Assembly (NCBI GenBank): GCA_009772895.1
Contig: WOUP01000007.1
Coordinates: 1-64,000, forward strand
Source: Puniceicoccaceae bacterium 5H
Lineage (GTDB): Bacteria > Verrucomicrobiota > Verrucomicrobiia > Opitutales > Oceanipulchritudinaceae
Direction of reading: 5' to 3'
Length of the DNA: 64,000 bases
A model generated the notes under the pieces. The model had not been told where the DNA came from and made no database searches. It saw only the letters and a list, made by a program, of their open reading frames with translations. Within the stretch, counting starts at the first letter, position 1. Every line of letters begins with the position of its first letter. The position numbers were made by a program, and so were the translations under genes. Positions 1 through 64,000 of the stretch are shown here, piece after piece.

Positions 1-182
1 TTGGTGCGTGCCGATGGGCGGAAGCGGTTGGGCCGGCGTCTTGTGGCGCCGGCACTCGGCGAGGGTGCGTATGTTGTTGGACGGATTGGCCGTCCGGGCA
101 TGAACGCTGGCGGTGGCGGCGAGCGATTGCGGTCGGTCGGTGGGCTGCATCGCGCCTCCGGGGTCGGCGGGCCGTCCGGCGC

Positions 183-287
183 GCAAGCTGAAGGCTTGCC
201 ATAACGTAGCCGGTGGTTGAGCCCGCCAGCGCGGGCGACACCACCGGATCCCGTGTACTCCGTCGGTAGCACCTTGAAGAGGTGCCA
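183..287 (+). repeat. Modular hairpin repeat, copy 1
   Basis: Three modules in order: a small hairpin (gcaagc-tgaag-gcttgc, 183-199), a core bounded by ccggtggt and accaccgg (about 210-247) enclosing an inner hairpin gcccgc-cagc-gcgggc, and a distal hairpin gcacctt-gaa-gaggtgc (271-287). The same three modules in the same order occur at 21358-21458. No coding capacity is apparent. Confidence 0.8.
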
Positions 288-334
288 TAGAGAGCCCCTT
301 CCGTTTGAGGCGCTCAACCTCCGAGTCGGTCCAT

Positions 335-366
335 AAAAAAACCGGGCGGGAGGCTATCCCGTCCGG
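335..366 (-). terminator. Rho-independent terminator of the PEP-CTERM gene
   Basis: On the minus strand a 10-bp stem with one mismatch (ccggacggga / tcccgcccgg) is followed directly by a run of seven T. It lies 44 bases past the stop of the PEP-CTERM gene ending at 410. Confidence 0.75.
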
Positions 367-409
367 CGTGAGTGTCAGGTGTGTCTATAGCGGAACAGAT
401 TGCGCCGCG

Positions 410-1195
410 TTAGCTCTGGCGACGACGGCGGTAGCCGACGAACGCGAGGGCTGCGAGGCCGAGACCGGCGGCGTAGGTAGCCGGTTCCGGCACGGCCGCC
501 ATCTGGGCATCCTGCAGATTGTCTTCGAAGGAGACGGATTCGCCGCCCACTTCGGAGAGCGCAAAGCTGAAGTTGTCGAACGAAATGCCCTGGGCGTCGA
601 AATTATCGGTCTGTTCCGGGAAGTAGAATTCCAGGGAGAAGGTTTCGCCCGGGTCGATCGGGCGGTCGGAGATCAGCAAGCTGTTGCTCACGGTCTCGAA
701 CGGAGCATCGCCACCCGCGCCGCTGGAGTACATTTCCGAGGAGACGTAGCCCAGATCGCTGTAATTGCGGTTGGCTTCGGTGTCCGAGAGGTAGTTGAAC
801 TTGATTTCGGTCAGTTGGCCGCCGTTGTTGCTGTGCCACTGTTCGGCGTCGTAGCTGACGTAAAACTCGTTGATGACCGACGAGGTATTGTTGGTAAAGC
901 TGATCTGCATGCTGGCGGAGTAACCCTCGTTGGCCAGGAACCCGAGGGAGTAGTCGCCGTTGGAACCATAGCTGTAGGTGCCGCCGGTCATGCCGGTGCC
1001 GTCGGATTGGCCCTGGAAGACCGGGAAGCGGCTGTCACCGGAGCCGTAGATCGACCATTCGCTCACATCGTCGAGCGAAGAGAAGTCGTCGAAGTTGTCG
1101 TAGTAGGCAAAGTCGCCACTATCGATGGAGACGGCGGCGGAAAGTGGGATTGCGGCGAGGAGCGCCAAGGTAGAGAGGGCGAGTTGCGTGCGCAT
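410..1195 (-). CDS. PEP-CTERM sorting domain protein
   Basis: A 261-residue secreted protein. It begins with a signal peptide (basic start, then LALSTLALLAAIPLSAAVS) and ends with VPEPATYAAG, a hydrophobic helix and YRRRRQS, the classic PEP-CTERM tripartite tail recognised by an exosortase. The middle is acidic and rich in Ser/Asp/Tyr, resembling beta-sandwich surface proteins; no catalytic motif is visible. Family knowledge says such proteins are sorted to the cell surface, often with exopolysaccharide. No exosortase gene is in the window. The ligand or role is unknown. Confidence 0.85.
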   Translation of the reverse strand: MRTQLALSTLALLAAIPLSAAVSIDSGDFAYYDNFDDFSSLDDVSEWSIYGSGDSRFPVFQGQSDGTGMTGGTYSYGSNGDYSLGFLANEGYSASMQISFTNNTSSVINEFYVSYDAEQWHSNNGGQLTEIKFNYLSDTEANRNYSDLGYVSSEMYSSGAGGDAPFETVSNSLLISDRPIDPGETFSLEFYFPEQTDNFDAQGISFDNFSFALSEVGGESVSFEDNLQDAQMAAVPEPATYAAGLGLAALAFVGYRRRRQS

Positions 1196-1516
1196 AGTGC
1201 TTCAGAGATTCAGGTGTGTGTGTCGAATTTAGGTTCCGCGTCGTGCGGAGCGTGGTTTTTTACATCCACACCCCATGCCAAACTGGAGGTTCGAACGTCC
1301 TAAGCCCCGAGAGTAAAAGGCCTTAGTGAAACGTTACGCTGGTGTGAAGAGGGAGGTGCACCCCCTGGGCGGTGCAGGGTGCCCTCTATGGCAAGGGGGG
1401 CATCTTGCAGCATGCGCGGATCAGGTGATCGAAATTCGTTGACAGTTTTACTTGCTCTTGACTGACGCTTGTCGCACAGTGTCTGGTTTAGGAATTTTCT
1501 CATCTTCCCATCTGCC
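1196..1516. other. Intergenic region between PEP-CTERM gene and rpoZ
   Basis: No gene is recognisable. It holds the divergent upstream regions. A ttgaca hexamer occurs at 1439-1444 but no good -10 box lies at the expected distance, so no promoter is called. No Shine-Dalgarno sequence is apparent before the rpoZ start. Confidence 0.5.
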
Positions 1517-1756
1517 GTGAGAGACGAATACATCAAAGCCGCCCAGAAAGTCATCCCGGACCCGAACATCCTCATCAACGTGGTGTCGCGCCGGGTGAAG
1601 CAACTCAAATTCGGCCAGCGCCCGCTGGTAGAGTCGCTGGAGCGTCTCAGCCCGGAAGATATCGCCCTGCGCGAAGTCATCGAGGGCAAGATTACCTACG
1701 AACTCTTTGACCCCGAGGCCGAGGAGGAGCAGGAGGAATCCGCTCCCCGCCTCTAG
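1517..1756 (+). CDS. rpoZ: DNA-directed RNA polymerase omega subunit
   Basis: A 79-residue protein whose body (NILINVVSRRVKQL, then SPEDIALREVIEGKITYEL) matches the RpoZ fold: an N-terminal helix that clamps the beta-prime C-terminus, and the ALRE-EGK signature. The acidic tail is also usual. I chose GTG at 1517 because the protein from there starts at the conserved region; an upstream ATG-less extension to 1469 adds 16 unrelated residues. Omega assists core polymerase assembly. It is followed by a strong terminator at 1785-1819, so it is probably monocistronic. Confidence 0.8.
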   Translation: MRDEYIKAAQKVIPDPNILINVVSRRVKQLKFGQRPLVESLERLSPEDIALREVIEGKITYELFDPEAEEEQEESAPRL

Positions 1757-1784
1757 GCGAGGCCAGTCCGGTGCTCCTGGAAGC

Positions 1785-1819
1785 AGGGCGAGCGTGCAGG
1801 CGGCACCCTCGCCCTTTTT
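1785..1819 (+). terminator. Rho-independent terminator after rpoZ
   Basis: A 13-bp stem (agggcgagcgtgc with gcaccctcgccct, one mismatch), a 5-base loop and then five T. It separates rpoZ from smpB. Confidence 0.8.
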
Positions 1820-1823
1820 GCGC

Positions 1824-1829
1824 TATAAT
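1824..1829 (+). promoter_or_regulatory. Candidate -10 box for smpB, suggests a leaderless mRNA
   Basis: A perfect tataat ends 8 bases before the A of the smpB ATG at 1838. If it is a sigma-70 -10 element, transcription would begin at or next to the start codon. No convincing -35 box is seen and no Shine-Dalgarno exists between it and the ATG. Confidence 0.45.
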
Positions 1830-1837
1830 TGATCCCT

Positions 1838-2317
1838 ATGGCCCGTAAGAACAAAAAGTCCGACGAGCGGTATCGCGAGATCCGCAACAGCAAGGCTTAT
1901 CGCGATTTCTTCGTCGATGAGACGCTCGAGGCTGGGCTCGTATTGACGGGCACGGAGGTGAAGAGCATTCGGGCAGGCGGCGCGCAGATCAGTGAGTCGT
2001 TTGTGCGCATCGACAAGGGTGCGCCCGTGCTCTACCACGCCAACATCCCGGAATACAGCTTCGCCAACTTCCAGAACCACAACCCCTACCGGCCGCGCAA
2101 GCTGCTGCTCAACCGTCGGGAGATCCTGAAGTGGGAGCAGGAGATGAAGTCGGGCAACCGCGCCATCATCCCGATCAAGATGTATTTCAAGAAGGGCATG
2201 GTGAAGGTCCAGCTGGGGCTCTGCCGGGGCAAGAAGGAATACGACAAGCGCGAGGACCTGAAGGAGGCGGTCGACCGCCGCGAGATGGACCGCGCGATGA
2301 AGGCCGCGCTGCGTTAG
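1838..2317 (+). CDS. smpB: SsrA-binding protein SmpB
   Basis: A 159-residue protein of usual SmpB length. SmpB binds tmRNA and brings it to stalled ribosomes for trans-translation. Diagnostic segments are visible: GLVLTGTEVKSIR, ISESFVRI, RPRKLLLNR, the IPIKMYFKKGMVKVQLGL strand and the basic C-terminal KKEYDKREDLKE tail that enters the decoding centre. The ATG at 1838 is preferred to a TTG nine bases upstream because MARKNKKSDE is the normal N-terminus. trmL follows 7 bases after the stop, so the two probably form an operon. Confidence 0.97.
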   Translation: MARKNKKSDERYREIRNSKAYRDFFVDETLEAGLVLTGTEVKSIRAGGAQISESFVRIDKGAPVLYHANIPEYSFANFQNHNPYRPRKLLLNRREILKWEQEMKSGNRAIIPIKMYFKKGMVKVQLGLCRGKKEYDKREDLKEAVDRREMDRAMKAALR

Positions 2318-2324
2318 AGACGTT

Positions 2325-2810
2325 ATGGAAAATGCCGAGCCGCGCCTGCACCTGGTGCTTTTCAACCCCGAGATCCCGCAAAACACGGGCAACATCGGGC
2401 GCCTCTGCGCCTATACCGATTGCCGCCTGCACCTGATCAAGCCCCTCGGGTTCAAGATCAGCGACCGCCACCTCAAGCGCAGCGGCATGGACTACTGGTA
2501 CGAGCTGGACCTGCACATCCACGAGGATTGGGCGGCGTTTCGCACCAGCCCGGCGGCCCCGCGGCGACTCTGGCTTTTCACCAAGCACGCCACGCGGAGC
2601 TTTTGGGGCGCGAAGTTCGAGCCGGGCGACGGCTTGTTGTTCGGCAACGAAGGCCACGGCGCGCCCGACTGGTTGCACGAGGAAGTCGGGGAGGCCCAGC
2701 GGTTGACGGTGCCACGCTACAGCGCAAAGCCCTTGCGCTCCCTCAACCTGGCCTCGGCCACCGCCATCGCGACTTACGAGGCCCTGCGCCAGTTCGAGGT
2801 AGGCGCTTAG
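2325..2810 (+). CDS. trmL: tRNA (cytidine/uridine-34-2'-O)-methyltransferase TrmL
   Basis: A 161-residue SPOUT methyltransferase. It 2'-O-methylates the wobble nucleotide of certain leucine tRNAs using SAM. The N-terminal VLFNPEIPQNTGNIGR motif and C-terminal PRYSAKPLRSLNLASAT, which form the trefoil-knot SAM site, are both intact, and LIKPLGFKISD with the later LKRSGMDYW block is typical of TrmL/YibK. It lies directly downstream of smpB, so two translation-related genes are co-transcribed. Confidence 0.95.
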   Translation: MENAEPRLHLVLFNPEIPQNTGNIGRLCAYTDCRLHLIKPLGFKISDRHLKRSGMDYWYELDLHIHEDWAAFRTSPAAPRRLWLFTKHATRSFWGAKFEPGDGLLFGNEGHGAPDWLHEEVGEAQRLTVPRYSAKPLRSLNLASATAIATYEALRQFEVGA

Positions 2811-2843
2811 CGTAGGGCTTAGGCGAGCAGCCGATACCCGCTT

Positions 2844-3263
2844 TCACCATTTCTGCAACAGGTGATGGAACCGACTGGCGACGGCTGCGCTCAACAGGCC
2901 CCCGCCGATGGCGAGGCGCGACAGGGTGCTATGGTCGACCGGTAGCAGGCCCTGGCCAAGGTCGAGATGCAGGGTGAGGCAGCAGGCGTAACCGATGCCG
3001 ACGGCGGCAAACACCAGCCAGATGCCGCGGTCGAACAGCAGCAGGGCGGCGGCGCCGAGCAGAACCAGGGCCATGGCCAGCTGAAAGCACTGGACCGCTG
3101 GCAGTGCGGGATGGCCGCCGACTTCCGCCGTCTGCACCATGAAGGCAAAATCGACGAGTGGCAGGGCCAACAACAAACGGGCGGCAATCCAGAGGTATTT
3201 GCTTTCGAGGATCCAGTCGATGGGGCGGCTGGTGGCCTTCGACTGCCTGGCCTTAGAACTCAT
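2844..3263 (-). CDS. Small four-helix membrane protein of unknown function
   Basis: About 139 residues from an ATG that overlaps the stop of the upstream MipA/OmpV-like gene (the tATGag at 3263 lies within its last codons), implying translational coupling. Four hydrophobic segments are visible (near LWIAARLLLALPL, CFQLAMALVLLGAAALLLF, IWLVFAAVGIGYACCL and IGGGLLSAAVA). A longer frame to 3338 exists, but its first 25 residues read through the neighbour and look unlike a leader. I do not recognise the family; coupling suggests an envelope role with the MipA-like porin. Confidence 0.65.
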   Translation of the reverse strand: MSSKARQSKATSRPIDWILESKYLWIAARLLLALPLVDFAFMVQTAEVGGHPALPAVQCFQLAMALVLLGAAALLLFDRGIWLVFAAVGIGYACCLTLHLDLGQGLLPVDHSTLSRLAIGGGLLSAAVASRFHHLLQKW

Positions 3264-4059
3264 AGAGGATGCCGACCCCTCCCAGGAACTGACTGGCGTT
3301 CCCTTCCTGATCCACCATCGGGCTGTCGGCGGCGTCACCCAACAGGTTCTTGAAGCGCGCTACGCCCAGAACGCCCCAGTCCTCGGTGATCATGTATTGG
3401 GCCCTGAAGGTGAGGCCGATGTCCTTCAGGCCGGCGTCGGCTTCATAGAGGGGTAGACCACTCCGCTCCGCATTGTCGGCGTCGATCCCGAAATAGGTCT
3501 GGTTGTAGTCCTCGCTGGCGTAAGTGGAGCCCAGGGAAAGGCCGACGGTGAGGGCATCCGTCACCTGCAGGTTGTAGCTCGCGCCAAAGGAAAACACATA
3601 GCCGTCGTAGGTGTCCGAGAGGTCGAACGAGATATCGGCGCCGAGTGAAAGGCGATCGCGAGGGCTCAGCACGCCGCGAAAGGGAAACTGGACGAAGGCG
3701 CCGCCTTCGAAGGCATCGTCGATTTCGCGCATCTCACGCACCACCACGTTGTCGATGTCGCTGTTGTCGCGGCCGCTGCGGAAGGAGAGGGTCGGCCCGA
3801 ATTCGATCCAGGAAAACGGCGACACTTCGGCGCGCAAATCGTTGCCCAGAATCTCGAGCGAATAGCTGCGATACTCCAGCTGGGCGACCACCAGAGGTGA
3901 GATCTTTTGGTCGTCGGACCCCTCATATTGGGGGACCGTCGCGATGCCGACCGCGATGAATCCGTTGAAGGTGTCTCCCGTCTCGGCGTGGAGAAGAGAG
4001 GTCAGGTGGACGAGCACCAAAGGGAGTAGGGTTCGTCTTTGCTTGGAGCCGCTGAACAT
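3253..4059 (-). CDS. MipA/OmpV family outer membrane protein
   Basis: A 268-residue beta-barrel protein. It has a signal peptide (RRTLLPLVLVHLTSLLHA), the VPQYEGSDDQKISPLVVAQLEYR start that typifies the family, alternating amphipathic strands, and a C-terminal Phe (VGILYEF) like many Bam substrates. MipA was described as a scaffold between MltA and PBP1b; OmpV members are also adhesins or porins. It is divergent from a MarR regulator across 94 bases that hold a palindrome, so the two are probably a regulated pair. Confidence 0.85.
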   Translation of the reverse strand: MFSGSKQRRTLLPLVLVHLTSLLHAETGDTFNGFIAVGIATVPQYEGSDDQKISPLVVAQLEYRSYSLEILGNDLRAEVSPFSWIEFGPTLSFRSGRDNSDIDNVVVREMREIDDAFEGGAFVQFPFRGVLSPRDRLSLGADISFDLSDTYDGYVFSFGASYNLQVTDALTVGLSLGSTYASEDYNQTYFGIDADNAERSGLPLYEADAGLKDIGLTFRAQYMITEDWGVLGVARFKNLLGDAADSPMVDQEGNASQFLGGVGILYEF

Positions 4060-4109
4060 TGTAGATCCTTTTCGTAGAGCAATTGTATAGACAGGCTGAG
4101 TTCGACCGA

Positions 4110-4133
4110 ATTTAGTAAGGATCCAAACTAAAT
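4110..4133. promoter_or_regulatory. Candidate MarR operator between marR-type and mipA-type genes
   Basis: Inverted repeat atttagt / actaaat with a ggatcc centre, 24 bases long, placed midway in the divergent spacer. MarR proteins bind such palindromes and commonly control themselves and the divergent gene. Confidence 0.5.
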
Positions 4134-4153
4134 AAACAAGTAAAAAAGGTGCT

Positions 4154-4609
4154 ATGCCTGACGAAATTCCCCAAGACCCAGAAGAGATTTTTCAGCTGTT
4201 TGCGAAGATCAGCATGATCCACAACCACGTAACGACTCAATTCGTCCGCGTGTTGCCGCGTGATCTATCGATGGCCCAGTTCAGCATTTTGCACCACCTG
4301 TACCGGCGTCCGGGGGTGGAAAAGACCCCGCTGGAACTGGCCAACCATTTTTTACTGAGTAAGGCCAGTGTCGGAGAAGCTTTGGACAAGCTGGCGAAGA
4401 AGGGGTTTGTGGCGCTCAAGAAGAACGAGAAGGATGGCCGCAGCAAGGTCGTGAGTATCACCTCGGCAGGGTTGGAGGCCCATCGGGAGTCCGTCATGGC
4501 GATCCAGCCCTTTCTGGCCGAGATGCGCGAGGCTGTCGGGCTGGAAACGTTGCAGGCCGCCAGCGAGATCCTCTACCCCATCCGTGAATGGCTGAGGGAG
4601 CAACGGTGA
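4154..4609 (+). CDS. MarR family transcriptional regulator
   Basis: A 151-residue winged-helix regulator of normal MarR length. The HTH is visible at TPLELANHFLLSKASVGEALDKL, followed by a wing with the KNEKDGRSKVVSITSAG sequence typical of the family. Flanking helices provide the dimer interface. The effector is unknown. The gene is divergent from the MipA/OmpV gene and the shared spacer holds a 24-base palindrome. Its 3' end faces the large secreted protein gene at 4635. Confidence 0.9.
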   Translation: MPDEIPQDPEEIFQLFAKISMIHNHVTTQFVRVLPRDLSMAQFSILHHLYRRPGVEKTPLELANHFLLSKASVGEALDKLAKKGFVALKKNEKDGRSKVVSITSAGLEAHRESVMAIQPFLAEMREAVGLETLQAASEILYPIREWLREQR

Positions 4610-4634
4610 GTTTTTTACCGCCCGACCGTGATTT

Positions 4635-6806
4635 CTACGGCGCCTTCAGTTCCACGCGGTAGAGTTGCGCTGCGGAGTCGGCAGGCACGAGGTCGAACTG
4701 TAACGCATCGGCGACCGACCAGCCGGCGTCTCCCTCCCGCAGCAGCAGCTCGGCCTGCAGCGTCTGTCCCGGCACGTCGATGCTGAGATCGCCAAAGGTG
4801 ACGTGCAGGAGCGTCTGCTCCGTGTAGAGCCCATACGCCGACGGGTCGCTCGTCACGTCGTTGCGCCCGGCTATGCGGGCGTTGTCGACGGTGGCCTGGG
4901 TGTAGAGGTTGTAGCTCGTGGGGTCGTTGACGACGTCGTTGCGGCCGGCGGTGCGGGCGGCATCCACGTCGGCCTGGCTGTGCAGCCCGAGCAGGGACGG
5001 GTTTTGCTGGATCGCCTGGATGAAAGCGAGGTCGCTGTGGGTCGGGTCCAGACCGGCGTCGACTTCGGCCTTGTCGCTGAGGGTGTCGTCGTCGGTGTCC
5101 GCCTTGGTGTCGGAGGTGCCATAGAGCACGTACTCTTCGTAGGCGGTCAGGCCGTCGCCGTCGGCGTCGGTCAGGTCGGGCGAAAAACGTGCGGTTACCG
5201 CCATGTCCTGCTCCACCCGCAGCGTAAAGGGGTTGAGGGTGCTGCTGGTATCGCCGCCCCACGAGCTGAAGATGTAGCCTTGGATCGGTTGGGCGGTGAG
5301 GATGGTGGTCTTGTTGTGCTCGACTTCGAGGTTGCCGATCACCTTGCCTGAGTTGGTGGGCGCGATGGTGATCGTAACGGTGTGCAGTAGCTCCAGCGCG
5401 TCGCCATCTTCGTAGGGGCCGAAGTCGACCGTGTCGTTCTGGATGCGCCGAAAGTCGGACATGTCGCGGGCCAGGCGCTCAGTGGTGTCGCCGTCCCCGT
5501 CCAGGTCCATTGTGTCGGCGGGCAGCAGGCTGTTGACGCCCTGATCGATGCCGACGGAGCCGCTGACGTAGCGGAAGCCGTCATCGAGCGTGCCCAGGGT
5601 GCCGTCGGCGCCGAGTGGTCGGGTCGCATCCTGAAACGTAGGCGTGGCGACGATCACCTCGCTGCGGGTGCCGGTGTAGCCGGAGATCATGACCGGGTGC
5701 ACGGTGGAGGGCAGCGGGGTGTTGGGGTCGAACAGGCGGTCCGAGCCCAGGTCGCCGGGGATCACGATGGAGTTGCGCGTGGGCGCCCCGGCAAAGAGCC
5801 AGTGGTCGCCGTCGGGCAAGCGCGGCTGGTAGAACAGGCTGTTGGCGGCAAATGTCTCGCTGGTGATCGCGTTGAGAAAGGTCGTGCGGTAAAAGAGGAC
5901 CTGCGAGAGGGTGGGGGTAGTGGAGTCGGCTCGCCCGGTGGCGGGGTCGAAGGTGGCGTCCTGGATGAGGGTGCGGCTGATCGTCGGATAATAGCCTACC
6001 TCGACGTGCGGCGTGGCGCTGCCGACACTGGTGATGACGATCTGGTCGCTGCCGTGCAGGACGACGTCGAGCGCGCCTTCCAGCCAACTGTCATGCAGCA
6101 CGCCGGCCACTTGCAGGCGACCGGAGCCTTGGCTGAAGCGGCTGTCCTGGGCCTGCATGGCCGAGTAGGTCGGGGTCGTCAGGTTAACGAAGAGCTCGGT
6201 GTCGCTGCGCTCGGCGTTGATATTGGTAAACTGGCAGTCTTCGAGGAAAAAGGAGCCTTGCTCGGCGGCAAAGGGCTGGCTGCTGGTGGTGACGCCGGCG
6301 ACGGTGCAGTCGATCAGGTGGGTATTGGCCTGGGTGTAGACCAGGGCGCCGGCGTGACTGGTCGCGGAGGGCCCGAAGCGGAAGCGGTCGAGCGTCGTCT
6401 CACGCTGATAGCCGCTGTAGAGGATCTGGACGACGTGTTCGCTCAATGCGTCGCCCCCGATATCCCCGCTCAGGATGGTGGCGGCGCCCTGGGCCGGGCG
6501 CTCGTCGGCGCTCGTCTCGCTGCCGGTGAAGCCGCCGCGCAGGATGACGGGCTGGGTGACGCGAAAACGGAGGGTGGGGTCGTTGTTGGCGAGGCCGGCC
6601 CCCATGTCGGGGTAGTAGGTGCCTTGGGCGACCCATACCTCATCTCCTGCCGCCACCTGGGAGAGCACATCGGGCAGGTAGCGGTAGGCCAGCGTCCAGG
6701 ACGAGCCGTCGCCGCCCGGGTCGGCCGCCTGGTTGACATACCAGACCCGAGCACTGGCATTGCACGCGAGACCCACGAGCAAGAGAGCGCGCAAAAACGA
6801 GTACAT
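4635..6806 (-). CDS. Large secreted protein: beta-helix-like, InlB-type repeat, calcium-binding repeats
   Basis: A 723-residue exported protein. After a signal peptide (FLRALLLVGLACNASA) comes a right-handed beta-helix-like region resembling polymorphic outer-membrane/choice-of-anchor proteins (WYVNQAADPGGDGSSWTLAY, DFGPYEDGD). Next is one divergent InlB B-repeat-like module (GYIFSSWGGD ... VTARFSPD). DxDxDG calcium-binding repeats follow (DADGDGLTAYEEY, DTDDDTLSDKAEVDAGLDP). Finally there are three imperfect copies of a short motif around DVDAARTAGRNDV and a small C-terminal domain. Probable role is cell-surface adhesion or carbohydrate binding; no catalytic residues can be assigned. Confidence 0.75.
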   Translation of the reverse strand: MYSFLRALLLVGLACNASARVWYVNQAADPGGDGSSWTLAYRYLPDVLSQVAAGDEVWVAQGTYYPDMGAGLANNDPTLRFRVTQPVILRGGFTGSETSADERPAQGAATILSGDIGGDALSEHVVQILYSGYQRETTLDRFRFGPSATSHAGALVYTQANTHLIDCTVAGVTTSSQPFAAEQGSFFLEDCQFTNINAERSDTELFVNLTTPTYSAMQAQDSRFSQGSGRLQVAGVLHDSWLEGALDVVLHGSDQIVITSVGSATPHVEVGYYPTISRTLIQDATFDPATGRADSTTPTLSQVLFYRTTFLNAITSETFAANSLFYQPRLPDGDHWLFAGAPTRNSIVIPGDLGSDRLFDPNTPLPSTVHPVMISGYTGTRSEVIVATPTFQDATRPLGADGTLGTLDDGFRYVSGSVGIDQGVNSLLPADTMDLDGDGDTTERLARDMSDFRRIQNDTVDFGPYEDGDALELLHTVTITIAPTNSGKVIGNLEVEHNKTTILTAQPIQGYIFSSWGGDTSSTLNPFTLRVEQDMAVTARFSPDLTDADGDGLTAYEEYVLYGTSDTKADTDDDTLSDKAEVDAGLDPTHSDLAFIQAIQQNPSLLGLHSQADVDAARTAGRNDVVNDPTSYNLYTQATVDNARIAGRNDVTSDPSAYGLYTEQTLLHVTFGDLSIDVPGQTLQAELLLREGDAGWSVADALQFDLVPADSAAQLYRVELKAP

Positions 6807-6922
6807 GCTGTAATGAGTCGCCGCTTTACCTAAAGATCAAGTAGTGCCCGTAGAATTACCCAAACGGTCCGTGCCTATAAGTATTATTGCGCTTCCCTCT
6901 GGGGGTAAAAGCGATCGGGGGC

Positions 6923-7219
6923 TCAGTCCTGCTGGGGCTTTTCGAGGTGCCCGAGTTCGCGGGCGGGGTCGGTCAGGTCACGGAAACGACGCTTGAGGTC
7001 CGGGATTTCCGGAAAGCCGCCGTCCACGTGGCGGTCCCAGATGGTCTCGCCGTTGACCTTGATCACGTAGATGCCCTTGGGCCCGGGGATGAGGCGGATC
7101 TCGCCGATTTCGTAGCCGAAGGTGGCAAACAGCTCCTGCGCGGTGTAGCCGGCGCGCAGCCACCAGCGGCAGCCGGGGCAGAAGTGGATTTCGATGCTCG
7201 GAAGGCGTTCGTCGGACAT
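6923..7219 (-). CDS. SelT/SelW/SelH (Rdx) family redox protein
   Basis: A 98-residue thioredoxin-like protein. Its redox motif is Cys14-Pro-Gly-Cys17, where selenoprotein W relatives have Cys-x-x-Sec; here both are cysteine, so no selenocysteine is used. IYVIKVNGETIWDR with the later GGFPEIPDLKRRFRDL is the Rdx core. These proteins are thought to reduce or bind glutathionylated partners, but the physiological substrate is unknown. It lies 21 bases downstream of the DACNV-like gene on the same strand and is likely co-transcribed with it. Confidence 0.9.
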   Translation of the reverse strand: MSDERLPSIEIHFCPGCRWWLRAGYTAQELFATFGYEIGEIRLIPGPKGIYVIKVNGETIWDRHVDGGFPEIPDLKRRFRDLTDPARELGHLEKPQQD

Positions 7220-7240
7220 GGCGAAAGGGTGGGGAGGGGC

Positions 7241-8530
7241 TCAACCGGCGTTGTGCGGCCAGTAGGTCACGTGATCGTTGTGGTAGGCGATGAAGCGCAC
7301 GCTGGAGTCCTGCGAGATGACGATGCCGAGGGCTTCCGGTTCGGCCAGCACGAGGCGGTAGACGGAGCGGTGTCGGGTGCCGTCGGCCCGGGGGTCGCGC
7401 GGCTCCAGCCGCTGACCCTCGAGGTCCATGGCCTCCATCACTTCGATCAGGTTATGCGGCACGCGGATCTCGGTGCCGAAGCTGAGGGTTTCAAAGCGTC
7501 GGGTGAGCACCAGCGCGCCGTCCACGCGCATGAAGTCGGCGTAAAAGCGGGCCAGCTCGAAGAACGATTCCTCCAGCTCTTCCAGGCCGCCGTCGCGACT
7601 TTCGCGGTAGATGCGCCAGATGTCCTCCAGTTGGTCCTTGGGGCCGGCCAATTGGCCGAGGCGCGTCACGATCTGGGAGACGATGCGGCGAAAGCGCAGG
7701 TCCGATCCGCTGGGCGTCAGGCTGTATTTGGGCTCCAGCCACTGTTGCGCGATGGCCTCTCCGGGCTCGCCGGAAGGCAGGAAGAGCAGGGTGCCGCCGT
7801 GCGAGCTGATGCGGATGAGGCTGATCATGCGCCGCACGAACTGCTGGGCCAGACGGCGGATGATGACGGCGAGGGTGTAATTGCTCCACGCGGCAAAGCC
7901 GTAGCGCTCGCGGATCTCGCCGATCAGGCCGCTGCGGCTGCGGGCGAAGCGGGTGCCCAGCCAGTTGGCCTGAAACACATCCAGGCCCCCCATCGAGGTG
8001 TGGTGCCCGAAGACTTCGGCCACCTGCTGGTCGTCCAGGTAAAAGGTGATGCGCCCGGGGTCGCGCAGGTGCAGGATGGGGTAGCGGTGCTTGGTCTGGC
8101 CCAGGCGGCGGCCGCCGTGCACGGTATTCATCCAGTTGGTGCCGCTGTTGATGATGCCCCAGATGTGATATTGGTCCTTTTCGCGCCAGACACCGAGCAG
8201 GGAATGGAAGAAGCCGGCGGCGGGGCTGAGGCGGCGCAGTTCGTCGGCGGTGAGGCGGCGGGAGACGTCGAAGGTATGCACGTGCCAGCCGCTGGGCGGG
8301 CCTTCGTCGCTATTGAAGACGCCGGGCGGGGCCAGCACGAGGCGCACCTGCACCGCCTGGCCTTCTTCACGCATCAGGCTGGCCATGAAGAGCAGGTCGA
8401 TCAACTCGGCGACTTCCTCTTCGCTGGGGCGCTTTTCCAAACCGACCAAGGGCCGCATCAGCATCTCGTAGATGTGCTGGCGGTCGGTGCTGTCGCTGTA
8501 TTCGGGGGTGATAAAGGGAACCGTTTCCAT
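7241..8530 (-). CDS. DACNV/DisA-like nucleotide cyclase-related protein
   Basis: A 429-residue cytosolic protein resembling the DACNV 'probable sensor' family, which is related to diadenylate cyclase (DAC) domains. The C-terminal 100 residues show a DAC-like pattern: Asp337-Gly338-Ala339 in RVDGALVLT, then GTRHRS (384-389) and VISQDSSVRFI. In DisA the DGA and RHR motifs bind ATP and metal; their spacing here (49 residues) is longer than in DisA (about 31). A middle motif HGGTLLFLPSG (244-254) is also family-like. It may be an active cyclase or a ligand-sensing relative. It sits upstream of the Rdx gene. Confidence 0.7.
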   Translation of the reverse strand: METVPFITPEYSDSTDRQHIYEMLMRPLVGLEKRPSEEEVAELIDLLFMASLMREEGQAVQVRLVLAPPGVFNSDEGPPSGWHVHTFDVSRRLTADELRRLSPAAGFFHSLLGVWREKDQYHIWGIINSGTNWMNTVHGGRRLGQTKHRYPILHLRDPGRITFYLDDQQVAEVFGHHTSMGGLDVFQANWLGTRFARSRSGLIGEIRERYGFAAWSNYTLAVIIRRLAQQFVRRMISLIRISSHGGTLLFLPSGEPGEAIAQQWLEPKYSLTPSGSDLRFRRIVSQIVTRLGQLAGPKDQLEDIWRIYRESRDGGLEELEESFFELARFYADFMRVDGALVLTRRFETLSFGTEIRVPHNLIEVMEAMDLEGQRLEPRDPRADGTRHRSVYRLVLAEPEALGIVISQDSSVRFIAYHNDHVTYWPHNAG

Positions 8531-8631
8531 GGCGAGGCCGGGCCTGTCCCATCACGATGACCGGGATTTGCGCGCTTGCAAGGCCACAACCCAGCTCGAC
8601 GTCGGAAACCGCTCAGCTTCCGGCCTGGAGG

Positions 8632-8649
8632 GCTGCAATTGATTGCAGC
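8632..8649. repeat. Short perfect inverted repeat near the end of the LpxR-like gene
   Basis: gctgcaat and attgcagc separated by two bases, 10 bases past the end of the LpxR-like gene. It may be part of a transcript 3' end; there is no T-run. Confidence 0.35.
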
Positions 8650-8658
8650 TGGGGCGCG

Positions 8659-9666
8659 TCAGAAGCTGATCCCGAGCACGAGCGAACCCCATGAATGCAC
8701 GCCGTTCTGGCCCTTGAATTCCTCCGTCTGGTGCAGGAAGGCGTAGGCCAGACCCCAGTTTTTCCAGCGCAGATCAAAGCCCCAGACCAGCGTGCCGACG
8801 TAGGTGTTGCGGTCGACGCTGTGACTGTCGCGCCATGTGTTGCCGTCGAGGAAGATGTCGTTGGCGGTGGCGGTGCCTTCTACGCCGACAAAGCCGGCCA
8901 GGCGGAATTTGCCTTCGTCGACCGACTCTTCGAGGATTTCCGGCCCCGGCCCGAAACGTTCGGTGGGGAAGTGGTAGACGCCGCTGTATTGGCCGAAGCG
9001 CAAGAGCGCGCGGCTGAGCAGGGCACTGCGGATGTTGCCCGCGTCGGCGCCGAGCTCGAGGTGCAGGGAGTAGGGCATGAAGCCGAGCGCTTCGCCCGAG
9101 GTCAGCTCCCGCCGGTCGCGCAGGAAGAGGTTGAGCGTGGGCTCGTCGTGCAACTGGTCGTTCCACGGGTATTTGGTGCCGCCCAACATGCTGTGCACGG
9201 CATGTTGCGTCTGTTCGGCCAGAGAACTCGGCCCCACCATGCCGAGGGCGAGCCCGATGGAACGGGAGTGCTCCTGACTGCCTTCGCGCAGCCACACGCA
9301 GCCGCCGAGCCAACCGGCATAGGGGCGGTTGTGCGGCCCGAGGTCGACCCGGTCGGTGTCCTCGGGCGTGAACATGTATTGCGCCAGAAACCAGCCGCCG
9401 TTGATGGTGCCCCGTTGCTCCGGCAACAGGTGGTCAGCCAGCGGATTGAGCTGCGAGGGCAGAAAATCGGGCGACTTGTCCGCAAAGATGCGCGAAAGGC
9501 GCACGCCGTTGGTGTAGTCCTGATCCGAACCGCTGAAGAGGTCGTTGTCGAACGAGATCAGGGTGTAGTCGGTGGGTACGGCCTGTAGCGGCTGGGAGCA
9601 GGCGAGGGCGCTCACCAGGAGGGCGCAGAGCCGTCGGACGCGCTTGCTTGTTATTGTAAACTGCAC
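8659..9666 (-). CDS. Lipid A deacylase LpxR family protein
   Basis: A 335-residue outer membrane beta-barrel protein with a signal peptide ending near QPLQA. LpxR (DUF2219) removes the 3'-acyloxyacyl chains of lipid A in a calcium-dependent way. The family's hallmark block is present: FDNDLFSGSDQDYTNG with Asn41-Asp42 and Tyr51-Thr-Asn-Gly54, and a later GPSSLAEQTQHAVHSMLGG carrying the conserved His and neighbours. It ends in an aromatic strand (LVLGISF). This implies lipid-A-bearing outer membrane and remodelling of the cell surface. Confidence 0.88.
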   Translation of the reverse strand: MQFTITSKRVRRLCALLVSALACSQPLQAVPTDYTLISFDNDLFSGSDQDYTNGVRLSRIFADKSPDFLPSQLNPLADHLLPEQRGTINGGWFLAQYMFTPEDTDRVDLGPHNRPYAGWLGGCVWLREGSQEHSRSIGLALGMVGPSSLAEQTQHAVHSMLGGTKYPWNDQLHDEPTLNLFLRDRRELTSGEALGFMPYSLHLELGADAGNIRSALLSRALLRFGQYSGVYHFPTERFGPGPEILEESVDEGKFRLAGFVGVEGTATANDIFLDGNTWRDSHSVDRNTYVGTLVWGFDLRWKNWGLAYAFLHQTEEFKGQNGVHSWGSLVLGISF

Positions 9667-9735
9667 CCTGTTACCCCTTCGTCAGGTTACGAGTAGCGTC
9701 AAACGGACGGGTGGGTTTGTCAGGGGCAGGGGCGC

Positions 9736-10233
9736 TTATTCAAACTCCGCGCAGTCGTCGGAAGGTTGGTGCACGGCGGCCCCCTGCTGGTAAACCAGTT
9801 TGGCCCCGAGGTGCCCGAGGTAACCCAGGGAAAACGCGCCGACGAATGAGCACAAGTAGCTGGCCCCAAGGAGGATGAGGTGCAGCCTGCGCTTGAGGAG
9901 GACTTGCGCGAGATCGAAGACGGCGGCGCTGGAGAAGATGGCACCCGCGATGTAGGCCCAGCGCAGGTGTTCCTTCAATACGCCGGGATCACAGATGCGG
10001 CGAACCTCGATCGAATAGGCCATCTGGCCGGTGTAGAAGGCGACCCAAAAAGTGGCCAGCCCCAGCCAGAGCAGCAGCGAGTAGCTGAATTTGAGGCCCT
10101 TGCCGCCGACGTAGCGCCCGAGCGTCGGGGTCACGAGCGCGAGCAGGCCGGCGACGGTCAGCAGGGCCACTGGGAGGTGGACGGAGAGGGGATGCCACAA
10201 CTCCGTCCGCCACATCGAAGGCACTTCGGCCAT
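9736..10233 (-). CDS. DUF2231-like membrane protein
   Basis: A 165-residue integral membrane protein with four hydrophobic helices. It opens with LWHPLSVHLPVALLTVAGLLAL, the HP-x-x-VH-x-P signature of the DUF2231 family, and ends in a hydrophilic acidic tail. In other bacteria such proteins are often encoded beside cytochrome or copper genes. Function is not established. It starts 6 bases after the stop of the lipoprotein gene just upstream on the same strand, and the CopA gene is divergent from that pair, so a metal or respiratory role is a reasonable guess. Confidence 0.7.
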   Translation of the reverse strand: MAEVPSMWRTELWHPLSVHLPVALLTVAGLLALVTPTLGRYVGGKGLKFSYSLLLWLGLATFWVAFYTGQMAYSIEVRRICDPGVLKEHLRWAYIAGAIFSSAAVFDLAQVLLKRRLHLILLGASYLCSFVGAFSLGYLGHLGAKLVYQQGAAVHQPSDDCAEFE

Positions 10234-10238
10234 CGAGT

Positions 10239-10619
10239 CTAGCCTTGGTTATTCGAGCTGCCGGAGCCGAGGATGGTCACGGTGATCGGCTCGAGACGTT
10301 GGCCCTTCTTTTCCACTTCCACTTCGACGCGCTGGTTTGGCTCGAGGGCGCTGAACTGCACGTTCTGGCCGTTTTGCATCAACTGCGTCTGATCGGTGAA
10401 GTAGAGTTCCAGCGTCTTGTCGTCTGCCGTGTGGACGTAGATTTCCTTCTCCTCGGGGTCGACCTCCTGGGCAATTCCCGTGTAGGTGCCGGAGGGCACG
10501 ACGTCCGTATCGGAGAGCTCGGCCGAGCCGCCGGCGCCGTTGTCGCAAGCGGTGAGGAGGAAGCTGCCGCAGAGCAGGCCAAAGAGCATCTGGAGTTTCA
10601 AGAGCGTACGTTTCTTCAT
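10239..10619 (-). CDS. Putative small lipoprotein near copper ATPase
   Basis: From the ATG at 10619 the product is 126 residues. It has a lipobox (LLTAC, Cys25), an acidic linker, and one small beta-rich domain (TYTGIAQEVDPEEKEIYVHT to ITVTILG) that looks like an OB or CusF-like fold, ending in a Ser/Asn-rich tail. A longer frame to 10688 adds 23 residues without signal-peptide character. It is divergent from the copper ATPase gene across 184 bases and 6 bases upstream of the DUF2231 gene. A periplasmic metal-related role is only inferred from context. Confidence 0.65.
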   Translation of the reverse strand: MKKRTLLKLQMLFGLLCGSFLLTACDNGAGGSAELSDTDVVPSGTYTGIAQEVDPEEKEIYVHTADDKTLELYFTDQTQLMQNGQNVQFSALEPNQRVEVEVEKKGQRLEPITVTILGSGSSNNQG

Positions 10620-10803
10620 GGTGAGATGGGGATGAGGTTGGTTCTCACGCCAAATCGGCGCAGCGCGCACTATATCGTTGTCTGCCAAAAGGTCAAAGAA
10701 TCCGCCGGTTTGGGCGCGCTCGCCGTTCGATGTGATAAAATATCAGGGGTGGGCGACCGCGCAGCGTTCAACGCTTTACAGCCCCTACGAATATCTTCCC
10801 GCC

Positions 10804-13188
10804 ATGAGCCAGCATTCTCATCACGACCCTCACCACGAGCACGACCACCCACACGATCATCAGGCACACCACGATTGCTGCCACCACCAGGAGGGGCACA
10901 CCCATGAGGGGGAGGACGTAAAGCCCTCCCGTAACGCCAAGTATTACTGCCCGATGTGCCCGGGCGTGGAGTCGGACGAGCCGGGGGATTGCCCGAAGTG
11001 CGGCATGCGGCTGGAGCGCAACCCGGCTTACCGCCCGCCGCAAAAGACGATCTGGACCTGCCCGATGCACCCGGAGATCCAGCAGGACCACCCGGGCACC
11101 TGCCCGAAGTGCGGGATGGACCTCGAGCCGGTCGGTGGCGCGGCGGAGGAAGACGACGAGGCGGCGGACGTGTGGCGGTTGGGGCGCAAGACGCTGATCG
11201 CGGGTCTGCTGACCGTGCCGATCCTGTTGTTGGCGTTCGACAGCATGGTGCCGGGGCTGTCGTTCGAAGGCTTTTTATCGCGGCGCGTACAGGCCTGGCT
11301 GGAGCTGATCATCGCGACGCCCGTCATCCTCTGGGCCGGTGGTATGTTCTTTGCCCGCGGCTGGCGCTCGCTCGTCAATCGCAGCCTCAACATGTTTACG
11401 CTCATCGCCCTGGGCGTGGGGGCCGCTTACGTGTACAGCGTAGTGGCAGTGCTCTTCCCGGGCCTGTTCCCGCCGTCGTTTCGACACGAGGGTGAGGTGC
11501 AGCTCTACTTTGAGGCCGGGGCGGTGGTGACGACGCTCATCCTGCTCGGCCAGTGGCTGGAGGCCAAGGCGCGCCGCCAGACGGGGCAGGCGATCCGCAG
11601 CCTGCTCGACCTCGCGGCCAAGACCGCTCACCGTCTGGACGCGGACGGCAATGAGGAGGAGGTTCCGGTCGAGGAACTGCAGACAGGCGACCGGCTGCGC
11701 GTGCGCCCAGGGGAAAAGATCCCGCTCGACGGCAAGATCCTGGAGGGGCAGACGAGCATCGACGAATCCATGATCACGGGTGAGCCGGTGCCGGTGGAAA
11801 AGCGCGCGGGCGACAAGGTGATCGGAGCCACGGTCAACCAGACCGGCAGCTTCGTCTTTGAGGCCGAGGCCGTGGGCGAAGAGACCGTGTTGTCACAGAT
11901 CGTGCAGATGGTGGCCGAGGCTCAGCGCAGCCGGGCGCCGATTCAGAAACTGGCGGACACCGTGGCGGGCTACTTTGTGCCGGCCGTCGTGGGGGTGGCG
12001 ATCGTTTCCTTTATCCTGTGGGCGATCTGGGGCCCGGCTCCGGCGATGGCCTATGCGGTGGTCAATGCCGTGGCGGTGCTCATCATTGCCTGCCCCTGTG
12101 CGCTGGGGCTCGCGACCCCGATGTCGATCATGGTCGGGGTGGGGCGCGGCGCGCAACATGGCGTGTTGATCAAGAATGCCGAGGCCATCGAGCGCGCGGA
12201 GAAGATCACCCACGTGATCACGGACAAGACGGGTACGTTGACCGAAGGACGCCCGCAGGTAGGCGAGATCGTGCCCGCGCCGGAGCAGGATGCGAGCGCA
12301 TTGCTGCGCCTGGCCGCGGCAGTGGAGGCGCAGTCGGAGCACCCGCTGGCCCGTGCGGTGGTCGAGCGCGCGCGTCAGGACGAGCTCGAGCTGGCCCAGG
12401 CGGCGGACTTCGAGAGCACCACGGGCGGCGGCGTGCAGGCGACGGTCGAGGGCGCCACGATCCGCATCGGCAAGCGCGACTGGATCGAAGACGCGGGGGT
12501 GACGATCCCCGATGCGCTGACGCAGCAGGCCGAGCGCTTGCAGGAGGGCGCCCACACCGTCGTATGGGTGGCCCGCGAGACGACGCTCCTGGGGCTGCTG
12601 GCGATTGCCGACCCGGTGAAGCAGACGTCGCGGGCGGCGATCGAGGCGCTGCACGAGATGGGCGTGACCGTGATCATGTGCACCGGGGACAACCCGCGCA
12701 CGGCCCAGGCTGTGGCCAGCGAGTTGAAGATCGACCAGGTCCACGCCGAGGTCTCCCCCGAGGACAAGCAGCGCATCGTGCGCGAACTGCAGGAGCAGGG
12801 ACACCGGGTGGCGATGGCTGGCGACGGCATCAACGACGCCCCGGCGCTGGCGGCAGCCGACGTGGGCATCGCAATGGGCACGGGCACGGACGTGGCGATC
12901 CAGAGCGCCGGCATCACGCTGGTGAAGGGCGACCTGCGCGGCATCGTGGGCGCGTTGAGCCTCAGCCGGGCCGTGATGCGCAACATCCGCGAAAACCTTT
13001 TCTTCGCCTTCGTCTACAACGCCACGGGCGTGCCGATTGCGGCCGGTATTCTCTACCCGTTCTTCGGCGTGCTGCTCAGCCCGATGATCGCCGGGGCCGC
13101 GATGGCGCTCAGCTCCGTCTCGGTCGTCAGCAACGCCAACCGCCTGCGCCGCTTCAGCTTCCCGGAGCTGGGCGCGCGCTCACGGTAG
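10804..13188 (+). CDS. copA: Copper-translocating P-type ATPase
   Basis: A 794-residue P1B-type ATPase that pumps Cu(I) or Cu-like ions out of the cytosol. The N-terminus has a His-rich stretch (residues 4-35) and two heavy-metal-binding CPMC/CPMH domains (about 47-71 and 84-110, each with a CPKCGM end) rather than HMA folds. The ion-path CPC motif is Cys430-Pro-Cys432, the phosphorylated Asp is Asp474 in DKTGT, and GDGINDAP spans about 673-680; SEHPLA is present. The ATG at 10804 is preferred because the long upstream extension is poor protein sequence. It overlaps the next convergent gene by 9 bases. Confidence 0.95.
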
Positions 13189-13887
13189 CGCGTCGATGGC
13201 AGTGAGGGTCAGCCACGCCAGCACGATGGCGAGGCTGAAGCTCCAGAGGGTGCCGATCAGCACGTATTCGGCGAGCTTCTGGCGCTTGGCTTCCTCAAAG
13301 CGCAGGATGGACTTGGCCGCGATGAGAAAGCCGATGCCCGCCGGTTGGCCGATGCCGAGCAGGATGAAGATCAGCGCGCGCTCCAGGCGTCCGATTTGCG
13401 CCCCGCCGCCGGGTACGCCGTTTTGCAGAGCTTCGCGCAAGGCCTCGTCGCTGTCGGTCATGCGTTCGGCGACCTCGCGGATGAAGTGGCCGGCCCCCAG
13501 CACCGCCGCCGACAGGCCGGCGCCGAGCACGATCCACTGGAACCCCCACACGCCCGCCACGTCGAAGGTCAGGCCCAGCGGATGGGTGGCCGCCCAACTG
13601 ATTACCGCCAGCGAAAGCACGTGCGCGGCCTGGTCTACCGCAAAAGCGGTCGGGCCACCGGGGCAGCGGTTCTTGATCCCGTCGATCAGCAGATGCAAGG
13701 CGACAACGCCCAGCGGCACCTGCCACCAGCCCCACTGCTGCACCAGCACGTAGGCCAATGCGCCATGGATCAGCACGTGCAGCAAGAGCACTGGCAGGCG
13801 GCCCTTTTCGCGCGCCATCCAATCGCTCTGCAAGAGGAAGTCGCCGTAGGCGTGAGCGGCCAGCAGCAGGATAAACAGGTCTTTCAT
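13180..13887 (-). CDS. DUF3307 membrane protein
   Basis: A 235-residue integral membrane protein. The start [20 protein letters not shown] and the later [10 protein letters not shown] are the DUF3307 signature (H-x-x-x-D-F-x-x-Q and H-x-x-I-D). About five hydrophobic segments are visible, with a long cytosolic stretch in the middle ([15 protein letters not shown]). In Firmicutes this family is paired with SatD. Here it follows the SatD-like gene after 61 bases on the same strand. Biochemical function is unknown. Confidence 0.85.
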
Positions 13888-13948
13888 GGGGTTTCAGGCA
13901 AGCTCATTGGCTTGCTTTGTGGATTTGCAAGCGTTTCAACTTGCGCTA

Positions 13949-14641
13949 TCACGCGGGGACCGGAGGGGCAGGCGCGATAAAGGAGCGGGCGCGTTCGAGC
14001 ACAGGTAGCAGGTGGCTGTGCCAGCAAACCCGCTTGAGCGCATCGGCAATCGACTGGCGGGTGGGGCTCTTGCCGTCGGGCTTTACCGCCAGGGCGTGGC
14101 GGGCGGTCTCTTCCTGTGTCCAGCCGCGCAACGCGCCGTAGACGGCCACCGATTCCGGATGCGTCCAGCTGGTGATCTGGAGGTCGAGCAGCGGCAAGAC
14201 GATGCCGTCCAGCCAATCGGCTTGCGTCATGCCTTGCACGGCGGCCAACCGCAGGCGCAAATCTTCGTCGGCCAATGAATCGAGCGCCGCGCCGGAGAGC
14301 ACGAACGCCTCGCCGCCGGACTCGCTGATGCGGTCGGTCTGCAGGGTGTCAACCGGACCCAGGCCGAGGCCGATGCGCGTGTCGGCGTTTTGCCGCGAAG
14401 GGTGCGCCTTGAGCCCCGCGCGCATGTAGACGGCCGCCTTTAGAGCCAGGGCGGGCTCCTGCAGGCACAGCTGCCAGCTGTCGCCGCGAAACACGTCGAG
14501 CTCCCCCACCAGCGCGTCGGGATGCAGCTCACCAAAATCGCGGCACAAGGTCTTGAGCCAGTCAATCAGCTCATCCAGCAGCCCAGCCTCCAGCCGGCTC
14601 GACTGCACCAGGTCTCCCGTTAGCACGGCATAGGTTTTCAT
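13949..14641 (-). CDS. SatD family protein
   Basis: About 230 residues starting MKTYAVLTGDLVQSSRL, which is the SatD opening (TGD-x-x-x-S). The middle GELDVFRGDSWQL and RIGLGLGPVDTLQTDRISESGG follow the same family and are reminiscent of nucleotidyl-cyclase-like folds. Towards the C-terminus TRQSIADALKRVCW looks like a DNA-binding helix-turn-helix region. satD was named from an acid-tolerance gene in Streptococcus mutans, with DUF3307 as a partner; the role is not settled. The start at 14641 is chosen because the 13 preceding residues are unlike the family. Confidence 0.75.
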   Translation of the reverse strand: MKTYAVLTGDLVQSSRLEAGLLDELIDWLKTLCRDFGELHPDALVGELDVFRGDSWQLCLQEPALALKAAVYMRAGLKAHPSRQNADTRIGLGLGPVDTLQTDRISESGGEAFVLSGAALDSLADEDLRLRLAAVQGMTQADWLDGIVLPLLDLQITSWTHPESVAVYGALRGWTQEETARHALAVKPDGKSPTRQSIADALKRVCWHSHLLPVLERARSFIAPAPPVPA

Positions 14642-14721
14642 GGCTGGCCCCGATGCTAAGTCCCTGCCGCCCCGGCGCAAACAAAAGCTGCCCCGCCCGC
14701 CGTAACGGGAAGCCCCCAGAG

Positions 14722-14817
14722 GAAGAAAACGTCGCCCTCGCGGGGAGGGCGACGCGGCCGAGCGCCTGGAACTGATGGAGATCGTGTTTCAATCCGCGCC
14801 TTCGCGGGGAGGGCGAC
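14722..14817 (-). CRISPR. One-spacer CRISPR remnant with type I-C-like repeat
   Basis: Read on the minus strand, a 32-base repeat (14817-14786) starts GTCGCCCTCCCCGCGA and ends GGATTGAAAC, the I-C/I-B style end. After a 32-base spacer (14785-14754) a second copy (14753-14722) matches 20 of the first 21 bases, then diverges in its 3' part, as terminal trailer repeats do. No further repeat and no cas gene is seen in the window. It could be a relic array or an orphan mini-array. Confidence 0.6.
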
Positions 14818-14854
14818 TGCGGGGCGGTTAAGCGCCGCAAAGTGAGGGGGGGTA

Positions 14855-14886
14855 GGCAGGCTTTGCGCGAACCTGCCGGGGTTTTT
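14855..14886 (+). terminator. Orphan terminator-like hairpin
   Basis: A ggcagg/cctgcc stem with a partly paired loop, then gggg and five T. No plus-strand gene lies upstream, so it may end an unannotated small RNA or be accidental. Confidence 0.35.
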
Positions 14887-14959
14887 ATGGGCGCTTCGGG
14901 TTCGCGTCGAGCCATAAAGGGGGCCGAGGCGCATCCTGACGCGATGCCGACGGCGAAAT

Positions 14960-15035
<76 letters not shown>

Positions 15036-15190
15036 GCAAAAAAGAGGGGGGAGACGGCAGGTGTGGAGCTGCCGATGGGGGCAAGGTGGCCGTTGGTAAC
15101 GACGCTGATAACCTCTTTGAACGGGCATTTGTGGCAATTTGGGGCCCGGGAGGCAACGCCGGAGTTGGCGAAGTTGGCATATGGGGGCAC

Positions 15191-15220
15191 AAAAAAGCCG
15201 AAAGCGTGACGGCTTTCGGC
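15191..15220 (-). terminator. Rho-independent terminator of the DUF3347 gene
   Basis: On the minus strand a 9-bp stem (gccgaaagc/gctttcggc) is followed by six T. It lies 31 bases past the stop of the DUF3347 gene at 15252. Confidence 0.85.
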
Positions 15221-15251
15221 GGGGGGAGTGATGCCTCTGGGGCGGGATTGC

Positions 15252-15902
15252 CTACATCTTGGCGCCGCAGCAGCTGCCGTCGCAACCGCCTTCGCTCATG
15301 GCCATGTGGCCGGCATGGTCGGCGGAGCCGTGCATGGCATCATGGTTCATGTGGTGGCCGTCCATGTCGTGCCCGTGCATCGAGTTGCCCTGGGTCTTGC
15401 CCTTGCCTTCGCCGGCGATCTGCTCTTGCACGGCGCCGCAGTGGAGCATCTTGCGGCCAAAGTAGGGGTTGGCGATCTTCTGATCGGCCTGGACCCAGTC
15501 CGCGCCTTTGCCGCTAAAGGCCATGGGGCAGTGGGCGACGTAGAGGGATTGGTCGTCGCTTACGCCCACTTCCTTCACGAGTTGGGCGACCGTGTGGGAG
15601 AGGGTGGCAAAGGGCTGTCGGGCGGCGGCTAGGTCCTGGGCGGCGGCGATGGATTCCGCCGGCTGCCGCAGGGCGGGGTTGCCCTCACCTTCGGTCGCCT
15701 GGAGGGCATTGAGGTAGTCCTTGGCGGCCTGGTGCGTCTGCTCGATGTCGTCCTGCGTCAGCGCGTGCTGGATCTTCAGGTAAGGCGCGACGATGGAGTC
15801 GACATCGTGGGCGCTGAGGTGTTGCTGCGCCTGAAGCGAGCCGGTGAGCATGGTGGCGAAGGCCATCAGGGCCAGCCAGAGCGTTTTGGTCTGAGGGATC
15901 AT
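15252..15902 (-). CDS. DUF3347 periplasmic metal-binding protein with Cys/His/Met tail
   Basis: A 216-residue exported protein with a signal peptide (LWLALMAFATMLTGSLQA). The core (DSIVAPYLKIQHALTQDD, VAHCPMAFSGKGADWVQ, NPYFGRKMLHCGAVQEQI) is the DUF3347 domain found in CusB-like efflux parts. The C-terminal 45 residues are a run of His/Met (HGHDMDGHHMNHDAMHG) ending CDGSCCGAKM, a clear soft-metal ligand patch. It probably binds copper, silver or nickel in the periplasm near the CopA and DmeF genes. Confidence 0.8.
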   Translation of the reverse strand: MIPQTKTLWLALMAFATMLTGSLQAQQHLSAHDVDSIVAPYLKIQHALTQDDIEQTHQAAKDYLNALQATEGEGNPALRQPAESIAAAQDLAAARQPFATLSHTVAQLVKEVGVSDDQSLYVAHCPMAFSGKGADWVQADQKIANPYFGRKMLHCGAVQEQIAGEGKGKTQGNSMHGHDMDGHHMNHDAMHGSADHAGHMAMSEGGCDGSCCGAKM

Positions 15903-15992
15903 GATCGAAAGGAATTTTGACGTTTGCGGCGTGCGGACGGGGCACACCATACGCCTTACAACTCACACCGGGCGGCGATCCCTCAAAAAAAC

Positions 15993-16970
15993 TTAGCGCG
16001 CGGCGGTCGACTCCAGTGGCTGGACCTCGACGGTCACATGCGGAAACTCGGCCGGGTCGAGGCGCTGGCGGTAGGCGGCGGGGGATTCCGGCGTCTCGCT
16101 GACGAGCGCCACGATCACGCTGTGCAAGCCGGGCCCGATCGACCAGACGTGCAGATCGGTCACGTGAGAGTGTCCGTCGTCTTCGATTGCGCTGCGCACT
16201 TCCTCGACTTCATGTTCGTGGGCCTGACGGTCGAGCAGCACGCCACTGGTCTGCTTGAGCAGGCCGAGGGACCAGCGGGCGACGAGCAGGGAGCCGACGA
16301 GGCCCATGATGGGGTCCATCCAGATCCAGCCAAAATACTTGGCCGCCAGCAGTGCGACGATCGCGGTGACGGAGGTCAGGGCGTCGGCCAGCACGTGCAG
16401 GTAGGCCGAGCGCAGGTTGTGGTCGTGGTGGTGATGCCCGTGATCGTTGTGATCATCATCGTGATCGTGGTCATGATGGTGGTGGTGCCCATGCCCATGA
16501 TCGTGCCCGTGGTGGTGGTCGTCACCGAGGATGAAGACCGAAGCGCCATTGATGACGAGGCCGATGATGGCGACGAAAATGGCCTGGTTGAAGGCGATAT
16601 CGACGGGGAAGAGCAGGCGGGCAAAACTCTCCCAGGCCATGACGAGCGCAAAGAGCGCCAGCAGGATCGCGCCGGTGTAGCCGCCGAGTGCGTTGACCTT
16701 GCCCGTGCCGAAGCTGAAGGAGGCGTCGTGCGCGTGGCGGCGGGCGTAGATGTAGGCAAAGACGTTGATGCTGAGCGCGACGGCGTGGGAGGCCATGTGC
16801 ATGCCGTCGGCCAGCAGGGCCATGGAGCCGAAGACGATGCCGGCGGCGATCTCGACCACCATCATGGTCAAGGTGATGGCGATCACGATCAGGGTGCGTG
16901 ATTCGCCTTGTTTGCGCACGTCCTGCCCAAAGCTGTGCTCGTGCTGCCAGTGGCTGAGGTCGATCTTCAT
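15993..16970 (-). CDS. dmeF: CDF-family Co(II)/Ni(II) efflux transporter DmeF
   Basis: A 325-residue cation diffusion facilitator. The family-specific start HEHSFGQDVRKQGESRT, then ITLTMMVVEIAAGIVFGSMA and LLADGMHMASHA, match DmeF. The second metal site is the LADALTSV helix. Between helices IV and V lies a loop with about 25 His/Asp residues (HHHGHDHGHGHHHHH), expected to handle metal. The C-terminal cytosolic domain has HVTDLHVWSIGPG. It exports Ni or Co in exchange for protons. It lies 16 bases downstream of the dmeR-like repressor and is co-transcribed. Confidence 0.92.
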   Translation of the reverse strand: MKIDLSHWQHEHSFGQDVRKQGESRTLIVIAITLTMMVVEIAAGIVFGSMALLADGMHMASHAVALSINVFAYIYARRHAHDASFSFGTGKVNALGGYTGAILLALFALVMAWESFARLLFPVDIAFNQAIFVAIIGLVINGASVFILGDDHHHGHDHGHGHHHHHDHDHDDDHNDHGHHHHDHNLRSAYLHVLADALTSVTAIVALLAAKYFGWIWMDPIMGLVGSLLVARWSLGLLKQTSGVLLDRQAHEHEVEEVRSAIEDDGHSHVTDLHVWSIGPGLHSVIVALVSETPESPAAYRQRLDPAEFPHVTVEVQPLESTAAR

Positions 16971-16986
16971 GATTATCGCGTCCCGT

Positions 16987-17262
16987 TTATTTCAAGTAGC
17001 TTGCGACGATGTCCTTGATCTCCTGAGAGGCCTCGCGCACGGAGTCGCTGGCCGTATCGTTGCGCAGGATGTGGTGCTCGATGTGTTCGCCGATCAGCTC
17101 ACGCGTCAGCGAGTTGAGGGCGCCGCGGCAAGCCGCCACGTTTTGCAGCACCTGATAGCAGTCGGTACCTTCCTGCAGCATGCGCTCGACGCCCTCCAGC
17201 TGCCCTTTCAGCCGTCGCACGCGCATGATCAGTTTCTTGTTATCCCCGGAGAGGTGAGACAT
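16987..17262 (-). CDS. dmeR: RcnR/CsoR-family nickel/cobalt-sensing repressor (DmeR-like)
   Basis: A 91-residue all-helical metalloregulator starting MSHLSGDNKK. The residues that define Ni/Co-sensing RcnR are all present in place: His3, Cys35, His60 and His64, which excludes CsoR (Cys-His-Cys) and FrmR. It represses the downstream dmeF gene and itself until Ni or Co binds. I chose the ATG at 17262 because the H3 ligand then sits correctly; a frame up to 17298 would run through the operator. The operator begins 5 bases before the start. Confidence 0.9.
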   Translation of the reverse strand: MSHLSGDNKKLIMRVRRLKGQLEGVERMLQEGTDCYQVLQNVAACRGALNSLTRELIGEHIEHHILRNDTASDSVREASQEIKDIVASYLK

Positions 17263-17267
17263 GGATT

Positions 17268-17287
17268 TACTATACCCCCCTATAGTA
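17268..17287 (-). promoter_or_regulatory. RcnR/DmeR-type operator
   Basis: A perfect inverted repeat tactata-cccccc-tatagta, i.e. on the minus strand an AT-rich dyad around six G. This is the TACT-G(6)-AGTA operator class bound by RcnR and related regulators. It directly abuts the dmeR start codon (5 bases), so the transcript may start within or near it and be leaderless. Confidence 0.85.
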
Positions 17288-17503
17288 TATGAGATCAAGT
17301 CAAAGTGTCAGCCGACGGGCGGTCTACGAGTACGTGCAGGAGGTAAAACAGTCTAAGCCTTTGGCCATCTGCGACCCTTGCGCGGTTGGCGGCAGAAGCG
17401 GGATATTAGGCTTTGTGTTGCTGGATATAGCTTATTGTAATGATGTCGCCGGGTAAGTTCAACTTATAGACACGGCCCCCGATTCCGCCCTAAAGTCATT
17501 TGA

Positions 17504-20500
17504 ATGGAAGAGAGCAGCTCCCGTCTAGTCCTTCGCGAAAACGACATCCTCACCCTACCCGGGAGGGGCACGAATCTGGTGGGCGGCCTGACGGTGCCGC
17601 ACTCCCTGACGAAGCCGGACGTGCACCCGTACGATGCCGTTTCGTGGGTGCGCAAGACGGCCGAATTTCAGAAATTCCAGCGCGAGGTGGAGGTGCCCGA
17701 GCACTGGGGGCCGCAGGCGGTGAACATCACGGCGGGCAAGTACCTGTTCGGCTCTTCGCCGGACCAGCCGCAGTATGAGGACTCCTTCCAGCAGCTGTTC
17801 GATCGCCTCGCCAACACCTACACCGTGTGGGGCTGGAAGCACGGCTACTTTGCCGCGCTCGAAGACGCCAAGGCCTTCAATTACGAGCTGAAGCATATGC
17901 TGGTGCGCCAGATGTGGGCCCCGAACTCGCCCGTGTGGTTCAACGTGGGCCTGTGGGAGCAGTGGCGCTGGGGCCGCCCGGACCTGCGCGAGCTGTTGGG
18001 CAATCGCGGCAACAAGGCCTTCAAGGCGCACGTCAACGAATCGACCTCCGAGCTGGTGATCGACGAGATCTCCAACGTCTACGCGCACCCGCAGGCCTCC
18101 GCCTGCTTCCTGACCGAGGTCGGGGACAGCATGGAGAGCATCCTGCACCATCAGGTGACCGAAGGGCGCATCTTTGCGTCGGGCTCCGGGGTGGGGGTCA
18201 ACCTCTCGAGCCTGCGCTCCTCGTTCGAACCCATTGCGGGCCGCGGGGCGTCGTCGGGCCCGATCCCGTTCAATCGCGGGTGGGACACCATGGCCGGGGC
18301 GATCAAGAGCGGCGGCAAGACGCGCCGGGCTGCCCGCATGGTCATCATGGACAGCGACCACCCGGACGTCTTCACCTTTATCACGACGAAGAAGGAGCAG
18401 GAAGACCTGGCCAAGATCATCCTGCGCGAGCACAACCTGCACGCCCAGTTGCTGCCGCTCGCCCGCGAAAAGCGCCTCAACGGCAGTCCGGCGGAAAAAG
18501 TCGCGGCGGAAGTCATCCTCACGCTGCCGGTGATCAACGACACCGCCTACGACCCGGGCATGGACGGCCTCGTCTACGCCGATACCATTTCCCACCAGAA
18601 CGCCAACCACTGCGTCTCCCTCAAGCCCGATTACTGGACCGCCTATTACGCGGAGGGCAACTACCGCACCCGCTGGATCACCCAGCCCAATCAGGTGCAG
18701 GACACCTTCAAGGCGGAGGACCTGCTCAAGGCGATCGCCGACTCCGTCTGGGCCAATTCCGAGCCCGGCATCCACAACAGCGACTGGATCAATCTCTGGA
18801 GCCCGTTCAAGGCGGTCACGACGATCAACACGTCGAACCCCTGCTCCGAATACTTCGCCCCCAACGGCACCTCGTGCAACCTCTCGAGCTTCAACGCCAA
18901 GGCCTTCGTGGATACCGGCAAGCGCGATGTGGATGTCGAGACGCTGCAACACTGCGCCCGCCTCGCGATGCTGTGCGCCGACCTCAACGTGGAGGAGGGC
19001 GGCTTCCCGACTCCGGAGGTCGCCGAGGGCACCTACCTGTACCGCACCACGGGCATCGGTTACGCCAACCTCGGCGGCGCGCTCATGGCCCTGGGCATCC
19101 CCTACGACAGCGACGAGGGCCGCTGGATCGTCTCCCAACTCGTGAGCATGCTCAGCGCCTCCTGCTGGGTGGCTTCGGCCGAAATGGGCCGCGAGCTGGG
19201 CAGCTACCTGCAATACGAGCAGACGCGCGAGGACCTGCAGCAAGTGCTGACGCTGCACACCGCCGTGCAGGACTTTGCCCAGCGCCTGCCGCAGCGCGGC
19301 CCCAAGCAACAACAGAAGCTGCTCGGCGAGCTGGAAAAGAAGTACCCGAAGAGCGCGCGTTACCAGCAGCTGGGCCTGCGTCAGGCGCTCGACGCGCTCG
19401 CCCGCTCCTTCGAGTCGCCTGCGAGCATGAAGAAGGAGTGGACCGAGTGGGCGATGCCGTTGGCCAAGAAGACGATGGAGCTTTGGCAGGCCGTGGGCAA
19501 GGAGCCGGCTTTCCGCAACAGCTTCGTGTCGCTGCTGGCCCCGACGGGCACGATCAGCGCTCCGCTCTCCTGCTACGACGCGGGTACCACGTCTGCCGAG
19601 CCGGACTTCAGCCTCGTGAAATACAAGATGCTGGCCGGCGGCGGCATGTTGACGCTCTTTAACGAGATCGCGCTCGAGGGCCTGTTGACGCTGGGCTACA
19701 GCGAACGCCAGGCCACGGAAGCCGCGTTGGAAGTGGCGGGCGTGAAGGGGCTGTTTGCGGTCTGTCGCCAGTCGCTGGAGCGCGTGGCCAACCACTTGAG
19801 CTTTACCGACATCGCGGCCGGCCCCGTGCGCCAGGCCTTCCAGAAGCTGCGCAACGCGGCGGCGGGACAGGGCATGGAAGAACTGCTGGCCGACTTGCAA
19901 CGCCGGGAGTTCGCGCCCGATCTTTCGCCCGACGAGCGTCTGTTGCTCAACGGCAAGGGCCACATGGAGGCGCTCCCGTGGCTGAAGTCCGAGCACCTGC
20001 CTGTCTTCGATTGCTCGATGACCGGCGGGGCCGACGGCAAGCGCTTCATCCAGCCCAAGGGCCACATGCGCATGCTGGGCGCGATCCAGCCCTTCATCAG
20101 CGGCGCGACCTCCAAGACGGTCAACCTGCCCGCCGCGGCCACGCCCGAGGTGATCCGCGAGTGCCTGGTCGACTGTCACCAGATGGGCATCAAGTGCGTC
20201 GCGCTCTACCGCGAGGACTCCAAGGGCGTGACGGTCTTCCAGACGCAATCGCCCGAAGGCCGCCGTTGGGAGATCAACCGCGTGTGGAACGAGTTGGTGC
20301 ATCAGGTCGCCCACACCACGGAGGATCTGATGACCGAGGCCGCCAAGCCGCGCCGGACCAAGCTGCCCGGCGTCCGTCACGCACAGACGGTCAAGTGGTC
20401 GATCGGCGGCAGCATGGAGGGCTTCCTCACCGTGGGCGTCTATCCGGACGGGCGTTGCGGCGAGATCTTCGGCTTTGCCGGTCAGGCGGGCGGCTTTGCA

Positions 20501-20941
20501 GGCGGCATGTTCGGCGCGTTCTGCAAATCGTTCTCCATCTCGCTGCAATACGGCGTGCCCCTGCCGTCGCTGATCGAGTCGTTCCGCTACGTGAGCTTCG
20601 ATCCGGCGGGCTTTACCAAGGTGGGCGACGGCCCGAACCAGACGTCGATCAACAGCTGCAAATCGGTCATCGACCTCTGTATGCAGATCCTCGAATGGCT
20701 CTTCCCGGAGGACAACGATTACCGCCTGCGCAGCTTTGAAGGCAGCCGCCAGATCGGCGAGTTCGAGGTCGCGGTATCGCCCGCGGTGCCGTTGCCCGAA
20801 GCCGAAGCGCCCGACGACGGCCTGCCCGCCAACAAGTCGGCCATGACCTGCCCCAAATGCGGCAGCCTCAGCTACGTGCTCGATGGCAAATGCCGGTCCT
20901 GCCGCTCCTGCGGTTACAAAGACGGCGGTTGCGGCGAGTAG
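17504..20941 (+). CDS. nrdJ: Vitamin B12-dependent (class II) ribonucleotide reductase
   Basis: A 1145-residue adenosylcobalamin-dependent reductase converting ribonucleotides to deoxyribonucleotides. It keeps the catalytic NPCSE loop (Cys447), the QASACFLTEV strand with its paired redox Cys, the RIFASGSGVGVNLSSLRSS and PTGTISAP blocks, and a C-terminal CxxCG zinc ribbon (CPKCG ... CRSCG) ending CGE, used to reload the active-site thiols. Length is typical for the large NrdJ form. It is alone with no nrdR or cob gene nearby. I looked for a cobalamin riboswitch in the 241 bases upstream and saw none. Confidence 0.95.
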   Translation: MEESSSRLVLRENDILTLPGRGTNLVGGLTVPHSLTKPDVHPYDAVSWVRKTAEFQKFQREVEVPEHWGPQAVNITAGKYLFGSSPDQPQYEDSFQQLFDRLANTYTVWGWKHGYFAALEDAKAFNYELKHMLVRQMWAPNSPVWFNVGLWEQWRWGRPDLRELLGNRGNKAFKAHVNESTSELVIDEISNVYAHPQASACFLTEVGDSMESILHHQVTEGRIFASGSGVGVNLSSLRSSFEPIAGRGASSGPIPFNRGWDTMAGAIKSGGKTRRAARMVIMDSDHPDVFTFITTKKEQEDLAKIILREHNLHAQLLPLAREKRLNGSPAEKVAAEVILTLPVINDTAYDPGMDGLVYADTISHQNANHCVSLKPDYWTAYYAEGNYRTRWITQPNQVQDTFKAEDLLKAIADSVWANSEPGIHNSDWINLWSPFKAVTTINTSNPCSEYFAPNGTSCNLSSFNAKAFVDTGKRDVDVETLQHCARLAMLCADLNVEEGGFPTPEVAEGTYLYRTTGIGYANLGGALMALGIPYDSDEGRWIVSQLVSMLSASCWVASAEMGRELGSYLQYEQTREDLQQVLTLHTAVQDFAQRLPQRGPKQQQKLLGELEKKYPKSARYQQLGLRQALDALARSFESPASMKKEWTEWAMPLAKKTMELWQAVGKEPAFRNSFVSLLAPTGTISAPLSCYDAGTTSAEPDFSLVKYKMLAGGGMLTLFNEIALEGLLTLGYSERQATEAALEVAGVKGLFAVCRQSLERVANHLSFTDIAAGPVRQAFQKLRNAAAGQGMEELLADLQRREFAPDLSPDERLLLNGKGHMEALPWLKSEHLPVFDCSMTGGADGKRFIQPKGHMRMLGAIQPFISGATSKTVNLPAAATPEVIRECLVDCHQMGIKCVALYREDSKGVTVFQTQSPEGRRWEINRVWNELVHQVAHTTEDLMTEAAKPRRTKLPGVRHAQTVKWSIGGSMEGFLTVGVYPDGRCGEIFGFAGQAGGFAGGMFGAFCKSFSISLQYGVPLPSLIESFRYVSFDPAGFTKVGDGPNQTSINSCKSVIDLCMQILEWLFPEDNDYRLRSFEGSRQIGEFEVAVSPAVPLPEAEAPDDGLPANKSAMTCPKCGSLSYVLDGKCRSCRSCGYKDGGCGE

Positions 20942-21205
20942 CGCTGGTGGTGTGCCCGCGAGTGTTTTCCTCCACGCTGGTGACACCCGCTTCGGGGTGC
21001 GCTGGCGGGGTGGGTGGCTATGGGACCCCTTCAGGGTCCGTGGGTGTGTGTCGGGTGGACCGGGGGTCTTCGCTGCGCTCGACGCCCCGGCTACGTTATA
21101 GCATCCCTCCGGGATGCGGAGTCGTGCGCCGGGTGGTGTGCCCGCGAGTGTTTCCGTCTTCGCTGATGGCACCCGCTTCGGGGTGCGCTGGCGAGGTGGG
21201 AGGTT

Positions 21206-21247
21206 CCGGTGGTGTCAGCCGCTGAGGCGGCTTCAACCACCGGCTAC
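21206..21247 (-). repeat. Modular hairpin repeat, copy 3 (inverted)
   Basis: Core bounded by ccggtggt and accaccgg with inner hairpin agccgc-tgag-gcggct, followed by ggctacagg. It reads in the opposite direction to copies 1 and 2. The inner stem differs in sequence but stays complementary. Confidence 0.7.
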
Positions 21248-21357
21248 AGGCTGTGACCCCTCCGGGGTCGGGTTGCGGGGGAACGTTGTGAAGGTAGAGC
21301 ACAGCGTCCACGAAAGCCGCCGAATGCCGGACGCGTTTTGAAGTGCGGGATTCACCG

Positions 21358-21458
21358 GCAAGCTGAAGGCTTGCCATAACGTAGCCGGTGGTTGAGTCCG
21401 CGCAGCGGGCGACACCACCGGTAACGGCGCGCCAATGGAGGCACCTTGAAGAGGTGCC
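21358..21458 (+). repeat. Modular hairpin repeat, copy 2
   Basis: Module-for-module match to copy 1 at 183-287: gcaagc-tgaag-gcttgc hairpin, the gtagccggtggttgag core closed by gacaccaccgg, and a gcaccttgaagaggtgc distal hairpin. The links between modules differ, which suggests the hairpins themselves are conserved. Confidence 0.8.
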
Positions 21459-21516
21459 ATAGGGGTGCGGGGACTAGGGCGTCGGGCGGGGGGCTTCGTG
21501 GCGGTAATCCGTTCCG

Positions 21517-22341
21517 CTACGGCTTCGGCTCGACGCGACCGATGATGACCTCGCGGTTGTGTTTGAGGATGCCGAGCAGGCGCCAAGGGTCGGTGGGATC
21601 CCAGCAAATGGCCTGGCCCTCCATGGGCATGGGCAGCTGGCCGACCCAATCGAGTTCGGCGCCGCCGGTGGGGAACTCGAGGATGTAGAGCTGGGCGTGG
21701 TCGTGCCCGGTCACATAGAGGCGTCCGTCGGGGCCGAAGCCGCCGCCGCTGAAGGAATAGGGGGCGCACAACTCCACCAGCTCGGGCGGAAAGACGTAGC
21801 CGCCGACGCGGCGCCATTGCGCGTCGAACACCACCAGTTGGGCCCAGGACGGGTCGCGGCTGGGCTCGGCGGCGCGCTGGCCGTAGTGGGCGAAGCAGAC
21901 ATACCAGAGCCCGTCGCGACGGTCGATCCAGGTGCACGAGCCGTAGGCGATGCCGAAGCTGTGGCTGCCGACGTGTTCCAGCGTTTTCGGGTCGAAGATC
22001 TCAATCGAGCTCCACATGGGCACGCCCGGGTAATTGGAGTGGGCGACGAGCAACTGGCCGTCGCGCACGATGCCGGCGTTCATGTGGATCAGCGGCTCGC
22101 CTTCGGGGCATTCCCAATGGGCCGTCGCCCGGCCCTCGGCAGCGTATTTGGTCAGCTCGTAATTGCTGATGACGAAGTAGCTCTCGCCATCGGTCGCGAC
22201 GCCCTGCTTGGCTTCCGGTGCGTCGAAGCGGCGCGTCTCGGTGAATTGCAGGTCGCTGGAGGGCGCTTGCGGTGCGGCGTGTGCGGCGGCGCAGAGCAGG
22301 AGCAGGAGGCCGCGGAGGCAGGTGGGTAGAGAGATCGGCAT
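21517..22341 (-). CDS. Secreted beta-propeller-like protein
   Basis: About 274 residues from the ATG at 22341, with a signal peptide (CLRGLLLLLCAAAHA). The body contains repeats of a beta-propeller kind: GVATDGESYFVISNYELTKY, IHMNAGIVRDGQLLVAHSNY, SSIEIFDPKTLEHVGSHSFG, WYVCFAHYG, GFGPDGRLYVTGHDHAQLYIL. Proteins with these blocks are sometimes annotated as cycloisomerase-like or lactonase-like, but no catalytic residue can be pointed to. It follows the TonB receptor gene on the same strand after a strong hairpin, so it may belong to the carbohydrate locus. Confidence 0.65.
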   Translation of the reverse strand: MPISLPTCLRGLLLLLCAAAHAAPQAPSSDLQFTETRRFDAPEAKQGVATDGESYFVISNYELTKYAAEGRATAHWECPEGEPLIHMNAGIVRDGQLLVAHSNYPGVPMWSSIEIFDPKTLEHVGSHSFGIAYGSCTWIDRRDGLWYVCFAHYGQRAAEPSRDPSWAQLVVFDAQWRRVGGYVFPPELVELCAPYSFSGGGFGPDGRLYVTGHDHAQLYILEFPTGGAELDWVGQLPMPMEGQAICWDPTDPWRLLGILKHNREVIIGRVEPKP

Positions 22342-22369
22342 GATGGAAAAAAAGGTGGGGGACAAGGAG

Positions 22370-22395
22370 GCCGCGGTGGACGGATCCACCGCGGC
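22370..22395. other. Strong intergenic hairpin
   Basis: An 11-bp perfect stem gccgcggtgga/tccaccgcggc with a 4-base loop, between the TonB receptor gene (ends 22422) and the beta-propeller gene. There is no T-run on either side, so it is more likely an mRNA stabilising or processing element than a terminator. Confidence 0.5.
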
Positions 22396-22421
22396 AGGTA
22401 AGGGTTAGTTGTGTTGGCGGG

Positions 22422-25208
22422 CTAGTAGTTCCAGTTGACGCCGACGCGGTAGGTGCGGCCGTAGACTTCGTAGCCGGGGTTTTCGGCGAGGTACTGCTCG
22501 TTGCCCTGATAGGTCTGGTAGGGCTCGTCGGAGAGGTTTTCGCCGGAGACGTAGACGCTGAAGTTTTCGGTGAAGTCGTAGCTCGCCTTGGCCGACCAGG
22601 TGGTGCGGGAGGCGATGTAGATGTCTTCATCCGTGGAGCCGCCGACCTCGAGCAGCGCGGCATCCTGGTAGCTGTAGGCGACGCGGAGCGAGAAGCCGTG
22701 GTCTTCGTAGTAGACCTGGGCGTTGAAGAGGCGGTCGGGCTGGTTGAAGAACGGCAGTTCTTCGCCCGGGCGCTGGAAGACCTTTACGCTACTGTCGATC
22801 CAGGTGGCGTTGAGCAGGGTGCCGAAGCCCTTGAGCGCGGGGATCAGCTGCTCGAAATCCTGCTGATAAGTCAGCTCGAGCCCATTGATCTCGCCATCGT
22901 CGGCGTTGTTGAAGGTCTGCACCTCCACGGTGTTGAAACGGATGCCGTTGATCGTTTGGTCGAGGCGATCTTCTTCAAACGCGTAGATCGCGTTGTCGAT
23001 ATCCTTGCGGAAGACCGCGACGCTAACGTTGCCCGATCCGTCCTGGAAGAAGTAGGAGGCGGAACCGTCGAAGTTGAGCGACTCGTAGGGATCGAGATCG
23101 GGGTTGCCGATCTCCAGGCTCCCCTCCTCATAGTAATCGGTGCCGAGCTGGTTGGAGGCTTCGTCGTCGTACTCCAGGGTGGAGATGGGCGCCATGTCCG
23201 GGTAGTCGGGGCGACCGATGGTGGAGCTGAGGGCGGCGCGCAACAGCACTTGATCGGTGACCTTGTAGTAGAGCTGGAGGTTGGGCAGGAAGTTGTCGAA
23301 CGCGTTGGTGCCCTGCTCCTCGCTCACCGTGCCCGTGGTGTCGTTGTACATGTAGGCCTTGATGTCGACATCGGTCCACTCCATGCGCGCGCCGCCCAGG
23401 AGGCGCAGCCTGGAGGTGAGGTCGTAGGTGCCCATGGCGTAGACGGCGAGGATCTCTTCGGTCAGCGAGTAATCGTCTTCGACGGAGTTGGAGAGCGAGC
23501 CCGACTCGTCGTATTCATATTGGTCGCGGTACTGATTGAAGTGGGCGTTTTGTGCCGGGATGTTGGCGATGTAACCGGGCAGGGAGTCGTAGGCGGCCGG
23601 ACCGAACGGGTGGTGATCCAGGTGGTTGTAGCTGGCGTGCGGGATGCCCAGCGTGCCGTAGTTGCCGATCGACTGGCTGTAATAGGCTGGATCGCCCTCC
23701 CAATTGTAGCGGTTGTCGTCGTCGTTGACGGACTTGTCGCGCGTGAGGTATTTGAAGCCGGTCTTGAGCGTGGTGGGGCGCTCGGCGATGAAGCCGTCCC
23801 AAGTCAGGTCCGCCTTGCCGGTCCAGGTCTCTTCCTGGACTTGGGAGGTGATGTAGCGGATACGGGTGATCTGGTTGAAATCCGGCTCGTCATACCTGGC
23901 GTCGCCGCCCGGCCAGCGAGCGTTGCCGTCGGCGTCGTTGCCCGACAGCGGGGTAAAGACGGGGAAGAAGCCGCTGACGTCCCAACTCATGACGGCATTG
24001 GCGGCGTCGGCCGCGCCACCGGTGCTGCTGCGCGTATCGGCTTCCATGCTCGATTCGTAGTAGTTGAGCACCGGATTTTTCTCCTCGGCCTTGGTGTAAT
24101 TGCCCGAGGCTTCGAGCTTCAGGCCGTCGGCCAGCTCCTGTTCCCCGCCCAGCACGATTTGGGAGACGGGGCGGATCTGCTTTTCGTAGCGCACTTCGGT
24201 TCCCGCCTCGGCGCGCGTCACATAGCCGCTGGTGGCGGAGGTGACGCGCGCGTCGTCGGCGTCGATGTTGCGCATGCGGAAGGTGTATTCCGGGCGGAAC
24301 TCGAAGTCGGTGTAGCGCGTGTAGTAGGCGCGCAGGTAGTAGAGACTCCCATACTGCGGGCGGAACTCGAGGTTGGCGTTCACCCCGTAGCGTTCGCGCT
24401 CGCCGTCGGCGGAGCCGAGCTTCGAGCGTTCGGGCAGGCGCACCTCACCATAGGCGTTGGCTGTGCCGTCGGCGGCGACGTAGTCGTCGAGCGTGAACCA
24501 GTCCCGCGCCTCGGCGAGGTAAGAGACGTATTCGCGATAGGAATAGCTAGTGCCGACGTAGAGGCCCCAGGTTTCGTCGGGGCCGAAGCGGAAGCCGGCA
24601 TTGGCCTCGCCGGAGTAGATTTCGGCATCGGGCGCCTGATCGTTGTAGCCCCATTCGAAGCTGCCGTAGGTGAAGTAGCCGTCGTGGTCGAAGGCGCTGG
24701 GCGTGCGGATGTTGATCGTGCCGCCGATGGCCTGGCCGTCCATGTCGGGCGTCACGACCTTGATCACCTCGATCTGGCTGAGCGAGTTGGAGCCCAACAC
24801 GTCGAGCGGTGCGGCCCGGCCCGAGCGACCGTCGGTGTCGGAAACGGCGATCGTCTGTCCGTTGAGCGTGACGTTGTTGAGGATCGGGTCGACGCCGCGG
24901 ATGGAAACGTAGCGGCCTTCGCCCTGGTCGGATTGCAGGTAGAGGCCCGGCAGGCGTTGCAGGGCCTCGGCGATGTTGCTGTCGGGCAGCTTGCCGACGT
25001 CGTTGGCGTTGACGACTTCGAGGTAGTTGGTCGATTCCGCCTGTTCACGCATGGATTCGAGCCATGAGCGGCGGAAGTCGCCCTGCACTTCGAGGTCGGG
25101 CAGTTGGAAGACGGGCGTATCGTCCTCGCGGGCAGCGTTTTGGCCCCAGGCGGCGATGGTCGTGGAACCGATCAGGCCGGCGGAGAGCAGCAGTCGAGTC
25201 AATTTCAT
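22422..25208 (-). CDS. TonB-dependent receptor, oligosaccharide-type
   Basis: A 928-residue outer-membrane importer. From the ATG at 25208: signal peptide (LTRLLLSAGLIGSTTIAAWG), plug domain (ANDVGKLPDSNIAEALQRLP, YVSIRGVDPILNNVTLNGQ, SQIEVIKVVTPDMDGQAIGG, TINIRTP) and then a 22-strand barrel ending in aromatic VGVNWNY. The plug phrases are those of the carbohydrate-type receptors of Xanthomonas and Caulobacter. No TonB box is certain. It lies directly downstream of the PL11 lyase gene, on the same strand after a terminator, and probably imports rhamnogalacturonan fragments. A longer frame to 25325 has no leader-like N-terminus. Confidence 0.92.
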   Translation of the reverse strand: MKLTRLLLSAGLIGSTTIAAWGQNAAREDDTPVFQLPDLEVQGDFRRSWLESMREQAESTNYLEVVNANDVGKLPDSNIAEALQRLPGLYLQSDQGEGRYVSIRGVDPILNNVTLNGQTIAVSDTDGRSGRAAPLDVLGSNSLSQIEVIKVVTPDMDGQAIGGTINIRTPSAFDHDGYFTYGSFEWGYNDQAPDAEIYSGEANAGFRFGPDETWGLYVGTSYSYREYVSYLAEARDWFTLDDYVAADGTANAYGEVRLPERSKLGSADGERERYGVNANLEFRPQYGSLYYLRAYYTRYTDFEFRPEYTFRMRNIDADDARVTSATSGYVTRAEAGTEVRYEKQIRPVSQIVLGGEQELADGLKLEASGNYTKAEEKNPVLNYYESSMEADTRSSTGGAADAANAVMSWDVSGFFPVFTPLSGNDADGNARWPGGDARYDEPDFNQITRIRYITSQVQEETWTGKADLTWDGFIAERPTTLKTGFKYLTRDKSVNDDDNRYNWEGDPAYYSQSIGNYGTLGIPHASYNHLDHHPFGPAAYDSLPGYIANIPAQNAHFNQYRDQYEYDESGSLSNSVEDDYSLTEEILAVYAMGTYDLTSRLRLLGGARMEWTDVDIKAYMYNDTTGTVSEEQGTNAFDNFLPNLQLYYKVTDQVLLRAALSSTIGRPDYPDMAPISTLEYDDEASNQLGTDYYEEGSLEIGNPDLDPYESLNFDGSASYFFQDGSGNVSVAVFRKDIDNAIYAFEEDRLDQTINGIRFNTVEVQTFNNADDGEINGLELTYQQDFEQLIPALKGFGTLLNATWIDSSVKVFQRPGEELPFFNQPDRLFNAQVYYEDHGFSLRVAYSYQDAALLEVGGSTDEDIYIASRTTWSAKASYDFTENFSVYVSGENLSDEPYQTYQGNEQYLAENPGYEVYGRTYRVGVNWNY

Positions 25209-25290
25209 GAGGTCAGCTGTAGTTTGAGAGAAACTACAAGAATTACCCCCTACGATTGGCCTTCTGGTGGAGATTCTGTGACAGCTGTAC

Positions 25291-25329
25291 AAAGAAAAAG
25301 GCGCGCCGCTCAGTAGAAGCGGCACGCCT
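25291..25329 (-). terminator. Terminator after the PL11 lyase gene
   Basis: Imperfect stem ggcgtgccgct/agcggcgcgcc on the minus strand followed by a T-rich run (tttttctttg), placed between the lyase stop at 25360 and the receptor start. It may dampen but not block read-through to the receptor. Confidence 0.6.
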
Positions 25330-25359
25330 GCTCAAAGGAGAAACTTAACGGCGATCGGG

Positions 25360-27309
25360 CTATTTGGCCGCACGCACCTGCACGTCCGGCCGCTTGGGCA
25401 GGGGCGCCTTGGGATCGAGGTAGAAGCTCGGGTGCGGGGGCTGGTTGTAAGCGACGTTTTGCCAGGCGAGGGCTACGCGGTATTGCGGGTCGTGCAACAG
25501 CGTGTAGAGCCGGTATTCGGTGGGGATGGTGGTGGTGTAGACGCGCAGTTCCTGATTGTCGCGCGTGCGCCAGACCACTTCCTCGCGCCAGTCGCCCCAG
25601 ATGTCGCCGCTGATGGCGGGGGTTGCCTTGGTGCCGTTGTTGGAGGTGCAGTTGTGGGCGATGAGCAGCGGCACCAGTTCCTCGTCCTGCCAGTTCCACT
25701 TGAGGATGAAGTTCTGGTCGAGCAGCTCACGCAACAGGTCGCCGTCCCACCAGATGGCGAAGTTGGTCGGCAGGCCACGCGGTTTGTCCAGCACGCGTTC
25801 ACCCTGGGCGTTGTAGATGCCCTCCATGCCGGCGCCTGCTGCCCAGGATTCGGAGCCCGGCCAGCGCGGATCCATGTTCAGGGCCAGGCCACGCCCCGGC
25901 CCCTCGCCCTTGTCCATGCCGGATTCCGCCGCGTGGACGGAGGGGATGGTAAAGATGGGCTCGCCGGTGGCGGCGTCGCGCATGCTCATGCCCTGGTCGT
26001 CGAAGCGTTCCTGGATATCGAAGATCTCGAGGCCGGGGTGGGAAGGGACGTGATCGGTCACATGCAGGGCGTCACCGTGGCCCCAGCCGGTGGAATGGAG
26101 CCCCGTGCCGTCGTCGTCGATCACCATGGCGCCGTAGACGATTTCCTGGCGGCCGTCCTCGTCGACATCGGCCGAGGCGAGGTTGTGATTGCCCTGACCG
26201 GCGTAGGCCTGATTTTCCTCGCTGGCGGAACTGTCGAAGACCCAACGCTGGGTCAAGTCCTGGCCGTCCCAATCCCAGGCGGCCAGCACGGCGCGGGTGT
26301 AGTAGCCCCGGCACATGACGGCGCTCGGGTGCTCACCGTCGAGGTAGGCCACGGTGGCGAGAAAGCGGTCCATGCGGTTGCCGTAGCCATCGCCCCACAC
26401 CTCGGCCATTTGCTCCTGCGTCGGGTTTTCGATCGTGGGGTGGCGGCTGGGCACGTAATCGACGGTGTCGAGCGCCTTGCCCGTGGTGCCTTCAAAAACG
26501 GTCAGATATTCCGGACCGGTGATGATATAGCCGCGCTCGTTGACGTAGTCTGCATCGGCATCGCCGATGGTCTGGCCGGTGCCGTCGACCGTGCCGTCGG
26601 CCGTCTTGCAGATCACTTCCGCGCGGCCGTCGCCGTCGAAATCGTAGACCATGAACTGCGTGTAGTGCGCACCGGCGCGGATGTTGCGGCCCAGGTCGAT
26701 CTGCCAGAGCAGCGTGCCATCAAACTCGTAGGCCTGCAGGTAGACGGGGTCGGTGACGCCGGGGCGGGAATTGTCCTGCGAACTGCCCTCCTGCTTCAGG
26801 ACGATCTCGAGCGCGCCGTCGCCGTCCAGATCGGCCACCGAGGCATCATTGGGCGTATAGCCTTCCGGCGTCTGCAAGGGGATGCGGTGGTAGGGTAGGG
26901 GCTCCGAACCCGCCTCCAGCGTATAGCCGGGGTCGTCGGTCGAGACCTCGTTGCCGTTCACGACCGGGACGACCTCGTAGGTCGTTTCGCGTTCGAGGGA
27001 CGGGCGTTGATCGACGAACCAGGTGGGGCCGCCTAGCGGCTGCGCGTTGAGCTTCACGCGGCCACCGTGGTCTTGCCCGCGGGACTGGAACGCGCCCCAG
27101 TCGGTGTCGTGCTCCGGTTTGGCCGTGAGCCGGTAGACGTTAAAGGCGACGTTGTCGGCGTCGTCGGCCAGCAAGCGCCAGCTGACAAAGACCTTGCCGT
27201 CGGGCTGGTGCACGGCCACGACGCCTCGGTCGAGGTGCTCCACCAGCGGCTGGGCTTGCGCGGAAAGGGTGAGGGTCGCCAACAAGAGGGAGAGGGTAGG
27301 GCGTAACAT
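25360..27309 (-). CDS. Rhamnogalacturonan lyase, polysaccharide lyase family 11
   Basis: A 649-residue secreted enzyme with a signal peptide (LSLLLATLTLSAQA). The sequence follows PL11 (YesW/YesX) from end to end: EHLDRGVVAVHQPDGKVFVS, ADLDGDGALEIVLKQ, DPVYLQAYEFDGTLLWQIDLG, DFDGDGRAEVICKTADGT, QGNHNLASADVDEDGRQEI, GWGHGDALHVTDH, ATPAISGDIWGDWREEVVWR and PTEYRLYTLLHDPQYR. The multiple DxDGDG loops bind calcium around an eight-bladed propeller. It cleaves the rhamnosyl-galacturonic acid bond in pectin rhamnogalacturonan I by beta-elimination, making oligomers for the adjacent TonB receptor. Confidence 0.93.
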   Translation of the reverse strand: MLRPTLSLLLATLTLSAQAQPLVEHLDRGVVAVHQPDGKVFVSWRLLADDADNVAFNVYRLTAKPEHDTDWGAFQSRGQDHGGRVKLNAQPLGGPTWFVDQRPSLERETTYEVVPVVNGNEVSTDDPGYTLEAGSEPLPYHRIPLQTPEGYTPNDASVADLDGDGALEIVLKQEGSSQDNSRPGVTDPVYLQAYEFDGTLLWQIDLGRNIRAGAHYTQFMVYDFDGDGRAEVICKTADGTVDGTGQTIGDADADYVNERGYIITGPEYLTVFEGTTGKALDTVDYVPSRHPTIENPTQEQMAEVWGDGYGNRMDRFLATVAYLDGEHPSAVMCRGYYTRAVLAAWDWDGQDLTQRWVFDSSASEENQAYAGQGNHNLASADVDEDGRQEIVYGAMVIDDDGTGLHSTGWGHGDALHVTDHVPSHPGLEIFDIQERFDDQGMSMRDAATGEPIFTIPSVHAAESGMDKGEGPGRGLALNMDPRWPGSESWAAGAGMEGIYNAQGERVLDKPRGLPTNFAIWWDGDLLRELLDQNFILKWNWQDEELVPLLIAHNCTSNNGTKATPAISGDIWGDWREEVVWRTRDNQELRVYTTTIPTEYRLYTLLHDPQYRVALAWQNVAYNQPPHPSFYLDPKAPLPKRPDVQVRAAK

Positions 27310-27397
27310 ACCTGATCAGCCTACGCCATGGCCGCCACAAGCGCAGCTGTCCCAAAGTCTGCACGTCTGAAAAAAGTGTTTGCGCGGCGAGAGCCTT

Positions 27398-27461
27398 CCG
27401 GTGGTGTCGTCCGCTACGCGTCCTCAACTGCCGACTACGTTATGGCAAGCCTTCAGCTTGC
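27398..27461 (-). repeat. Modular hairpin repeat, copy 4 (inverted, partly decayed)
   Basis: ccggtggtgtcg with an inner cgc/gcg stem, then cctcaac, a degraded right arm (tgccgactac), and the ttatggcaagccttcagcttgc module, the reverse complement of the first hairpin of copy 1. Confidence 0.65.
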
Positions 27462-27623
27462 TGGTGGATCGGATGCGGGAGGGGACCACGATCGGCTCGC
27501 GGCTGAACAATTTTGCATCTACGCCCCGCTCTCGTTGTGGCTGTCGGTGCCTCTTATTGCCTTGTGGTCAGTGTTAAAAAGCGCATCGCGTAACTTTGTT
27601 CCCCGCCATAAACGGCGGGGCGC

Positions 27624-27687
27624 CGCATCCCGGTGGGATGCCAGCTTGTAGCCGGTGGTTGAGCCCACTTGCAGGAGATGCCACCGG
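27624..27687 (+). repeat. Modular hairpin repeat, copy 5
   Basis: gcatccc-ggt-gggatgc hairpin, cagcttgtagccggtggttgag and a closing ccaccgg. The inner stem is lost. Confidence 0.6.
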
Positions 27688-27721
27688 CCGCCCTGGAAGC
27701 GGTGCCAGCAGGCTCCGGAAC

Positions 27722-27753
27722 AAAAAAGGCTCCGATGTCTTCACGTCGGAGCC
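27722..27753 (-). terminator. Rho-independent terminator of the enoyl reductase gene
   Basis: On the minus strand ggctccga(cgtgaaga)catcggagcc forms a 9-10 bp stem followed by six T, 29 bases past the stop at 27782. Confidence 0.85.
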
Positions 27754-27781
27754 TGCAAGCTGATGGAATGGATCCGCCGGC

Positions 27782-28762
27782 CTACGGCTCGAGCAGGACC
27801 TTGCCGAGTTTGGGCGAGGTGCTGGCTTCGAGGGCCTGGGCGAAGTCCTGGATCTTGTAGGTCGCGGAGACCGGGGCGCTGATCACGCCCGTGCGCATGA
27901 GGTTGAACAGGTTGTCGAACATCACCTGGATGCGCTCGGGAGAGTTGTCCCGATACCAGCGGTCGAGCCAGAAGCCCTTCAGGCAGATATCGTTGAAGAT
28001 CAGGTAGCGCGTGGGCCAGCGCACGGCCTCGAAGGTCATGGCACCAAAAGTGATGTGCGTGCCGCCGCGCGAGAGCGCCTTGACCAGTCGGATCGCGCTT
28101 TCGCCCCCGACCGAGTTGAAGGCCAGCGTCACTTCGCCGCCGTCGGTCAACGCCTTGACCTGCTTTTCGTAGCCGCTGTCTTCGGTCACGACCACATCGG
28201 CGCCGTAGCCCTTCAACGGCTCGATCAGCTCCTCGCGGCGCACGACGTTGAGGGTGCGCAGGCCGAGGTACTTGGCCATCTGGATCGTGAAAAGGCCCAC
28301 GGCGGAGTTCGCGGCGTTCTGGACGATCCAGGAGCCCTCGTGGATGTTTGCGTCCCGCAGGATGCGCCAGGCCGTCGGCGGGTTGACCCACGCCATGGCG
28401 GCGAGGTCGAGGTCCACATCGGCGGGCACCTTCCAGACGTCCTTGGCCGGGACGACGGCAGCGGTCTGCCACACCCCCGCATTTTCGGGGAAGCGGATGC
28501 GATCGCCGGCGCGCAAGTGGGTGACCTCGCTGCCGACTTCGATCACTTCGGCGACGCCTTCGCGACCGCCCACGGCCGGTAACTCGGCCAGCTTGCCGTA
28601 ACTGCCCAGCACCATGCCGAAATCGCTGGGATTGATCACGGCCTTGAGCAGTTTGATTTTCACCTCCTGCGGGCCCACCTCTGGCAGAGGCCGTTCCTCC
28701 AGGCGGAGGACGTCGGCAGGCTTACCGTGTTCGTGATAAGTAATGGCGAGGGTTGTATCCAC
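27782..28762 (-). CDS. Zinc-free MDR-type trans-2-enoyl-CoA/ACP reductase
   Basis: About 326 residues from a GTG at 28762. The MDR fold is recognisable: N-terminal catalytic half with INPSDFGMVLGSYGKLAELP and GGREGVAEVIEVGSEVTHLRAGDRI; then the Rossmann half starting GSWIVQNAANSAVGLFTIQMAK, with NAANSAVG as dinucleotide loop, and LNVVRREELIEPLKGYGAD. These match mitochondrial MECR/ETR1-type enoyl reductases, which reduce 2-enoyl thioesters with NADPH. No zinc ligands are seen. An upstream ATG at 28831 would add a basic leader; it is less likely. Confidence 0.8.
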   Translation of the reverse strand: MDTTLAITYHEHGKPADVLRLEERPLPEVGPQEVKIKLLKAVINPSDFGMVLGSYGKLAELPAVGGREGVAEVIEVGSEVTHLRAGDRIRFPENAGVWQTAAVVPAKDVWKVPADVDLDLAAMAWVNPPTAWRILRDANIHEGSWIVQNAANSAVGLFTIQMAKYLGLRTLNVVRREELIEPLKGYGADVVVTEDSGYEKQVKALTDGGEVTLAFNSVGGESAIRLVKALSRGGTHITFGAMTFEAVRWPTRYLIFNDICLKGFWLDRWYRDNSPERIQVMFDNLFNLMRTGVISAPVSATYKIQDFAQALEASTSPKLGKVLLEP

Positions 28763-28901
28763 GAGACATAACCTGTCACTACGTGCGGGGGTTCGCCAGA
28801 GGAAATTAAGAGAAAATCCAGTCCAGCGCATTTAAATCTTCCCCTTTGCGTTTGCGGTCGACCGGCCACGCCGCAAGCTTGCACCAACGGAATTTCACAC
28901 T

Positions 28902-30968
28902 ATGGAGCATCCTTTTCTCGACGACCGCCTGGAGATCCGCTGGAGCCAATTGACGCCTGAACGCGTGCAGCCCGACATCGAGCTCGCCCTCAAACAGGCC
29001 CAAGCCGCCGTGGATACCATCGCCCAGCGCGACCCGCTCACGCTGACCTTCGAGAACACCTTCCACGCTCTGGAGGCCGCCACCGAGCAGCTGCAGCACG
29101 CGTGGGGGCTCGTCAGCCACCTCGATTCGGTCCGCAACTCGGGCGCCCTGCGCGAAGCTTACAACGCCATGCTGCCCCAGGTGACCGCGTTTTTCGCGCG
29201 CATCCCGCTCAACGACGCGCTCTACGGCACCTTGAAGGCCTACGCCCAGAGCAAGGCCGCTCAGGAGTTGACCCCGGTCAAACAGCGCTACATCGAAGAG
29301 ACGCTGGCCGACTTCCGCGAAAGCGGGGCCGAGCTGCCGGCCGAGAAGAAGGAGCGGCTGGAGCAGATCGAAAACGAGCTGTCGCGCCTGACCCAGAAGT
29401 TCAGCGAAAACGACCTCGACGCGACCAACGCCTACGAGAAGATCGTGACGGACGGGTCCCTGCTTACCGGTCTGCCCGAATCTGCCAAAGAAGCCGCCCG
29501 GGAAAGCGCGCTGCGCAAGGGCCACGGCACCGAAGAGGCCCCGCAGTGGCGCTTTACCCTGCAGGCCCCGTCCTTCATGCCGGCGTTGAAGTACCTCGAT
29601 AGCGATGACCTGCGTCAGGAGCTCTACCAGGCCTTTGCCCAGGTGGCCGCCCACGGTGAGCACGACAATACGCCCATCCTGCGCGAGATCCTGCAACTGC
29701 GCCAGGAAAAGGCCGAGCTGCTGGGCAAACCCCACTTTGCCGATGTGGTGCTCGAACGCCGTATGGCCCGTCACGGCAAGGCCGCGCTCGACTTCGTCGA
29801 AGACCTGCACCGCAAGACCAAGCCGGCCTTCGATCAGGAAAACGATGAGCTGGAAGCATTTCGCGCCGAGCAGACGAACACGCCCAAGCGTCACCTTGCG
29901 CCCTGGGAGGGTGCCTACTGGGCTGAAAAGCTGCGCCGCGACCGCTACGATTTCGACGAGGAAGAGCTGCGCCCCTACTTCCCCATCGCCCGGGTCGTGG
30001 AGGGCATGTTTGCCCTCGTGGAAAAGGTCTTCGGCGTGCGCATCGGTGAGCGCACCGGCGTCGACAAGCCCGAGGTCTGGCACGAAGACGTGGAGTTTTA
30101 CGACGTCATCGACGCCCAAACCGGCGTCAACCTCGGCTCGTTCTATGCCGACTGGTTCCCGCGCGAAGACAAGCGCAGCGGGGCCTGGATGAACCATCTG
30201 CGCACGGGCGAGCGTCCGCCTCAGGGCCAATGGACGCCCCACCTGGGGTTGATGGCCGGTAATCTGACCCCGCCCACCGGAGGCAAGCCGGCCCTGCTGA
30301 CCCACCGCGATGTCGAGACGATCTTCCACGAGTTCGGCCACCTGCTGCATCACCTGCTCGGAGAGGTCGAAATCAAGGCGCTCAACGGCACCAACGTGGC
30401 CTGGGACTTCGTGGAACTGCCCTCGCAGATGATGGAAAACTGGTGCTGGGAGCGCGAGAGCCTCGACCTGTTTGCCCGCCATTACGAAACCGGCGAGCCC
30501 ATCCCGGAGGGACTCTTCGCCAAGATGAAGGCCGCGCGCAACTTCTTCGCCGCCCGCTTCCAGATGCGTCAGCTGAGCTTTGGCAAGATGGACCTCGAGA
30601 TGCACCTGAACCCGGGCCGCTTCCTCGAGGGCGATCTCGATGCGCAGCTCGACGAGGTCTTGCGTGACTACCTGACGCCGACCGAGCCGCGCGCCGCCCA
30701 CATCATCCGGCAATTCGGGCACCTCTTCAGCAATCCCACGGGCTATGCCGCCGGCTACTACAGCTACAAGTGGGCGGAAGTGCTCGATGCCGACGCCTTC
30801 ACGCGCTTCCAGAAAGAGGGCCTGATGAACCCCGCGGTGGGTCGCGCGTTCCGCGAAAACGTGCTTTCCAAGGGCAACAGCGACGATCCCGCCGTGCTCT
30901 TCCGCAACTTCATGGGCCGCGATCCCGACCCGCAGGCTCTGCTCAAGCGCCTCGGCCTCGTGGCGTAG
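28902..30968 (+). CDS. prlC: M3 family oligopeptidase (PrlC/oligopeptidase A type)
   Basis: A 688-residue cytosolic zinc metallopeptidase. The active-site helix is His476-Glu-Phe-Gly-His480 (FHEFGHLLHHLL), with the third ligand Glu in NVAWDFVELPSQMMENW and the MDLEMH block downstream. It degrades short peptides and signal-peptide fragments. Length and N-terminal ENTFHALEAATEQLQHAWG fit oligopeptidase A rather than mammalian thimet enzymes. It is alone on the plus strand. The reading frame starts at an ATG 16 bases downstream of a purine-poor spacer, with no obvious Shine-Dalgarno. Confidence 0.93.
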   Translation: MEHPFLDDRLEIRWSQLTPERVQPDIELALKQAQAAVDTIAQRDPLTLTFENTFHALEAATEQLQHAWGLVSHLDSVRNSGALREAYNAMLPQVTAFFARIPLNDALYGTLKAYAQSKAAQELTPVKQRYIEETLADFRESGAELPAEKKERLEQIENELSRLTQKFSENDLDATNAYEKIVTDGSLLTGLPESAKEAARESALRKGHGTEEAPQWRFTLQAPSFMPALKYLDSDDLRQELYQAFAQVAAHGEHDNTPILREILQLRQEKAELLGKPHFADVVLERRMARHGKAALDFVEDLHRKTKPAFDQENDELEAFRAEQTNTPKRHLAPWEGAYWAEKLRRDRYDFDEEELRPYFPIARVVEGMFALVEKVFGVRIGERTGVDKPEVWHEDVEFYDVIDAQTGVNLGSFYADWFPREDKRSGAWMNHLRTGERPPQGQWTPHLGLMAGNLTPPTGGKPALLTHRDVETIFHEFGHLLHHLLGEVEIKALNGTNVAWDFVELPSQMMENWCWERESLDLFARHYETGEPIPEGLFAKMKAARNFFAARFQMRQLSFGKMDLEMHLNPGRFLEGDLDAQLDEVLRDYLTPTEPRAAHIIRQFGHLFSNPTGYAAGYYSYKWAEVLDADAFTRFQKEGLMNPAVGRAFRENVLSKGNSDDPAVLFRNFMGRDPDPQALLKRLGLVA

Positions 30969-31286
30969 CCCTGCTTGGGGCAATCGCACGCCTTTGGTCG
31001 TGGCTGGCACCTCTTCAAGGTGCATCCAAAGGCGTGACGGCAACCGGTGGTGTCGCCCGCATGGCGAGCTCAACCACCGGCTACAGGCTGGCATCCCCTC
31101 GGGATGCCGGAACCTCTGGTGGGCGTAGTCTCCAGACAAGCCGCCTCATCCGGTGAGTCGACGGTGTGTGAGGGCAGGAAACACCTCTCACGCCATCCAA
31201 AGCGAACTCGATTCGCACTCCATCGTGCGGCCTGCGGAGCTGCAATAGCGCTTGGCAACGCCCGACCTGGCGGTTAGATTAGGTGC
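30969..31286. other. Gene-free region with repeat copy 6
   Basis: About 318 bases without a credible gene. Most of the first half is modular hairpin repeat copy 6 (31007-31110). The rest has no clear feature; agg at 31281-31283 could serve the next start. Confidence 0.6.
31007..31110 (-). repeat. Modular hairpin repeat, copy 6 (inverted)
   Basis: In inverted order: gcacctcttcaaggtgc hairpin, core ccggtggtgtcgcc-cgcat-ggcgagctcaaccaccgg with a 5-bp inner stem, then ctacaggctggcatccc-ctc-gggatgcc. Outer arms match the other copies exactly, the inner stem differs but pairs. Confidence 0.75.
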
Positions 31287-31865
31287 GTGGCAATGGGCGA
31301 GACAGGTTATCGGCAACGCACGCTCGGGCTGGGCAAGGTAGGCCCGGAGGGCAGCCTGTGGCCGACGCTGGTCTGGATCGCCGTGTTGATCGAGATCGGC
31401 TACCGCCACGGCATGGCGCTCTGGGCGCAAGCGGATCGCCTGCGCGCCGGCGCGACTGCCTACCTGCACGCTACCCCCGAAGCCCAGTGGCCGGCTCCGA
31501 TCCTCGATTCGGTCGAATCGGAGATGCGCTTCGGCCTCATCATGCTGGTCCTGGTGGCGGCAGGCCTCTGCATTTTACTGATTCGGGCCTGGCGGTGGCT
31601 GCGCGCGCCACGGGCAGAAGTCACCCTGCACCAGCTGAGCTACCGTCCTCACGTCGCCACCGCCGGTTATACGATCCAGCTCCAGGACATGACGCGCATC
31701 AGTCTCAATGCGCGTGGCGAGTGCGGTCTCGTGCTGCGTAACGGCGAGTTTTTCCTGCTGGGCCAAGGCTGGCCGCGCAAGCGGAGCGAACTGCTCTACC
31801 AGTTACTGCTCGACCGCGGCGTCGCGGGTGATCCCCTGCCGGCCGAGGCCCGATGGCAAGCCTGA
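31287..31865 (+). CDS. Two-helix membrane protein with C-terminal PH-like domain
   Basis: About 192 residues from GTG at 31287 (ATG at 31293 is also possible). One hydrophobic segment near residue 25-40 and a stronger one at GLIMLVLVAAGLCILLI, then a cytosolic domain (EVTLHQLSYRPHVATAGY, IQLQDMTRISLNARGE, GLVLRNGEFFLLGQGW) patterned like a bacterial PH domain. I do not recognise a named family. The next gene has a similar layout, so these look like neighbouring paralogues or partners. Confidence 0.6.
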   Translation: MAMGETGYRQRTLGLGKVGPEGSLWPTLVWIAVLIEIGYRHGMALWAQADRLRAGATAYLHATPEAQWPAPILDSVESEMRFGLIMLVLVAAGLCILLIRAWRWLRAPRAEVTLHQLSYRPHVATAGYTIQLQDMTRISLNARGECGLVLRNGEFFLLGQGWPRKRSELLYQLLLDRGVAGDPLPAEARWQA

Positions 31866-31979
31866 GGGGTCCAACTCGGGAACTGGCGTAAGCGACCTTG
31901 AGTAACGTGCTTAACATTTGCGCGATTGCCGCTTGCCGGGTTATGCGATATTTGTCATCGTAGCCCAACCTGAAAGGCA

Positions 31980-32447
31980 ATGATGATGCTCACTCCGCCC
32001 CTTGCTGCCGCGGGCCCGGCGATCGAAATCGAACGCGGCAAAAAGATCTGGGTCCTTCCCACCCTCGGCCTTGTTGCGGCCTTGGGCGTGTTTATTCTCC
32101 ACCTTACGGTCTTCGTCGACAGCGTGGCCGCGCTGTGGGTCGATGCGGCCATCGCGGCCTTCCTCCTCACCATCGCAATCCGCCTGGGCTGGATCGCCTA
32201 CCGGCTCTACCGCACCCCCTTTGCCCGCATCGAAGACGGCGTGTTGACGCTTTACGACAGTAACAGCTTTCGTAATCGCCAACTGCGAACCGACGAGATC
32301 CAGTCGTTTCACCTCGAACCCAACGCCAGCGTCAGCCTGCAACTGAGCCAGGGACGCCGCATCCCGGTGAAATTCTTTGGACTGGAGGAAAGCCAGCAGC
32401 TGCTCTTTATCGAGCGGTTGCGCGAAATGGGCATCCCCAGCCGCTAA
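31980..32447 (+). CDS. Two-helix membrane protein with C-terminal PH-like domain
   Basis: A 155-residue protein. Two hydrophobic helices (IWVLPTLGLVAALGVFILHL, WVDAAIAAFLLTIAIRLGWI) are followed by a small beta-rich domain with a PH-like pattern (PFARIEDGVLTLYDSNSF, LRTDEIQSFHLEPNASVSLQ, RRIPVKFFGLEESQQLLFI), like the protein just upstream. Function unknown. Three consecutive ATG codons at 31980-31988 make the exact start ambiguous. Confidence 0.6.
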   Translation: MMMLTPPLAAAGPAIEIERGKKIWVLPTLGLVAALGVFILHLTVFVDSVAALWVDAAIAAFLLTIAIRLGWIAYRLYRTPFARIEDGVLTLYDSNSFRNRQLRTDEIQSFHLEPNASVSLQLSQGRRIPVKFFGLEESQQLLFIERLREMGIPSR

Positions 32448-32453
32448 ACCAAA

Positions 32454-32484
32454 CCAGCAGGCACCGTATCCGGAAGCCTGCTGG
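32454..32484 (-). terminator. Terminator-like hairpin of the downstream PEP-CTERM gene
   Basis: A perfect 9-bp stem ccagcaggc/gcctgctgg, then on the minus strand a T-rich tail (tttggttt). It lies 25 bases past the PEP-CTERM stop at 32509. Confidence 0.55.
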
Positions 32485-32508
32485 CAAAAGAACCCGCTAA
32501 CGAGCATT

Positions 32509-33144
32509 CTAAGCCGTGCGGCGGCGACGGGTCCATAACAGACCGAGAGCCGCCATCCCGGCGAGCCCGGCATAGGTCGCGGGCTCCGGCACGGTAGAAA
32601 AAGCGGTATCGACGTTGTCGACCGTCAGGAAATTGGTGCCGTTGTAGTCGATAAAGATCGAATTCACCGGTGTATCGCTGACGAAGCCCCAGAACGTATC
32701 CGCATCGCTCATGGCCACGGAATCGACCATGACGCCATTAACGTAGATCGCGGCAGGGCTGGTTTCCGTCACCACCGATCCCGAGAAATCCGTCAGAAAC
32801 AGGTCGAACGACATGGCGTAGACAAAGCCCTCGTCGATCGAGAAGTTGAAGCCGTTGGTGCTGTTGAAGTTCGACAGCGCCCCGTTGTAGCTGTTGCCGC
32901 TATAGGTAAAGAGTGCGGCACCGGTCTCGGGCGTAATCGTGGTGCTGAGCCCCGTCGTGCTGATGGTGTAGCTGGCTGTCACGCCGTCGCTCACCCCCGA
33001 AAAATCTTCGGCGTAGCGCGACCAGGCGGAGTCGAGGGCAGCATCGAAGCTACTCCCCTCGGTGAAGGTCGTGACCACGCCATAGGCAGGCGTCGAAGCG
33101 GCCGAGAGCAGAGAAGCAGTGACAAAGAACGTGAGCGACTTCAT
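32509..33144 (-). CDS. PEP-CTERM protein (paralogue of the 33380 gene)
   Basis: A 211-residue exported protein: signal peptide (FFVTASLLSAASTPAYG), a mostly beta core, and the C-terminal VPEPATYAGLAG, hydrophobic helix and RRRRTA tail. The core shares DTFWGFVSDTPVNSIFIDYNGTNFLT with its neighbour at 33380, showing a tandem duplication. This core resembles the 'DUF/PEP-CTERM' carbohydrate-binding-like sandwich. It would be handled by an exosortase. Function unknown. Confidence 0.85.
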   Translation of the reverse strand: MKSLTFFVTASLLSAASTPAYGVVTTFTEGSSFDAALDSAWSRYAEDFSGVSDGVTASYTISTTGLSTTITPETGAALFTYSGNSYNGALSNFNSTNGFNFSIDEGFVYAMSFDLFLTDFSGSVVTETSPAAIYVNGVMVDSVAMSDADTFWGFVSDTPVNSIFIDYNGTNFLTVDNVDTAFSTVPEPATYAGLAGMAALGLLWTRRRRTA

Positions 33145-33379
33145 GGTGTGTATGGTATGGATTGAACGCAGTTAACGTAGGGTAATCCACTAACGCCTTT
33201 ATGGCGAATTTAAGTAAACCCTATGAGATGATCTTTTATACCTCTGATGAAGATCTTGAAGATCCTCATTAAAGAGCATTGTTTTACCCCACGATGGGCA
33301 GCGGATTCTGGTCAAAGCAGCGCCTGCCAAGCCGCTTGAAAGCGGCCCGGCGGGGCACGAAGGCGAGAAACGCTTGGCG

Positions 33380-34012
33380 TCAGGCGTGACGGCGGCGCAT
33401 CCCCAACAGCCCAAGCGCGGCCAGACCGGCCAGGGCGGCGTAGGTGGAGGCTTCGGGCACCGGTGTGTAGGCGATATTGATGTTGTCGAGCGTAAGGAAA
33501 TTTACGCCATTGTAATCAATGAAGACGGAGTTGACCGGCGTATCGCTGACGAAGCCGAAGAACGTATCCGGATCGTTGAAGTTCAGCACGCCCACCTGCA
33601 TGCCGTCTACGTAGACGACTCCCGGAGAGAGCGAAGTGATCGGTGCCGAAGTAAAATCGGTCAGGAACACATCGAAGCCCATTCCGTAGACCAGCCCGTC
33701 GTCGACTGTGAGGTAGAGCCCGCTGTCGGACTGGTAGCTGGCCAGAGCGCCGTCGTAGACGTTGTTCGGCAGGGTGAAGACCGAGCCGTTTTCTCCAGTG
33801 ATCGAGACATCCAGCGCCACATCCACGAGCTCGAAGCTCGGCAGCTGGGCGTAGGAAGCCACGGAGGTGAAATCTTCCGAGTGTTGCCAATACATCGGGT
33901 CGAGCGCGGCCTGGTAAGAGGCCGGCGTATCGTAGGCCGTAATCATGCCATACGAGGTAGTAGCCAGGCAGAGCAAAGTGCCTGAAGAGAGAGCGATGAG
34001 CGACTTCATCAA
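33380..34012 (-). CDS. PEP-CTERM protein (paralogue of the 32509 gene)
   Basis: A 210-residue exported protein closely related to the preceding gene: the core has DTFFGFVSDTPVNSVFIDYN and LYLTVDDGLVYGMGFDVFLTD in equivalent places. Its sorting signal is VPEASTYAALAG, a variant in which the usual VPEP is VPEA-S, followed by the helix and MRRRHA. The variant Pro-Glu-Ala is known in some members but is less common. Signal peptide near LSSGTLLCLATTSYG. Confidence 0.82.
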   Translation of the reverse strand: MMKSLIALSSGTLLCLATTSYGMITAYDTPASYQAALDPMYWQHSEDFTSVASYAQLPSFELVDVALDVSITGENGSVFTLPNNVYDGALASYQSDSGLYLTVDDGLVYGMGFDVFLTDFTSAPITSLSPGVVYVDGMQVGVLNFNDPDTFFGFVSDTPVNSVFIDYNGVNFLTLDNINIAYTPVPEASTYAALAGLAALGLLGMRRRHA

Positions 34013-34240
34013 AGCCTCATCTTACCCCCTTAATCCCGGTGGTCAAATATTACGTAAGTACATTATTTGTAAAGTCTAAGGTTGTATTCTCATTCGTAAT
34101 ACCCGAATCCGCCCAGTCGGATTGAGAACAAATCCCTATAGTCTTTAAAATAAGGCAAACGCCTGGTGCGGCAGCAACCGTCTATCACGTGAAGTGAGTT
34201 TGCGCTTGCCCGACGGGCAACGGATGATTTGGAGTAAATA

Positions 34241-35818
34241 ATGGAGCCTGCATCCGAGCCAATTGCCGTAGATCAATCTTTCTATCCGGACGCCGATGCG
34301 TTCTTTCCGGCCAATCGCAATATTGGCCTGACATACGACGACATCACGCTGGCTACACGGTACACCGAGGTGTTGCCGCGCTTCACCACGCTGGACTGCC
34401 CGCTCTCCGAGCGCCTGACTCTCCACATCCCGATCATCTCGGCGGACATGGACACCGTGACGGAGGCCAATATGGCGGCGGCCATGGCCCGCAACGGCGG
34501 TCTCGGCCTGATTCACTACAATATGTCGGAGAAGGATCAGCTGCGCGAAGTCGCCCGGGTGAAGAACGACGTGCACGGCCTCATCCAGGAGCCCATCACC
34601 GTGCGGCCCGACGTGATGATCGACGATGTGCTCCAGATGATCGAGGACAAGGGCTACAAGTTTCGCACCTTTCCCGTCGTCGACGATTCCAACCGCTTCG
34701 TGGGCCTGCTCCGGGGCCGCGTCGTGCGAGAGCGCTACCGTGACAAGCGCGTGGTCGAGGCGATGACGCCCGCCGCCGAGGTATTTTCCGTGCTCGACAC
34801 CGAGATCGCCGACGATCCCATCGCCGCAGCCGACCGCTTTTTCACCAAGCACATGGGCATTCACAAGCTCATCGTGCTCAACGCCCAGAGCGAGCTGAAG
34901 GGCCTCTTCACCCTCAGTGACATCGAGCGCATCCGCGAGGAGGAACGCGCGACCGTCAAACCCGCTCGCGACGCCAAGTTCCGCCTCATCTGCGGCGCCG
35001 CCATGAGCGCGTGGCGCAAGACCGACGGCACCCTCGACCGCGACCGCATCCTCAACCACGGCCATAATCTGGTCAAGGAAGGCGTGGACGTGCTCGCCGT
35101 CTCGACCGCCCACGGCCACAGCAAGGGCGTCGGTGAAATGGTGCAGCTCCTGCGCAAGGAATTCCCGGAAATGACGCTGATCGCGGGCAACGTGACCAGT
35201 GCCGAAGCCGTGGAATACCTCGCCCACTGCGGCGCCGACGCGGTCAAGATCGGGCAGGGGCCCGGCTCCATTTGCACCACCCGCATCGTCGCGGGCGTCG
35301 GCATCCCGCAGCTCACCGCCCTCTACGTCGCCAGCCGCGTTTCGCAAAAGCTCGGCGTGCGCATCATCGCCGACGGCGGCATCACCAAGAGCGGCGACAT
35401 GGTCAAGGCGCTCACCCTCTCGGACTTCGTCATGGCGGGCGGGCTCTTCGCCGGTTGCCGCGAAGCACCGGGTTCGATCATCGAGATCAACGGCAAGTTC
35501 TACAAACAGTATCGGGGTATGGGCAGCCACGCCGCCATGAAGGCCGGTAGTGCCACCCGTTACGGCCACGAAAAGGTCACCCGCAAGGGCGACAAGGTCG
35601 CGGCCGAGGGCATCGAAGCCCTCAAGGAACTCTCCGGCACGCTCGACGATACCCTTTACGAGCTGGTCGGTGGCGTGCAAAGCGGCATGGGCTACCTCGG
35701 TGCCAAGAACCTGACCGAGCTCAAGCAGCGCGCCCGCTACATCCGCGTCTCTGCCGCCGGCATGCGCGAATCTGCGCCCCACGACGTCATCGAAGTCAAG
35801 ACCACCAAGGAAGACTAA
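34241..35818 (+). CDS. guaB: Inosine-5'-monophosphate dehydrogenase
   Basis: A 525-residue TIM-barrel enzyme with a two-CBS insert (about residues 110-230). It oxidises IMP to XMP with NAD, the committed step to GTP. The catalytic loop [11 protein letters not shown] holds Cys345. The FRGMG-type loop is [13 protein letters not shown] and [12 protein letters not shown] is present. Two oddities: residue Ser288 in AVSTAHGHS stands where IMPDHs have Asp (DxAHGHS/DSSHGHS), and the loop has GQGPGS instead of GIGPGS. The gene is single and monocistronic; upstream spacer is AT-richer than neighbours. Confidence 0.88.
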
Positions 35819-35850
35819 GCGCACGACGCACGCCGTCGAGGGGTCACCGC

Positions 35851-35934
35851 CTGTAGCCGGTGATAGAGGGATCCAACGGATTCTGACACCACCGGAACGC
35901 TCTCGCCGCATTCCCGCACCCTGAAGCGGGTGCC
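35851..35934 (+). repeat. Modular hairpin repeat, copy 7 (diverged)
   Basis: ctgtagccggtgatagaggg ... tgacaccaccgg core, then a cgcaccctgaagcgggtgcc hairpin as distal module. The right arm is intact; the left arm is partly mutated. Confidence 0.55.
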
Positions 35935-36025
35935 ACTGGAAGTCGCACTCCACATCGGTCCGAGCGCTCGAGAAATCGCTCAAGACACCGCAGCGGGGGT
36001 CGACTTCTCCTGTGGATCTCTCTCC

Positions 36026-36676
36026 ATGATCGGCGCGCTGCACAGTTCTTCCGCATTTTACGCTCCGGCCTATAGCCGGGCGGGCGACGCGAAGGCGGAC
36101 ACTGACGACGCTGCCAGCCAAAAGGCGGAGGACAAGCAGACCCAACGGGAGCAGCAGGCGGTCGACCAGGAAGTCCAGCAGCTGAAGAAGCGTGACGCGG
36201 AGGTGCGCACGCACGAGCAGGCCCACTTGAGCGCGGCCAGCGGCATCTCCGTCAGCGGGCCGCATTTCGAGATGACGGAAGGGCCGGACGGCAGGCAATA
36301 CGTCTCCGACGGTCACGTCTCGATCGACACCTCACCGGCGGCGACGCCGGAAGCGACGCTGGACAAGGCCCGACAAATCCGTGCCGCCGCGCTGGCCCCG
36401 GCCCAGCCTTCGACCGAAGATATGCAGGTGGCCGCGCAAGCCACCCAGATGGAACGCGAAGCGCAGGCGGCCCTGCAGGCCGAGAAGCAGGAGGCGATGA
36501 CTGGCGATGGTGAGCAGACGCCAGGTACGTCCGACCCCGAAGCGGCGAAGGCGCCGGGTGCGCTGGAGACCGCGCATACGCTGGAGGCAGCGCACATCGC
36601 GCAGTGCCCGGATTGCCAGCGCAAGGCGTTTGGGCTCAACGAGACGCCGGAAGGCCGCTTGCTGGGCACGGCCTAG
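36026..36676 (+). CDS. SprA-related putative metalloprotease
   Basis: A 216-residue protein of the SprA-related / CJM1_0395 putative metalloprotease type. The zinc motif His63-Glu-Gln-Ala-His67 lies in EVRTHEQAHLSAASGISVSG, the family's anchor, followed by GPDGRQYVSDGHVSIDTSP and the helix-rich AALAPAQPSTEDMQVAAQA segment. There is no signal peptide and no transmembrane helix. A short C-terminal tail has CPDCQ. The start at 36026 fits the family better than a frame from 35930, which begins inside a repeat. Substrate unknown. Confidence 0.75.
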   Translation: MIGALHSSSAFYAPAYSRAGDAKADTDDAASQKAEDKQTQREQQAVDQEVQQLKKRDAEVRTHEQAHLSAASGISVSGPHFEMTEGPDGRQYVSDGHVSIDTSPAATPEATLDKARQIRAAALAPAQPSTEDMQVAAQATQMEREAQAALQAEKQEAMTGDGEQTPGTSDPEAAKAPGALETAHTLEAAHIAQCPDCQRKAFGLNETPEGRLLGTA

Positions 36677-36736
36677 GGCTTCGAATAAAGGCTTGAAGGC
36701 AGCGGCAGGGTGTTGGAGGTTAGTCGTCTTTTGCTC

Positions 36737-39874
<3,138 letters not shown>

Positions 39875-39915
39875 GGGACGGATCGATTGAACAGAAAAAC
39901 GCGCCTGATCACCCG

Positions 39916-40869
39916 CTACTGCTTCGCTTTTTGCCGGCACTGCTCGGCGGTCAGCGGCGTGCGCAGGAGGCGGGGGGCATTTTCGAGGAGTTGCGCGGTG
40001 GCGAGCCAGGACTGGGACAGGTTTTGGCGCAGGCGTTGACGCACCGCGGGTGGATCGGTGCGGCCGCCGTAGCCCCAGGCGGCGTCGTCCCGTTGGCTGA
40101 GCGTAAGCGCGGCGGCGTAAAAGGGTTGGGAGAGCGCGGGCTGGCCCGACTGCACGAGACGGTTGCCCATGGCCTCGAGGTCGCGCACCGACCATTGGCG
40201 GTCGATCAGGGCGTTTTGGAGCGGGCCGGCTGCGGGCAGGCGCGCCGTGGCGGCCTGGGTCCACCAGCGCACCGCGACTTCGGCGGATTGCGCGGCCTGG
40301 GCCCGGCGGACGCAAGCCCGTTGGTAGGCGGTCGTCAGTTCCGGGCTTTCAGGATAGAGCCAGAGTTGATCGGCCTCGCTCAGGAGGTGGTCCAGCGCGA
40401 GGGGGTTGAGCCCCTGCGCGTTGGACAAACGGCGGGTCAGGTTGGCGATCCAGGCCTGCACGGCGGTCTCGCGCTCGGGCGCGCCCTCCGGCACCAGCGC
40501 CTGCAGGGTCGCCCAATAGCGCCACGCGAGGTCGGTGCGGCCCGCCTGCAACTGCTCCTCCACCGCACGCGGCAACCACGCAACGATGCGGGCCTGCAGC
40601 GTCTCCCGTTCCTTGCCCTCCAAGGCCGGCTCCGCGTCTTCCATCCAGCCCGTAGCCTGCGAGACGGCGAGCGACGGTTGGTCCTGCGCGATGGGGTCCA
40701 GCTCCGCCAGGACGGTTTGCAGCCGTTCGGACACCTGCGGCGCGGCGGGTGCGGTCTGCCGGGCGCGGACTGGAGCGACCGAAGCGGGCTCGTCGTCCGG
40801 CTTCAGGTAATACCAGAGGGCAAAGCCGATCAGGCCGGCTCCGATGAGGAGGGATACGAATCGCGGCAT
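39916..40869 (-). CDS. Membrane-anchored helical protein of unknown function
   Basis: From ATG at 40869, 317 residues. A single N-terminal helix (FVSLLIGAGLIGFALWYYL) anchors an otherwise soluble, alpha-helical region with Leu/Ala/Trp-rich heptads (LVPEGAPERETAVQAW, DQLWLYPESPELTTAYQ, AAALTLSQRDDAAW) that could be a TPR-like solenoid. The frame upstream reads through the tRNA-Phe gene (41004-41079) and is spurious. No known family is recognised. It faces the SNF2 gene tail to tail, 41 bases apart. Confidence 0.6.
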   Translation of the reverse strand: MPRFVSLLIGAGLIGFALWYYLKPDDEPASVAPVRARQTAPAAPQVSERLQTVLAELDPIAQDQPSLAVSQATGWMEDAEPALEGKERETLQARIVAWLPRAVEEQLQAGRTDLAWRYWATLQALVPEGAPERETAVQAWIANLTRRLSNAQGLNPLALDHLLSEADQLWLYPESPELTTAYQRACVRRAQAAQSAEVAVRWWTQAATARLPAAGPLQNALIDRQWSVRDLEAMGNRLVQSGQPALSQPFYAAALTLSQRDDAAWGYGGRTDPPAVRQRLRQNLSQSWLATAQLLENAPRLLRTPLTAEQCRQKAKQ

Positions 40870-41003
40870 GGCAACAGGATCGGGCGGGAGCCTGACAAAC
40901 CGTTGCAGGTGAAGCAACCCCGCAGTCGGACGGAAATTTTTCCAAAAGAACGATTGACGGATCCCATCCAGGCTACAAGCTACGTGTTTTCGCTTCAAGC
41001 GAC

Positions 41004-41079
41004 GGCTGGGTAGCTCAGTTGGTAGAGCGGAGGACTGAAAATCCTTGTGTCGGCGGTTCGATCCCGCCCCTAGCCACCA
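41004..41079 (+). tRNA. tRNA-Phe (GAA)
   Basis: A complete 76-base tRNA including encoded CCA. Acceptor GGCTGGG pairs with CCTAGCC. Anticodon stem GAGGA with loop CTGAAAA carries GAA. D-loop AGCTCAGTTGGTAGAGC and TTC arm GGCGGTTCGATCCCGCC are canonical. Confidence 0.97.
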
Positions 41080-41093
41080 TTTTTCAGCGTAAG

Positions 41094-41119
41094 CCACGCC
41101 TCATCCGCGTGGTTTTTTT
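41094..41119 (+). terminator. Terminator after tRNA-Phe
   Basis: ccacgc/gcgtgg stem with a 7-base loop and a T-run of seven, 14 bases past the tRNA. Confidence 0.85.
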
Positions 41120-41231
41120 GTGCCCGGACACGGGAAGCAGAACCGTTTGCAGTCACCTTCAGCCGCGGCCTCTCCTACTGTTAGAAAAGATTTGGGCTCA
41201 ACGGTGCGGCGGGGGACGGTAAACTGCCTGC

Positions 41232-43181
41232 ATGCCTACCCCGATGACCCCTTTACGCCCGCGTGCGCTCGCCTTGTTGGGCAGCGTGCTCAGTCTTTCT
41301 GCTGCCGCCTGTTTGCAGGCCGAAGTGCAGTTACCGCGCCTGTTGAGCGATGGGGTGGTGTTGCAGCGCGAGGCGCCCGTGCGGATCTGGGGCTGGGCCG
41401 ATGCCGGTGAAGCCGTGACGGTGACCCTCGGCGACGCCCGCGAGCAAACCGAGGCGGCGTCGGACGGCACGTGGCAGGTCGAGTTGCCGGAGCACGAGGC
41501 AGGTGGCCCGCTGGAGCTGACGGTGCGGGGCGACAACGAGATCGTGCTGCACGATGTCTATTTCGGCGATGTCTGGGTCAGTTCCGGCCAGTCCAACATG
41601 GAGCTGCCGATGCGGCGCGTGGAGGTGCGCTATCCGGAGGTGGTCAAAAACGCCGACGAGCCGGAGATCCGCTTCTTTGCCGTGCCGCAGCAATACAATT
41701 TCAAGGGCCCGCAGGAGCGCCTGAGCGGCGGTTCGTGGCAGGGCACCGATCCCGAGAGCATCCGCGAGTTTTCCGCCGCGGCCTACTTCTTCGCCGCTGA
41801 GTTGCACCGAGAGCAGGGCGTGCCCATCGGCATCCTGGCGACGGCGGTGGGCGGTTCGCCGGTTGAGGCCTGGATGAGCGACGAAGCGCTGGAGCCGTAT
41901 CCGCAAGATCAGGCCGAGGCGCACCGTTTCCGCGACGACCAGTTGATCGAGGAGGTCGAGGCGCAGAACAGCCGCGTCAGCAACGAGTGGTATGGCGACC
42001 TCAACGCCCGCGACCAGGGCCTGCAGGAAAACTGGCAGCAACCGGACACCGACACCGCCGACTGGCAGAAGATCGAGCTGCCGGGCTCCTGGCGCGACGG
42101 CGGCATCGACCTCGAGCACGGCGCGGTCTGGTTCCGCAAAACGTTCGAGGTGTCCGCCCGGAACGCCGGCAAGCCCGCGATGCTCGACCTCGGCACGATC
42201 GTCGATTCCGACACGACCTACCTCAACGGCCAGCAGATCGGCAACACGACCTACCGCTATCCGCCCCGCCGCTACCCGGTACCGGCTGGCTTGCTGCAGG
42301 AGGGCGAGAACGTGCTCGTGGTCCGCGCGATCAGCTCGGGCAGCCCCGGGTCTTTCACCCAGGACAAGCCCTTCGACCTCGACGGCGACGGGTTACACGT
42401 CGACTTGCGCGGCACGTGGCAATACCGCGTGGGCGCCGAGGCCGACAAGATCGGTTCGACCGTCTTCATCCGCTGGAAACCCGAGGGCCTCTACAACGGC
42501 ATGATCGCGCCGCTGCACCGCATGCCGATCACGGGCGTGATCTGGTACCAGGGCGAGTCCAACATTGGTGCCTCCGACTACGGCGACAAGTTCGCGCGCA
42601 TGGTGGCGGACTGGCGTGACGCCTGGGACCAGGGGGATTTCCCGTTTATCTACGCACAGCTGCCGCTCTTTGGCGAGCCGCAGCAGGCCCCGGCGGAGGG
42701 CGGCTGGGCGCAGATGCGCGAGACCCAACGCGAGGCCCTCGACATCCCCCAGACCGCCATGGCGATCACGCTCGAACTGGGCGAATGGAACGACATCCAC
42801 CCGCTGAACAAAAAGGACGTCGGGCACCGCCTGGCGCTGGCGGCTCGTGATCTCGCCTATGGGGAAGACGTGCTGGCCAGCGGTCCGCTCGTGACTTCCG
42901 CCCAGCGGGACGGCAAGCGCGTGCGCCTGAGCTTCGACCATGTGGGCAAGGGGCTGGTGACGCGCGATGCGCCAAACCCGCAGTATTTCACCCTCGCGGG
43001 CAAAGACGGCACGTTTGTGCGGGCCAAGGCGCGGATCAAGGGCGATCAGGTGATCGTCTGGAGCTCCGAGGTGCCGGAGCCGGTGCGGGTGCGCTACGCC
43101 TGGGCGGACAATCCCGAGGGCGCGAATCTCTACAACCGCGAGGGCCTGCCGGCGTCGCCCTTCGAGGTGACGGTGGAATAG
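41232..43181 (+). CDS. Sialate O-acetylesterase-type carbohydrate esterase
   Basis: A 649-residue secreted SGNH/GDSL hydrolase. After a signal peptide, VQLPRLLSDGVVLQREAPVR opens the family, VYFGDVWVSSGQSNMELPM has the nucleophile Ser in GQSNME, and GVIWYQGESNIGASDYGDK holds the Gly/Asn positions. The C-terminal catalytic His is in GEWNDIHPLNKKDVGHRLAL. In between lies a beta-sandwich (GAVWFRKTFEVSARNAG). Related enzymes deacetylate sialic acid or plant acetyl-xylan/pectin. Given the rhamnogalacturonan genes in this window, a pectin or hemicellulose role is plausible. Confidence 0.9.
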   Translation: MPTPMTPLRPRALALLGSVLSLSAAACLQAEVQLPRLLSDGVVLQREAPVRIWGWADAGEAVTVTLGDAREQTEAASDGTWQVELPEHEAGGPLELTVRGDNEIVLHDVYFGDVWVSSGQSNMELPMRRVEVRYPEVVKNADEPEIRFFAVPQQYNFKGPQERLSGGSWQGTDPESIREFSAAAYFFAAELHREQGVPIGILATAVGGSPVEAWMSDEALEPYPQDQAEAHRFRDDQLIEEVEAQNSRVSNEWYGDLNARDQGLQENWQQPDTDTADWQKIELPGSWRDGGIDLEHGAVWFRKTFEVSARNAGKPAMLDLGTIVDSDTTYLNGQQIGNTTYRYPPRRYPVPAGLLQEGENVLVVRAISSGSPGSFTQDKPFDLDGDGLHVDLRGTWQYRVGAEADKIGSTVFIRWKPEGLYNGMIAPLHRMPITGVIWYQGESNIGASDYGDKFARMVADWRDAWDQGDFPFIYAQLPLFGEPQQAPAEGGWAQMRETQREALDIPQTAMAITLELGEWNDIHPLNKKDVGHRLALAARDLAYGEDVLASGPLVTSAQRDGKRVRLSFDHVGKGLVTRDAPNPQYFTLAGKDGTFVRAKARIKGDQVIVWSSEVPEPVRVRYAWADNPEGANLYNREGLPASPFEVTVE

Positions 43182-43190
43182 GCCGCGCCG

Positions 43191-44003
43191 CTACAGCTCT
43201 CGCCCGCACTGGTCGCAGTAGCGGGCGCTGGCGCGTTGGCCGGAAGCACCGCAGGCGCGGCAGCTGCGCGAGTTGGGTTCCTCGCGCGGCGCGCGGGCCA
43301 GCTCGGCCGTGACGATACCCGTCGGCACCGCGATGATGGCGTAACCGGTCAGCATGATGAAGCCGGCCATGAACTGACCCAGCGGGGTCTGCGGTGAGAT
43401 GTCGCCATAGCCGACCGTCGTCAGGGTGACGACGGCCCAGTAGATGCTGACGGGGATGCTGGTAAAGCCGTTTTCGCCGCCCTCGATCAGATACATGAAG
43501 GAGCCCATCAACGTGACGAGCACCGACACCGCCACGATAAAGACGGTGATCTTGTGCCGGCTGGCGGCGAGAGCCCCGAGGATGATGTTCGAGCCCTGCA
43601 TGTAGTTCAGCAGCTTGAGCACGCGGAAGATGCGCAGCGTGCGCAGCAGCCGCAGCACGAGCACGTATTCGGCCCCGGGGATGATCAGGCTGAGGTAGGT
43701 CGGCAGGATCGAGAGCAGGTCGACGACGCCGAAAAAGCTGCGCTGGTAGCGCCAGGCCGAGCGCGCCGACCACAGCCGCAGCAGGTATTCGACCGTGAAG
43801 AGCAGGGTGAAGCCCCATTCGAGCTCGCGAAAGAGGGGGCTGTAGGCCGCCCGCATATGCTCCACGCTGGCGGCCATGACGGCGAGCACGCTGGCGAGGA
43901 TCGCGAGGATCAGTACCACGTCGAACGCCTTGCCGGCGGGCGTGTCCGACTCGAAGATGATGATGCGGGTACGTTCGCGCAGGGGATTGTCGCCTCGATT
44001 CAT
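43191..44003 (-). CDS. Potassium-channel-like ion transporter with C-terminal zinc ribbon
   Basis: From ATG at 44003, 270 residues. It has six transmembrane helices of a voltage-gated-like channel; the fourth is Arg-rich (VLRLLRTLRIFRVLKLL), and the selectivity filter is Thr196-Val-Gly-Tyr-Gly-Asp201 (TLTTVGYGD). After the last helix comes a short cytosolic tail with two cysteine pairs (CRACG ... CDQCG) that form a likely zinc ribbon over the last 26 residues. RCK domains normal in bacterial K channels are absent. The zinc ribbon could act as a gating, trafficking or assembly element. It overlaps no neighbour. Confidence 0.88.
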   Translation of the reverse strand: MNRGDNPLRERTRIIIFESDTPAGKAFDVVLILAILASVLAVMAASVEHMRAAYSPLFRELEWGFTLLFTVEYLLRLWSARSAWRYQRSFFGVVDLLSILPTYLSLIIPGAEYVLVLRLLRTLRIFRVLKLLNYMQGSNIILGALAASRHKITVFIVAVSVLVTLMGSFMYLIEGGENGFTSIPVSIYWAVVTLTTVGYGDISPQTPLGQFMAGFIMLTGYAIIAVPTGIVTAELARAPREEPNSRSCRACGASGQRASARYCDQCGREL

Positions 44004-44070
44004 AGCCGGGGATAACTTGGCCGCGCCCGCCGCAACACACAAGGCCGCTTTCGGTTTTTGGCGCAGACAC

Positions 44071-44099
44071 AAAAAAGCCCCCGCCGGATGGGCGGAGGC
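44071..44099 (-). terminator. Terminator of the GH5-like gene
   Basis: Minus-strand stem gcctccgcc/ggcgggggc with one mismatch and a 4-5 base loop, followed by six T, 25 bases past the stop at 44124. Confidence 0.8.
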
Positions 44100-44123
44100 G
44101 ATAAAGGGTCGGGTGTGCCGGGC

Positions 44124-46712
44124 CTAGTTGAGGGCCACGCGCACGCGCCAGTAGGTCGTCTGGCTGGTGGAGACGTTGACGTTCGTGGTGATGTGCTCCG
44201 GCTGGGCGACGCGGGTCACTTCGCTCCAGCTGCCGCCATCGGTCGAGCTCTCGACGATGTAGGTGACGTTGGCCTGGGCCGTGGGGAAGGTCAGCACCGT
44301 GGCGCCGTCGAGCGATTGCAGGCGGGGCAGCAGGTCTTCGGGCAGCGGGTGCTGCGGCGTGTCGTCCCCGGCGGCATACTTGTAGAGATTGGCAATGCCG
44401 TCGCTCGAGGCCGTGGCGTCGGCGTCTCCGAGCCCGGCGTCGATTTCCGCCGTGGTAAAGACGCGGTCGCGCCACGCGGTGTAGCTTTCGGTAGACACTG
44501 CGGGCAGCTGCTTGAGCTTGAGGGCGATGTCCTTGCTGAAGTCCGGCAGGGTCAGGGTCACGCTGCCGCCGCTCACGGTCACCTCACCTGACGTTTCCAC
44601 CTCGCCGCTCACCGGATGGGTATAGCGGACGGTGTAGATGCCGTCGACGAGGTTGGAGAGCTGGAGACGGGCGCCGGAGATGGTTTCGGCGCTGGCGGCC
44701 CAGTTGCCGAAGCGGGTGTCGCGGGCATAGAAGTAGACGGCGGAATCGCTGCGCAGGCCGTAGGCGTCGGTGGAGGAATAGGCGGGGTCGTTGAGCCAGT
44801 TGTAGGTGGCCTCGCCCAGGTTGGCCTGGGCCCCGAGGTCTTCGCCTTCCCAGTAGCTCGTGACCGGGCCGTAGAGGTCGAACAGGTCGTAGGGCCACAG
44901 GTATTCGGTCCAGAACCAGAACATGTTGGGCACGCGCTTCATGGTGCCGATCCAGGTCGTCTGGCGCACGTGGTCGCCCCACAGGTCGGGGTGGGTCGGT
45001 TCCTCGCTCGAGCCATACGCGGTGCTGGTGCCGTATTCGCCCACCATCACCGGGCGGTCGAAGTGGCTGAGCATCGTGTCATCGAGGTTGGCGACGCTGG
45101 TGGCGATGTTGCTGGAGTAGGTGTGCTCCTGCACGAGGTCCAGCTCGGTGGAAAGGTCCAGCTGCGATTGGGTGGTGCTGGTGGTCACGATGTGGCCGTA
45201 GGGGTCGATGGACTTGAGGTAGGCGGTCATGGTGTTGTGCCATGCGCCGATGTCCTGGCTGGTGCCGCCGGTGAAGTTGACCTCGTTGAAGAGCTCCCAG
45301 GCAAAGATGGCGGAGGAGTAGCCCCAGCGCGCCACGATGTAGCGGTACTTTTTCTGGGCCTGCGCGATCGCGTCGGCATCACTGAAGAAGGCACCCGGAG
45401 TGCTGAGGTAGCCGCCGTTGGCCGTGTTGTAGGGGTTCTCGCTCCACTGGGGGTTGACGTTGGCGGAGTAGAGGCCGTGGTGTTCCAGCACGAGCTGGAT
45501 GCGGATGTCGTCCTGTTCCGCCCGTTCGACGACGTGGTCGAGCAACGCGGCGGGGCCCTGGGCGTATTGGCCGAGGCCGCCGTAGAGGCCCGACCAGTGA
45601 TCGGCACCCCATTCGATGGACTGGCGGGCAAAGGGCGTCATCCAGTAGCGCATCCAGTTCACGCCATTGGCCTCCATCCGCTCCATATACTGGTCGTACA
45701 TGGTGCTGAGGGAGCCGCCATTCCAGCAGAGATTGAAGCCGATGGGGATGTAGGGATCGCCGTTGTCGAAGCGGTAGCCCTGCCGGTCGGCGGCGTCGAG
45801 GCGCACAAAGCCCGGTTGGTTGGAGCTGTAGACGTCGATGGTCTGCAGAGCGGAAGTCGTGGTGCCCTGGGCGTCCGTCACGCGAATGGCGACCGACCAC
45901 TGCCCGACGGTCGAGGGGGCGAAGCGCAGCTTCCAGGTCGGGTTGCCGGGCGCCTGAAAGTTGGCCCATTCGCCGATGGCCACGTTGTCCCACGTGACCG
46001 GGGCGTACCAGAAGGCCGGCAGCTCGTACTGGATGCCGTCCGGCCCGCTGACGAGTGCGTCCACCTGTACGGTGTCCGGGTCGTAGGGGTTGGCATAGTC
46101 GCGGTCGAGCGCGAAGGACGCTTCCACCTTGTCATAGACGCGGGGTGAGCCGGTATCCCAGGAGAAGGTGTCGAGCTCACCGGTGGTCACGGTGCTGCCG
46201 TCGGCGCTCTTGAAGTAGAACTGATTGACGGACACCCAGTCCTGCCCGGAGTTCGTGAAGGTGATGGTGTGCGCGCCCGCTGGCAACGGCGCTTCGAGCG
46301 TCTGTGCGGGGTCGCGCGTGCCCTGGCTGAAGCTGCGGCTGCTCAGGACCGTACTGCCCTCCTGGATCGTGACGTTGTTGGTGCCCGAGCTCGAGGCCTC
46401 GCCTACCTCCAGGCCCACGATGCCGTCTTCGGGCGTGGTGATGACAAACGTCACAGACTGGCCCAGATCGGTGTGCCACTGCCCGTGCAGGTAGGTGGAC
46501 ACCCCGTCCATGGCGTCGACCGGAGATGTTTCGCCCGTGGCGGTGATGGAAAGGGTGGGGTTGGGCGTGCCGACGCCCCAGTCGCCCTGGGGGGCGTAGG
46601 CGTAGTCAAATTCGGCGGAAACGGTGACGGCAACGGCGGCAAGGGAAAGCAGGCCGGCGGCGCGTTGGGCTATGGTGGCAACAGGTCTCAACGGAGTCGA
46701 AAAATAACTCAT
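44124..46712 (-). CDS. Secreted glycoside hydrolase, DUF5060 plus GH5-like catalytic domain
   Basis: From ATG at 46712, 862 residues. Signal peptide (AAGLLSLAAVAVTVSA), an N-terminal carbohydrate-binding-like sandwich, a DUF5060-type domain (GIQYELPAFWYAPVTW, NPTWKLRFAPSTVGQWSVAI), then a TIM barrel: the acid/base is Glu477 in WELFNEVNF and the nucleophile Glu559 in VMVGEYGTS. The C-terminus adds a further sandwich and a short fibronectin-like end. This combination fits endo-acting cellulase or mannanase relatives. A reading frame upstream of 46712 to 48278 is antisense to the glycosyltransferase and is spurious. Confidence 0.8.
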   Translation of the reverse strand: MSYFSTPLRPVATIAQRAAGLLSLAAVAVTVSAEFDYAYAPQGDWGVGTPNPTLSITATGETSPVDAMDGVSTYLHGQWHTDLGQSVTFVITTPEDGIVGLEVGEASSSGTNNVTIQEGSTVLSSRSFSQGTRDPAQTLEAPLPAGAHTITFTNSGQDWVSVNQFYFKSADGSTVTTGELDTFSWDTGSPRVYDKVEASFALDRDYANPYDPDTVQVDALVSGPDGIQYELPAFWYAPVTWDNVAIGEWANFQAPGNPTWKLRFAPSTVGQWSVAIRVTDAQGTTTSALQTIDVYSSNQPGFVRLDAADRQGYRFDNGDPYIPIGFNLCWNGGSLSTMYDQYMERMEANGVNWMRYWMTPFARQSIEWGADHWSGLYGGLGQYAQGPAALLDHVVERAEQDDIRIQLVLEHHGLYSANVNPQWSENPYNTANGGYLSTPGAFFSDADAIAQAQKKYRYIVARWGYSSAIFAWELFNEVNFTGGTSQDIGAWHNTMTAYLKSIDPYGHIVTTSTTQSQLDLSTELDLVQEHTYSSNIATSVANLDDTMLSHFDRPVMVGEYGTSTAYGSSEEPTHPDLWGDHVRQTTWIGTMKRVPNMFWFWTEYLWPYDLFDLYGPVTSYWEGEDLGAQANLGEATYNWLNDPAYSSTDAYGLRSDSAVYFYARDTRFGNWAASAETISGARLQLSNLVDGIYTVRYTHPVSGEVETSGEVTVSGGSVTLTLPDFSKDIALKLKQLPAVSTESYTAWRDRVFTTAEIDAGLGDADATASSDGIANLYKYAAGDDTPQHPLPEDLLPRLQSLDGATVLTFPTAQANVTYIVESSTDGGSWSEVTRVAQPEHITTNVNVSTSQTTYWRVRVALN

Positions 46713-46985
46713 AAATTTTGGGGAGAAGAACTGAAGGGTAAATCGTCGGTACTGGGGTGATGCACGTCTGCTTCGCCGAATTAGAGGCGAGGGGCGGCGC
46801 GCAGGGGCAAGTTTCAAGGTTTGAGGCTTGCGGCGCAAACTCAAATTACGGTTTGGATCGCTTGGGTTGCAAACGGGAGCGAGCGTAATGCGGATGTGTC
46901 GCTGAAGACGCATATTTTTCGCCTCTGATGAGCGGACTGCGCACGGGGTTTGACCTCCCTTCGTCTGCGCCTCTAGATCGTTGCC

Positions 46986-48191
46986 ATGCCGCAACCACGC
47001 CCACCCGTCCGCCTGCGGGTCGTGACGAGCCATCCGATCCAGTATCAGGTGCCGGTTTGGCGTGCCCTGGCCGCGCGGGAGGATGTGAACTTGGAGGTGT
47101 GGTATGCCTCGAGGCAGGGCCTGGAAGCGACGGCGGACGAGGAATTTGGGCTCTCGATCCGCTACGACGTCGACTTGTTGGGCGGCTACCGCGCGCGCTT
47201 TTTCCGCAATTGGGGGCGACGCACAGGCAATGGACCGCTGCGTTACATCAATCCGGGATTGTGGCAGGCGCTGGGGGAGGGTGGTTACGACGTCGCGTTC
47301 TTTCACGGCCTGCACTATGCGACCCACGCTGTGGGCATGCGGGCGGCCCAGCGGGCTGGCGCGGGCGTGATGGTGCGCACGGAGACCTACGATCTCGGCC
47401 AGCCCGAGCGCGGTCTGAAGAGGCGCCTGCGCAATGCCTATTACCGCACGGTGCTGGCGCCGGTGGATCGCGCCTTGACGATCGGCACCGCCAACCGCGC
47501 GTTTTACCAATGCCTCGGGCTCGAGCCTTACCGGCTGGGCTGGGCGCCGTATGTGGTGGACGATGCCTACTTTCGGGCGGCGCGAGAATGGTTGCGCGGA
47601 CAGGAGGCGACGTTGCGCGCGCAATGGCAGTTGCCGCCGGATCGCCCGGTGCTGCTCTTCGCCGGTAAGCTGATTCCCAAAAAGCAGCCGGCGCGGTTGC
47701 TGGAAGCGTTTTTGAGCTCGGCCATGCGCACGCAATGGGCGCTGTTGATCGTGGGCGAGGGCGCGCTGAAGCCGGAGCTGGAGCGCCAGGCGGCGGAAGC
47801 CCCCGATGCGGTGGTGCGGTTTGCGGGCTTTCTCAATCAGAGCCGTATGCCCGAAGCCTACGCCGTGGCGGATGCGCTGGCGCTGCCGAGCGCCTATCAG
47901 GAGACCTGGGGCCTGGTGGTCAACGAAGCCCTGGCGTTTGGCTGCGCGGCGATCGTGAGTGATCGGGTGGGCTCGGCGCCCGATCTGGTGGCGGAGCAGA
48001 CGGGCGAGGTGTTCCCTTACCACGATGTGGATGCGCTGCGGGCGATTCTGGACCGCTGGGTGCAGGAGCCGGAGCGGGTGGCGCAGTATCAGGCGGCGGC
48101 AGCGGCGGCGATCGCGCCCTACACGGTTGAACGGCAGGCGGAAGTCATCGCGCGGGAAGCGCGCTACCTGGCGTGGTCGGCAGGTTGGTAA
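46986..48191 (+). CDS. Glycosyltransferase family 4 (GT-B fold)
   Basis: A 401-residue cytosolic glycosyltransferase. The N-terminal Rossmann half begins VVTSHPIQYQVPVWRAL and has FHGLHYATHAV; the C-terminal half has PVLLFAGKLIPKKQPARLLEA, RFAGFLNQSRMPEAY and the E-x7-E pair Glu306 and Glu314 in QETWGLVVNEALAFG, which positions the sugar nucleotide. It probably builds surface glycan, but donor and acceptor are unknown. Its 3' end overlaps the convergent antiporter gene by 47 bases. Base composition is similar to its neighbours. Confidence 0.9.
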   Translation: MPQPRPPVRLRVVTSHPIQYQVPVWRALAAREDVNLEVWYASRQGLEATADEEFGLSIRYDVDLLGGYRARFFRNWGRRTGNGPLRYINPGLWQALGEGGYDVAFFHGLHYATHAVGMRAAQRAGAGVMVRTETYDLGQPERGLKRRLRNAYYRTVLAPVDRALTIGTANRAFYQCLGLEPYRLGWAPYVVDDAYFRAAREWLRGQEATLRAQWQLPPDRPVLLFAGKLIPKKQPARLLEAFLSSAMRTQWALLIVGEGALKPELERQAAEAPDAVVRFAGFLNQSRMPEAYAVADALALPSAYQETWGLVVNEALAFGCAAIVSDRVGSAPDLVAEQTGEVFPYHDVDALRAILDRWVQEPERVAQYQAAAAAAIAPYTVERQAEVIAREARYLAWSAGW

Positions 48192-49203
48192 AGACCAGCC
48201 ACCCAATGTAGCTGGCATAGATGAGCACCAGCACCAAGCCTTCGCGGCGGTCGACTTTGCCCGCGCTCCAGAGGCCACCGAAGATCAGCAGCGCCACCGT
48301 GAGCCCGAGCATCAGCAGGCCGTCGCGCCAGAAGACCGACCCGTCCACGCGGATGGGCGAGACGACGCCCGCCAGCCCGAGTACGCCCAGCGTGTTGAAG
48401 AGGTTGGAGCCCACGATGTTGCCCACCGCCAGGTCGTGTTGATTCTTGCGTGCGGCGGCGATGGAGGAGGCTAGCTCGGGCAGCGAAGTGCCGATCGCGA
48501 CGATGGTCAGGCCGATGATCAACTCGGAGACGCCCAGCAGCTCGGCGATCTCGACCGCGCCCCAGACGAGCAGGCGGGAGGAGCCGACCAGCAATACGAG
48601 GCCGACAACCGTCCACAGGATCGCCTGGGGCAAGGGGTTCTTCGGCTCCGTTGGGGCGTCGCCGGCGGCCATGGTGTCGCGGGACGATTGGCGGCCCTGC
48701 CAGATGGACCAGCCGACAAGCCCGCCGAATACCGCCAGCAGGCCCACCGCATCGAGGCGCGAGATTTCGCCATCGAAGATCTGGTAGAGGGAAAAGCCGG
48801 TCACGAGCAGGAGGATCGGCAGTTCGCGGCGGATGACTTGCGACTGCACCCGCAGCGGGCTGATCAGCGCGGTCACGGCCAGAATGAAGGCGATGTTGGT
48901 GATGTTGGAGCCGTAGGCATTGCCCAGGGCGAGATCGGGCGTGCCGCTGGCTGCCGCGAGCACGGAGACGATCATCTCGGGCGCGGAGGTGCCGAAGCCG
49001 ATCACGAGCATGCCGATGAGCAGGGGCGGCAGGCCCAGATGGCCGGCCGTATCGGCGGCTCCTTCGACAAAGCGATCGGCGCTCCAGACGAGCAGGATCA
49101 GACCGGCAATCAGGGCGAGCAGTGCGAACATCATGACGTAACAGGCGATGATGGGGTAAAGCGAACGGTCGTCCACTGAAACTGAATTCATTAGGGTTTG
49201 CAC
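48145..49203 (-). CDS. Calcium/sodium antiporter, CaCA (YrbG) family
   Basis: A 352-residue membrane protein with ten or so helices and the two alpha repeats that bind ions: GFGTSAPEMIVSVLAA in the first half and AIGTSLPELASSIAAA in the second, each with a GTS-x-PE. The PE residues are present in both, so it is expected to be active. It extrudes Ca2+ in exchange for Na+. The N-terminus is uncertain; an ATG at 49203 is used but an internal ATG near 49137 would suit the first helix. It overlaps the glycosyltransferase gene tail to tail by 47 bases. Confidence 0.9.
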   Translation of the reverse strand: MQTLMNSVSVDDRSLYPIIACYVMMFALLALIAGLILLVWSADRFVEGAADTAGHLGLPPLLIGMLVIGFGTSAPEMIVSVLAAASGTPDLALGNAYGSNITNIAFILAVTALISPLRVQSQVIRRELPILLLVTGFSLYQIFDGEISRLDAVGLLAVFGGLVGWSIWQGRQSSRDTMAAGDAPTEPKNPLPQAILWTVVGLVLLVGSSRLLVWGAVEIAELLGVSELIIGLTIVAIGTSLPELASSIAAARKNQHDLAVGNIVGSNLFNTLGVLGLAGVVSPIRVDGSVFWRDGLLMLGLTVALLIFGGLWSAGKVDRREGLVLVLIYASYIGWLVFTNLPTTPGSALPAR

Positions 49204-49458
49204 CCCGGTTTACTAAAGAAAGCAGTGTAAAGGCCGCTTAGAACTAGGTTTGAACTGGATTTAATCCGCTGAAGGTGTGCATCATGGAACCCAGCTCAAA
49301 GCTTGAGCGGGCCCATAAAATAGACCTATATACCCGGTGACATCATGGGGATTAGCCGCAACAATCCGTATTTTCTTCACCTGTTACCTACGATGAAGCG
49401 CAGTTTTTGCACCGCCCCGGCATTGCCGCTTCCACGGTTTTCGCCCATAGTCTAGCTT

Positions 49459-50739
49459 ATGCCCAAAGTCCTGGTAGTCGATGATGCGACAGGGGTGCAC
49501 GATATGTTGCGCACCTTGTTTGCGACTATGGACCTGGATGACGCCTATGCGCATAGCGGGGCGGAGGCGTTGAAGATCTATGAAGGCGGCGATATCGATG
49601 TCGTGCTCTCCGACGTCCGCATGGAGCAGATGGACGGGATCGTGTTGCTGCGCCGGCTCAAGAAGATGGACGCGAATGCGGTCGTGATCATGATGACCGC
49701 GCTGGACCGCAAGGACGATATTCTGGCCGCCCTGAAGCTGGGCGCCTTCGATTTCTTCATCAAGCCGTTTCTGGTCAACGAATTCAAGGACAGCCTGCGC
49801 CGCGCGTTCGAGGAGCGCCAGCGCCGGCTCGCTCCCGTGTTGGGCGGCAGTCAGCCGGCGGCGCAGACGACTGGGATGTCGACGCCCGTCGAGGCCGAAA
49901 AGCTGCGCAACCTTCGCCGCAAGCTGGAGGAGCGCGAACAGGCCCTCGCGGCGCGCGAAAACAACTTCCATGAACGCCGCGCCGAGCTGGAAGACCGCGA
50001 GCAGTCACTGGAAGAGCGCCACGAAAAGGTGGCGCGCAAGGAGCGTGAGGTCGAGCAGCGCGAATCCGAGCTTTCCTCCCTCGAGCGCAATCTGACCGAG
50101 CGCGCCCAGTCGACCCCGCCGTGGCAGGGCGAGACTTCGGCCCCGGCGCCCAAAAAGGACGCTTCCAATCAGGTCGTCGTGCTCGAGGCGGAGTTGGAAG
50201 AGCTGAAGGAAGTCCTGGCGGAGCGCGATCGCGAACTGGCCGAGCGTGACCGCCAGCTGGAGAAGCTGCAATCGGCGGCCTTCGGCGAGGGCGATATGCT
50301 CAGCTTTGGCGGCGAACTGGAGGAGGGCGTGGCAAACGGCCCGATCACCGACGAGACGCTGAAGGCTCGCGAGGCGGCTATTCGCGAGCGCGAAGAAATG
50401 TTGGCCGAACGGGAAGCCTTTCTGGAGCAGAGCGAAAATTCCCTCTTCGACAAGGGCCAGGAGCTGCAGGAGCTCGAAGCCGAGCTGGAGCACCGCCGTG
50501 ATCAGGTGGAGGTCCGCGAGCAGATGTTGGGCGAGGGGGGAGAGTCCGTCTCCGCCGAAGATCAGGCCGAAATCCAGCGCATCAAGGCCGAGATCGACGC
50601 CAAGGCACAGGATCTGGCCGAGCGTGAGCAACGCCTGAAGGAGCGGGAGCGCGACATCAAGAAGGCGGAAGCCCTCATCAAGGCGCGCGAGCAATACCTC
50701 AAGGCCAGCGAGAGCATCCTGTTCAACAGCGAAGAATAG
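49459..50739 (+). CDS. Response regulator receiver domain with long coiled coil
   Basis: A 426-residue protein. Residues 1-120 are a CheY-type receiver with Asp8/Asp9, the phospho-acceptor Asp52 in VVLSDVRM, Thr in IMMTALD and Lys in FFIKPF. The rest is a highly charged coiled coil (Arg/Glu/Lys-rich, e.g. EREQALAARENNFHERRAEL) with two short breaks near 215-235 and 275-295; there is no DNA-binding or enzymatic output domain. It precedes rimB and rimK on the same strand. The coiled coil could be a scaffold or dimerisation module. No histidine kinase is next to it. Confidence 0.85.
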   Translation: MPKVLVVDDATGVHDMLRTLFATMDLDDAYAHSGAEALKIYEGGDIDVVLSDVRMEQMDGIVLLRRLKKMDANAVVIMMTALDRKDDILAALKLGAFDFFIKPFLVNEFKDSLRRAFEERQRRLAPVLGGSQPAAQTTGMSTPVEAEKLRNLRRKLEEREQALAARENNFHERRAELEDREQSLEERHEKVARKEREVEQRESELSSLERNLTERAQSTPPWQGETSAPAPKKDASNQVVVLEAELEELKEVLAERDRELAERDRQLEKLQSAAFGEGDMLSFGGELEEGVANGPITDETLKAREAAIREREEMLAEREAFLEQSENSLFDKGQELQELEAELEHRRDQVEVREQMLGEGGESVSAEDQAEIQRIKAEIDAKAQDLAEREQRLKERERDIKKAEALIKAREQYLKASESILFNSEE

Positions 50740-50808
50740 GTTGGGGCGAATGCCATCAACCCCGTGCGCGTCCTTGCCTTCTGTCTGGAATCCCCCATGT
50801 TGTGGGCC

Positions 50809-51264
50809 ATGAGCGGGCCCGTTATCATCGGCTGGAAGGAGATCATCCATTTACCGGAGTGGGACATCGGCGGCTTGTCTGCCAAGTCCGATACGGGAGC
50901 CCGCAGCTGCGCGATCGACGTGAGCAAGATCACCGAACTACCGGACGGGCGGGTTTCGTTCGAAGTCATCCTCGACCGGGGTGCTGCGACGCGGACTCGC
51001 CGGGTCGAGGCTGCGGTGGTGGGGCGCACGGTCGTCCGCTCGAGCAATGGCCGCAGCCAGCTGCGTTACCGCGTGCGCACCGAGGTCAGGATCGGGCCGC
51101 ATTCCAAGCTGGCAGACTTCACGCTCGTGAACCGGCGGCGCATGATTCACCGCGTTTTGCTCGGCCGCATCTTCATGGCCGGCGATTTTCTCGTTGATTC
51201 CTCTCAGGTCTACGTGCATGGAGGCAAACCAGCACGTCGCTCCGCCAGAATCCAAAAAAGCTGA
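50809..51264 (+). CDS. rimB: RimB-type retropepsin-like protease
   Basis: About 151 residues from the ATG at 50809 (an ATG at 50797 is also possible). The Zn_protease/RimB family motif is present: GWKEIIHLPEWDIGGLSAKS followed by Asp28-Thr-Gly-Ala (DTGARSCAID), the aspartic-protease DTG signature, and RRMIHRVLLGRIFMAGDFLVD near the end. RimB proteins are small retropepsin-like proteases encoded with RimK; in other bacteria they remove the glutamate tail that RimK adds to ribosomal protein S6. rimK follows 6 bases after its stop. Confidence 0.85.
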   Translation: MSGPVIIGWKEIIHLPEWDIGGLSAKSDTGARSCAIDVSKITELPDGRVSFEVILDRGAATRTRRVEAAVVGRTVVRSSNGRSQLRYRVRTEVRIGPHSKLADFTLVNRRRMIHRVLLGRIFMAGDFLVDSSQVYVHGGKPARRSARIQKS

Positions 51265-51270
51265 AATGCT

Positions 51271-52515
51271 ATGACGGCCTCCTCCTCTCTCAACCTGGCC
51301 ATATTATCGCGCAGCCCCAAGGCTTACAGCACCCGTCGGCTGCGTGAAAGTGCCCTTGCCCGCGGCCTGCGGTGCCGTGTGATGGATACGCTGAGGTTCG
51401 GCATCTATGTCGAGCGCACTCAGCCCGCGCTCACCTACAAGGGCGAACCCCTGGACGACTACGATGCGATCATTCCCCGCATCGGGGCGTCGATCAGCTT
51501 CTATGGCGCTGCAGTGGTGCGGCAGTTCGAGCAAATGGGCGTCTTTAGCGTCAACTCCGCAGTGGCCATCACCACGGCGCGGGACAAGTTGCGCTCGCTG
51601 CAGGTGCTCAGCCGCCACGACATCGGCATCGCGCACAGTGCGTTTGTGCGGCAAAAGAGTGACGTGTTGCCGGCGATCCAGAAGGTCGGCGGCGCGCCCG
51701 TCATCGTAAAACTGCTCGAGGGCACGCAGGGCATCGGCGTGATCCTGGCCGAAAGCGAAAAGGTGGCTGAGGCCATCGTGGAGACGTTGCAGGCCAAGGA
51801 CATGAACGTGCTGATCCAGAAGTTTGTGCAAGAGAGCAAGGGCCGCGACATCCGGGCCTTCGTGATCGGCGACCGCGTGGTGGCCGCGATGCGCCGGCGT
51901 GCGGTGGGCGGCGAATTTCGCAGCAACGTGCACCGGGGCGGCCGTACCGAACGTGTGCAGTTGAGCGAAGACTACGAGCGCACGGCGGTGCGGGCGGCCC
52001 AGATCATGGGTTTGCGAGTGGCCGGCGTCGACATGCTCGAGGGCAACGACGGCCCCGTCATCATGGAGGTCAACGCCTCCCCGGGTCTCGAGGGCATCGA
52101 GACCTGCACCCAGATCGATATCGCGGGCGAGATCGTGGACTACGTGGTGGAGCACGCCCGCTTCGACGATCTGGATGTGCGCCAGCGGCTGGCGTTTGCC
52201 CGCGGTTATATCGTGGCTGAATTTACGGTGACGGAGACCTGGCCGCTGGCCAACAAGACCTTGGCCGAATCCGGCTTGCGGGAGCGCGACATCGTGGTGA
52301 TGAGCATCAACCGCGGGGGTCAGCACTATCCCGTGCCGCGTGGCTCGGATGTGCTGTACGCGGGCGACGTGCTGCTGTGCTATGGCCCGAAGCTGGCGCT
52401 GCGCGAATACTTGCCCACGCTCGAGAAAAAGCGCAAGAAACGCAACGGCTCACGGCTCAAAAGCCCGGAGCCAAGCGAAAACCCGCCGCCGACCGACCCG
52501 GATCCGACGGCCTGA
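51271..52515 (+). CDS. rimK: RimK-type glutamate ligase fused to an RCK_C (TrkA_C) domain
   Basis: A 414-residue protein, longer than E. coli RimK (about 300). Residues 1-300 form the ATP-grasp ligase (AILSRSPKAYSTRRLRESA, GAPVIVKLLEGTQGIGVILA, IQKFVQESKGRDIRAFVIG, GPVIMEVNASPGLEGIE), which adds glutamates to the S6 C-terminus. Residues about 312-388 form a second domain (EFTVTETWPLANKTLAESGL, IVVMSINRGGQHYPVPRGSD, VLYAGDVLLCYGP), a TrkA_C/RCK_C fold that in K+ transporters binds small ligands, including c-di-AMP in some. A Pro-rich tail follows. It is co-transcribed with rimB. Confidence 0.9.
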   Translation: MTASSSLNLAILSRSPKAYSTRRLRESALARGLRCRVMDTLRFGIYVERTQPALTYKGEPLDDYDAIIPRIGASISFYGAAVVRQFEQMGVFSVNSAVAITTARDKLRSLQVLSRHDIGIAHSAFVRQKSDVLPAIQKVGGAPVIVKLLEGTQGIGVILAESEKVAEAIVETLQAKDMNVLIQKFVQESKGRDIRAFVIGDRVVAAMRRRAVGGEFRSNVHRGGRTERVQLSEDYERTAVRAAQIMGLRVAGVDMLEGNDGPVIMEVNASPGLEGIETCTQIDIAGEIVDYVVEHARFDDLDVRQRLAFARGYIVAEFTVTETWPLANKTLAESGLRERDIVVMSINRGGQHYPVPRGSDVLYAGDVLLCYGPKLALREYLPTLEKKRKKRNGSRLKSPEPSENPPPTDPDPTA

Positions 52516-52604
52516 GGAACGAGAGTTTGGGGGCGTGGAAGGTGGTAAACACGAACCACGCCGCTGGCACCGCTCCTTGCCGCAAGGTGCGTTCAAGCCG
52601 CCCG

Positions 52605-53084
52605 TTAGCGCGGGGGCAGCAAATCAAAGTCGGACAAGACGCCGCGGATCGTCTCGGCGTTGATCGGCTTGTCGTAGTAGGCGGTCATGCCGGCTGCGGC
52701 ATAGCCATTCGCATCGCCCATGCGCGCAAAGGCAGAAAGGCCGATGATCGGGACCCCGCTGTTGTGCAGACCCACTTCGCCAGAACGGATACGGCGTGTG
52801 GCTTCCACTCCGTCCAGTTCCGGCATCTGGATATCCATGAAGATGAGATCGGCCTGCTGGTTCTGGAGAGCCTGCAAGAGATGGGCGCCGTTGTTGCACA
52901 TCTGGCAGGCCAGGCCAAGTCGCTTGAGGATGGCCCCCAGCACCCGCTGGTTGATGCTGTTGTCTTCCGCGTAAAAGAGCCGGAAACTCGGCGTTTTGGG
53001 CGCGAGTTGACCACTCGGGGCAGGTTCGCCGAACTCGAGTCGGCGGACGGGCGGTTGAGAAGTGGCTGTCACGGACAAAGTCAT
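52605..53084 (-). CDS. Single-domain response regulator
   Basis: 159 residues from the ATG at 53084. After a flexible N-terminal 35 residues, a receiver domain: YAEDNSINQRVLGAIL, acceptor Asp in LIFMDIQMPELDG, Ser/Ala switch in IIGLSAFAR and Lys in YYDKPIN. No output domain. Such CheY/HK-hybrid-like receivers relay phosphoryl groups or act through protein contact. It faces rimK tail to tail and its cognate kinase is not in the window. Confidence 0.85.
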   Translation of the reverse strand: MTLSVTATSQPPVRRLEFGEPAPSGQLAPKTPSFRLFYAEDNSINQRVLGAILKRLGLACQMCNNGAHLLQALQNQQADLIFMDIQMPELDGVEATRRIRSGEVGLHNSGVPIIGLSAFARMGDANGYAAAGMTAYYDKPINAETIRGVLSDFDLLPPR

Positions 53085-53201
53085 TGAAGGCGGTGGACTG
53101 AGCTGAAGTAAGCGGTGCCTCTTATTTCGGAGCTTTAGGTGATCTTTGAAGGTCAAACACCTATTTAGCTACAAATAGTAAATTCAGAGATGAGCGATAC
53201 T

Positions 53202-54062
53202 TTACTGATCGGTGGTGAAGGGAGGGTGTTCGCGCAGGGTGTCTCCGCTGCGGGGCGCATCTGCGGGGATGGCGGCGATACGGGGCAGGCAGCGCAGCAT
53301 GATCTCGGTGCAGATGGGGTTCAAGCGGCGGTAAACCTGCCGGATGGTATCCCAGGTCCAGTCGCCCACGCCCTCGGCCGGATTGCTGATCACGTTGAGA
53401 CAGGCCAGGTGGAGGCCCAATTGCCGGGCGTAGGTGATCTCGGTGGCGACGTTGAGTGTGACGAGATCGGCCCCCTGCTGGCGCAGTGCCCGGATCTCCG
53501 AAGCTGTTTCGAAACGGCCGCCGCGTGCCTGCCAGACGCTGCCGACCGGGTGAATGCTGATGTCGTCCAACTCCCGCCGGGCACGCACGGTCTTGCGCGC
53601 CTCCTCGATCAGAATCTGGCGCAGCGTCGCATCCATCGGTGGCGTGAAGCGAGGGAAGGCAAAGGTGGGCCCCTCCAGGTATTGCAGTGGGATGCCGGTG
53701 GGGCGGTCGATGTTGAGGTCGCCGAAATCGTCGGGCACCACGAGGTCGAACAGGCGATAGGCCGGGTGAATGCCGCCCGCCGTGGCGCCGGTCAGGACGT
53801 TGCGCACGCCCAGTTGGTGCAGGCCCAGCCACGTCTGCAGCCACTGGTTGTCGCCGTGGAAGTGCACGTAGATGTAAGGCACCTCCTCATACTGGCCGAG
53901 GTAGAAGGGCGGTGATGTGCCTTCGGGCGTTTCGACCGTAAAGCGGCCCTCCAATCCTCCGTCACGCTCGATGGCGTCGTTGAGATGCGTGCCCCCGATG
54001 AGTGCGATGCACACCTTGTCGGGCGCTTCGATGAGCGGAAGCTGGTCCAGGTGGGTGGCCAT
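53202..54062 (-). CDS. MTAP/PNP-family nucleoside phosphorylase
   Basis: A 286-residue phosphorylase. It cleaves purine nucleosides (5'-methylthioadenosine or inosine-type) with phosphate. Recognisable parts are the start IALIGGTHLND (phosphate loop), GVRNVLTGATAGGIHPAYR, DLVVPDDFGD, and ARGGRFETASEIRALRQQG followed by TLNVATEITYARQLG. The normal GMT/GMS after the substrate loop is LNV, so the exact substrate is uncertain; MTAP length is similar. No methionine salvage gene is beside it. Confidence 0.78.
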   Translation of the reverse strand: MATHLDQLPLIEAPDKVCIALIGGTHLNDAIERDGGLEGRFTVETPEGTSPPFYLGQYEEVPYIYVHFHGDNQWLQTWLGLHQLGVRNVLTGATAGGIHPAYRLFDLVVPDDFGDLNIDRPTGIPLQYLEGPTFAFPRFTPPMDATLRQILIEEARKTVRARRELDDISIHPVGSVWQARGGRFETASEIRALRQQGADLVTLNVATEITYARQLGLHLACLNVISNPAEGVGDWTWDTIRQVYRRLNPICTEIMLRCLPRIAAIPADAPRSGDTLREHPPFTTDQ

Positions 54063-54161
54063 GATGGCAAGTATGAGGCGTTTGCCCTTGGCGTAAAGGA
54101 AATGTTAACTTTACTTTAGCCTACGCTTGTTGAATTTCAACTCCCCTTGAAGAACGTCCGT

Positions 54162-56600
54162 ATGCTGAGAATCCAGGCGAGGAGCGGGTTCGCGCTGGTC
54201 GCCGCACTGTTCGTGCTTTCGGCCGTCGCGTTGCTCGTCGTGCTGGTGACGCGCTTGGGTTCGCAGCAGGCAGATCACGCGCAGCAGGCTTGGACGCAGG
54301 AGATGGCGCGGCGCCAGGCGCAGGTGGCGTTCGATCGCGCGAGGGAGCGCGTCGAGCTGCTGCTGGGGCCGGACTCACGCACGACCCGGCGGGCAGCCAC
54401 GGGCGAGATCGAGGTGTGGCGTATGGGGAGTGAGCCGCAGCCGCTCGGATTTTTGAGCACCGAGGCTGCGACGGCGGAGCGGATGGCGTTGCCGGGTGGC
54501 GCGGAAGCACCGTTGGTCGAACTCCGGAACGCGGAGGGCACGCTGCTGGGACGCTGTGCCTATTGGGTGGATGACGAGGGCCTGAAGGCAAATCTGGCCC
54601 GCTTGGGCCCGCCGCAAGCCACGCCAATGGCGACCCCCGCGGAGCGCTACCGGGGGCGTCGGCGCTTTCGAGCCGACGGCTGGCCGGAAGGGTCGGGAGA
54701 CTTCTCGCCGGAGGGCCTGGACGATCTGGATCTCGAGCCGGCGCAGCGTAGCGATTTTACCGTGTGGAGCAAGGGCGTGCTGGCCGACGTGCAAGGCGGC
54801 GGTTTACGCCAAAACTGGAGCAGCCTCGCCGCGCCCGAAGCGGTCCGGGCCTATGTGGCAAACGCGCCCGCAGCCTGGGATGCCGACCGACGGGTGTTGT
54901 CGGCGGGCGCGGGGCCGGGCCAGCCCGGGCCGCTGCTGACGGAGGCCGAGCTACGAGCGGGCGTGTATGCCTTTCGCTATCAGGGGCACATCAGCCTCAA
55001 CCTGCGCTACTACGTGCAGGCCGAGCTGTGGAATCCCTATCCGTGGCCGCTGGTCTTCCCGGATGCGGACGATGCGGCGGGCTACGAACAGGCGATGCGG
55101 CTCGTCTGGCAGCAGTTACCGCGCGTGCGCGTGCGCAGCTATCGCCCCAACGGCACCGGTTGGACGCTACGCGACGATACCGGGTGGCAGTCGCTCGACG
55201 ACTTGCAGCGCGAGGGCTACCCGCCGGAGCGCAACGTCGCGAGCTGGCTGGAAGTCGCCGGGCTGCGGCTCGAGCCGGGGGAGCTTTATCGCGCCTTTGA
55301 GCCCGCGTTGGAGCGTCAGCCCGAGGGCCTGGCGCGGCGACTGAGCGACGACTTCCGGCTCGATCCCGCACGTGACCGGTTGGTGGTCGAGCTTTCGGGC
55401 GGAGATTATGCGCTGCACCTGCTGCCTTACACGGATCCACCGCCGAGCGAGGGTTACGCAACGGAGGCCGCTTACGCCCACCAGCGTCAGATCTCGACCG
55501 CGTCCCGCAGCTGGACCTTCGAGCCGCCGTTGTCCGTTGCCCGGGAGGACCGACCGGCGGTGTTTCTACTGGCGAGCGATCTGTTTCGCCCGGAGCACTG
55601 TTACTGGGGCCTGCATTGGCGCGCGGACGAAGCGGCTCTGGTCAAGGGCACCCGGGCCTTCGCCCGCGATGGCGAGAAAGCTGGCGAGAGCCTGCCCGTG
55701 GACTTTGCGCTCCCACTGACGCCCGAGGCCAGGGCGGGCGGGTATTGGCAGAGCCCGGAATGGCGCTCGCATCCCGAGGGCGCGACGCAGGCGACCTGGC
55801 TGGATTGGCCGCTGGTGCCGCCGCAGACTTTGGGAGAGTTGCGTTCGCTGGCCGACTACGAGGCGCTAGGGCAGGCGGGCGGACCGAATGCGGCCTATGA
55901 CTTTGCGTTTTTTGCCGCCGACCGCGCGGGCCTGGTGCCTTGGCCGGTGGATACCGTCTTGCCGGAACCCGACGATCCCGAAGCTGCCGCCAAGGCGCTG
56001 CGGGTGGGCGCGTTCAACGTCAACAGCACCTCCTACGCGGCGTGGCGCGCGTTGCTCTCGGCGGGCTTTGTGCGGTTACCGGGTTCGGATGCGGCGGCCT
56101 ATGCGTCAACCGAGGGGGAGCCGCGGGACGCGGTGGGGCTGGCGCGGGTGGCGAGTGTGGCGGCGGGACCGGATTTGAGCGACGATCAGCTCGACCAGCT
56201 GGCGGCGTTGCTGGCGCAGGGCAATCGCGAACGCACGCAGCCGTGGGCCAGTCTGCAGGAGATGGTCGACCGCGGCTGGCTGCAGCAGTGTCTGGAGGCC
56301 GTGCAGCCGCTCTATACCGAGGCGCAGCGACTGCAGGACGTCCCTGCGACTGGGCTGCCGGGCGTGGTGGATCAGGCGGATGTGCTGGCGCGGCTCGAGC
56401 CGGTGCTGGCGGCGCGCTCGGATACGTTTCGGGTGCTGTTTTACGGCGAAGCGTTGCACCCGCGTTCGGGCGAGGTCGTGGGGCGGGCCTGGGGCGAGGC
56501 GATCCTGCAACGCACGCCGGAGTTGCGCGCCGACGGGCAGGGGCGGGCGTTTGCCGTGCGGGCGTTTCGGTGGCTCAGGCCGCCGTCGGTGCGTGATTGA
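54162..56600 (+). CDS. Large pilin-like protein, Verru_Chthon cassette A type
   Basis: From ATG at 54162, 812 residues. The N-terminus has a prepilin-type site (RSG-FALVAALFVLSAVALLV; Gly9-Phe10) and a helix without Glu5, as in GspK or Verru_Chthon cassette protein A. The C-terminal third has FNVNSTSYAAWRALLS, RTQPWASLQEMVDR, LAARSDTFRVLFYGEA and EVVGRAWGEAILQRTPELR, which are typical of the Verru_Chthon family in Verrucomicrobia. Its B, C and D partners are not next to it. Role likely in an outer-surface or secretion apparatus; the details are unknown. It overlaps the convergent DUF420 gene by 26 bases. Confidence 0.68.
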   Translation: MLRIQARSGFALVAALFVLSAVALLVVLVTRLGSQQADHAQQAWTQEMARRQAQVAFDRARERVELLLGPDSRTTRRAATGEIEVWRMGSEPQPLGFLSTEAATAERMALPGGAEAPLVELRNAEGTLLGRCAYWVDDEGLKANLARLGPPQATPMATPAERYRGRRRFRADGWPEGSGDFSPEGLDDLDLEPAQRSDFTVWSKGVLADVQGGGLRQNWSSLAAPEAVRAYVANAPAAWDADRRVLSAGAGPGQPGPLLTEAELRAGVYAFRYQGHISLNLRYYVQAELWNPYPWPLVFPDADDAAGYEQAMRLVWQQLPRVRVRSYRPNGTGWTLRDDTGWQSLDDLQREGYPPERNVASWLEVAGLRLEPGELYRAFEPALERQPEGLARRLSDDFRLDPARDRLVVELSGGDYALHLLPYTDPPPSEGYATEAAYAHQRQISTASRSWTFEPPLSVAREDRPAVFLLASDLFRPEHCYWGLHWRADEAALVKGTRAFARDGEKAGESLPVDFALPLTPEARAGGYWQSPEWRSHPEGATQATWLDWPLVPPQTLGELRSLADYEALGQAGGPNAAYDFAFFAADRAGLVPWPVDTVLPEPDDPEAAAKALRVGAFNVNSTSYAAWRALLSAGFVRLPGSDAAAYASTEGEPRDAVGLARVASVAAGPDLSDDQLDQLAALLAQGNRERTQPWASLQEMVDRGWLQQCLEAVQPLYTEAQRLQDVPATGLPGVVDQADVLARLEPVLAARSDTFRVLFYGEALHPRSGEVVGRAWGEAILQRTPELRADGQGRAFAVRAFRWLRPPSVRD

Positions 56601-57120
56601 GCCAGCGCAGGAAGATGTAGACGACGACGCCCGTTACGGAGACATACAGCCAGCACGGATACGCCCAGCGGGCAATGCGGCGGTGGGAGGCAAAGCGGCG
56701 CAGTGCCGCAAAGCTGAGCGTGGTCGTGACCAGTGGCAGCGTCAGCGCGGCCATGATGATGTGGGTGATCAGCAGCACGAAGTAGACGTAGCGGATCGGG
56801 CCCGGCGTCAGAAAATGACTGTCGCCATGCAGTGTGTGGTGCAGCAGATAGCCGACGAGGAAGGCGGCGCTGAAGGCTGTGGCGGTTGCCATCATGTAGC
56901 CGTGCCCGCGCTTGTCGCCCTGGTAGATTCGTGCCACGCCCAGGGCGATGAAGATCGCCGAAAGGCCGTTGCACACCGCGTTGAAGGTCGGCAACCAGGG
57001 CAGGGTCAGCGTCGAGTCCTGCAGCTCGAACGCGTAGATCAACCAGAACAGAAAGGCTACGATGCCGATGCTCAACGCCACATTCAGCGCCACCACGCTA
57101 CGATTTCCCATACCCTCCAT
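56575..57120 (-). CDS. DUF420 membrane protein (cytochrome oxidase associated)
   Basis: About 181 residues with five hydrophobic helices. Family marks: LPTFNAVCNGLSAIFIALG, IYQGDKRGHGYMMATAT, HTLHGDSHFLTPGPIRYVYF and ILLITHIIMAALTLPLV with conserved His residues. DUF420 members lie in cytochrome c oxidase gene sets and are related to the CtaM group needed for oxidase biogenesis. The start is ambiguous between ATG at 57120 and 57111. It overlaps the pilin-like gene tail to tail by 26 bases, and the oxidase assembly genes lie a few kb further on. Confidence 0.85.
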   Translation of the reverse strand: MEGMGNRSVVALNVALSIGIVAFLFWLIYAFELQDSTLTLPWLPTFNAVCNGLSAIFIALGVARIYQGDKRGHGYMMATATAFSAAFLVGYLLHHTLHGDSHFLTPGPIRYVYFVLLITHIIMAALTLPLVTTTLSFAALRRFASHRRIARWAYPCWLYVSVTGVVVYIFLRWLNHAPTAA

Positions 57121-57164
57121 TCTGCGCACTTCCCCCGCGAGCGCAAACGGGAAAGGGGGAGCGC

Positions 57165-57833
57165 CTACTCAGGCTCTCCGAAGTCGTAGCTACGGTTCTT
57201 GTCCGTTGCCGCGAAGAGGTCGGTCACCTCAAAGCTGGCCGCGTCGGCACCCTCGATCGGTTGGCCCTTATAAAAAACGGTGGTGGCGTCCTTGCCGTAA
57301 TACCAGTTGAGGACCTGAAAGGTGGCATAATCACAGTCGAGCTTTCGGATCTCCGGGAACTGATAGTAATAGGCCTTTGCATCCTTGGCCCAGCGGTCGC
57401 CCACCTCTCGGAAGGTATCGATGTCCTCCGGGATGATGCCCCTGCTGCCGAGGAAGTAGCGAGTGTCATCACGGCCTGCGTATTTGTCCACCACGCGAAA
57501 CGTCGCCACGTCGACGTCTTGCAGTGCATCATCCTCATAGAAGACCTGGTCGTCGTCGCGCGAATAGTGCCCGCCGAGGAAGCGGAACGTCTTGGGATCG
57601 GCACCCTCCAGCAGGGAGGATTCGAGGAAGACGTGCTGCTTGTCTCGCCCGTAGCGGTCAGGCTCCAGCACCTCGAAGGTGGCGAGGTCGGCCTCCGCTT
57701 CCAGCGTCTGATAAATCCACCCCGTTTCGCTGAGGTAGGTGTAAGTGATCTTGCCATCCTTCTCTCGATAGCCAGACGCACACCCCGCCAGACCGAGCAA
57801 GCCAAGACACAGCAGCATTCGCAGCATTTGCAT
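57165..57833 (-). CDS. DKNYY-repeat lipoprotein
   Basis: A 222-residue exported lipoprotein: lipobox LAGC with Cys18 and then a domain of repeated units of the DKNYY type (YGRDKQHVFLESSLLEGAD, YSRDDDQVFYEDDALQDVD, YAGRDDTRYFLGSRG, YGKDATTVFYKGQPIEGAD), each with a Phe/Tyr-x-Phe/Tyr strand and a 'xxVDxATF' link. Other DKNYY proteins are also envelope proteins of unknown role. Nothing suggests an enzyme. It is 32 bases past the 5' end of DUF420. Confidence 0.85.
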   Translation of the reverse strand: MQMLRMLLCLGLLGLAGCASGYREKDGKITYTYLSETGWIYQTLEAEADLATFEVLEPDRYGRDKQHVFLESSLLEGADPKTFRFLGGHYSRDDDQVFYEDDALQDVDVATFRVVDKYAGRDDTRYFLGSRGIIPEDIDTFREVGDRWAKDAKAYYYQFPEIRKLDCDYATFQVLNWYYGKDATTVFYKGQPIEGADAASFEVTDLFAATDKNRSYDFGEPE

Positions 57834-57920
57834 GGGAGGCTCCTACCTCGGGTCGATGACTAAGGCAAGCTTGCGTTATGGAAGGAGATTTGAGGTTGTT
57901 CGCCTGAAGGTGGATTCCCC

Positions 57921-58415
57921 TCACCCCTCCAGCGAGAGGCCTAGCTGAGGCTGTTCGAGCTCGAGCAGTTGTTGCTTGAGGGCGAGGCCGCCGCCGAAGC
58001 CGACGAGTTGGCCGTTGCCGCCGATGACGCGGTGGCAGGGGATGACGAGCGGGAGCGGGTTGCGATTGCAGGCCATGCCGACGGCGCGCATGGCGCCGGG
58101 TTGGTCGAGCGCGAGGGCGACGTCTTTGTAAGAGCAGGTGCGGCCCCAGGGAATGGTCTGGAGTTGAGCCCAGACGCGGCGTTGAAAGGTGGTCCCTTCC
58201 GGTGCGAGCGGTAGGTCGAAGGCTTGGCGGCGACCGGCGAGGTAGGCCTGGATCTGGTCGATGGCCTCCCGGATGATCGGGTGCTCCCGGTGCCGGTCTT
58301 CGATCCCGGTCGGGTGAGGGCCGAGGAAATGGATGCGGGTCAACGCGTCGCCCTGCACGCAAAAGCCAAGGGCGCCGATCGGGGTGTCGTGGAGGATGGC
58401 GTCGCAGGCGTCCAT
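57921..58415 (-). CDS. ogt: Methylated-DNA-protein-cysteine methyltransferase
   Basis: A 164-residue suicide DNA-repair protein. The acceptor is Cys127 in LVIPCHRVIGGNG, with FQRRVWAQLQTIPWGRTCSY as DNA-recognition helix and GAMRAVGMACNRNP containing the Arg finger. It moves alkyl groups from O6-alkylguanine to itself. There is no N-terminal Ada domain, so it is the Ogt/MGMT type. It is separated from the next gene by 17 bases. Confidence 0.95.
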   Translation of the reverse strand: MDACDAILHDTPIGALGFCVQGDALTRIHFLGPHPTGIEDRHREHPIIREAIDQIQAYLAGRRQAFDLPLAPEGTTFQRRVWAQLQTIPWGRTCSYKDVALALDQPGAMRAVGMACNRNPLPLVIPCHRVIGGNGQLVGFGGGLALKQQLLELEQPQLGLSLEG

Positions 58416-58432
58416 CGCGGGCTAGGGCCGGT

Positions 58433-59347
58433 TTACTGCACCTGCATGCGGTAGGCGCTGTAGACCTCCTGGCCGTCGAGCTTGGTCTGCGCCCACACGA
58501 TGTAGTCGCCCGGCTCGCCGGGGCGGAAGCTGAAGCGCAGGTCCGGGTGCTCGGTCGTCTCCTCTTCCTCCACGTAGGCGAGGTCGGCCGAGACGGGGTG
58601 GAGGTGGGCGAAGCCACGCTTTTCGGCGTCGAAGGCCACGACGTGGGCGAAGCTGTCCATGATCTTCTGGAAGCGCAGGGGCGCGTCACCCTCGGGCTTT
58701 ACCTTGAGGGACAGCTCGTAGGTGTGGTTGGCGCGAAAGGGCTTGCCGTCGTTGTCGGCGACCAGCTGCAGGTCGTAGTCGCCCTGGTCGCTGGTCTGGC
58801 CCATGTCGACGGCGGGGTGGGCGAGCGGTTCGGCCTCGCCGGTCACCTCGAAGTTCTGGGTCAACAGCACGCGGCGGCCGGTCTCGAGCATCACGAAGTC
58901 GAGGAAGACGTAATAGGTGCCGTTGAGCCGGGGCTTGAACTCCATCAGGTAGTCGCCACCCGGCCCGAGGCCCTGCGGGTGCACGTGCTGGTAGTCCCGG
59001 CCACTCTGGTCGACCACCATGCAGTGCAGGTGGCGAGCGTGGCTCACGGCGAGGTCGTCGAAGCTGATCGGTTTGCCGCTGACCGTCTCCATGTGGAGGC
59101 GCACTTGGGCCGGCTCGCCGGTCTTGAGGTCGCTCAGCGGTTCCGCCGAAGCCGTGACGGGAAACTTGAGCTTTTGCAGGTCGAAGAAGTCCACCTCCTG
59201 ATAACCGCAGCCCTCGACCGCGCCCTGCTCGTTGACGTAGTCACCGTAGTGGAGGATCTGGCATTTCTCGACCGGCAGGTTGCGGGCGAGGCCGTAGGCG
59301 CCGGCGCAGGCGGCCGTGATGAGGGCGATGGAGAGGATGGGGCGCAT
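58433..59347 (-). CDS. Periplasmic His-rich copper-related protein next to SCO
   Basis: A 304-residue exported protein with an uncleaved-looking N-terminal helix (ILSIALITAACAGAYGLA). It has two related beta-sandwich halves, each with a His cluster: SHARHLHCMVVDQSGRDYQHVHPQG in the first and DSFAHVVAFDAEKRGFAHLHP in the second, and two Cys near the N-terminus (EKCQILHYGDY, VEGCGYQ). The pattern suggests metal or copper handling. It begins 1 base past the end of the SCO gene, so the pair is co-transcribed, consistent with a CuA-assembly accessory. The family is not known to me by name. Confidence 0.65.
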   Translation of the reverse strand: MRPILSIALITAACAGAYGLARNLPVEKCQILHYGDYVNEQGAVEGCGYQEVDFFDLQKLKFPVTASAEPLSDLKTGEPAQVRLHMETVSGKPISFDDLAVSHARHLHCMVVDQSGRDYQHVHPQGLGPGGDYLMEFKPRLNGTYYVFLDFVMLETGRRVLLTQNFEVTGEAEPLAHPAVDMGQTSDQGDYDLQLVADNDGKPFRANHTYELSLKVKPEGDAPLRFQKIMDSFAHVVAFDAEKRGFAHLHPVSADLAYVEEEETTEHPDLRFSFRPGEPGDYIVWAQTKLDGQEVYSAYRMQVQ

Positions 59348-59348
59348 A

Positions 59349-60182
59349 TCAGTCCTTCTGGTCTTGCTCGATTTTCCGCAGGAAGATGTCCGGCGACCAC
59401 ATGGAGCCGGGCAGGCGATAGATGATGGTGCCCTCCGGGTTCACGAGGGTGGTCACCATGGTGTGCTTGATGATGTTCTGCTCGTCTGCCTCGGCCAGCA
59501 CGCCCAGCTGCTTGGTCAGGTTGCGCGTGACTTCGCTGGGGCCGCTCAGCAGGGAATGCCGGGAGGTGTCGATGCCCTTGTTCTGGGCGTAAGCGGTCCA
59601 GATACCCGGCGTATCGTAGTCCGGATCGAGGGTGATGGAGACCAGCTTCACGTCGTCCAGCCCCGCTTCGTCCAACTTGCGGTCGAGCGCGATCATGCGC
59701 TCGGTGGAGGCCGGGCACATATTGGGATCGGGACAGCGGCTGAAGATAAAGTTGATGACCGCATAGTGGCCCTTGAGGTTTTCGCTGAGGAAGAGGTCGC
59801 CGTTCTGGTCCCACAGCGCAAAGCGGGGCAGGCGTTCACCGGTGTTGCGAAAGGCCTTGCGGCCTCGTTGCAGGGTGTCGCGCTGGAGCTGGTCGGCCAT
59901 CAGCTCGATGCGGCCCTGGGCGGCGCGGTCGGCCGGCATGATGTGCTGCAGCTTGGTCAAGGAAGCGATGTGGGCCAGCTCGGCCTCGACGCGGTCGCCC
60001 GCCTCATAGACGGTGGCGTCGCCTTCGCTCAGGCGGACGTCCACGGGCTCGCCGTCCTCGGGCGCAAAGGTGGCGGTTTTCTCGGCGGCATCGACCTCTT
60101 TGAAGGTGCCGACCACGTGTTCCGCCGCGTGTCCGACCGTCGCCCAACTCAAAAACAGAAGCAGCTGCGCCCAGATTTTCAT
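59349..60182 (-). CDS. SCO1/SenC family copper chaperone with N-terminal extra domain
   Basis: From ATG at 60182, 277 residues with a signal peptide. An N-terminal small beta domain (VVGTFKEVDAAEKTATFA ... DVRLSEGDATVYEAGDRV) is followed by a thioredoxin-fold SCO domain with the copper motif Cys150-Pro-Asp-Pro-Asn-Met-Cys156 (C-x5-C, longer than the usual C-x3-C) and a His in NIIKHTMVTTLVNPEG. SCO proteins deliver copper to the CuA site of cytochrome c oxidase. It is upstream of the His-rich protein and near ctaA/ctaB. Confidence 0.85.
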   Translation of the reverse strand: MKIWAQLLLFLSWATVGHAAEHVVGTFKEVDAAEKTATFAPEDGEPVDVRLSEGDATVYEAGDRVEAELAHIASLTKLQHIMPADRAAQGRIELMADQLQRDTLQRGRKAFRNTGERLPRFALWDQNGDLFLSENLKGHYAVINFIFSRCPDPNMCPASTERMIALDRKLDEAGLDDVKLVSITLDPDYDTPGIWTAYAQNKGIDTSRHSLLSGPSEVTRNLTKQLGVLAEADEQNIIKHTMVTTLVNPEGTIIYRLPGSMWSPDIFLRKIEQDQKD

Positions 60183-60390
60183 GTGCCTTTCAATAGCAGC
60201 GTTCCGGTCGGCGTGCAAAGGCAAAGCGTAAAAGGCTCGGCAGGATCTGCTTGACGGTTGTGATTCAGGAGCCCATGGGTGTTCCCGCTGTAACGTCGCG
60301 CAGGCAAGCTTGTCGTGCGATTCATATTCCTGCCTATCTCTACCTCCGTGCGCGCTCGACACCAGGCGTGGCCGGAGCCCAGCTGTTGTC

Positions 60391-61743
60391 ATGAGTTCCT
60401 TTAAATCCCAAACGGTTTCGGCCATTTCGTTTCTGTGCTTCTGCGTGTTTGTTTTTGTGGCGGGGCTCATCGTCGCGCTGCAGGGCCTCTTCCCCTATCC
60501 GTATTTCGAGCAGGCCAAAGCTGGGTTCGAAGCCTGGCAGCAGGCCCGGGAGGAAACTTCCGACCACCCGCAGCTAAATTTCGAGGTGCCTGATTTTGAG
60601 GGCACAATGGTTACGGACCGCTACGGCAATCCGGACGAGGGGCAACGCTTTCTGGTGGTTGGGGGACCGCGTCTGCTGGCCGATGAAACCTATCCCGATG
60701 GTGTCATTGCCTGGGTAATGGACCGCGATGGCAACGTGCTGCAACGCTGGCCTTGGAAACCGGAGGTGTGGGAAAATCCGAGTCATGTGAACGGCCTCAT
60801 CAATGAGAACAGCTTTTATCCGATGTGCGCCCGTGCCTTTCCCGATGGCAGCCTGCTGGTCTCCTATCAGGCCTTCGGCGTTTTTCCGTTTGCTGCGGGG
60901 CTGGCTATGTTTGACCGTGACGGTACGCTGCGGTGGAAGAAGGAAGACAACTATCACCACTGGTTTACCATCGGGGACGACGGGCTGATCTACACCTGTG
61001 CCATGGGGCTTCTCGACGAACCTAAGCCTTTAGGGGACTCAACATTGCAGATCGAGGCATCTCCGGAAAACCTGGTTTACAGTGACGTCGTCCGGGTGCT
61101 GAACCGTCAGGGCGAGGTGCTGGATGAGTTCAATATCGTGGATACGCTTGCAGCTTCCGGCTACTACGTTGGCAATTCGATGTCGGGGTTCTCTGAGTGG
61201 GATGGGATGGACATCACGCACCTGAACTTCGTAGAGGCCTTGCCGGCAGATATGGCGGATGCCTATCCGGGGCTCAACGCTGGTGATCTACTGATCTCGT
61301 TGCGCAATGTCAGCACGGTCTTTATCATGGATCGTGAGACGCGGGAGGTAAAGTGGATCCGGACAGGGCGTTTCGTGCGTCAGCACTGTGCCCGCTTTGA
61401 TGGCCGCGGACACATTTACGTCTTCGACAACCGCGGGGGGAATCGCAAACGCAATATGTCGCGTATCGTGAAGCTGGACTATTCCAGCAATCAACTGGAT
61501 GTGGTCTATCCTTCTGGAGAGGAAGACGTTCCTTTCGCGTTCTATAATGGGGAAGAGGGCTACTATGAGTTTTCGGAAGATGGCAAGCATCTGCTCTTCG
61601 CGCTCAGCTATCGCGGACGGGCGGGCGAGCTTGATTTGGAGACGGGCGAACTGCTTTGGCGCTACACCAACAACCATGTGTGCGATGGCAAGCTGGGGCG
61701 CTTTAAAGTCAGCACCATCAGCTACTACCCTGCGGCTGAGTAG
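60391..61743 (+). CDS. Arylsulfotransferase-like (ASST) protein
   Basis: 450 residues from the ATG at 60391. An N-terminal helix (SAISFLCFCVFVFVAGLIVAL) anchors or exports it. The body is beta-propeller-like with ASST-type phrases: HVNGLINENSFYPMCARAFPD, HHWFTIGDDGLIYTCAMG, DGMDITHLNFVEALPADMAD, GDLLISLRNVSTVFIMDRET and RGHIYVFDNRGGNRKRNMSR. Arylsulfate sulfotransferases transfer sulfate between phenols. The gene sits between cytochrome-oxidase genes and its codons look noticeably less GC-rich than those of neighbours, so a late insertion is possible. Confidence 0.75.
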   Translation: MSSFKSQTVSAISFLCFCVFVFVAGLIVALQGLFPYPYFEQAKAGFEAWQQAREETSDHPQLNFEVPDFEGTMVTDRYGNPDEGQRFLVVGGPRLLADETYPDGVIAWVMDRDGNVLQRWPWKPEVWENPSHVNGLINENSFYPMCARAFPDGSLLVSYQAFGVFPFAAGLAMFDRDGTLRWKKEDNYHHWFTIGDDGLIYTCAMGLLDEPKPLGDSTLQIEASPENLVYSDVVRVLNRQGEVLDEFNIVDTLAASGYYVGNSMSGFSEWDGMDITHLNFVEALPADMADAYPGLNAGDLLISLRNVSTVFIMDRETREVKWIRTGRFVRQHCARFDGRGHIYVFDNRGGNRKRNMSRIVKLDYSSNQLDVVYPSGEEDVPFAFYNGEEGYYEFSEDGKHLLFALSYRGRAGELDLETGELLWRYTNNHVCDGKLGRFKVSTISYYPAAE

Positions 61744-61931
61744 CGGCTACGACGGTGTGGGCGGGGGTGAAGCACGGCAGGGATGAGCTGCGGCGCGGCG
61801 ACGAAACGAGCCTTTGCCCGTTTTATGCACCAGGCCATTAGTGGGGTCCTGCGTGAAATTAGTGTAGCTGCTAAAGCAATTCGGGACTGGCATTCCCTAA
61901 GGAAGAAGTTAGACTGATAGATACGGATAGA

Positions 61932-63020
61932 TTGCTTAATGCAATCGCGATCATCTTCGGTTATTTCACTTTGCAGTCTCACCACCAACGCAGCACAGCA
62001 TTCCAGCCCTGGCTGAGTGGGTACGCGTTTCTTTGCTACGCAGTTGCGCTCATCCTGCTCTACGCCGGCGGCTTTACGACCACGATCGGTGCCGGGATGG
62101 TCTTCCCGGACTGGCCCTTGAGCAACGGTTCGCTCAACCCTCCGGGTTGGACGGTCGACCAGGCGATGATGGCCGAGCATGGGCACCGCCTGCTGGGCAG
62201 TACCGTGGGCAGCCTCTGCATTGGGCTGGTGGTGTGGACGCAGCTGCGCGAGGGGCGCAAGTGGGTGCGCCGACTGGCGATCTTCGCCCTCGGTTTCGTG
62301 ATTTTTCAAGGCCTGCTCGGCGGGGCGCGCGTGTTGCTGGTCAATACCGACCTCGCAATGGTGCACGGCATCACGGCGCAGGTGTTTTTGTGCATCCTGG
62401 CCTCGATGGCGGTGGCGTGTTCGCGCTGGTGGCGCAACCTGCCGACGCCCGATTCCCTCGATGCGGACGCGCAAGCCTATTGGCGCCAGCAGCGCTGGAT
62501 CGGCGGGGTACTGGTACTCCTGACGTTGACGCAGCTGACGATCGGCTCGGTTTTGCGCCACGCCGGGGTGGGGATGGCGATCCCGTATTTTCCAGAGGCG
62601 ACCGCCGATGGCAGCCTGTTGCCGGCCTCGTGGAACTGGGCGACGGGCATCAACATGGCCCACCGCGCTACCGCCCTCATCATTTTCCTTTTCGTTCCCT
62701 TTTGGGCGCACCGCACCTGGCGCGCTCCCGGCGCCACTCGCGCGATGAAAGGCTTTGTCATGGCCTCGCTCGTGCTGGTGTTCGCGCAAGTTCTCCTGGG
62801 CGCCAGCATCATCTGGACGGGCCGCGCGCCGATCCAGACGACGCTGCACGTGCTCAACGGGGCGATTTTTCTGAGCGTCACCTGGGTTTCCGTATTTGCG
62901 TACGCCAAACCCTTGCTTTCCCAGTCGGAATGTGCTCAGAATCTAATAGCTCCTGATAAAGATGCTAATACAGTGACGACTGCTGCGTGGCAAACCCCAG
63001 CCACATCCTCGCGCTCCTGA
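61932..63020 (+). CDS. ctaA: Heme A synthase (COX15/CtaA family)
   Basis: A 362-residue membrane protein with eight helices. It converts heme O to heme A. Family parts: YAGGFTTTIGAGMVFPDWPL, DQAMMAEHGHRLLGSTVG with the heme His, LGGARVLLVNTDLAMVHGI, TIGSVLRHAGVGMAIPYFPE, and in the second half GINMAHRATALIIFLFVPFW and PIQTTLHVLNGAIFLSVTW. The start is a TTG at 61932, with no Met before the first motif; the true start could lie further in. It is 13 bases before ctaB, so they form an operon. Confidence 0.9.
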   Translation: MLNAIAIIFGYFTLQSHHQRSTAFQPWLSGYAFLCYAVALILLYAGGFTTTIGAGMVFPDWPLSNGSLNPPGWTVDQAMMAEHGHRLLGSTVGSLCIGLVVWTQLREGRKWVRRLAIFALGFVIFQGLLGGARVLLVNTDLAMVHGITAQVFLCILASMAVACSRWWRNLPTPDSLDADAQAYWRQQRWIGGVLVLLTLTQLTIGSVLRHAGVGMAIPYFPEATADGSLLPASWNWATGINMAHRATALIIFLFVPFWAHRTWRAPGATRAMKGFVMASLVLVFAQVLLGASIIWTGRAPIQTTLHVLNGAIFLSVTWVSVFAYAKPLLSQSECAQNLIAPDKDANTVTTAAWQTPATSSRS

Positions 63021-63032
63021 GTTACCTTTCTT

Positions 63033-63944
63033 ATGTCTTCCACCGGTCAAACTTTGGTTCCTGCCGCCTCCGTGGCAGGTGAGTCTCGTCTAGGCGATTA
63101 CCTCGAACTTACGAAGCCACGGTTGAGCCTGATGTCAGTGCTCACCGCGGTTCTGGGCTATTTCGCTGCCGGCCCCCACGTCGAGCAATCGGTGTTCTGG
63201 AGCCTGTTGATCGGGACCAGTCTGGCCGCGGGCGGAGCCGGCGCGCTCAACCAGTGGGCCGAGCGCGATGCCGACGCCAAGATGCGGCGCACCGCCGATC
63301 GGCCGGTGGCTGCAGGGCGTGTTTCACCCTGGGCGGCGATGGCCTACGGGCTGGCGTTGAGCCTCGGCGGCGTGCTGTGCCTCGCGGTGGGCGTCAACTT
63401 GATAGCCAGTATGCTCGCGGCCGCTACGGTGTTGCTTTACATCCTGGCCTACACGCCGATGAAGCGCCTCACGCCGTGGTCCACCGAAGTCGGTGCGATC
63501 CCGGGTGCGATCCCGCCGCTGATCGGCTGGGTGGCGGCCGGGGCTGGCTTCAGCGCGATGGGCTGGGTGCTGTTTGCAGTGCTCTTTGCGTGGCAGATCC
63601 CGCACTTCATGGCGATCTGCTGGAACTGTCGCGAAGACTACCGTGAGGGCGGCTTCAAGATGCTCTCATTGGTGGATGCCGACGGCAGCCGCACCGCGCG
63701 CAAGGCCTTTATCTGGAGCGTGTTGCTGGTAGGCATCAGCTTCCTGCCGCTGATGGAGCCGGAGTTCAACTGGTTCCTCGGGGCGGCGGCCGCCGTGCTG
63801 GGTGTCTACCTGCTGCGTCCGGCCTGGCAATTCTGGCGGGTAGCCCGTCAACGCGAGGCCAGCGCGCGTCCCCTGTTCTTTGCGACCATCGTCTACCTGC
63901 CGCTGTATCTGTCGGCCTTGGTGATCGACCGCTTCTTCCTTTAA
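63033..63944 (+). CDS. ctaB: Heme O synthase (protoheme IX farnesyltransferase)
   Basis: A 303-residue UbiA-family prenyltransferase with nine helices. It adds farnesyl to heme B. The active-site loop is NQWAERDADAKMRRTADRP (N-x3-D-x-D-x-x-M-x-R-T) and the second motif is IPHFMAICWNCREDYREGGF, both complete. It follows ctaA directly, and together they supply heme A for cytochrome c oxidase. Another gene starts 28 bases later. Confidence 0.97.
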   Translation: MSSTGQTLVPAASVAGESRLGDYLELTKPRLSLMSVLTAVLGYFAAGPHVEQSVFWSLLIGTSLAAGGAGALNQWAERDADAKMRRTADRPVAAGRVSPWAAMAYGLALSLGGVLCLAVGVNLIASMLAAATVLLYILAYTPMKRLTPWSTEVGAIPGAIPPLIGWVAAGAGFSAMGWVLFAVLFAWQIPHFMAICWNCREDYREGGFKMLSLVDADGSRTARKAFIWSVLLVGISFLPLMEPEFNWFLGAAAAVLGVYLLRPAWQFWRVARQREASARPLFFATIVYLPLYLSALVIDRFFL

Positions 63945-63971
63945 TCCGCTCTCTTCGACTCCTCCTTCCTC

Positions 63972-64000
63972 ATGAGCAAATGGCTGCCCCGCATCTGGAT
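63972..64000 (+). CDS. Partial gene at the right edge, downstream of ctaB
   Basis: An ATG at 63972 opens MSKWLPRIW before the window ends. Its position 27 bases after ctaB suggests the next gene of the oxidase assembly operon, but too little is present to assign a function. Confidence 0.4.

Follow-up and report, generated by a model that had tools for sequence, protein, structure and literature searches.

A RimK-family glutamate ligase fused to an RCK_C domain: a candidate poly-alpha-glutamate ligase of an ion or osmotic module

RimK is best known for its modification of the ribosome. The closest described systems are the rimBK and rimABK loci of Pseudomonas, in which RimK and RimB act on ribosomal protein S6, according to PMC11957791. 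The locus described here shares with them the RimK core and its fold, the poly-glutamate contacts and an adjoining RimB with a DTGA motif. It differs from them in that its RimK carries a fused RCK_C domain, that no EAL phosphodiesterase RimA was found among the six genes scanned in and around the cassette (48145-54062), that an AstE gene accompanies most relatives of the fusion and that the S6 of its genome lacks an acidic, Glu-ended tail. Another fusion within the rim system is the RimBK hybrid of Desulfotalea and others, for which no glutamylation of Pseudomonas S6 was observed (PMC11957791). In the hybrid RimB sits on the N terminus of RimK, whereas here RimB has its own gene and RCK_C is joined to the other end of RimK, the C terminus. 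The rlo operon (RloABC) of P. aeruginosa also combines a RimB-like retropepsin with a RimK-like ATP-grasp protein, and rlo mutants link RloABC to hypoosmotic stress; deleting rimB, however, did not interact with the osmotic phenotype of these mutants (PMC12239564), a point against an osmotic role of the cassette. In contrast to the present cassette, RloA is secreted and accompanied by a transglutaminase-like membrane protein, and our RimB scored below all three Rlo cut-offs.

The window analysed is a stretch of 64,000 nucleotides. The open reading frames named in an earlier sequence-only reading proved to be real and all lie on the plus strand (Table 1), and its description of a RimK fused to RCK_C with RimB alongside was borne out by Pfam matches and by the RCK_C fold. 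The receiver gene is separated from RimB by 24 bases and RimB from RimK by 6 bases; an ATG near 50812 is a possible start of RimB in place of GTG. The divergent Na+/Ca2+ exchanger gene was rejected as a recurring neighbor, with no match beside 69 other rimK loci. Searching the whole window with Rfam at gathering score returned two tRNAs only; neither a riboswitch for c-di-AMP nor any further known RNA element turned up.

Table 1 Position of the genes and domains of the locus within the window.
Feature	Coordinates	Strand	Basis
Na+/Ca2+ exchanger family gene, divergent neighbor (context only)	48145..49203	-	PF01699, 1e-68
Receiver domain + long coiled-coil-like region	49459..50739	+	PF00072 Response_reg, residues 4-112, E=1.3e-23
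RimB-like retropepsin (DTGA)	50764..51264	+	PF05618, E=1.4e-18
RimK-RCK_C fusion, 414 aa	51271..52515	+	ORF + Pfam domains
RimK pre-ATP-grasp domain Rimk_N, residues 7-100	51289..51570	+	Pfam PF18030, 2.8e-35
RimK ATP-grasp domain, residues 103-292	51577..52146	+	Pfam PF08443, 5.1e-60
RCK_C / TrkA_C domain, residues 315-376	52213..52398	+	Pfam PF02080, 5e-14
C-terminal tail, residues 387-414, basic then Pro-rich	52429..52512	+	low model confidence, poorly conserved

Both by sequence and by fold, the nearest solved structures of the core are those of RimK, and the core is 47% identical to E. coli RimK. The protein passed the model for RimK family alpha-L-glutamate ligases (TIGR00768, 252.8 bits against a curated cut-off of 143.4) and narrowly missed the S6--L-glutamate ligase equivalog (PRK10446, 327.8 against 331). 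The poly-glutamate contact residues of Pseudomonas RimK, as given in section 3.3 of PMC10092738 and mapped by alignment, are all present (S13, R14, S20, R70, S74, R195 and N268; 7/7). Across 23 fused proteins, six of the contact positions are kept in 21-23, while R8 is found in 14 and varies in 9/23.

TrkA_C (PF02080) scored 52.4 bits on the fusion against a cut-off of 27, and when C-terminal segments were searched alone, 43/43 matched it, the window protein among them. The full-length AlphaFold model (mean pLDDT 68.8) was too weak for domain arrangement, and the RCK_C segment was therefore modelled on its own (mean pLDDT 84.2). The AlphaFold check confirmed the proposed RCK_C fold: the segment matches KhtT with c-di-AMP (7ahm; Z 12.4, rmsd 2.4, 83 aligned) and the RCK_C of KtrA (4xtt; Z 11.4, rmsd 2.7, 81 aligned), and fold likeness to the group of KtrA, KtrC, KhtT and BusR ranges from Z 9.8 to 12.4. 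Profile comparison gave KhtT at 1.4e-6, KtrA at 1.9e-6, KtrC at 3.6e-6 and BusR at 7e-3. Judged by profile and predicted structure, the assignment is far above chance and the domain is a true RCK_C. In those proteins its partner is a channel, a transporter or a domain that binds DNA, whereas here it sits on a glutamate ligase; the LDIR/LDVR of KtrA, KtrC and KhtT is SGLR, and the next loop is one residue shorter. Because this fold is found on RimK, the direct ligand gating put forward in the sequence-only reading is plausible; the ribosome as its target is unsupported.

A search for the fusion in other Verrucomicrobiota, suggested in the sequence-only reading, found it there, and it extends beyond that phylum to Planctomycetota (69/392 genomes), Myxococcota and MAGs labelled Actinomycetota. 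Cultured relatives with the fusion include Pelagicoccus, Coraliomargarita and Luteolibacter pohnpeiensis (loci L049, L055 and L067). In a tree of 45 fused and 26 unfused RimK cores the fusion forms one branch with support of 99/97, by which the fused form is an old, multi-phylum branch of the RimK family. Among plasmid records of Pseudomonadota and other groups, none of the 92 with a match aligned over 80% of the query; those listed, 15 in number, reach residue 306 at most.

Our best reading, which we favor tentatively, is a cis-regulated poly-alpha-glutamate ligase belonging to an ion or osmotic module. The RimK-family enzyme would ligate poly-alpha-L-glutamate, with its activity or assembly set in cis by the fused RCK_C domain, which would pair with the RCK_C of a second subunit. 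Control would run from the cell's ionic or osmotic state, through a small ligand in the cleft of the RCK_C dimer, to glutamate ligation. RimB, a retropepsin cutting poly-glutamate, would trim what RimK makes, and alpha-linked glutamate chains would thus cycle, joined in most relatives by an AstE-like zinc hydrolase. The chains made may be free, or they may form a tail on a protein that is not S6.

The positions conserved in the family (G335, L336, R337, E/D338, D340 and P356) probably fall within the stretch from which KtrA and BusR build their ligand cleft, as located by alignment to known RCK_C domains and by the BusR paper. Pro356 is present in 43/43 members and Arg337 in 40/43. We presume that the contact roles in BusR carry over to KtrA numbering. 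In BusR, c-di-AMP is contacted by Asp/Asn at the ribose and by Pro at the cleft (PMC8517857). In 40/43 family members Gly stands where c-di-AMP binders have the Asp of their LDIR/LDVR motif, a loss of one contact residue; c-di-AMP is a possible ligand. A gene for the c-di-AMP synthase DAC is present in the window genome and in 27/27 rimK genomes tested, and also in 361/392 Planctomycetota anyway. DAC occurs in 68/69 fused versus 293/323 other Planctomycetota genomes (p=0.026; fused status read by hand and recounted, DAC status also by hand), a difference confounded by genome completeness. The association was therefore not used, and co-occurrence with so common a gene was dropped as an argument for c-di-AMP.

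RCK_C domains can also serve for dimerisation alone. The loss of the motif Asp would fit a passive module that binds nothing and stabilizes a RimK oligomer or holds RimB, as would the activity of RimK without RCK_C in other bacteria (PMC11957791). However, the conserved positions in the cleft segment exceed what dimerisation alone would seem to need, and we consider a purely passive domain unlikely.

The favored reading of an ion or osmotic module draws on the neighborhoods of rimK, an idea that arose from Vibrionaceae records, inspected first. In Vibrionaceae loci MscS, MgtE, CorA or USP stands beside the cassette, and one Vibrio plasmid carries the row RimK-AstE-RimB-MgtE-CorA-MscS-USP; among eight plasmid records inspected, three had no mechanosensitive channel and one was unannotated. 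Over fused and unfused loci together, CorA lies within 10 kb of rimK in 9/52 mapped copies versus 0.27 expected, and MscS_TM lies near it in 5/33 copies versus 0.16 expected, where the expectation ignores contig edges and the near loci are partly close kin (for CorA, six groups by judgement). The SSF control was near rimK in 1 of 150 copies, among the matches listed, versus 0.71 expected. Since the clustering is seen at fused and unfused rimK alike, it supports the cassette and not the RCK_C domain. The window has no CorA or MscS_TM gene close to rimK, and its genome no MscS_TM match at 1e-10. In PMC10219603, K05844, treated there together with the poly-glutamate work on RimK, is commoner in brackish than in marine relatives, as are a mechanosensitive channel and a system for magnesium uptake; the authors' own reading of the rimK association is protein charge tuning. 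An osmotic role of the fusion would offer a possible explanation for this association with salinity transitions.

Free glutamate is the main counter-ion of K+. A further-reaching version, in which RimK-RCK_C is a potassium- or osmotic-state switch on the glutamate pool that acts without the ribosome, has a similarly low probability to that of the passive domain. Here c-di-AMP, K+ or another nucleotide on the RCK_C dimer would toggle poly-alpha-glutamate synthesis, and RimK, RimB and AstE would pack free glutamate into polymer or release it, alongside MscS-type channels and CorA. The sensor of the K+-transporter type and the cassette's osmotic-channel neighborhoods point to a second role of poly-alpha-glutamate, in ion and turgor balance, and through the fusion a connection of the glutamate pool to the sensing of cyclic nucleotides or ions can be tested directly.

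That the enzyme glutamylates S6, with RCK_C gating ribosome modification through a ligand as first proposed, now appears quite improbable. The Pseudomonas precedent, the identity to E. coli RimK, the adjoining RimB and acidic S6 tails in four fusion genomes (two Phycisphaerae, Glu-ended; two more, Ala-ended) speak for it. However, the S6 of the window genome extends three residues beyond the domain and ends in Leu (...KRVMVQSL; the E. coli control ends ...DSEE), Glu-ended S6 was found in 0/15 Verrucomicrobiota fusion genomes with an S6, the window included, and in 2/23 S6 proteins of all fusion genomes, and the PRK10446 score falls slightly short. The ribosome reading is weakened by this lack of a Glu-ended tail here and in most fusion genomes. 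Most genomes that carry the fused branch have an S6 without the known acceptor tail, and this branch seems tied to salt and osmotic balance, not to ribosomes.

Least probable is glutamylation of a small molecule or coenzyme, as by RimK relatives for methanogen cofactors and methylofuran: M. jannaschii RimK homologues act in coenzyme synthesis and methylofuran poly-glutamate ligases exist (PMC11957791 and PMC8141765, respectively), but the family of the adjoining RimB cuts poly-glutamate on proteins (PMC11957791), the cofactor ligase models score well below their cut-offs (MptN 175.6 versus 350, CofF 83.6 versus 300) and no cofactor pathway is prominent among the 25 commonest flanking families listed per survey.

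The usual cassette consists of RimB, RimK-RCK_C and an AstE-like hydrolase, with both partners present at 30/44 distinct fused loci. No AstE-like gene was found beside rimK in the window, which is why the sequence-only reading missed it; elsewhere in the genome the only candidate, a 272-aa ORF with a 23-bit, 35% match over ~100 residues, was rejected. The RimB active-site motif is present in the window (AKSDTGARSCAID, read as AKSDTGARS), with the protein at 86 bits below the 200-bit cut-off of the RimB equivalog NF052261. DTGA is kept in 32/33 RimBs and HGDE in 34/34 AstEs.

Receiver input, also proposed at first, did not hold as a general component. A homologous gene occurs at 3/75 rimK loci, in two close relatives (L031 and L048 of one genome, and L047), and none was found at G155, the third family member. 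The gene was accordingly rejected as a conserved cassette part and is, from its distribution, a family-level, lineage-specific addition. Its region after Response_reg is half E, D, K, R and Q; by eye this long stretch looks coiled-coil-like. In one clade (L033, L034 and L056) an M42 glutamyl aminopeptidase gene adjoins RimB.

The RCK_C domain on the window RimK is real. Its TrkA_C match (E=5e-14) reaches 52.4 bits, where the cut-off is 27, and the PF05618 RimB-like gene ends 6 bases upstream, as the sequence-only reading of a RimK fused to RCK_C beside RimB had it. A gap of 24 bases separates the receiver/coiled-coil gene from RimB.

Features of the rimK locus in the window and selected genes elsewhere (L-numbers denote fetched rimK stretches)
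Feature	Coordinates	Strand	Remarks
Na+/Ca2+ exchanger gene	48145-49203		divergent, upstream of the three-gene row
Receiver/coiled-coil gene	49459-50739	+	receiver domain residues 4-112, E=1.3e-23; then long charged, coiled-coil-like region
RimB-like gene	50764-51264	+	PF05618, E=1.4e-18, DTGA
RimK-RCK_C gene	51271-52515	+	Rimk_N 7-100; RimK ATP-grasp 103-292; TrkA_C 315-376
Response-regulator gene	52605-53156	-	convergent with rimK, directly downstream
tRNA genes	14963-15035; 41004-41076	-; +	sole Rfam matches in the window (gathering score)
M42 glutamyl aminopeptidase gene	L033:6121-7239	-	adjoining RimB
M42 glutamyl aminopeptidase gene	L034:6629-7750	-	adjoining RimB
M42 glutamyl aminopeptidase gene	L056:1-744	+	adjoining RimB

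To characterize the C-terminal segment, the corresponding segments of 43 fused proteins, the window protein included, were aligned; taken singly, all 43 matched TrkA_C. The window segment, modelled with this alignment at a mean pLDDT of 84.2, adopted the predicted RCK_C fold, with KhtT in complex with c-di-AMP (7ahm) as top structural neighbour (Z 12.4, rmsd 2.4, 83 residues aligned), followed by PH0236 (Z 12.1), the c-di-AMP-bound RCK_C domain of KtrA (4xtt, Z 11.4) and MthK (Z 11.2), where Z scores differing by 1 or less count as ties. PDB profile matches were led by KhtT (1.4e-6), KtrA (1.9e-6) and KtrC (3.6e-6), ahead of PH0236 (2.6e-5), a second KtrA (7e-5), GsuK (1.6e-4) and MthK (5e-4). 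The nearest known kinds of protein to the fusion are RimK and RCK_C.

The ligase part looks intact by sequence. Pseudomonas RimK is closest to the window core both by sequence (7qyr, 1.7e-100) and by fold (7qys, TM 0.87 on the target). According to PMC10092738, the Pseudomonas enzyme touches the poly-Glu chain through S7, R8, S14, R64, S68, R189 and N262; the window equivalents are S13, R14, S20, R70, S74, R195 and N268. Across 23 fused proteins S14, R64, S68, R189 and N262 are invariant, while S7 is present in 21 and R8 in 14.

The fusion is real, old and widespread. In the class of the window, a search with the full protein at 1e-3 hit 46 of 188 genomes, mostly through weak matches to other ATP-grasp or RCK_C proteins; eight genomes encode the full-length fusion. 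Five strong unfused matches fall in five genomes, one of which (G185) carries both forms. A single back-translated motif of the RCK_C segment was also scanned against 84,980 species genomes; the motif is narrow and the resulting counts are a floor. Among the 39 stretches obtained, 23 loci were confirmed, six of them from genomes already in the class survey, and in all 23 the RimK core and RCK_C lie within one ORF. By title, 14 belong to Verrucomicrobiota, five to Planctomycetota, one to Myxococcota, two to Actinomycetota-labelled MAGs and one to an unclassified bacterium, with the MAG labels possibly wrong. In Planctomycetota, 154 of 392 genomes match the window protein at 1e-30. Among the listed matches, those spanning RCK_C (query end at least 374, at least 479 bits) number 71, from 69 genomes; 79 end at or before residue 307 (at most 420 bits), and 29 genomes hold both forms (e.g. 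G502, G588 and G358).

When 45 fused and 26 unfused cores were placed in an unrooted tree, with long end branches on seven unfused rows including E. coli, the fused cores formed one side of a single branch (support 99/97), and the fused or unfused state changed once, compared to 21.4 times in shuffles. The fusion is therefore best seen, from these sequences, as a single old subfamily. No paper on it was found in the open-licence PMC literature; domain-architecture databases may well list it.

Fused RimK commonly travels in a cassette with RimB and an AstE-like hydrolase (PF24827, a family checked for a few loci). After six duplicates were dropped, the fetched stretches of 44 distinct fused loci, some of which stop at contig edges, held RimB and AstE in 30 cases, AstE alone in four, RimB alone in three and neither in seven; the corresponding numbers for 25 unfused loci were 6, 4, 6 and 9. 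Gene order and strand vary somewhat, and the RimB of locus L057, which was counted, lies on the opposite strand and is the one exception among 33 RimBs of fused loci to carrying DTGA. All 34 AstEs of fused loci contain HGDE, the motif with which the AstE zinc site begins. The AstE-like protein is a probable exo-acting hydrolase, and the RimB family cuts poly-Glu, according to PMC11957791; the counts thus indicate that a ligase, an endopeptidase of a poly-Glu-cutting family and a putative exo-acting hydrolase travel together. At three loci of one clade the gene ahead of RimB, in the same orientation, encodes an M42 glutamyl aminopeptidase, a possible fourth member. The window RimB has no adjoining AstE, and elsewhere in the window genome only one 23-bit AstE match was found. 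Directly 3' of the window rimK, where most relatives have AstE, lies the response-regulator gene. Receiver input as a general part of the module did not hold up: among 75 loci, counterparts of the receiver/coiled-coil gene are present only at L031 and L048, which are one genome, and at L047. A planctomycete that also bears the fusion (G502) encodes a RimB-RimK hybrid ORF (L160:4217-5620; RimB 4-146, RimK 165-457) with DSGA instead of DTGA.

The sequence-only reading had the enzyme modify the ribosome through S6, which appears less likely here. E. coli S6 has a long acidic tail ending in ...DDAEAGDSEE; that of the window genome, an ORF of 99 residues, ends in ...KRVMVQSL. S6 was recovered from 26 of 27 other rimK genomes searched. 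A Glu-ended S6 occurs in two of 23 fusion genomes (window included), both Phycisphaerae, and two more (Polyangiaceae, Phycisphaerales) have acidic tails ending in Ala. None of the 15 Verrucomicrobiota fusion genomes has a Glu-ended S6, with at most nine residues beyond the Pfam match in all 15, nor does any of four genomes that yielded unfused RimK alone. As S6 is tail-less here and in most fusion genomes, its glutamylation in Puniceicoccaceae bacterium 5H is unlikely. PMC11957791 notes that some S6 proteins are not Glu-ended and allows for further roles of RimK.

In the most likely reading, RimK-RCK_C would be a poly-alpha-glutamate ligase that its fused RCK_C domain regulates in cis, as part of an ion/osmotic module. 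The rimK neighbourhood points to a link of the cassette to ions and turgor. Eight plasmid records with unfused RimK, one lacking annotation, were opened. Plasmids of Salinivibrio kushneri and S. proteolyticus (L167, L171) carry MscS, a magnesium transporter on the other strand, RimB, RimK and AstE; a Vibrio nigripulchritudo plasmid (L168) carries RimK, AstE, RimB and MscS, followed by an opposite-strand USP. On V. europaeus plasmid pVeu-CECT8426 (L172, 3269-10891), RimK, AstE, RimB, MgtE, CorA, MscS and USP follow on one strand, a row to which the other three sets are related; a gene for a diguanylate cyclase directly precedes the cassette. No mechanosensitive channel was seen in the Leisingera, Acaryochloris and Allocoleopsis records.

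CorA and MscS were tested on Verrucomicrobiota, Planctomycetota and other loci after these records had been seen. A Pfam scan of 288 ORFs flanking rimK gave MscS_TM in four and CorA in five. Across 64 rimK genomes there are 36 MscS_TM and 68 CorA copies, with rimK mapped in 50 genomes. For MscS_TM, 5 of 33 copies lie within 10 kb of rimK, against an expected 0.16; for CorA, 9 of 52 copies do, against 0.27. At 5 kb the counts are four (0.09 expected) and six (0.14 expected). Grouping of kin, by our own judgement, left six CorA groups (P ~4e-7 versus the ungrouped expectation). As a control, 1 of 150 sodium/solute symporter copies listed, out of 246 in all, was near rimK, versus 0.71 expected. 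Fused loci with a gene within 10 kb are G198, G401 and G488 for MscS_TM and G174, G488, G502, G272 and G588 for CorA; the remaining loci are unfused. Neither gene is near rimK in the window, and the window genome has no MscS_TM match. Seven of the 36 MscS_TM copies have CorA no more than 5 kb away, mostly apart from mapped rimK (e.g. G358:C1:3774519-3777970), a CorA-MscK-like pair.

PMC10219603 reports K05844 to be commoner in brackish than in marine relatives, together with a mechanosensitive channel and a system for magnesium uptake; its authors discuss K05844 alongside the RimK poly-glutamate literature and read it as protein charge tuning. The association is a correlation in a separate data set. 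Against the osmotic reading, PMC12239564 reports no genetic interaction of rimB with the osmotic phenotype of P. aeruginosa mutants in rlo, an operon with a RimB-like retropepsin and a RimK-like ATP-grasp protein.

As for the ligand, KtrA, KtrC and KhtT are c-di-AMP-regulated proteins using RCK_C, according to PMC8517857. Among the 43 segments, G335, L336, R337, E/D338 and D340 are each conserved in 40, P356, D366 and G372 in 43 and C370 in 42. The SGLR of the fusion aligns with LDIR or LDVR of these three proteins, which have one extra residue after it. Contact roles in BusR were carried over to the RimK family through KtrA numbering. For BusR, PMC8517857 assigns the ribose contact to residue 157, at the segment start, and the phosphate contact to His160. 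Compared with these clefts, the fusion retains Arg and Pro, but Gly replaces Asp and an acid stands at the His position, so that the cleft segment, though conserved, appears not to form the standard c-di-AMP cleft. The sole DAC-domain protein found in the window genome is PTS_EIIA_2 - DacZ_P - DAC (L044:541-1920); its presence says little about the ligand, DAC being widespread in these phyla (361 of 392 Planctomycetota genomes). This protein has GSRHSAA where CdaA has RHR, and ORFs of like length and motif occur in relatives of the order.
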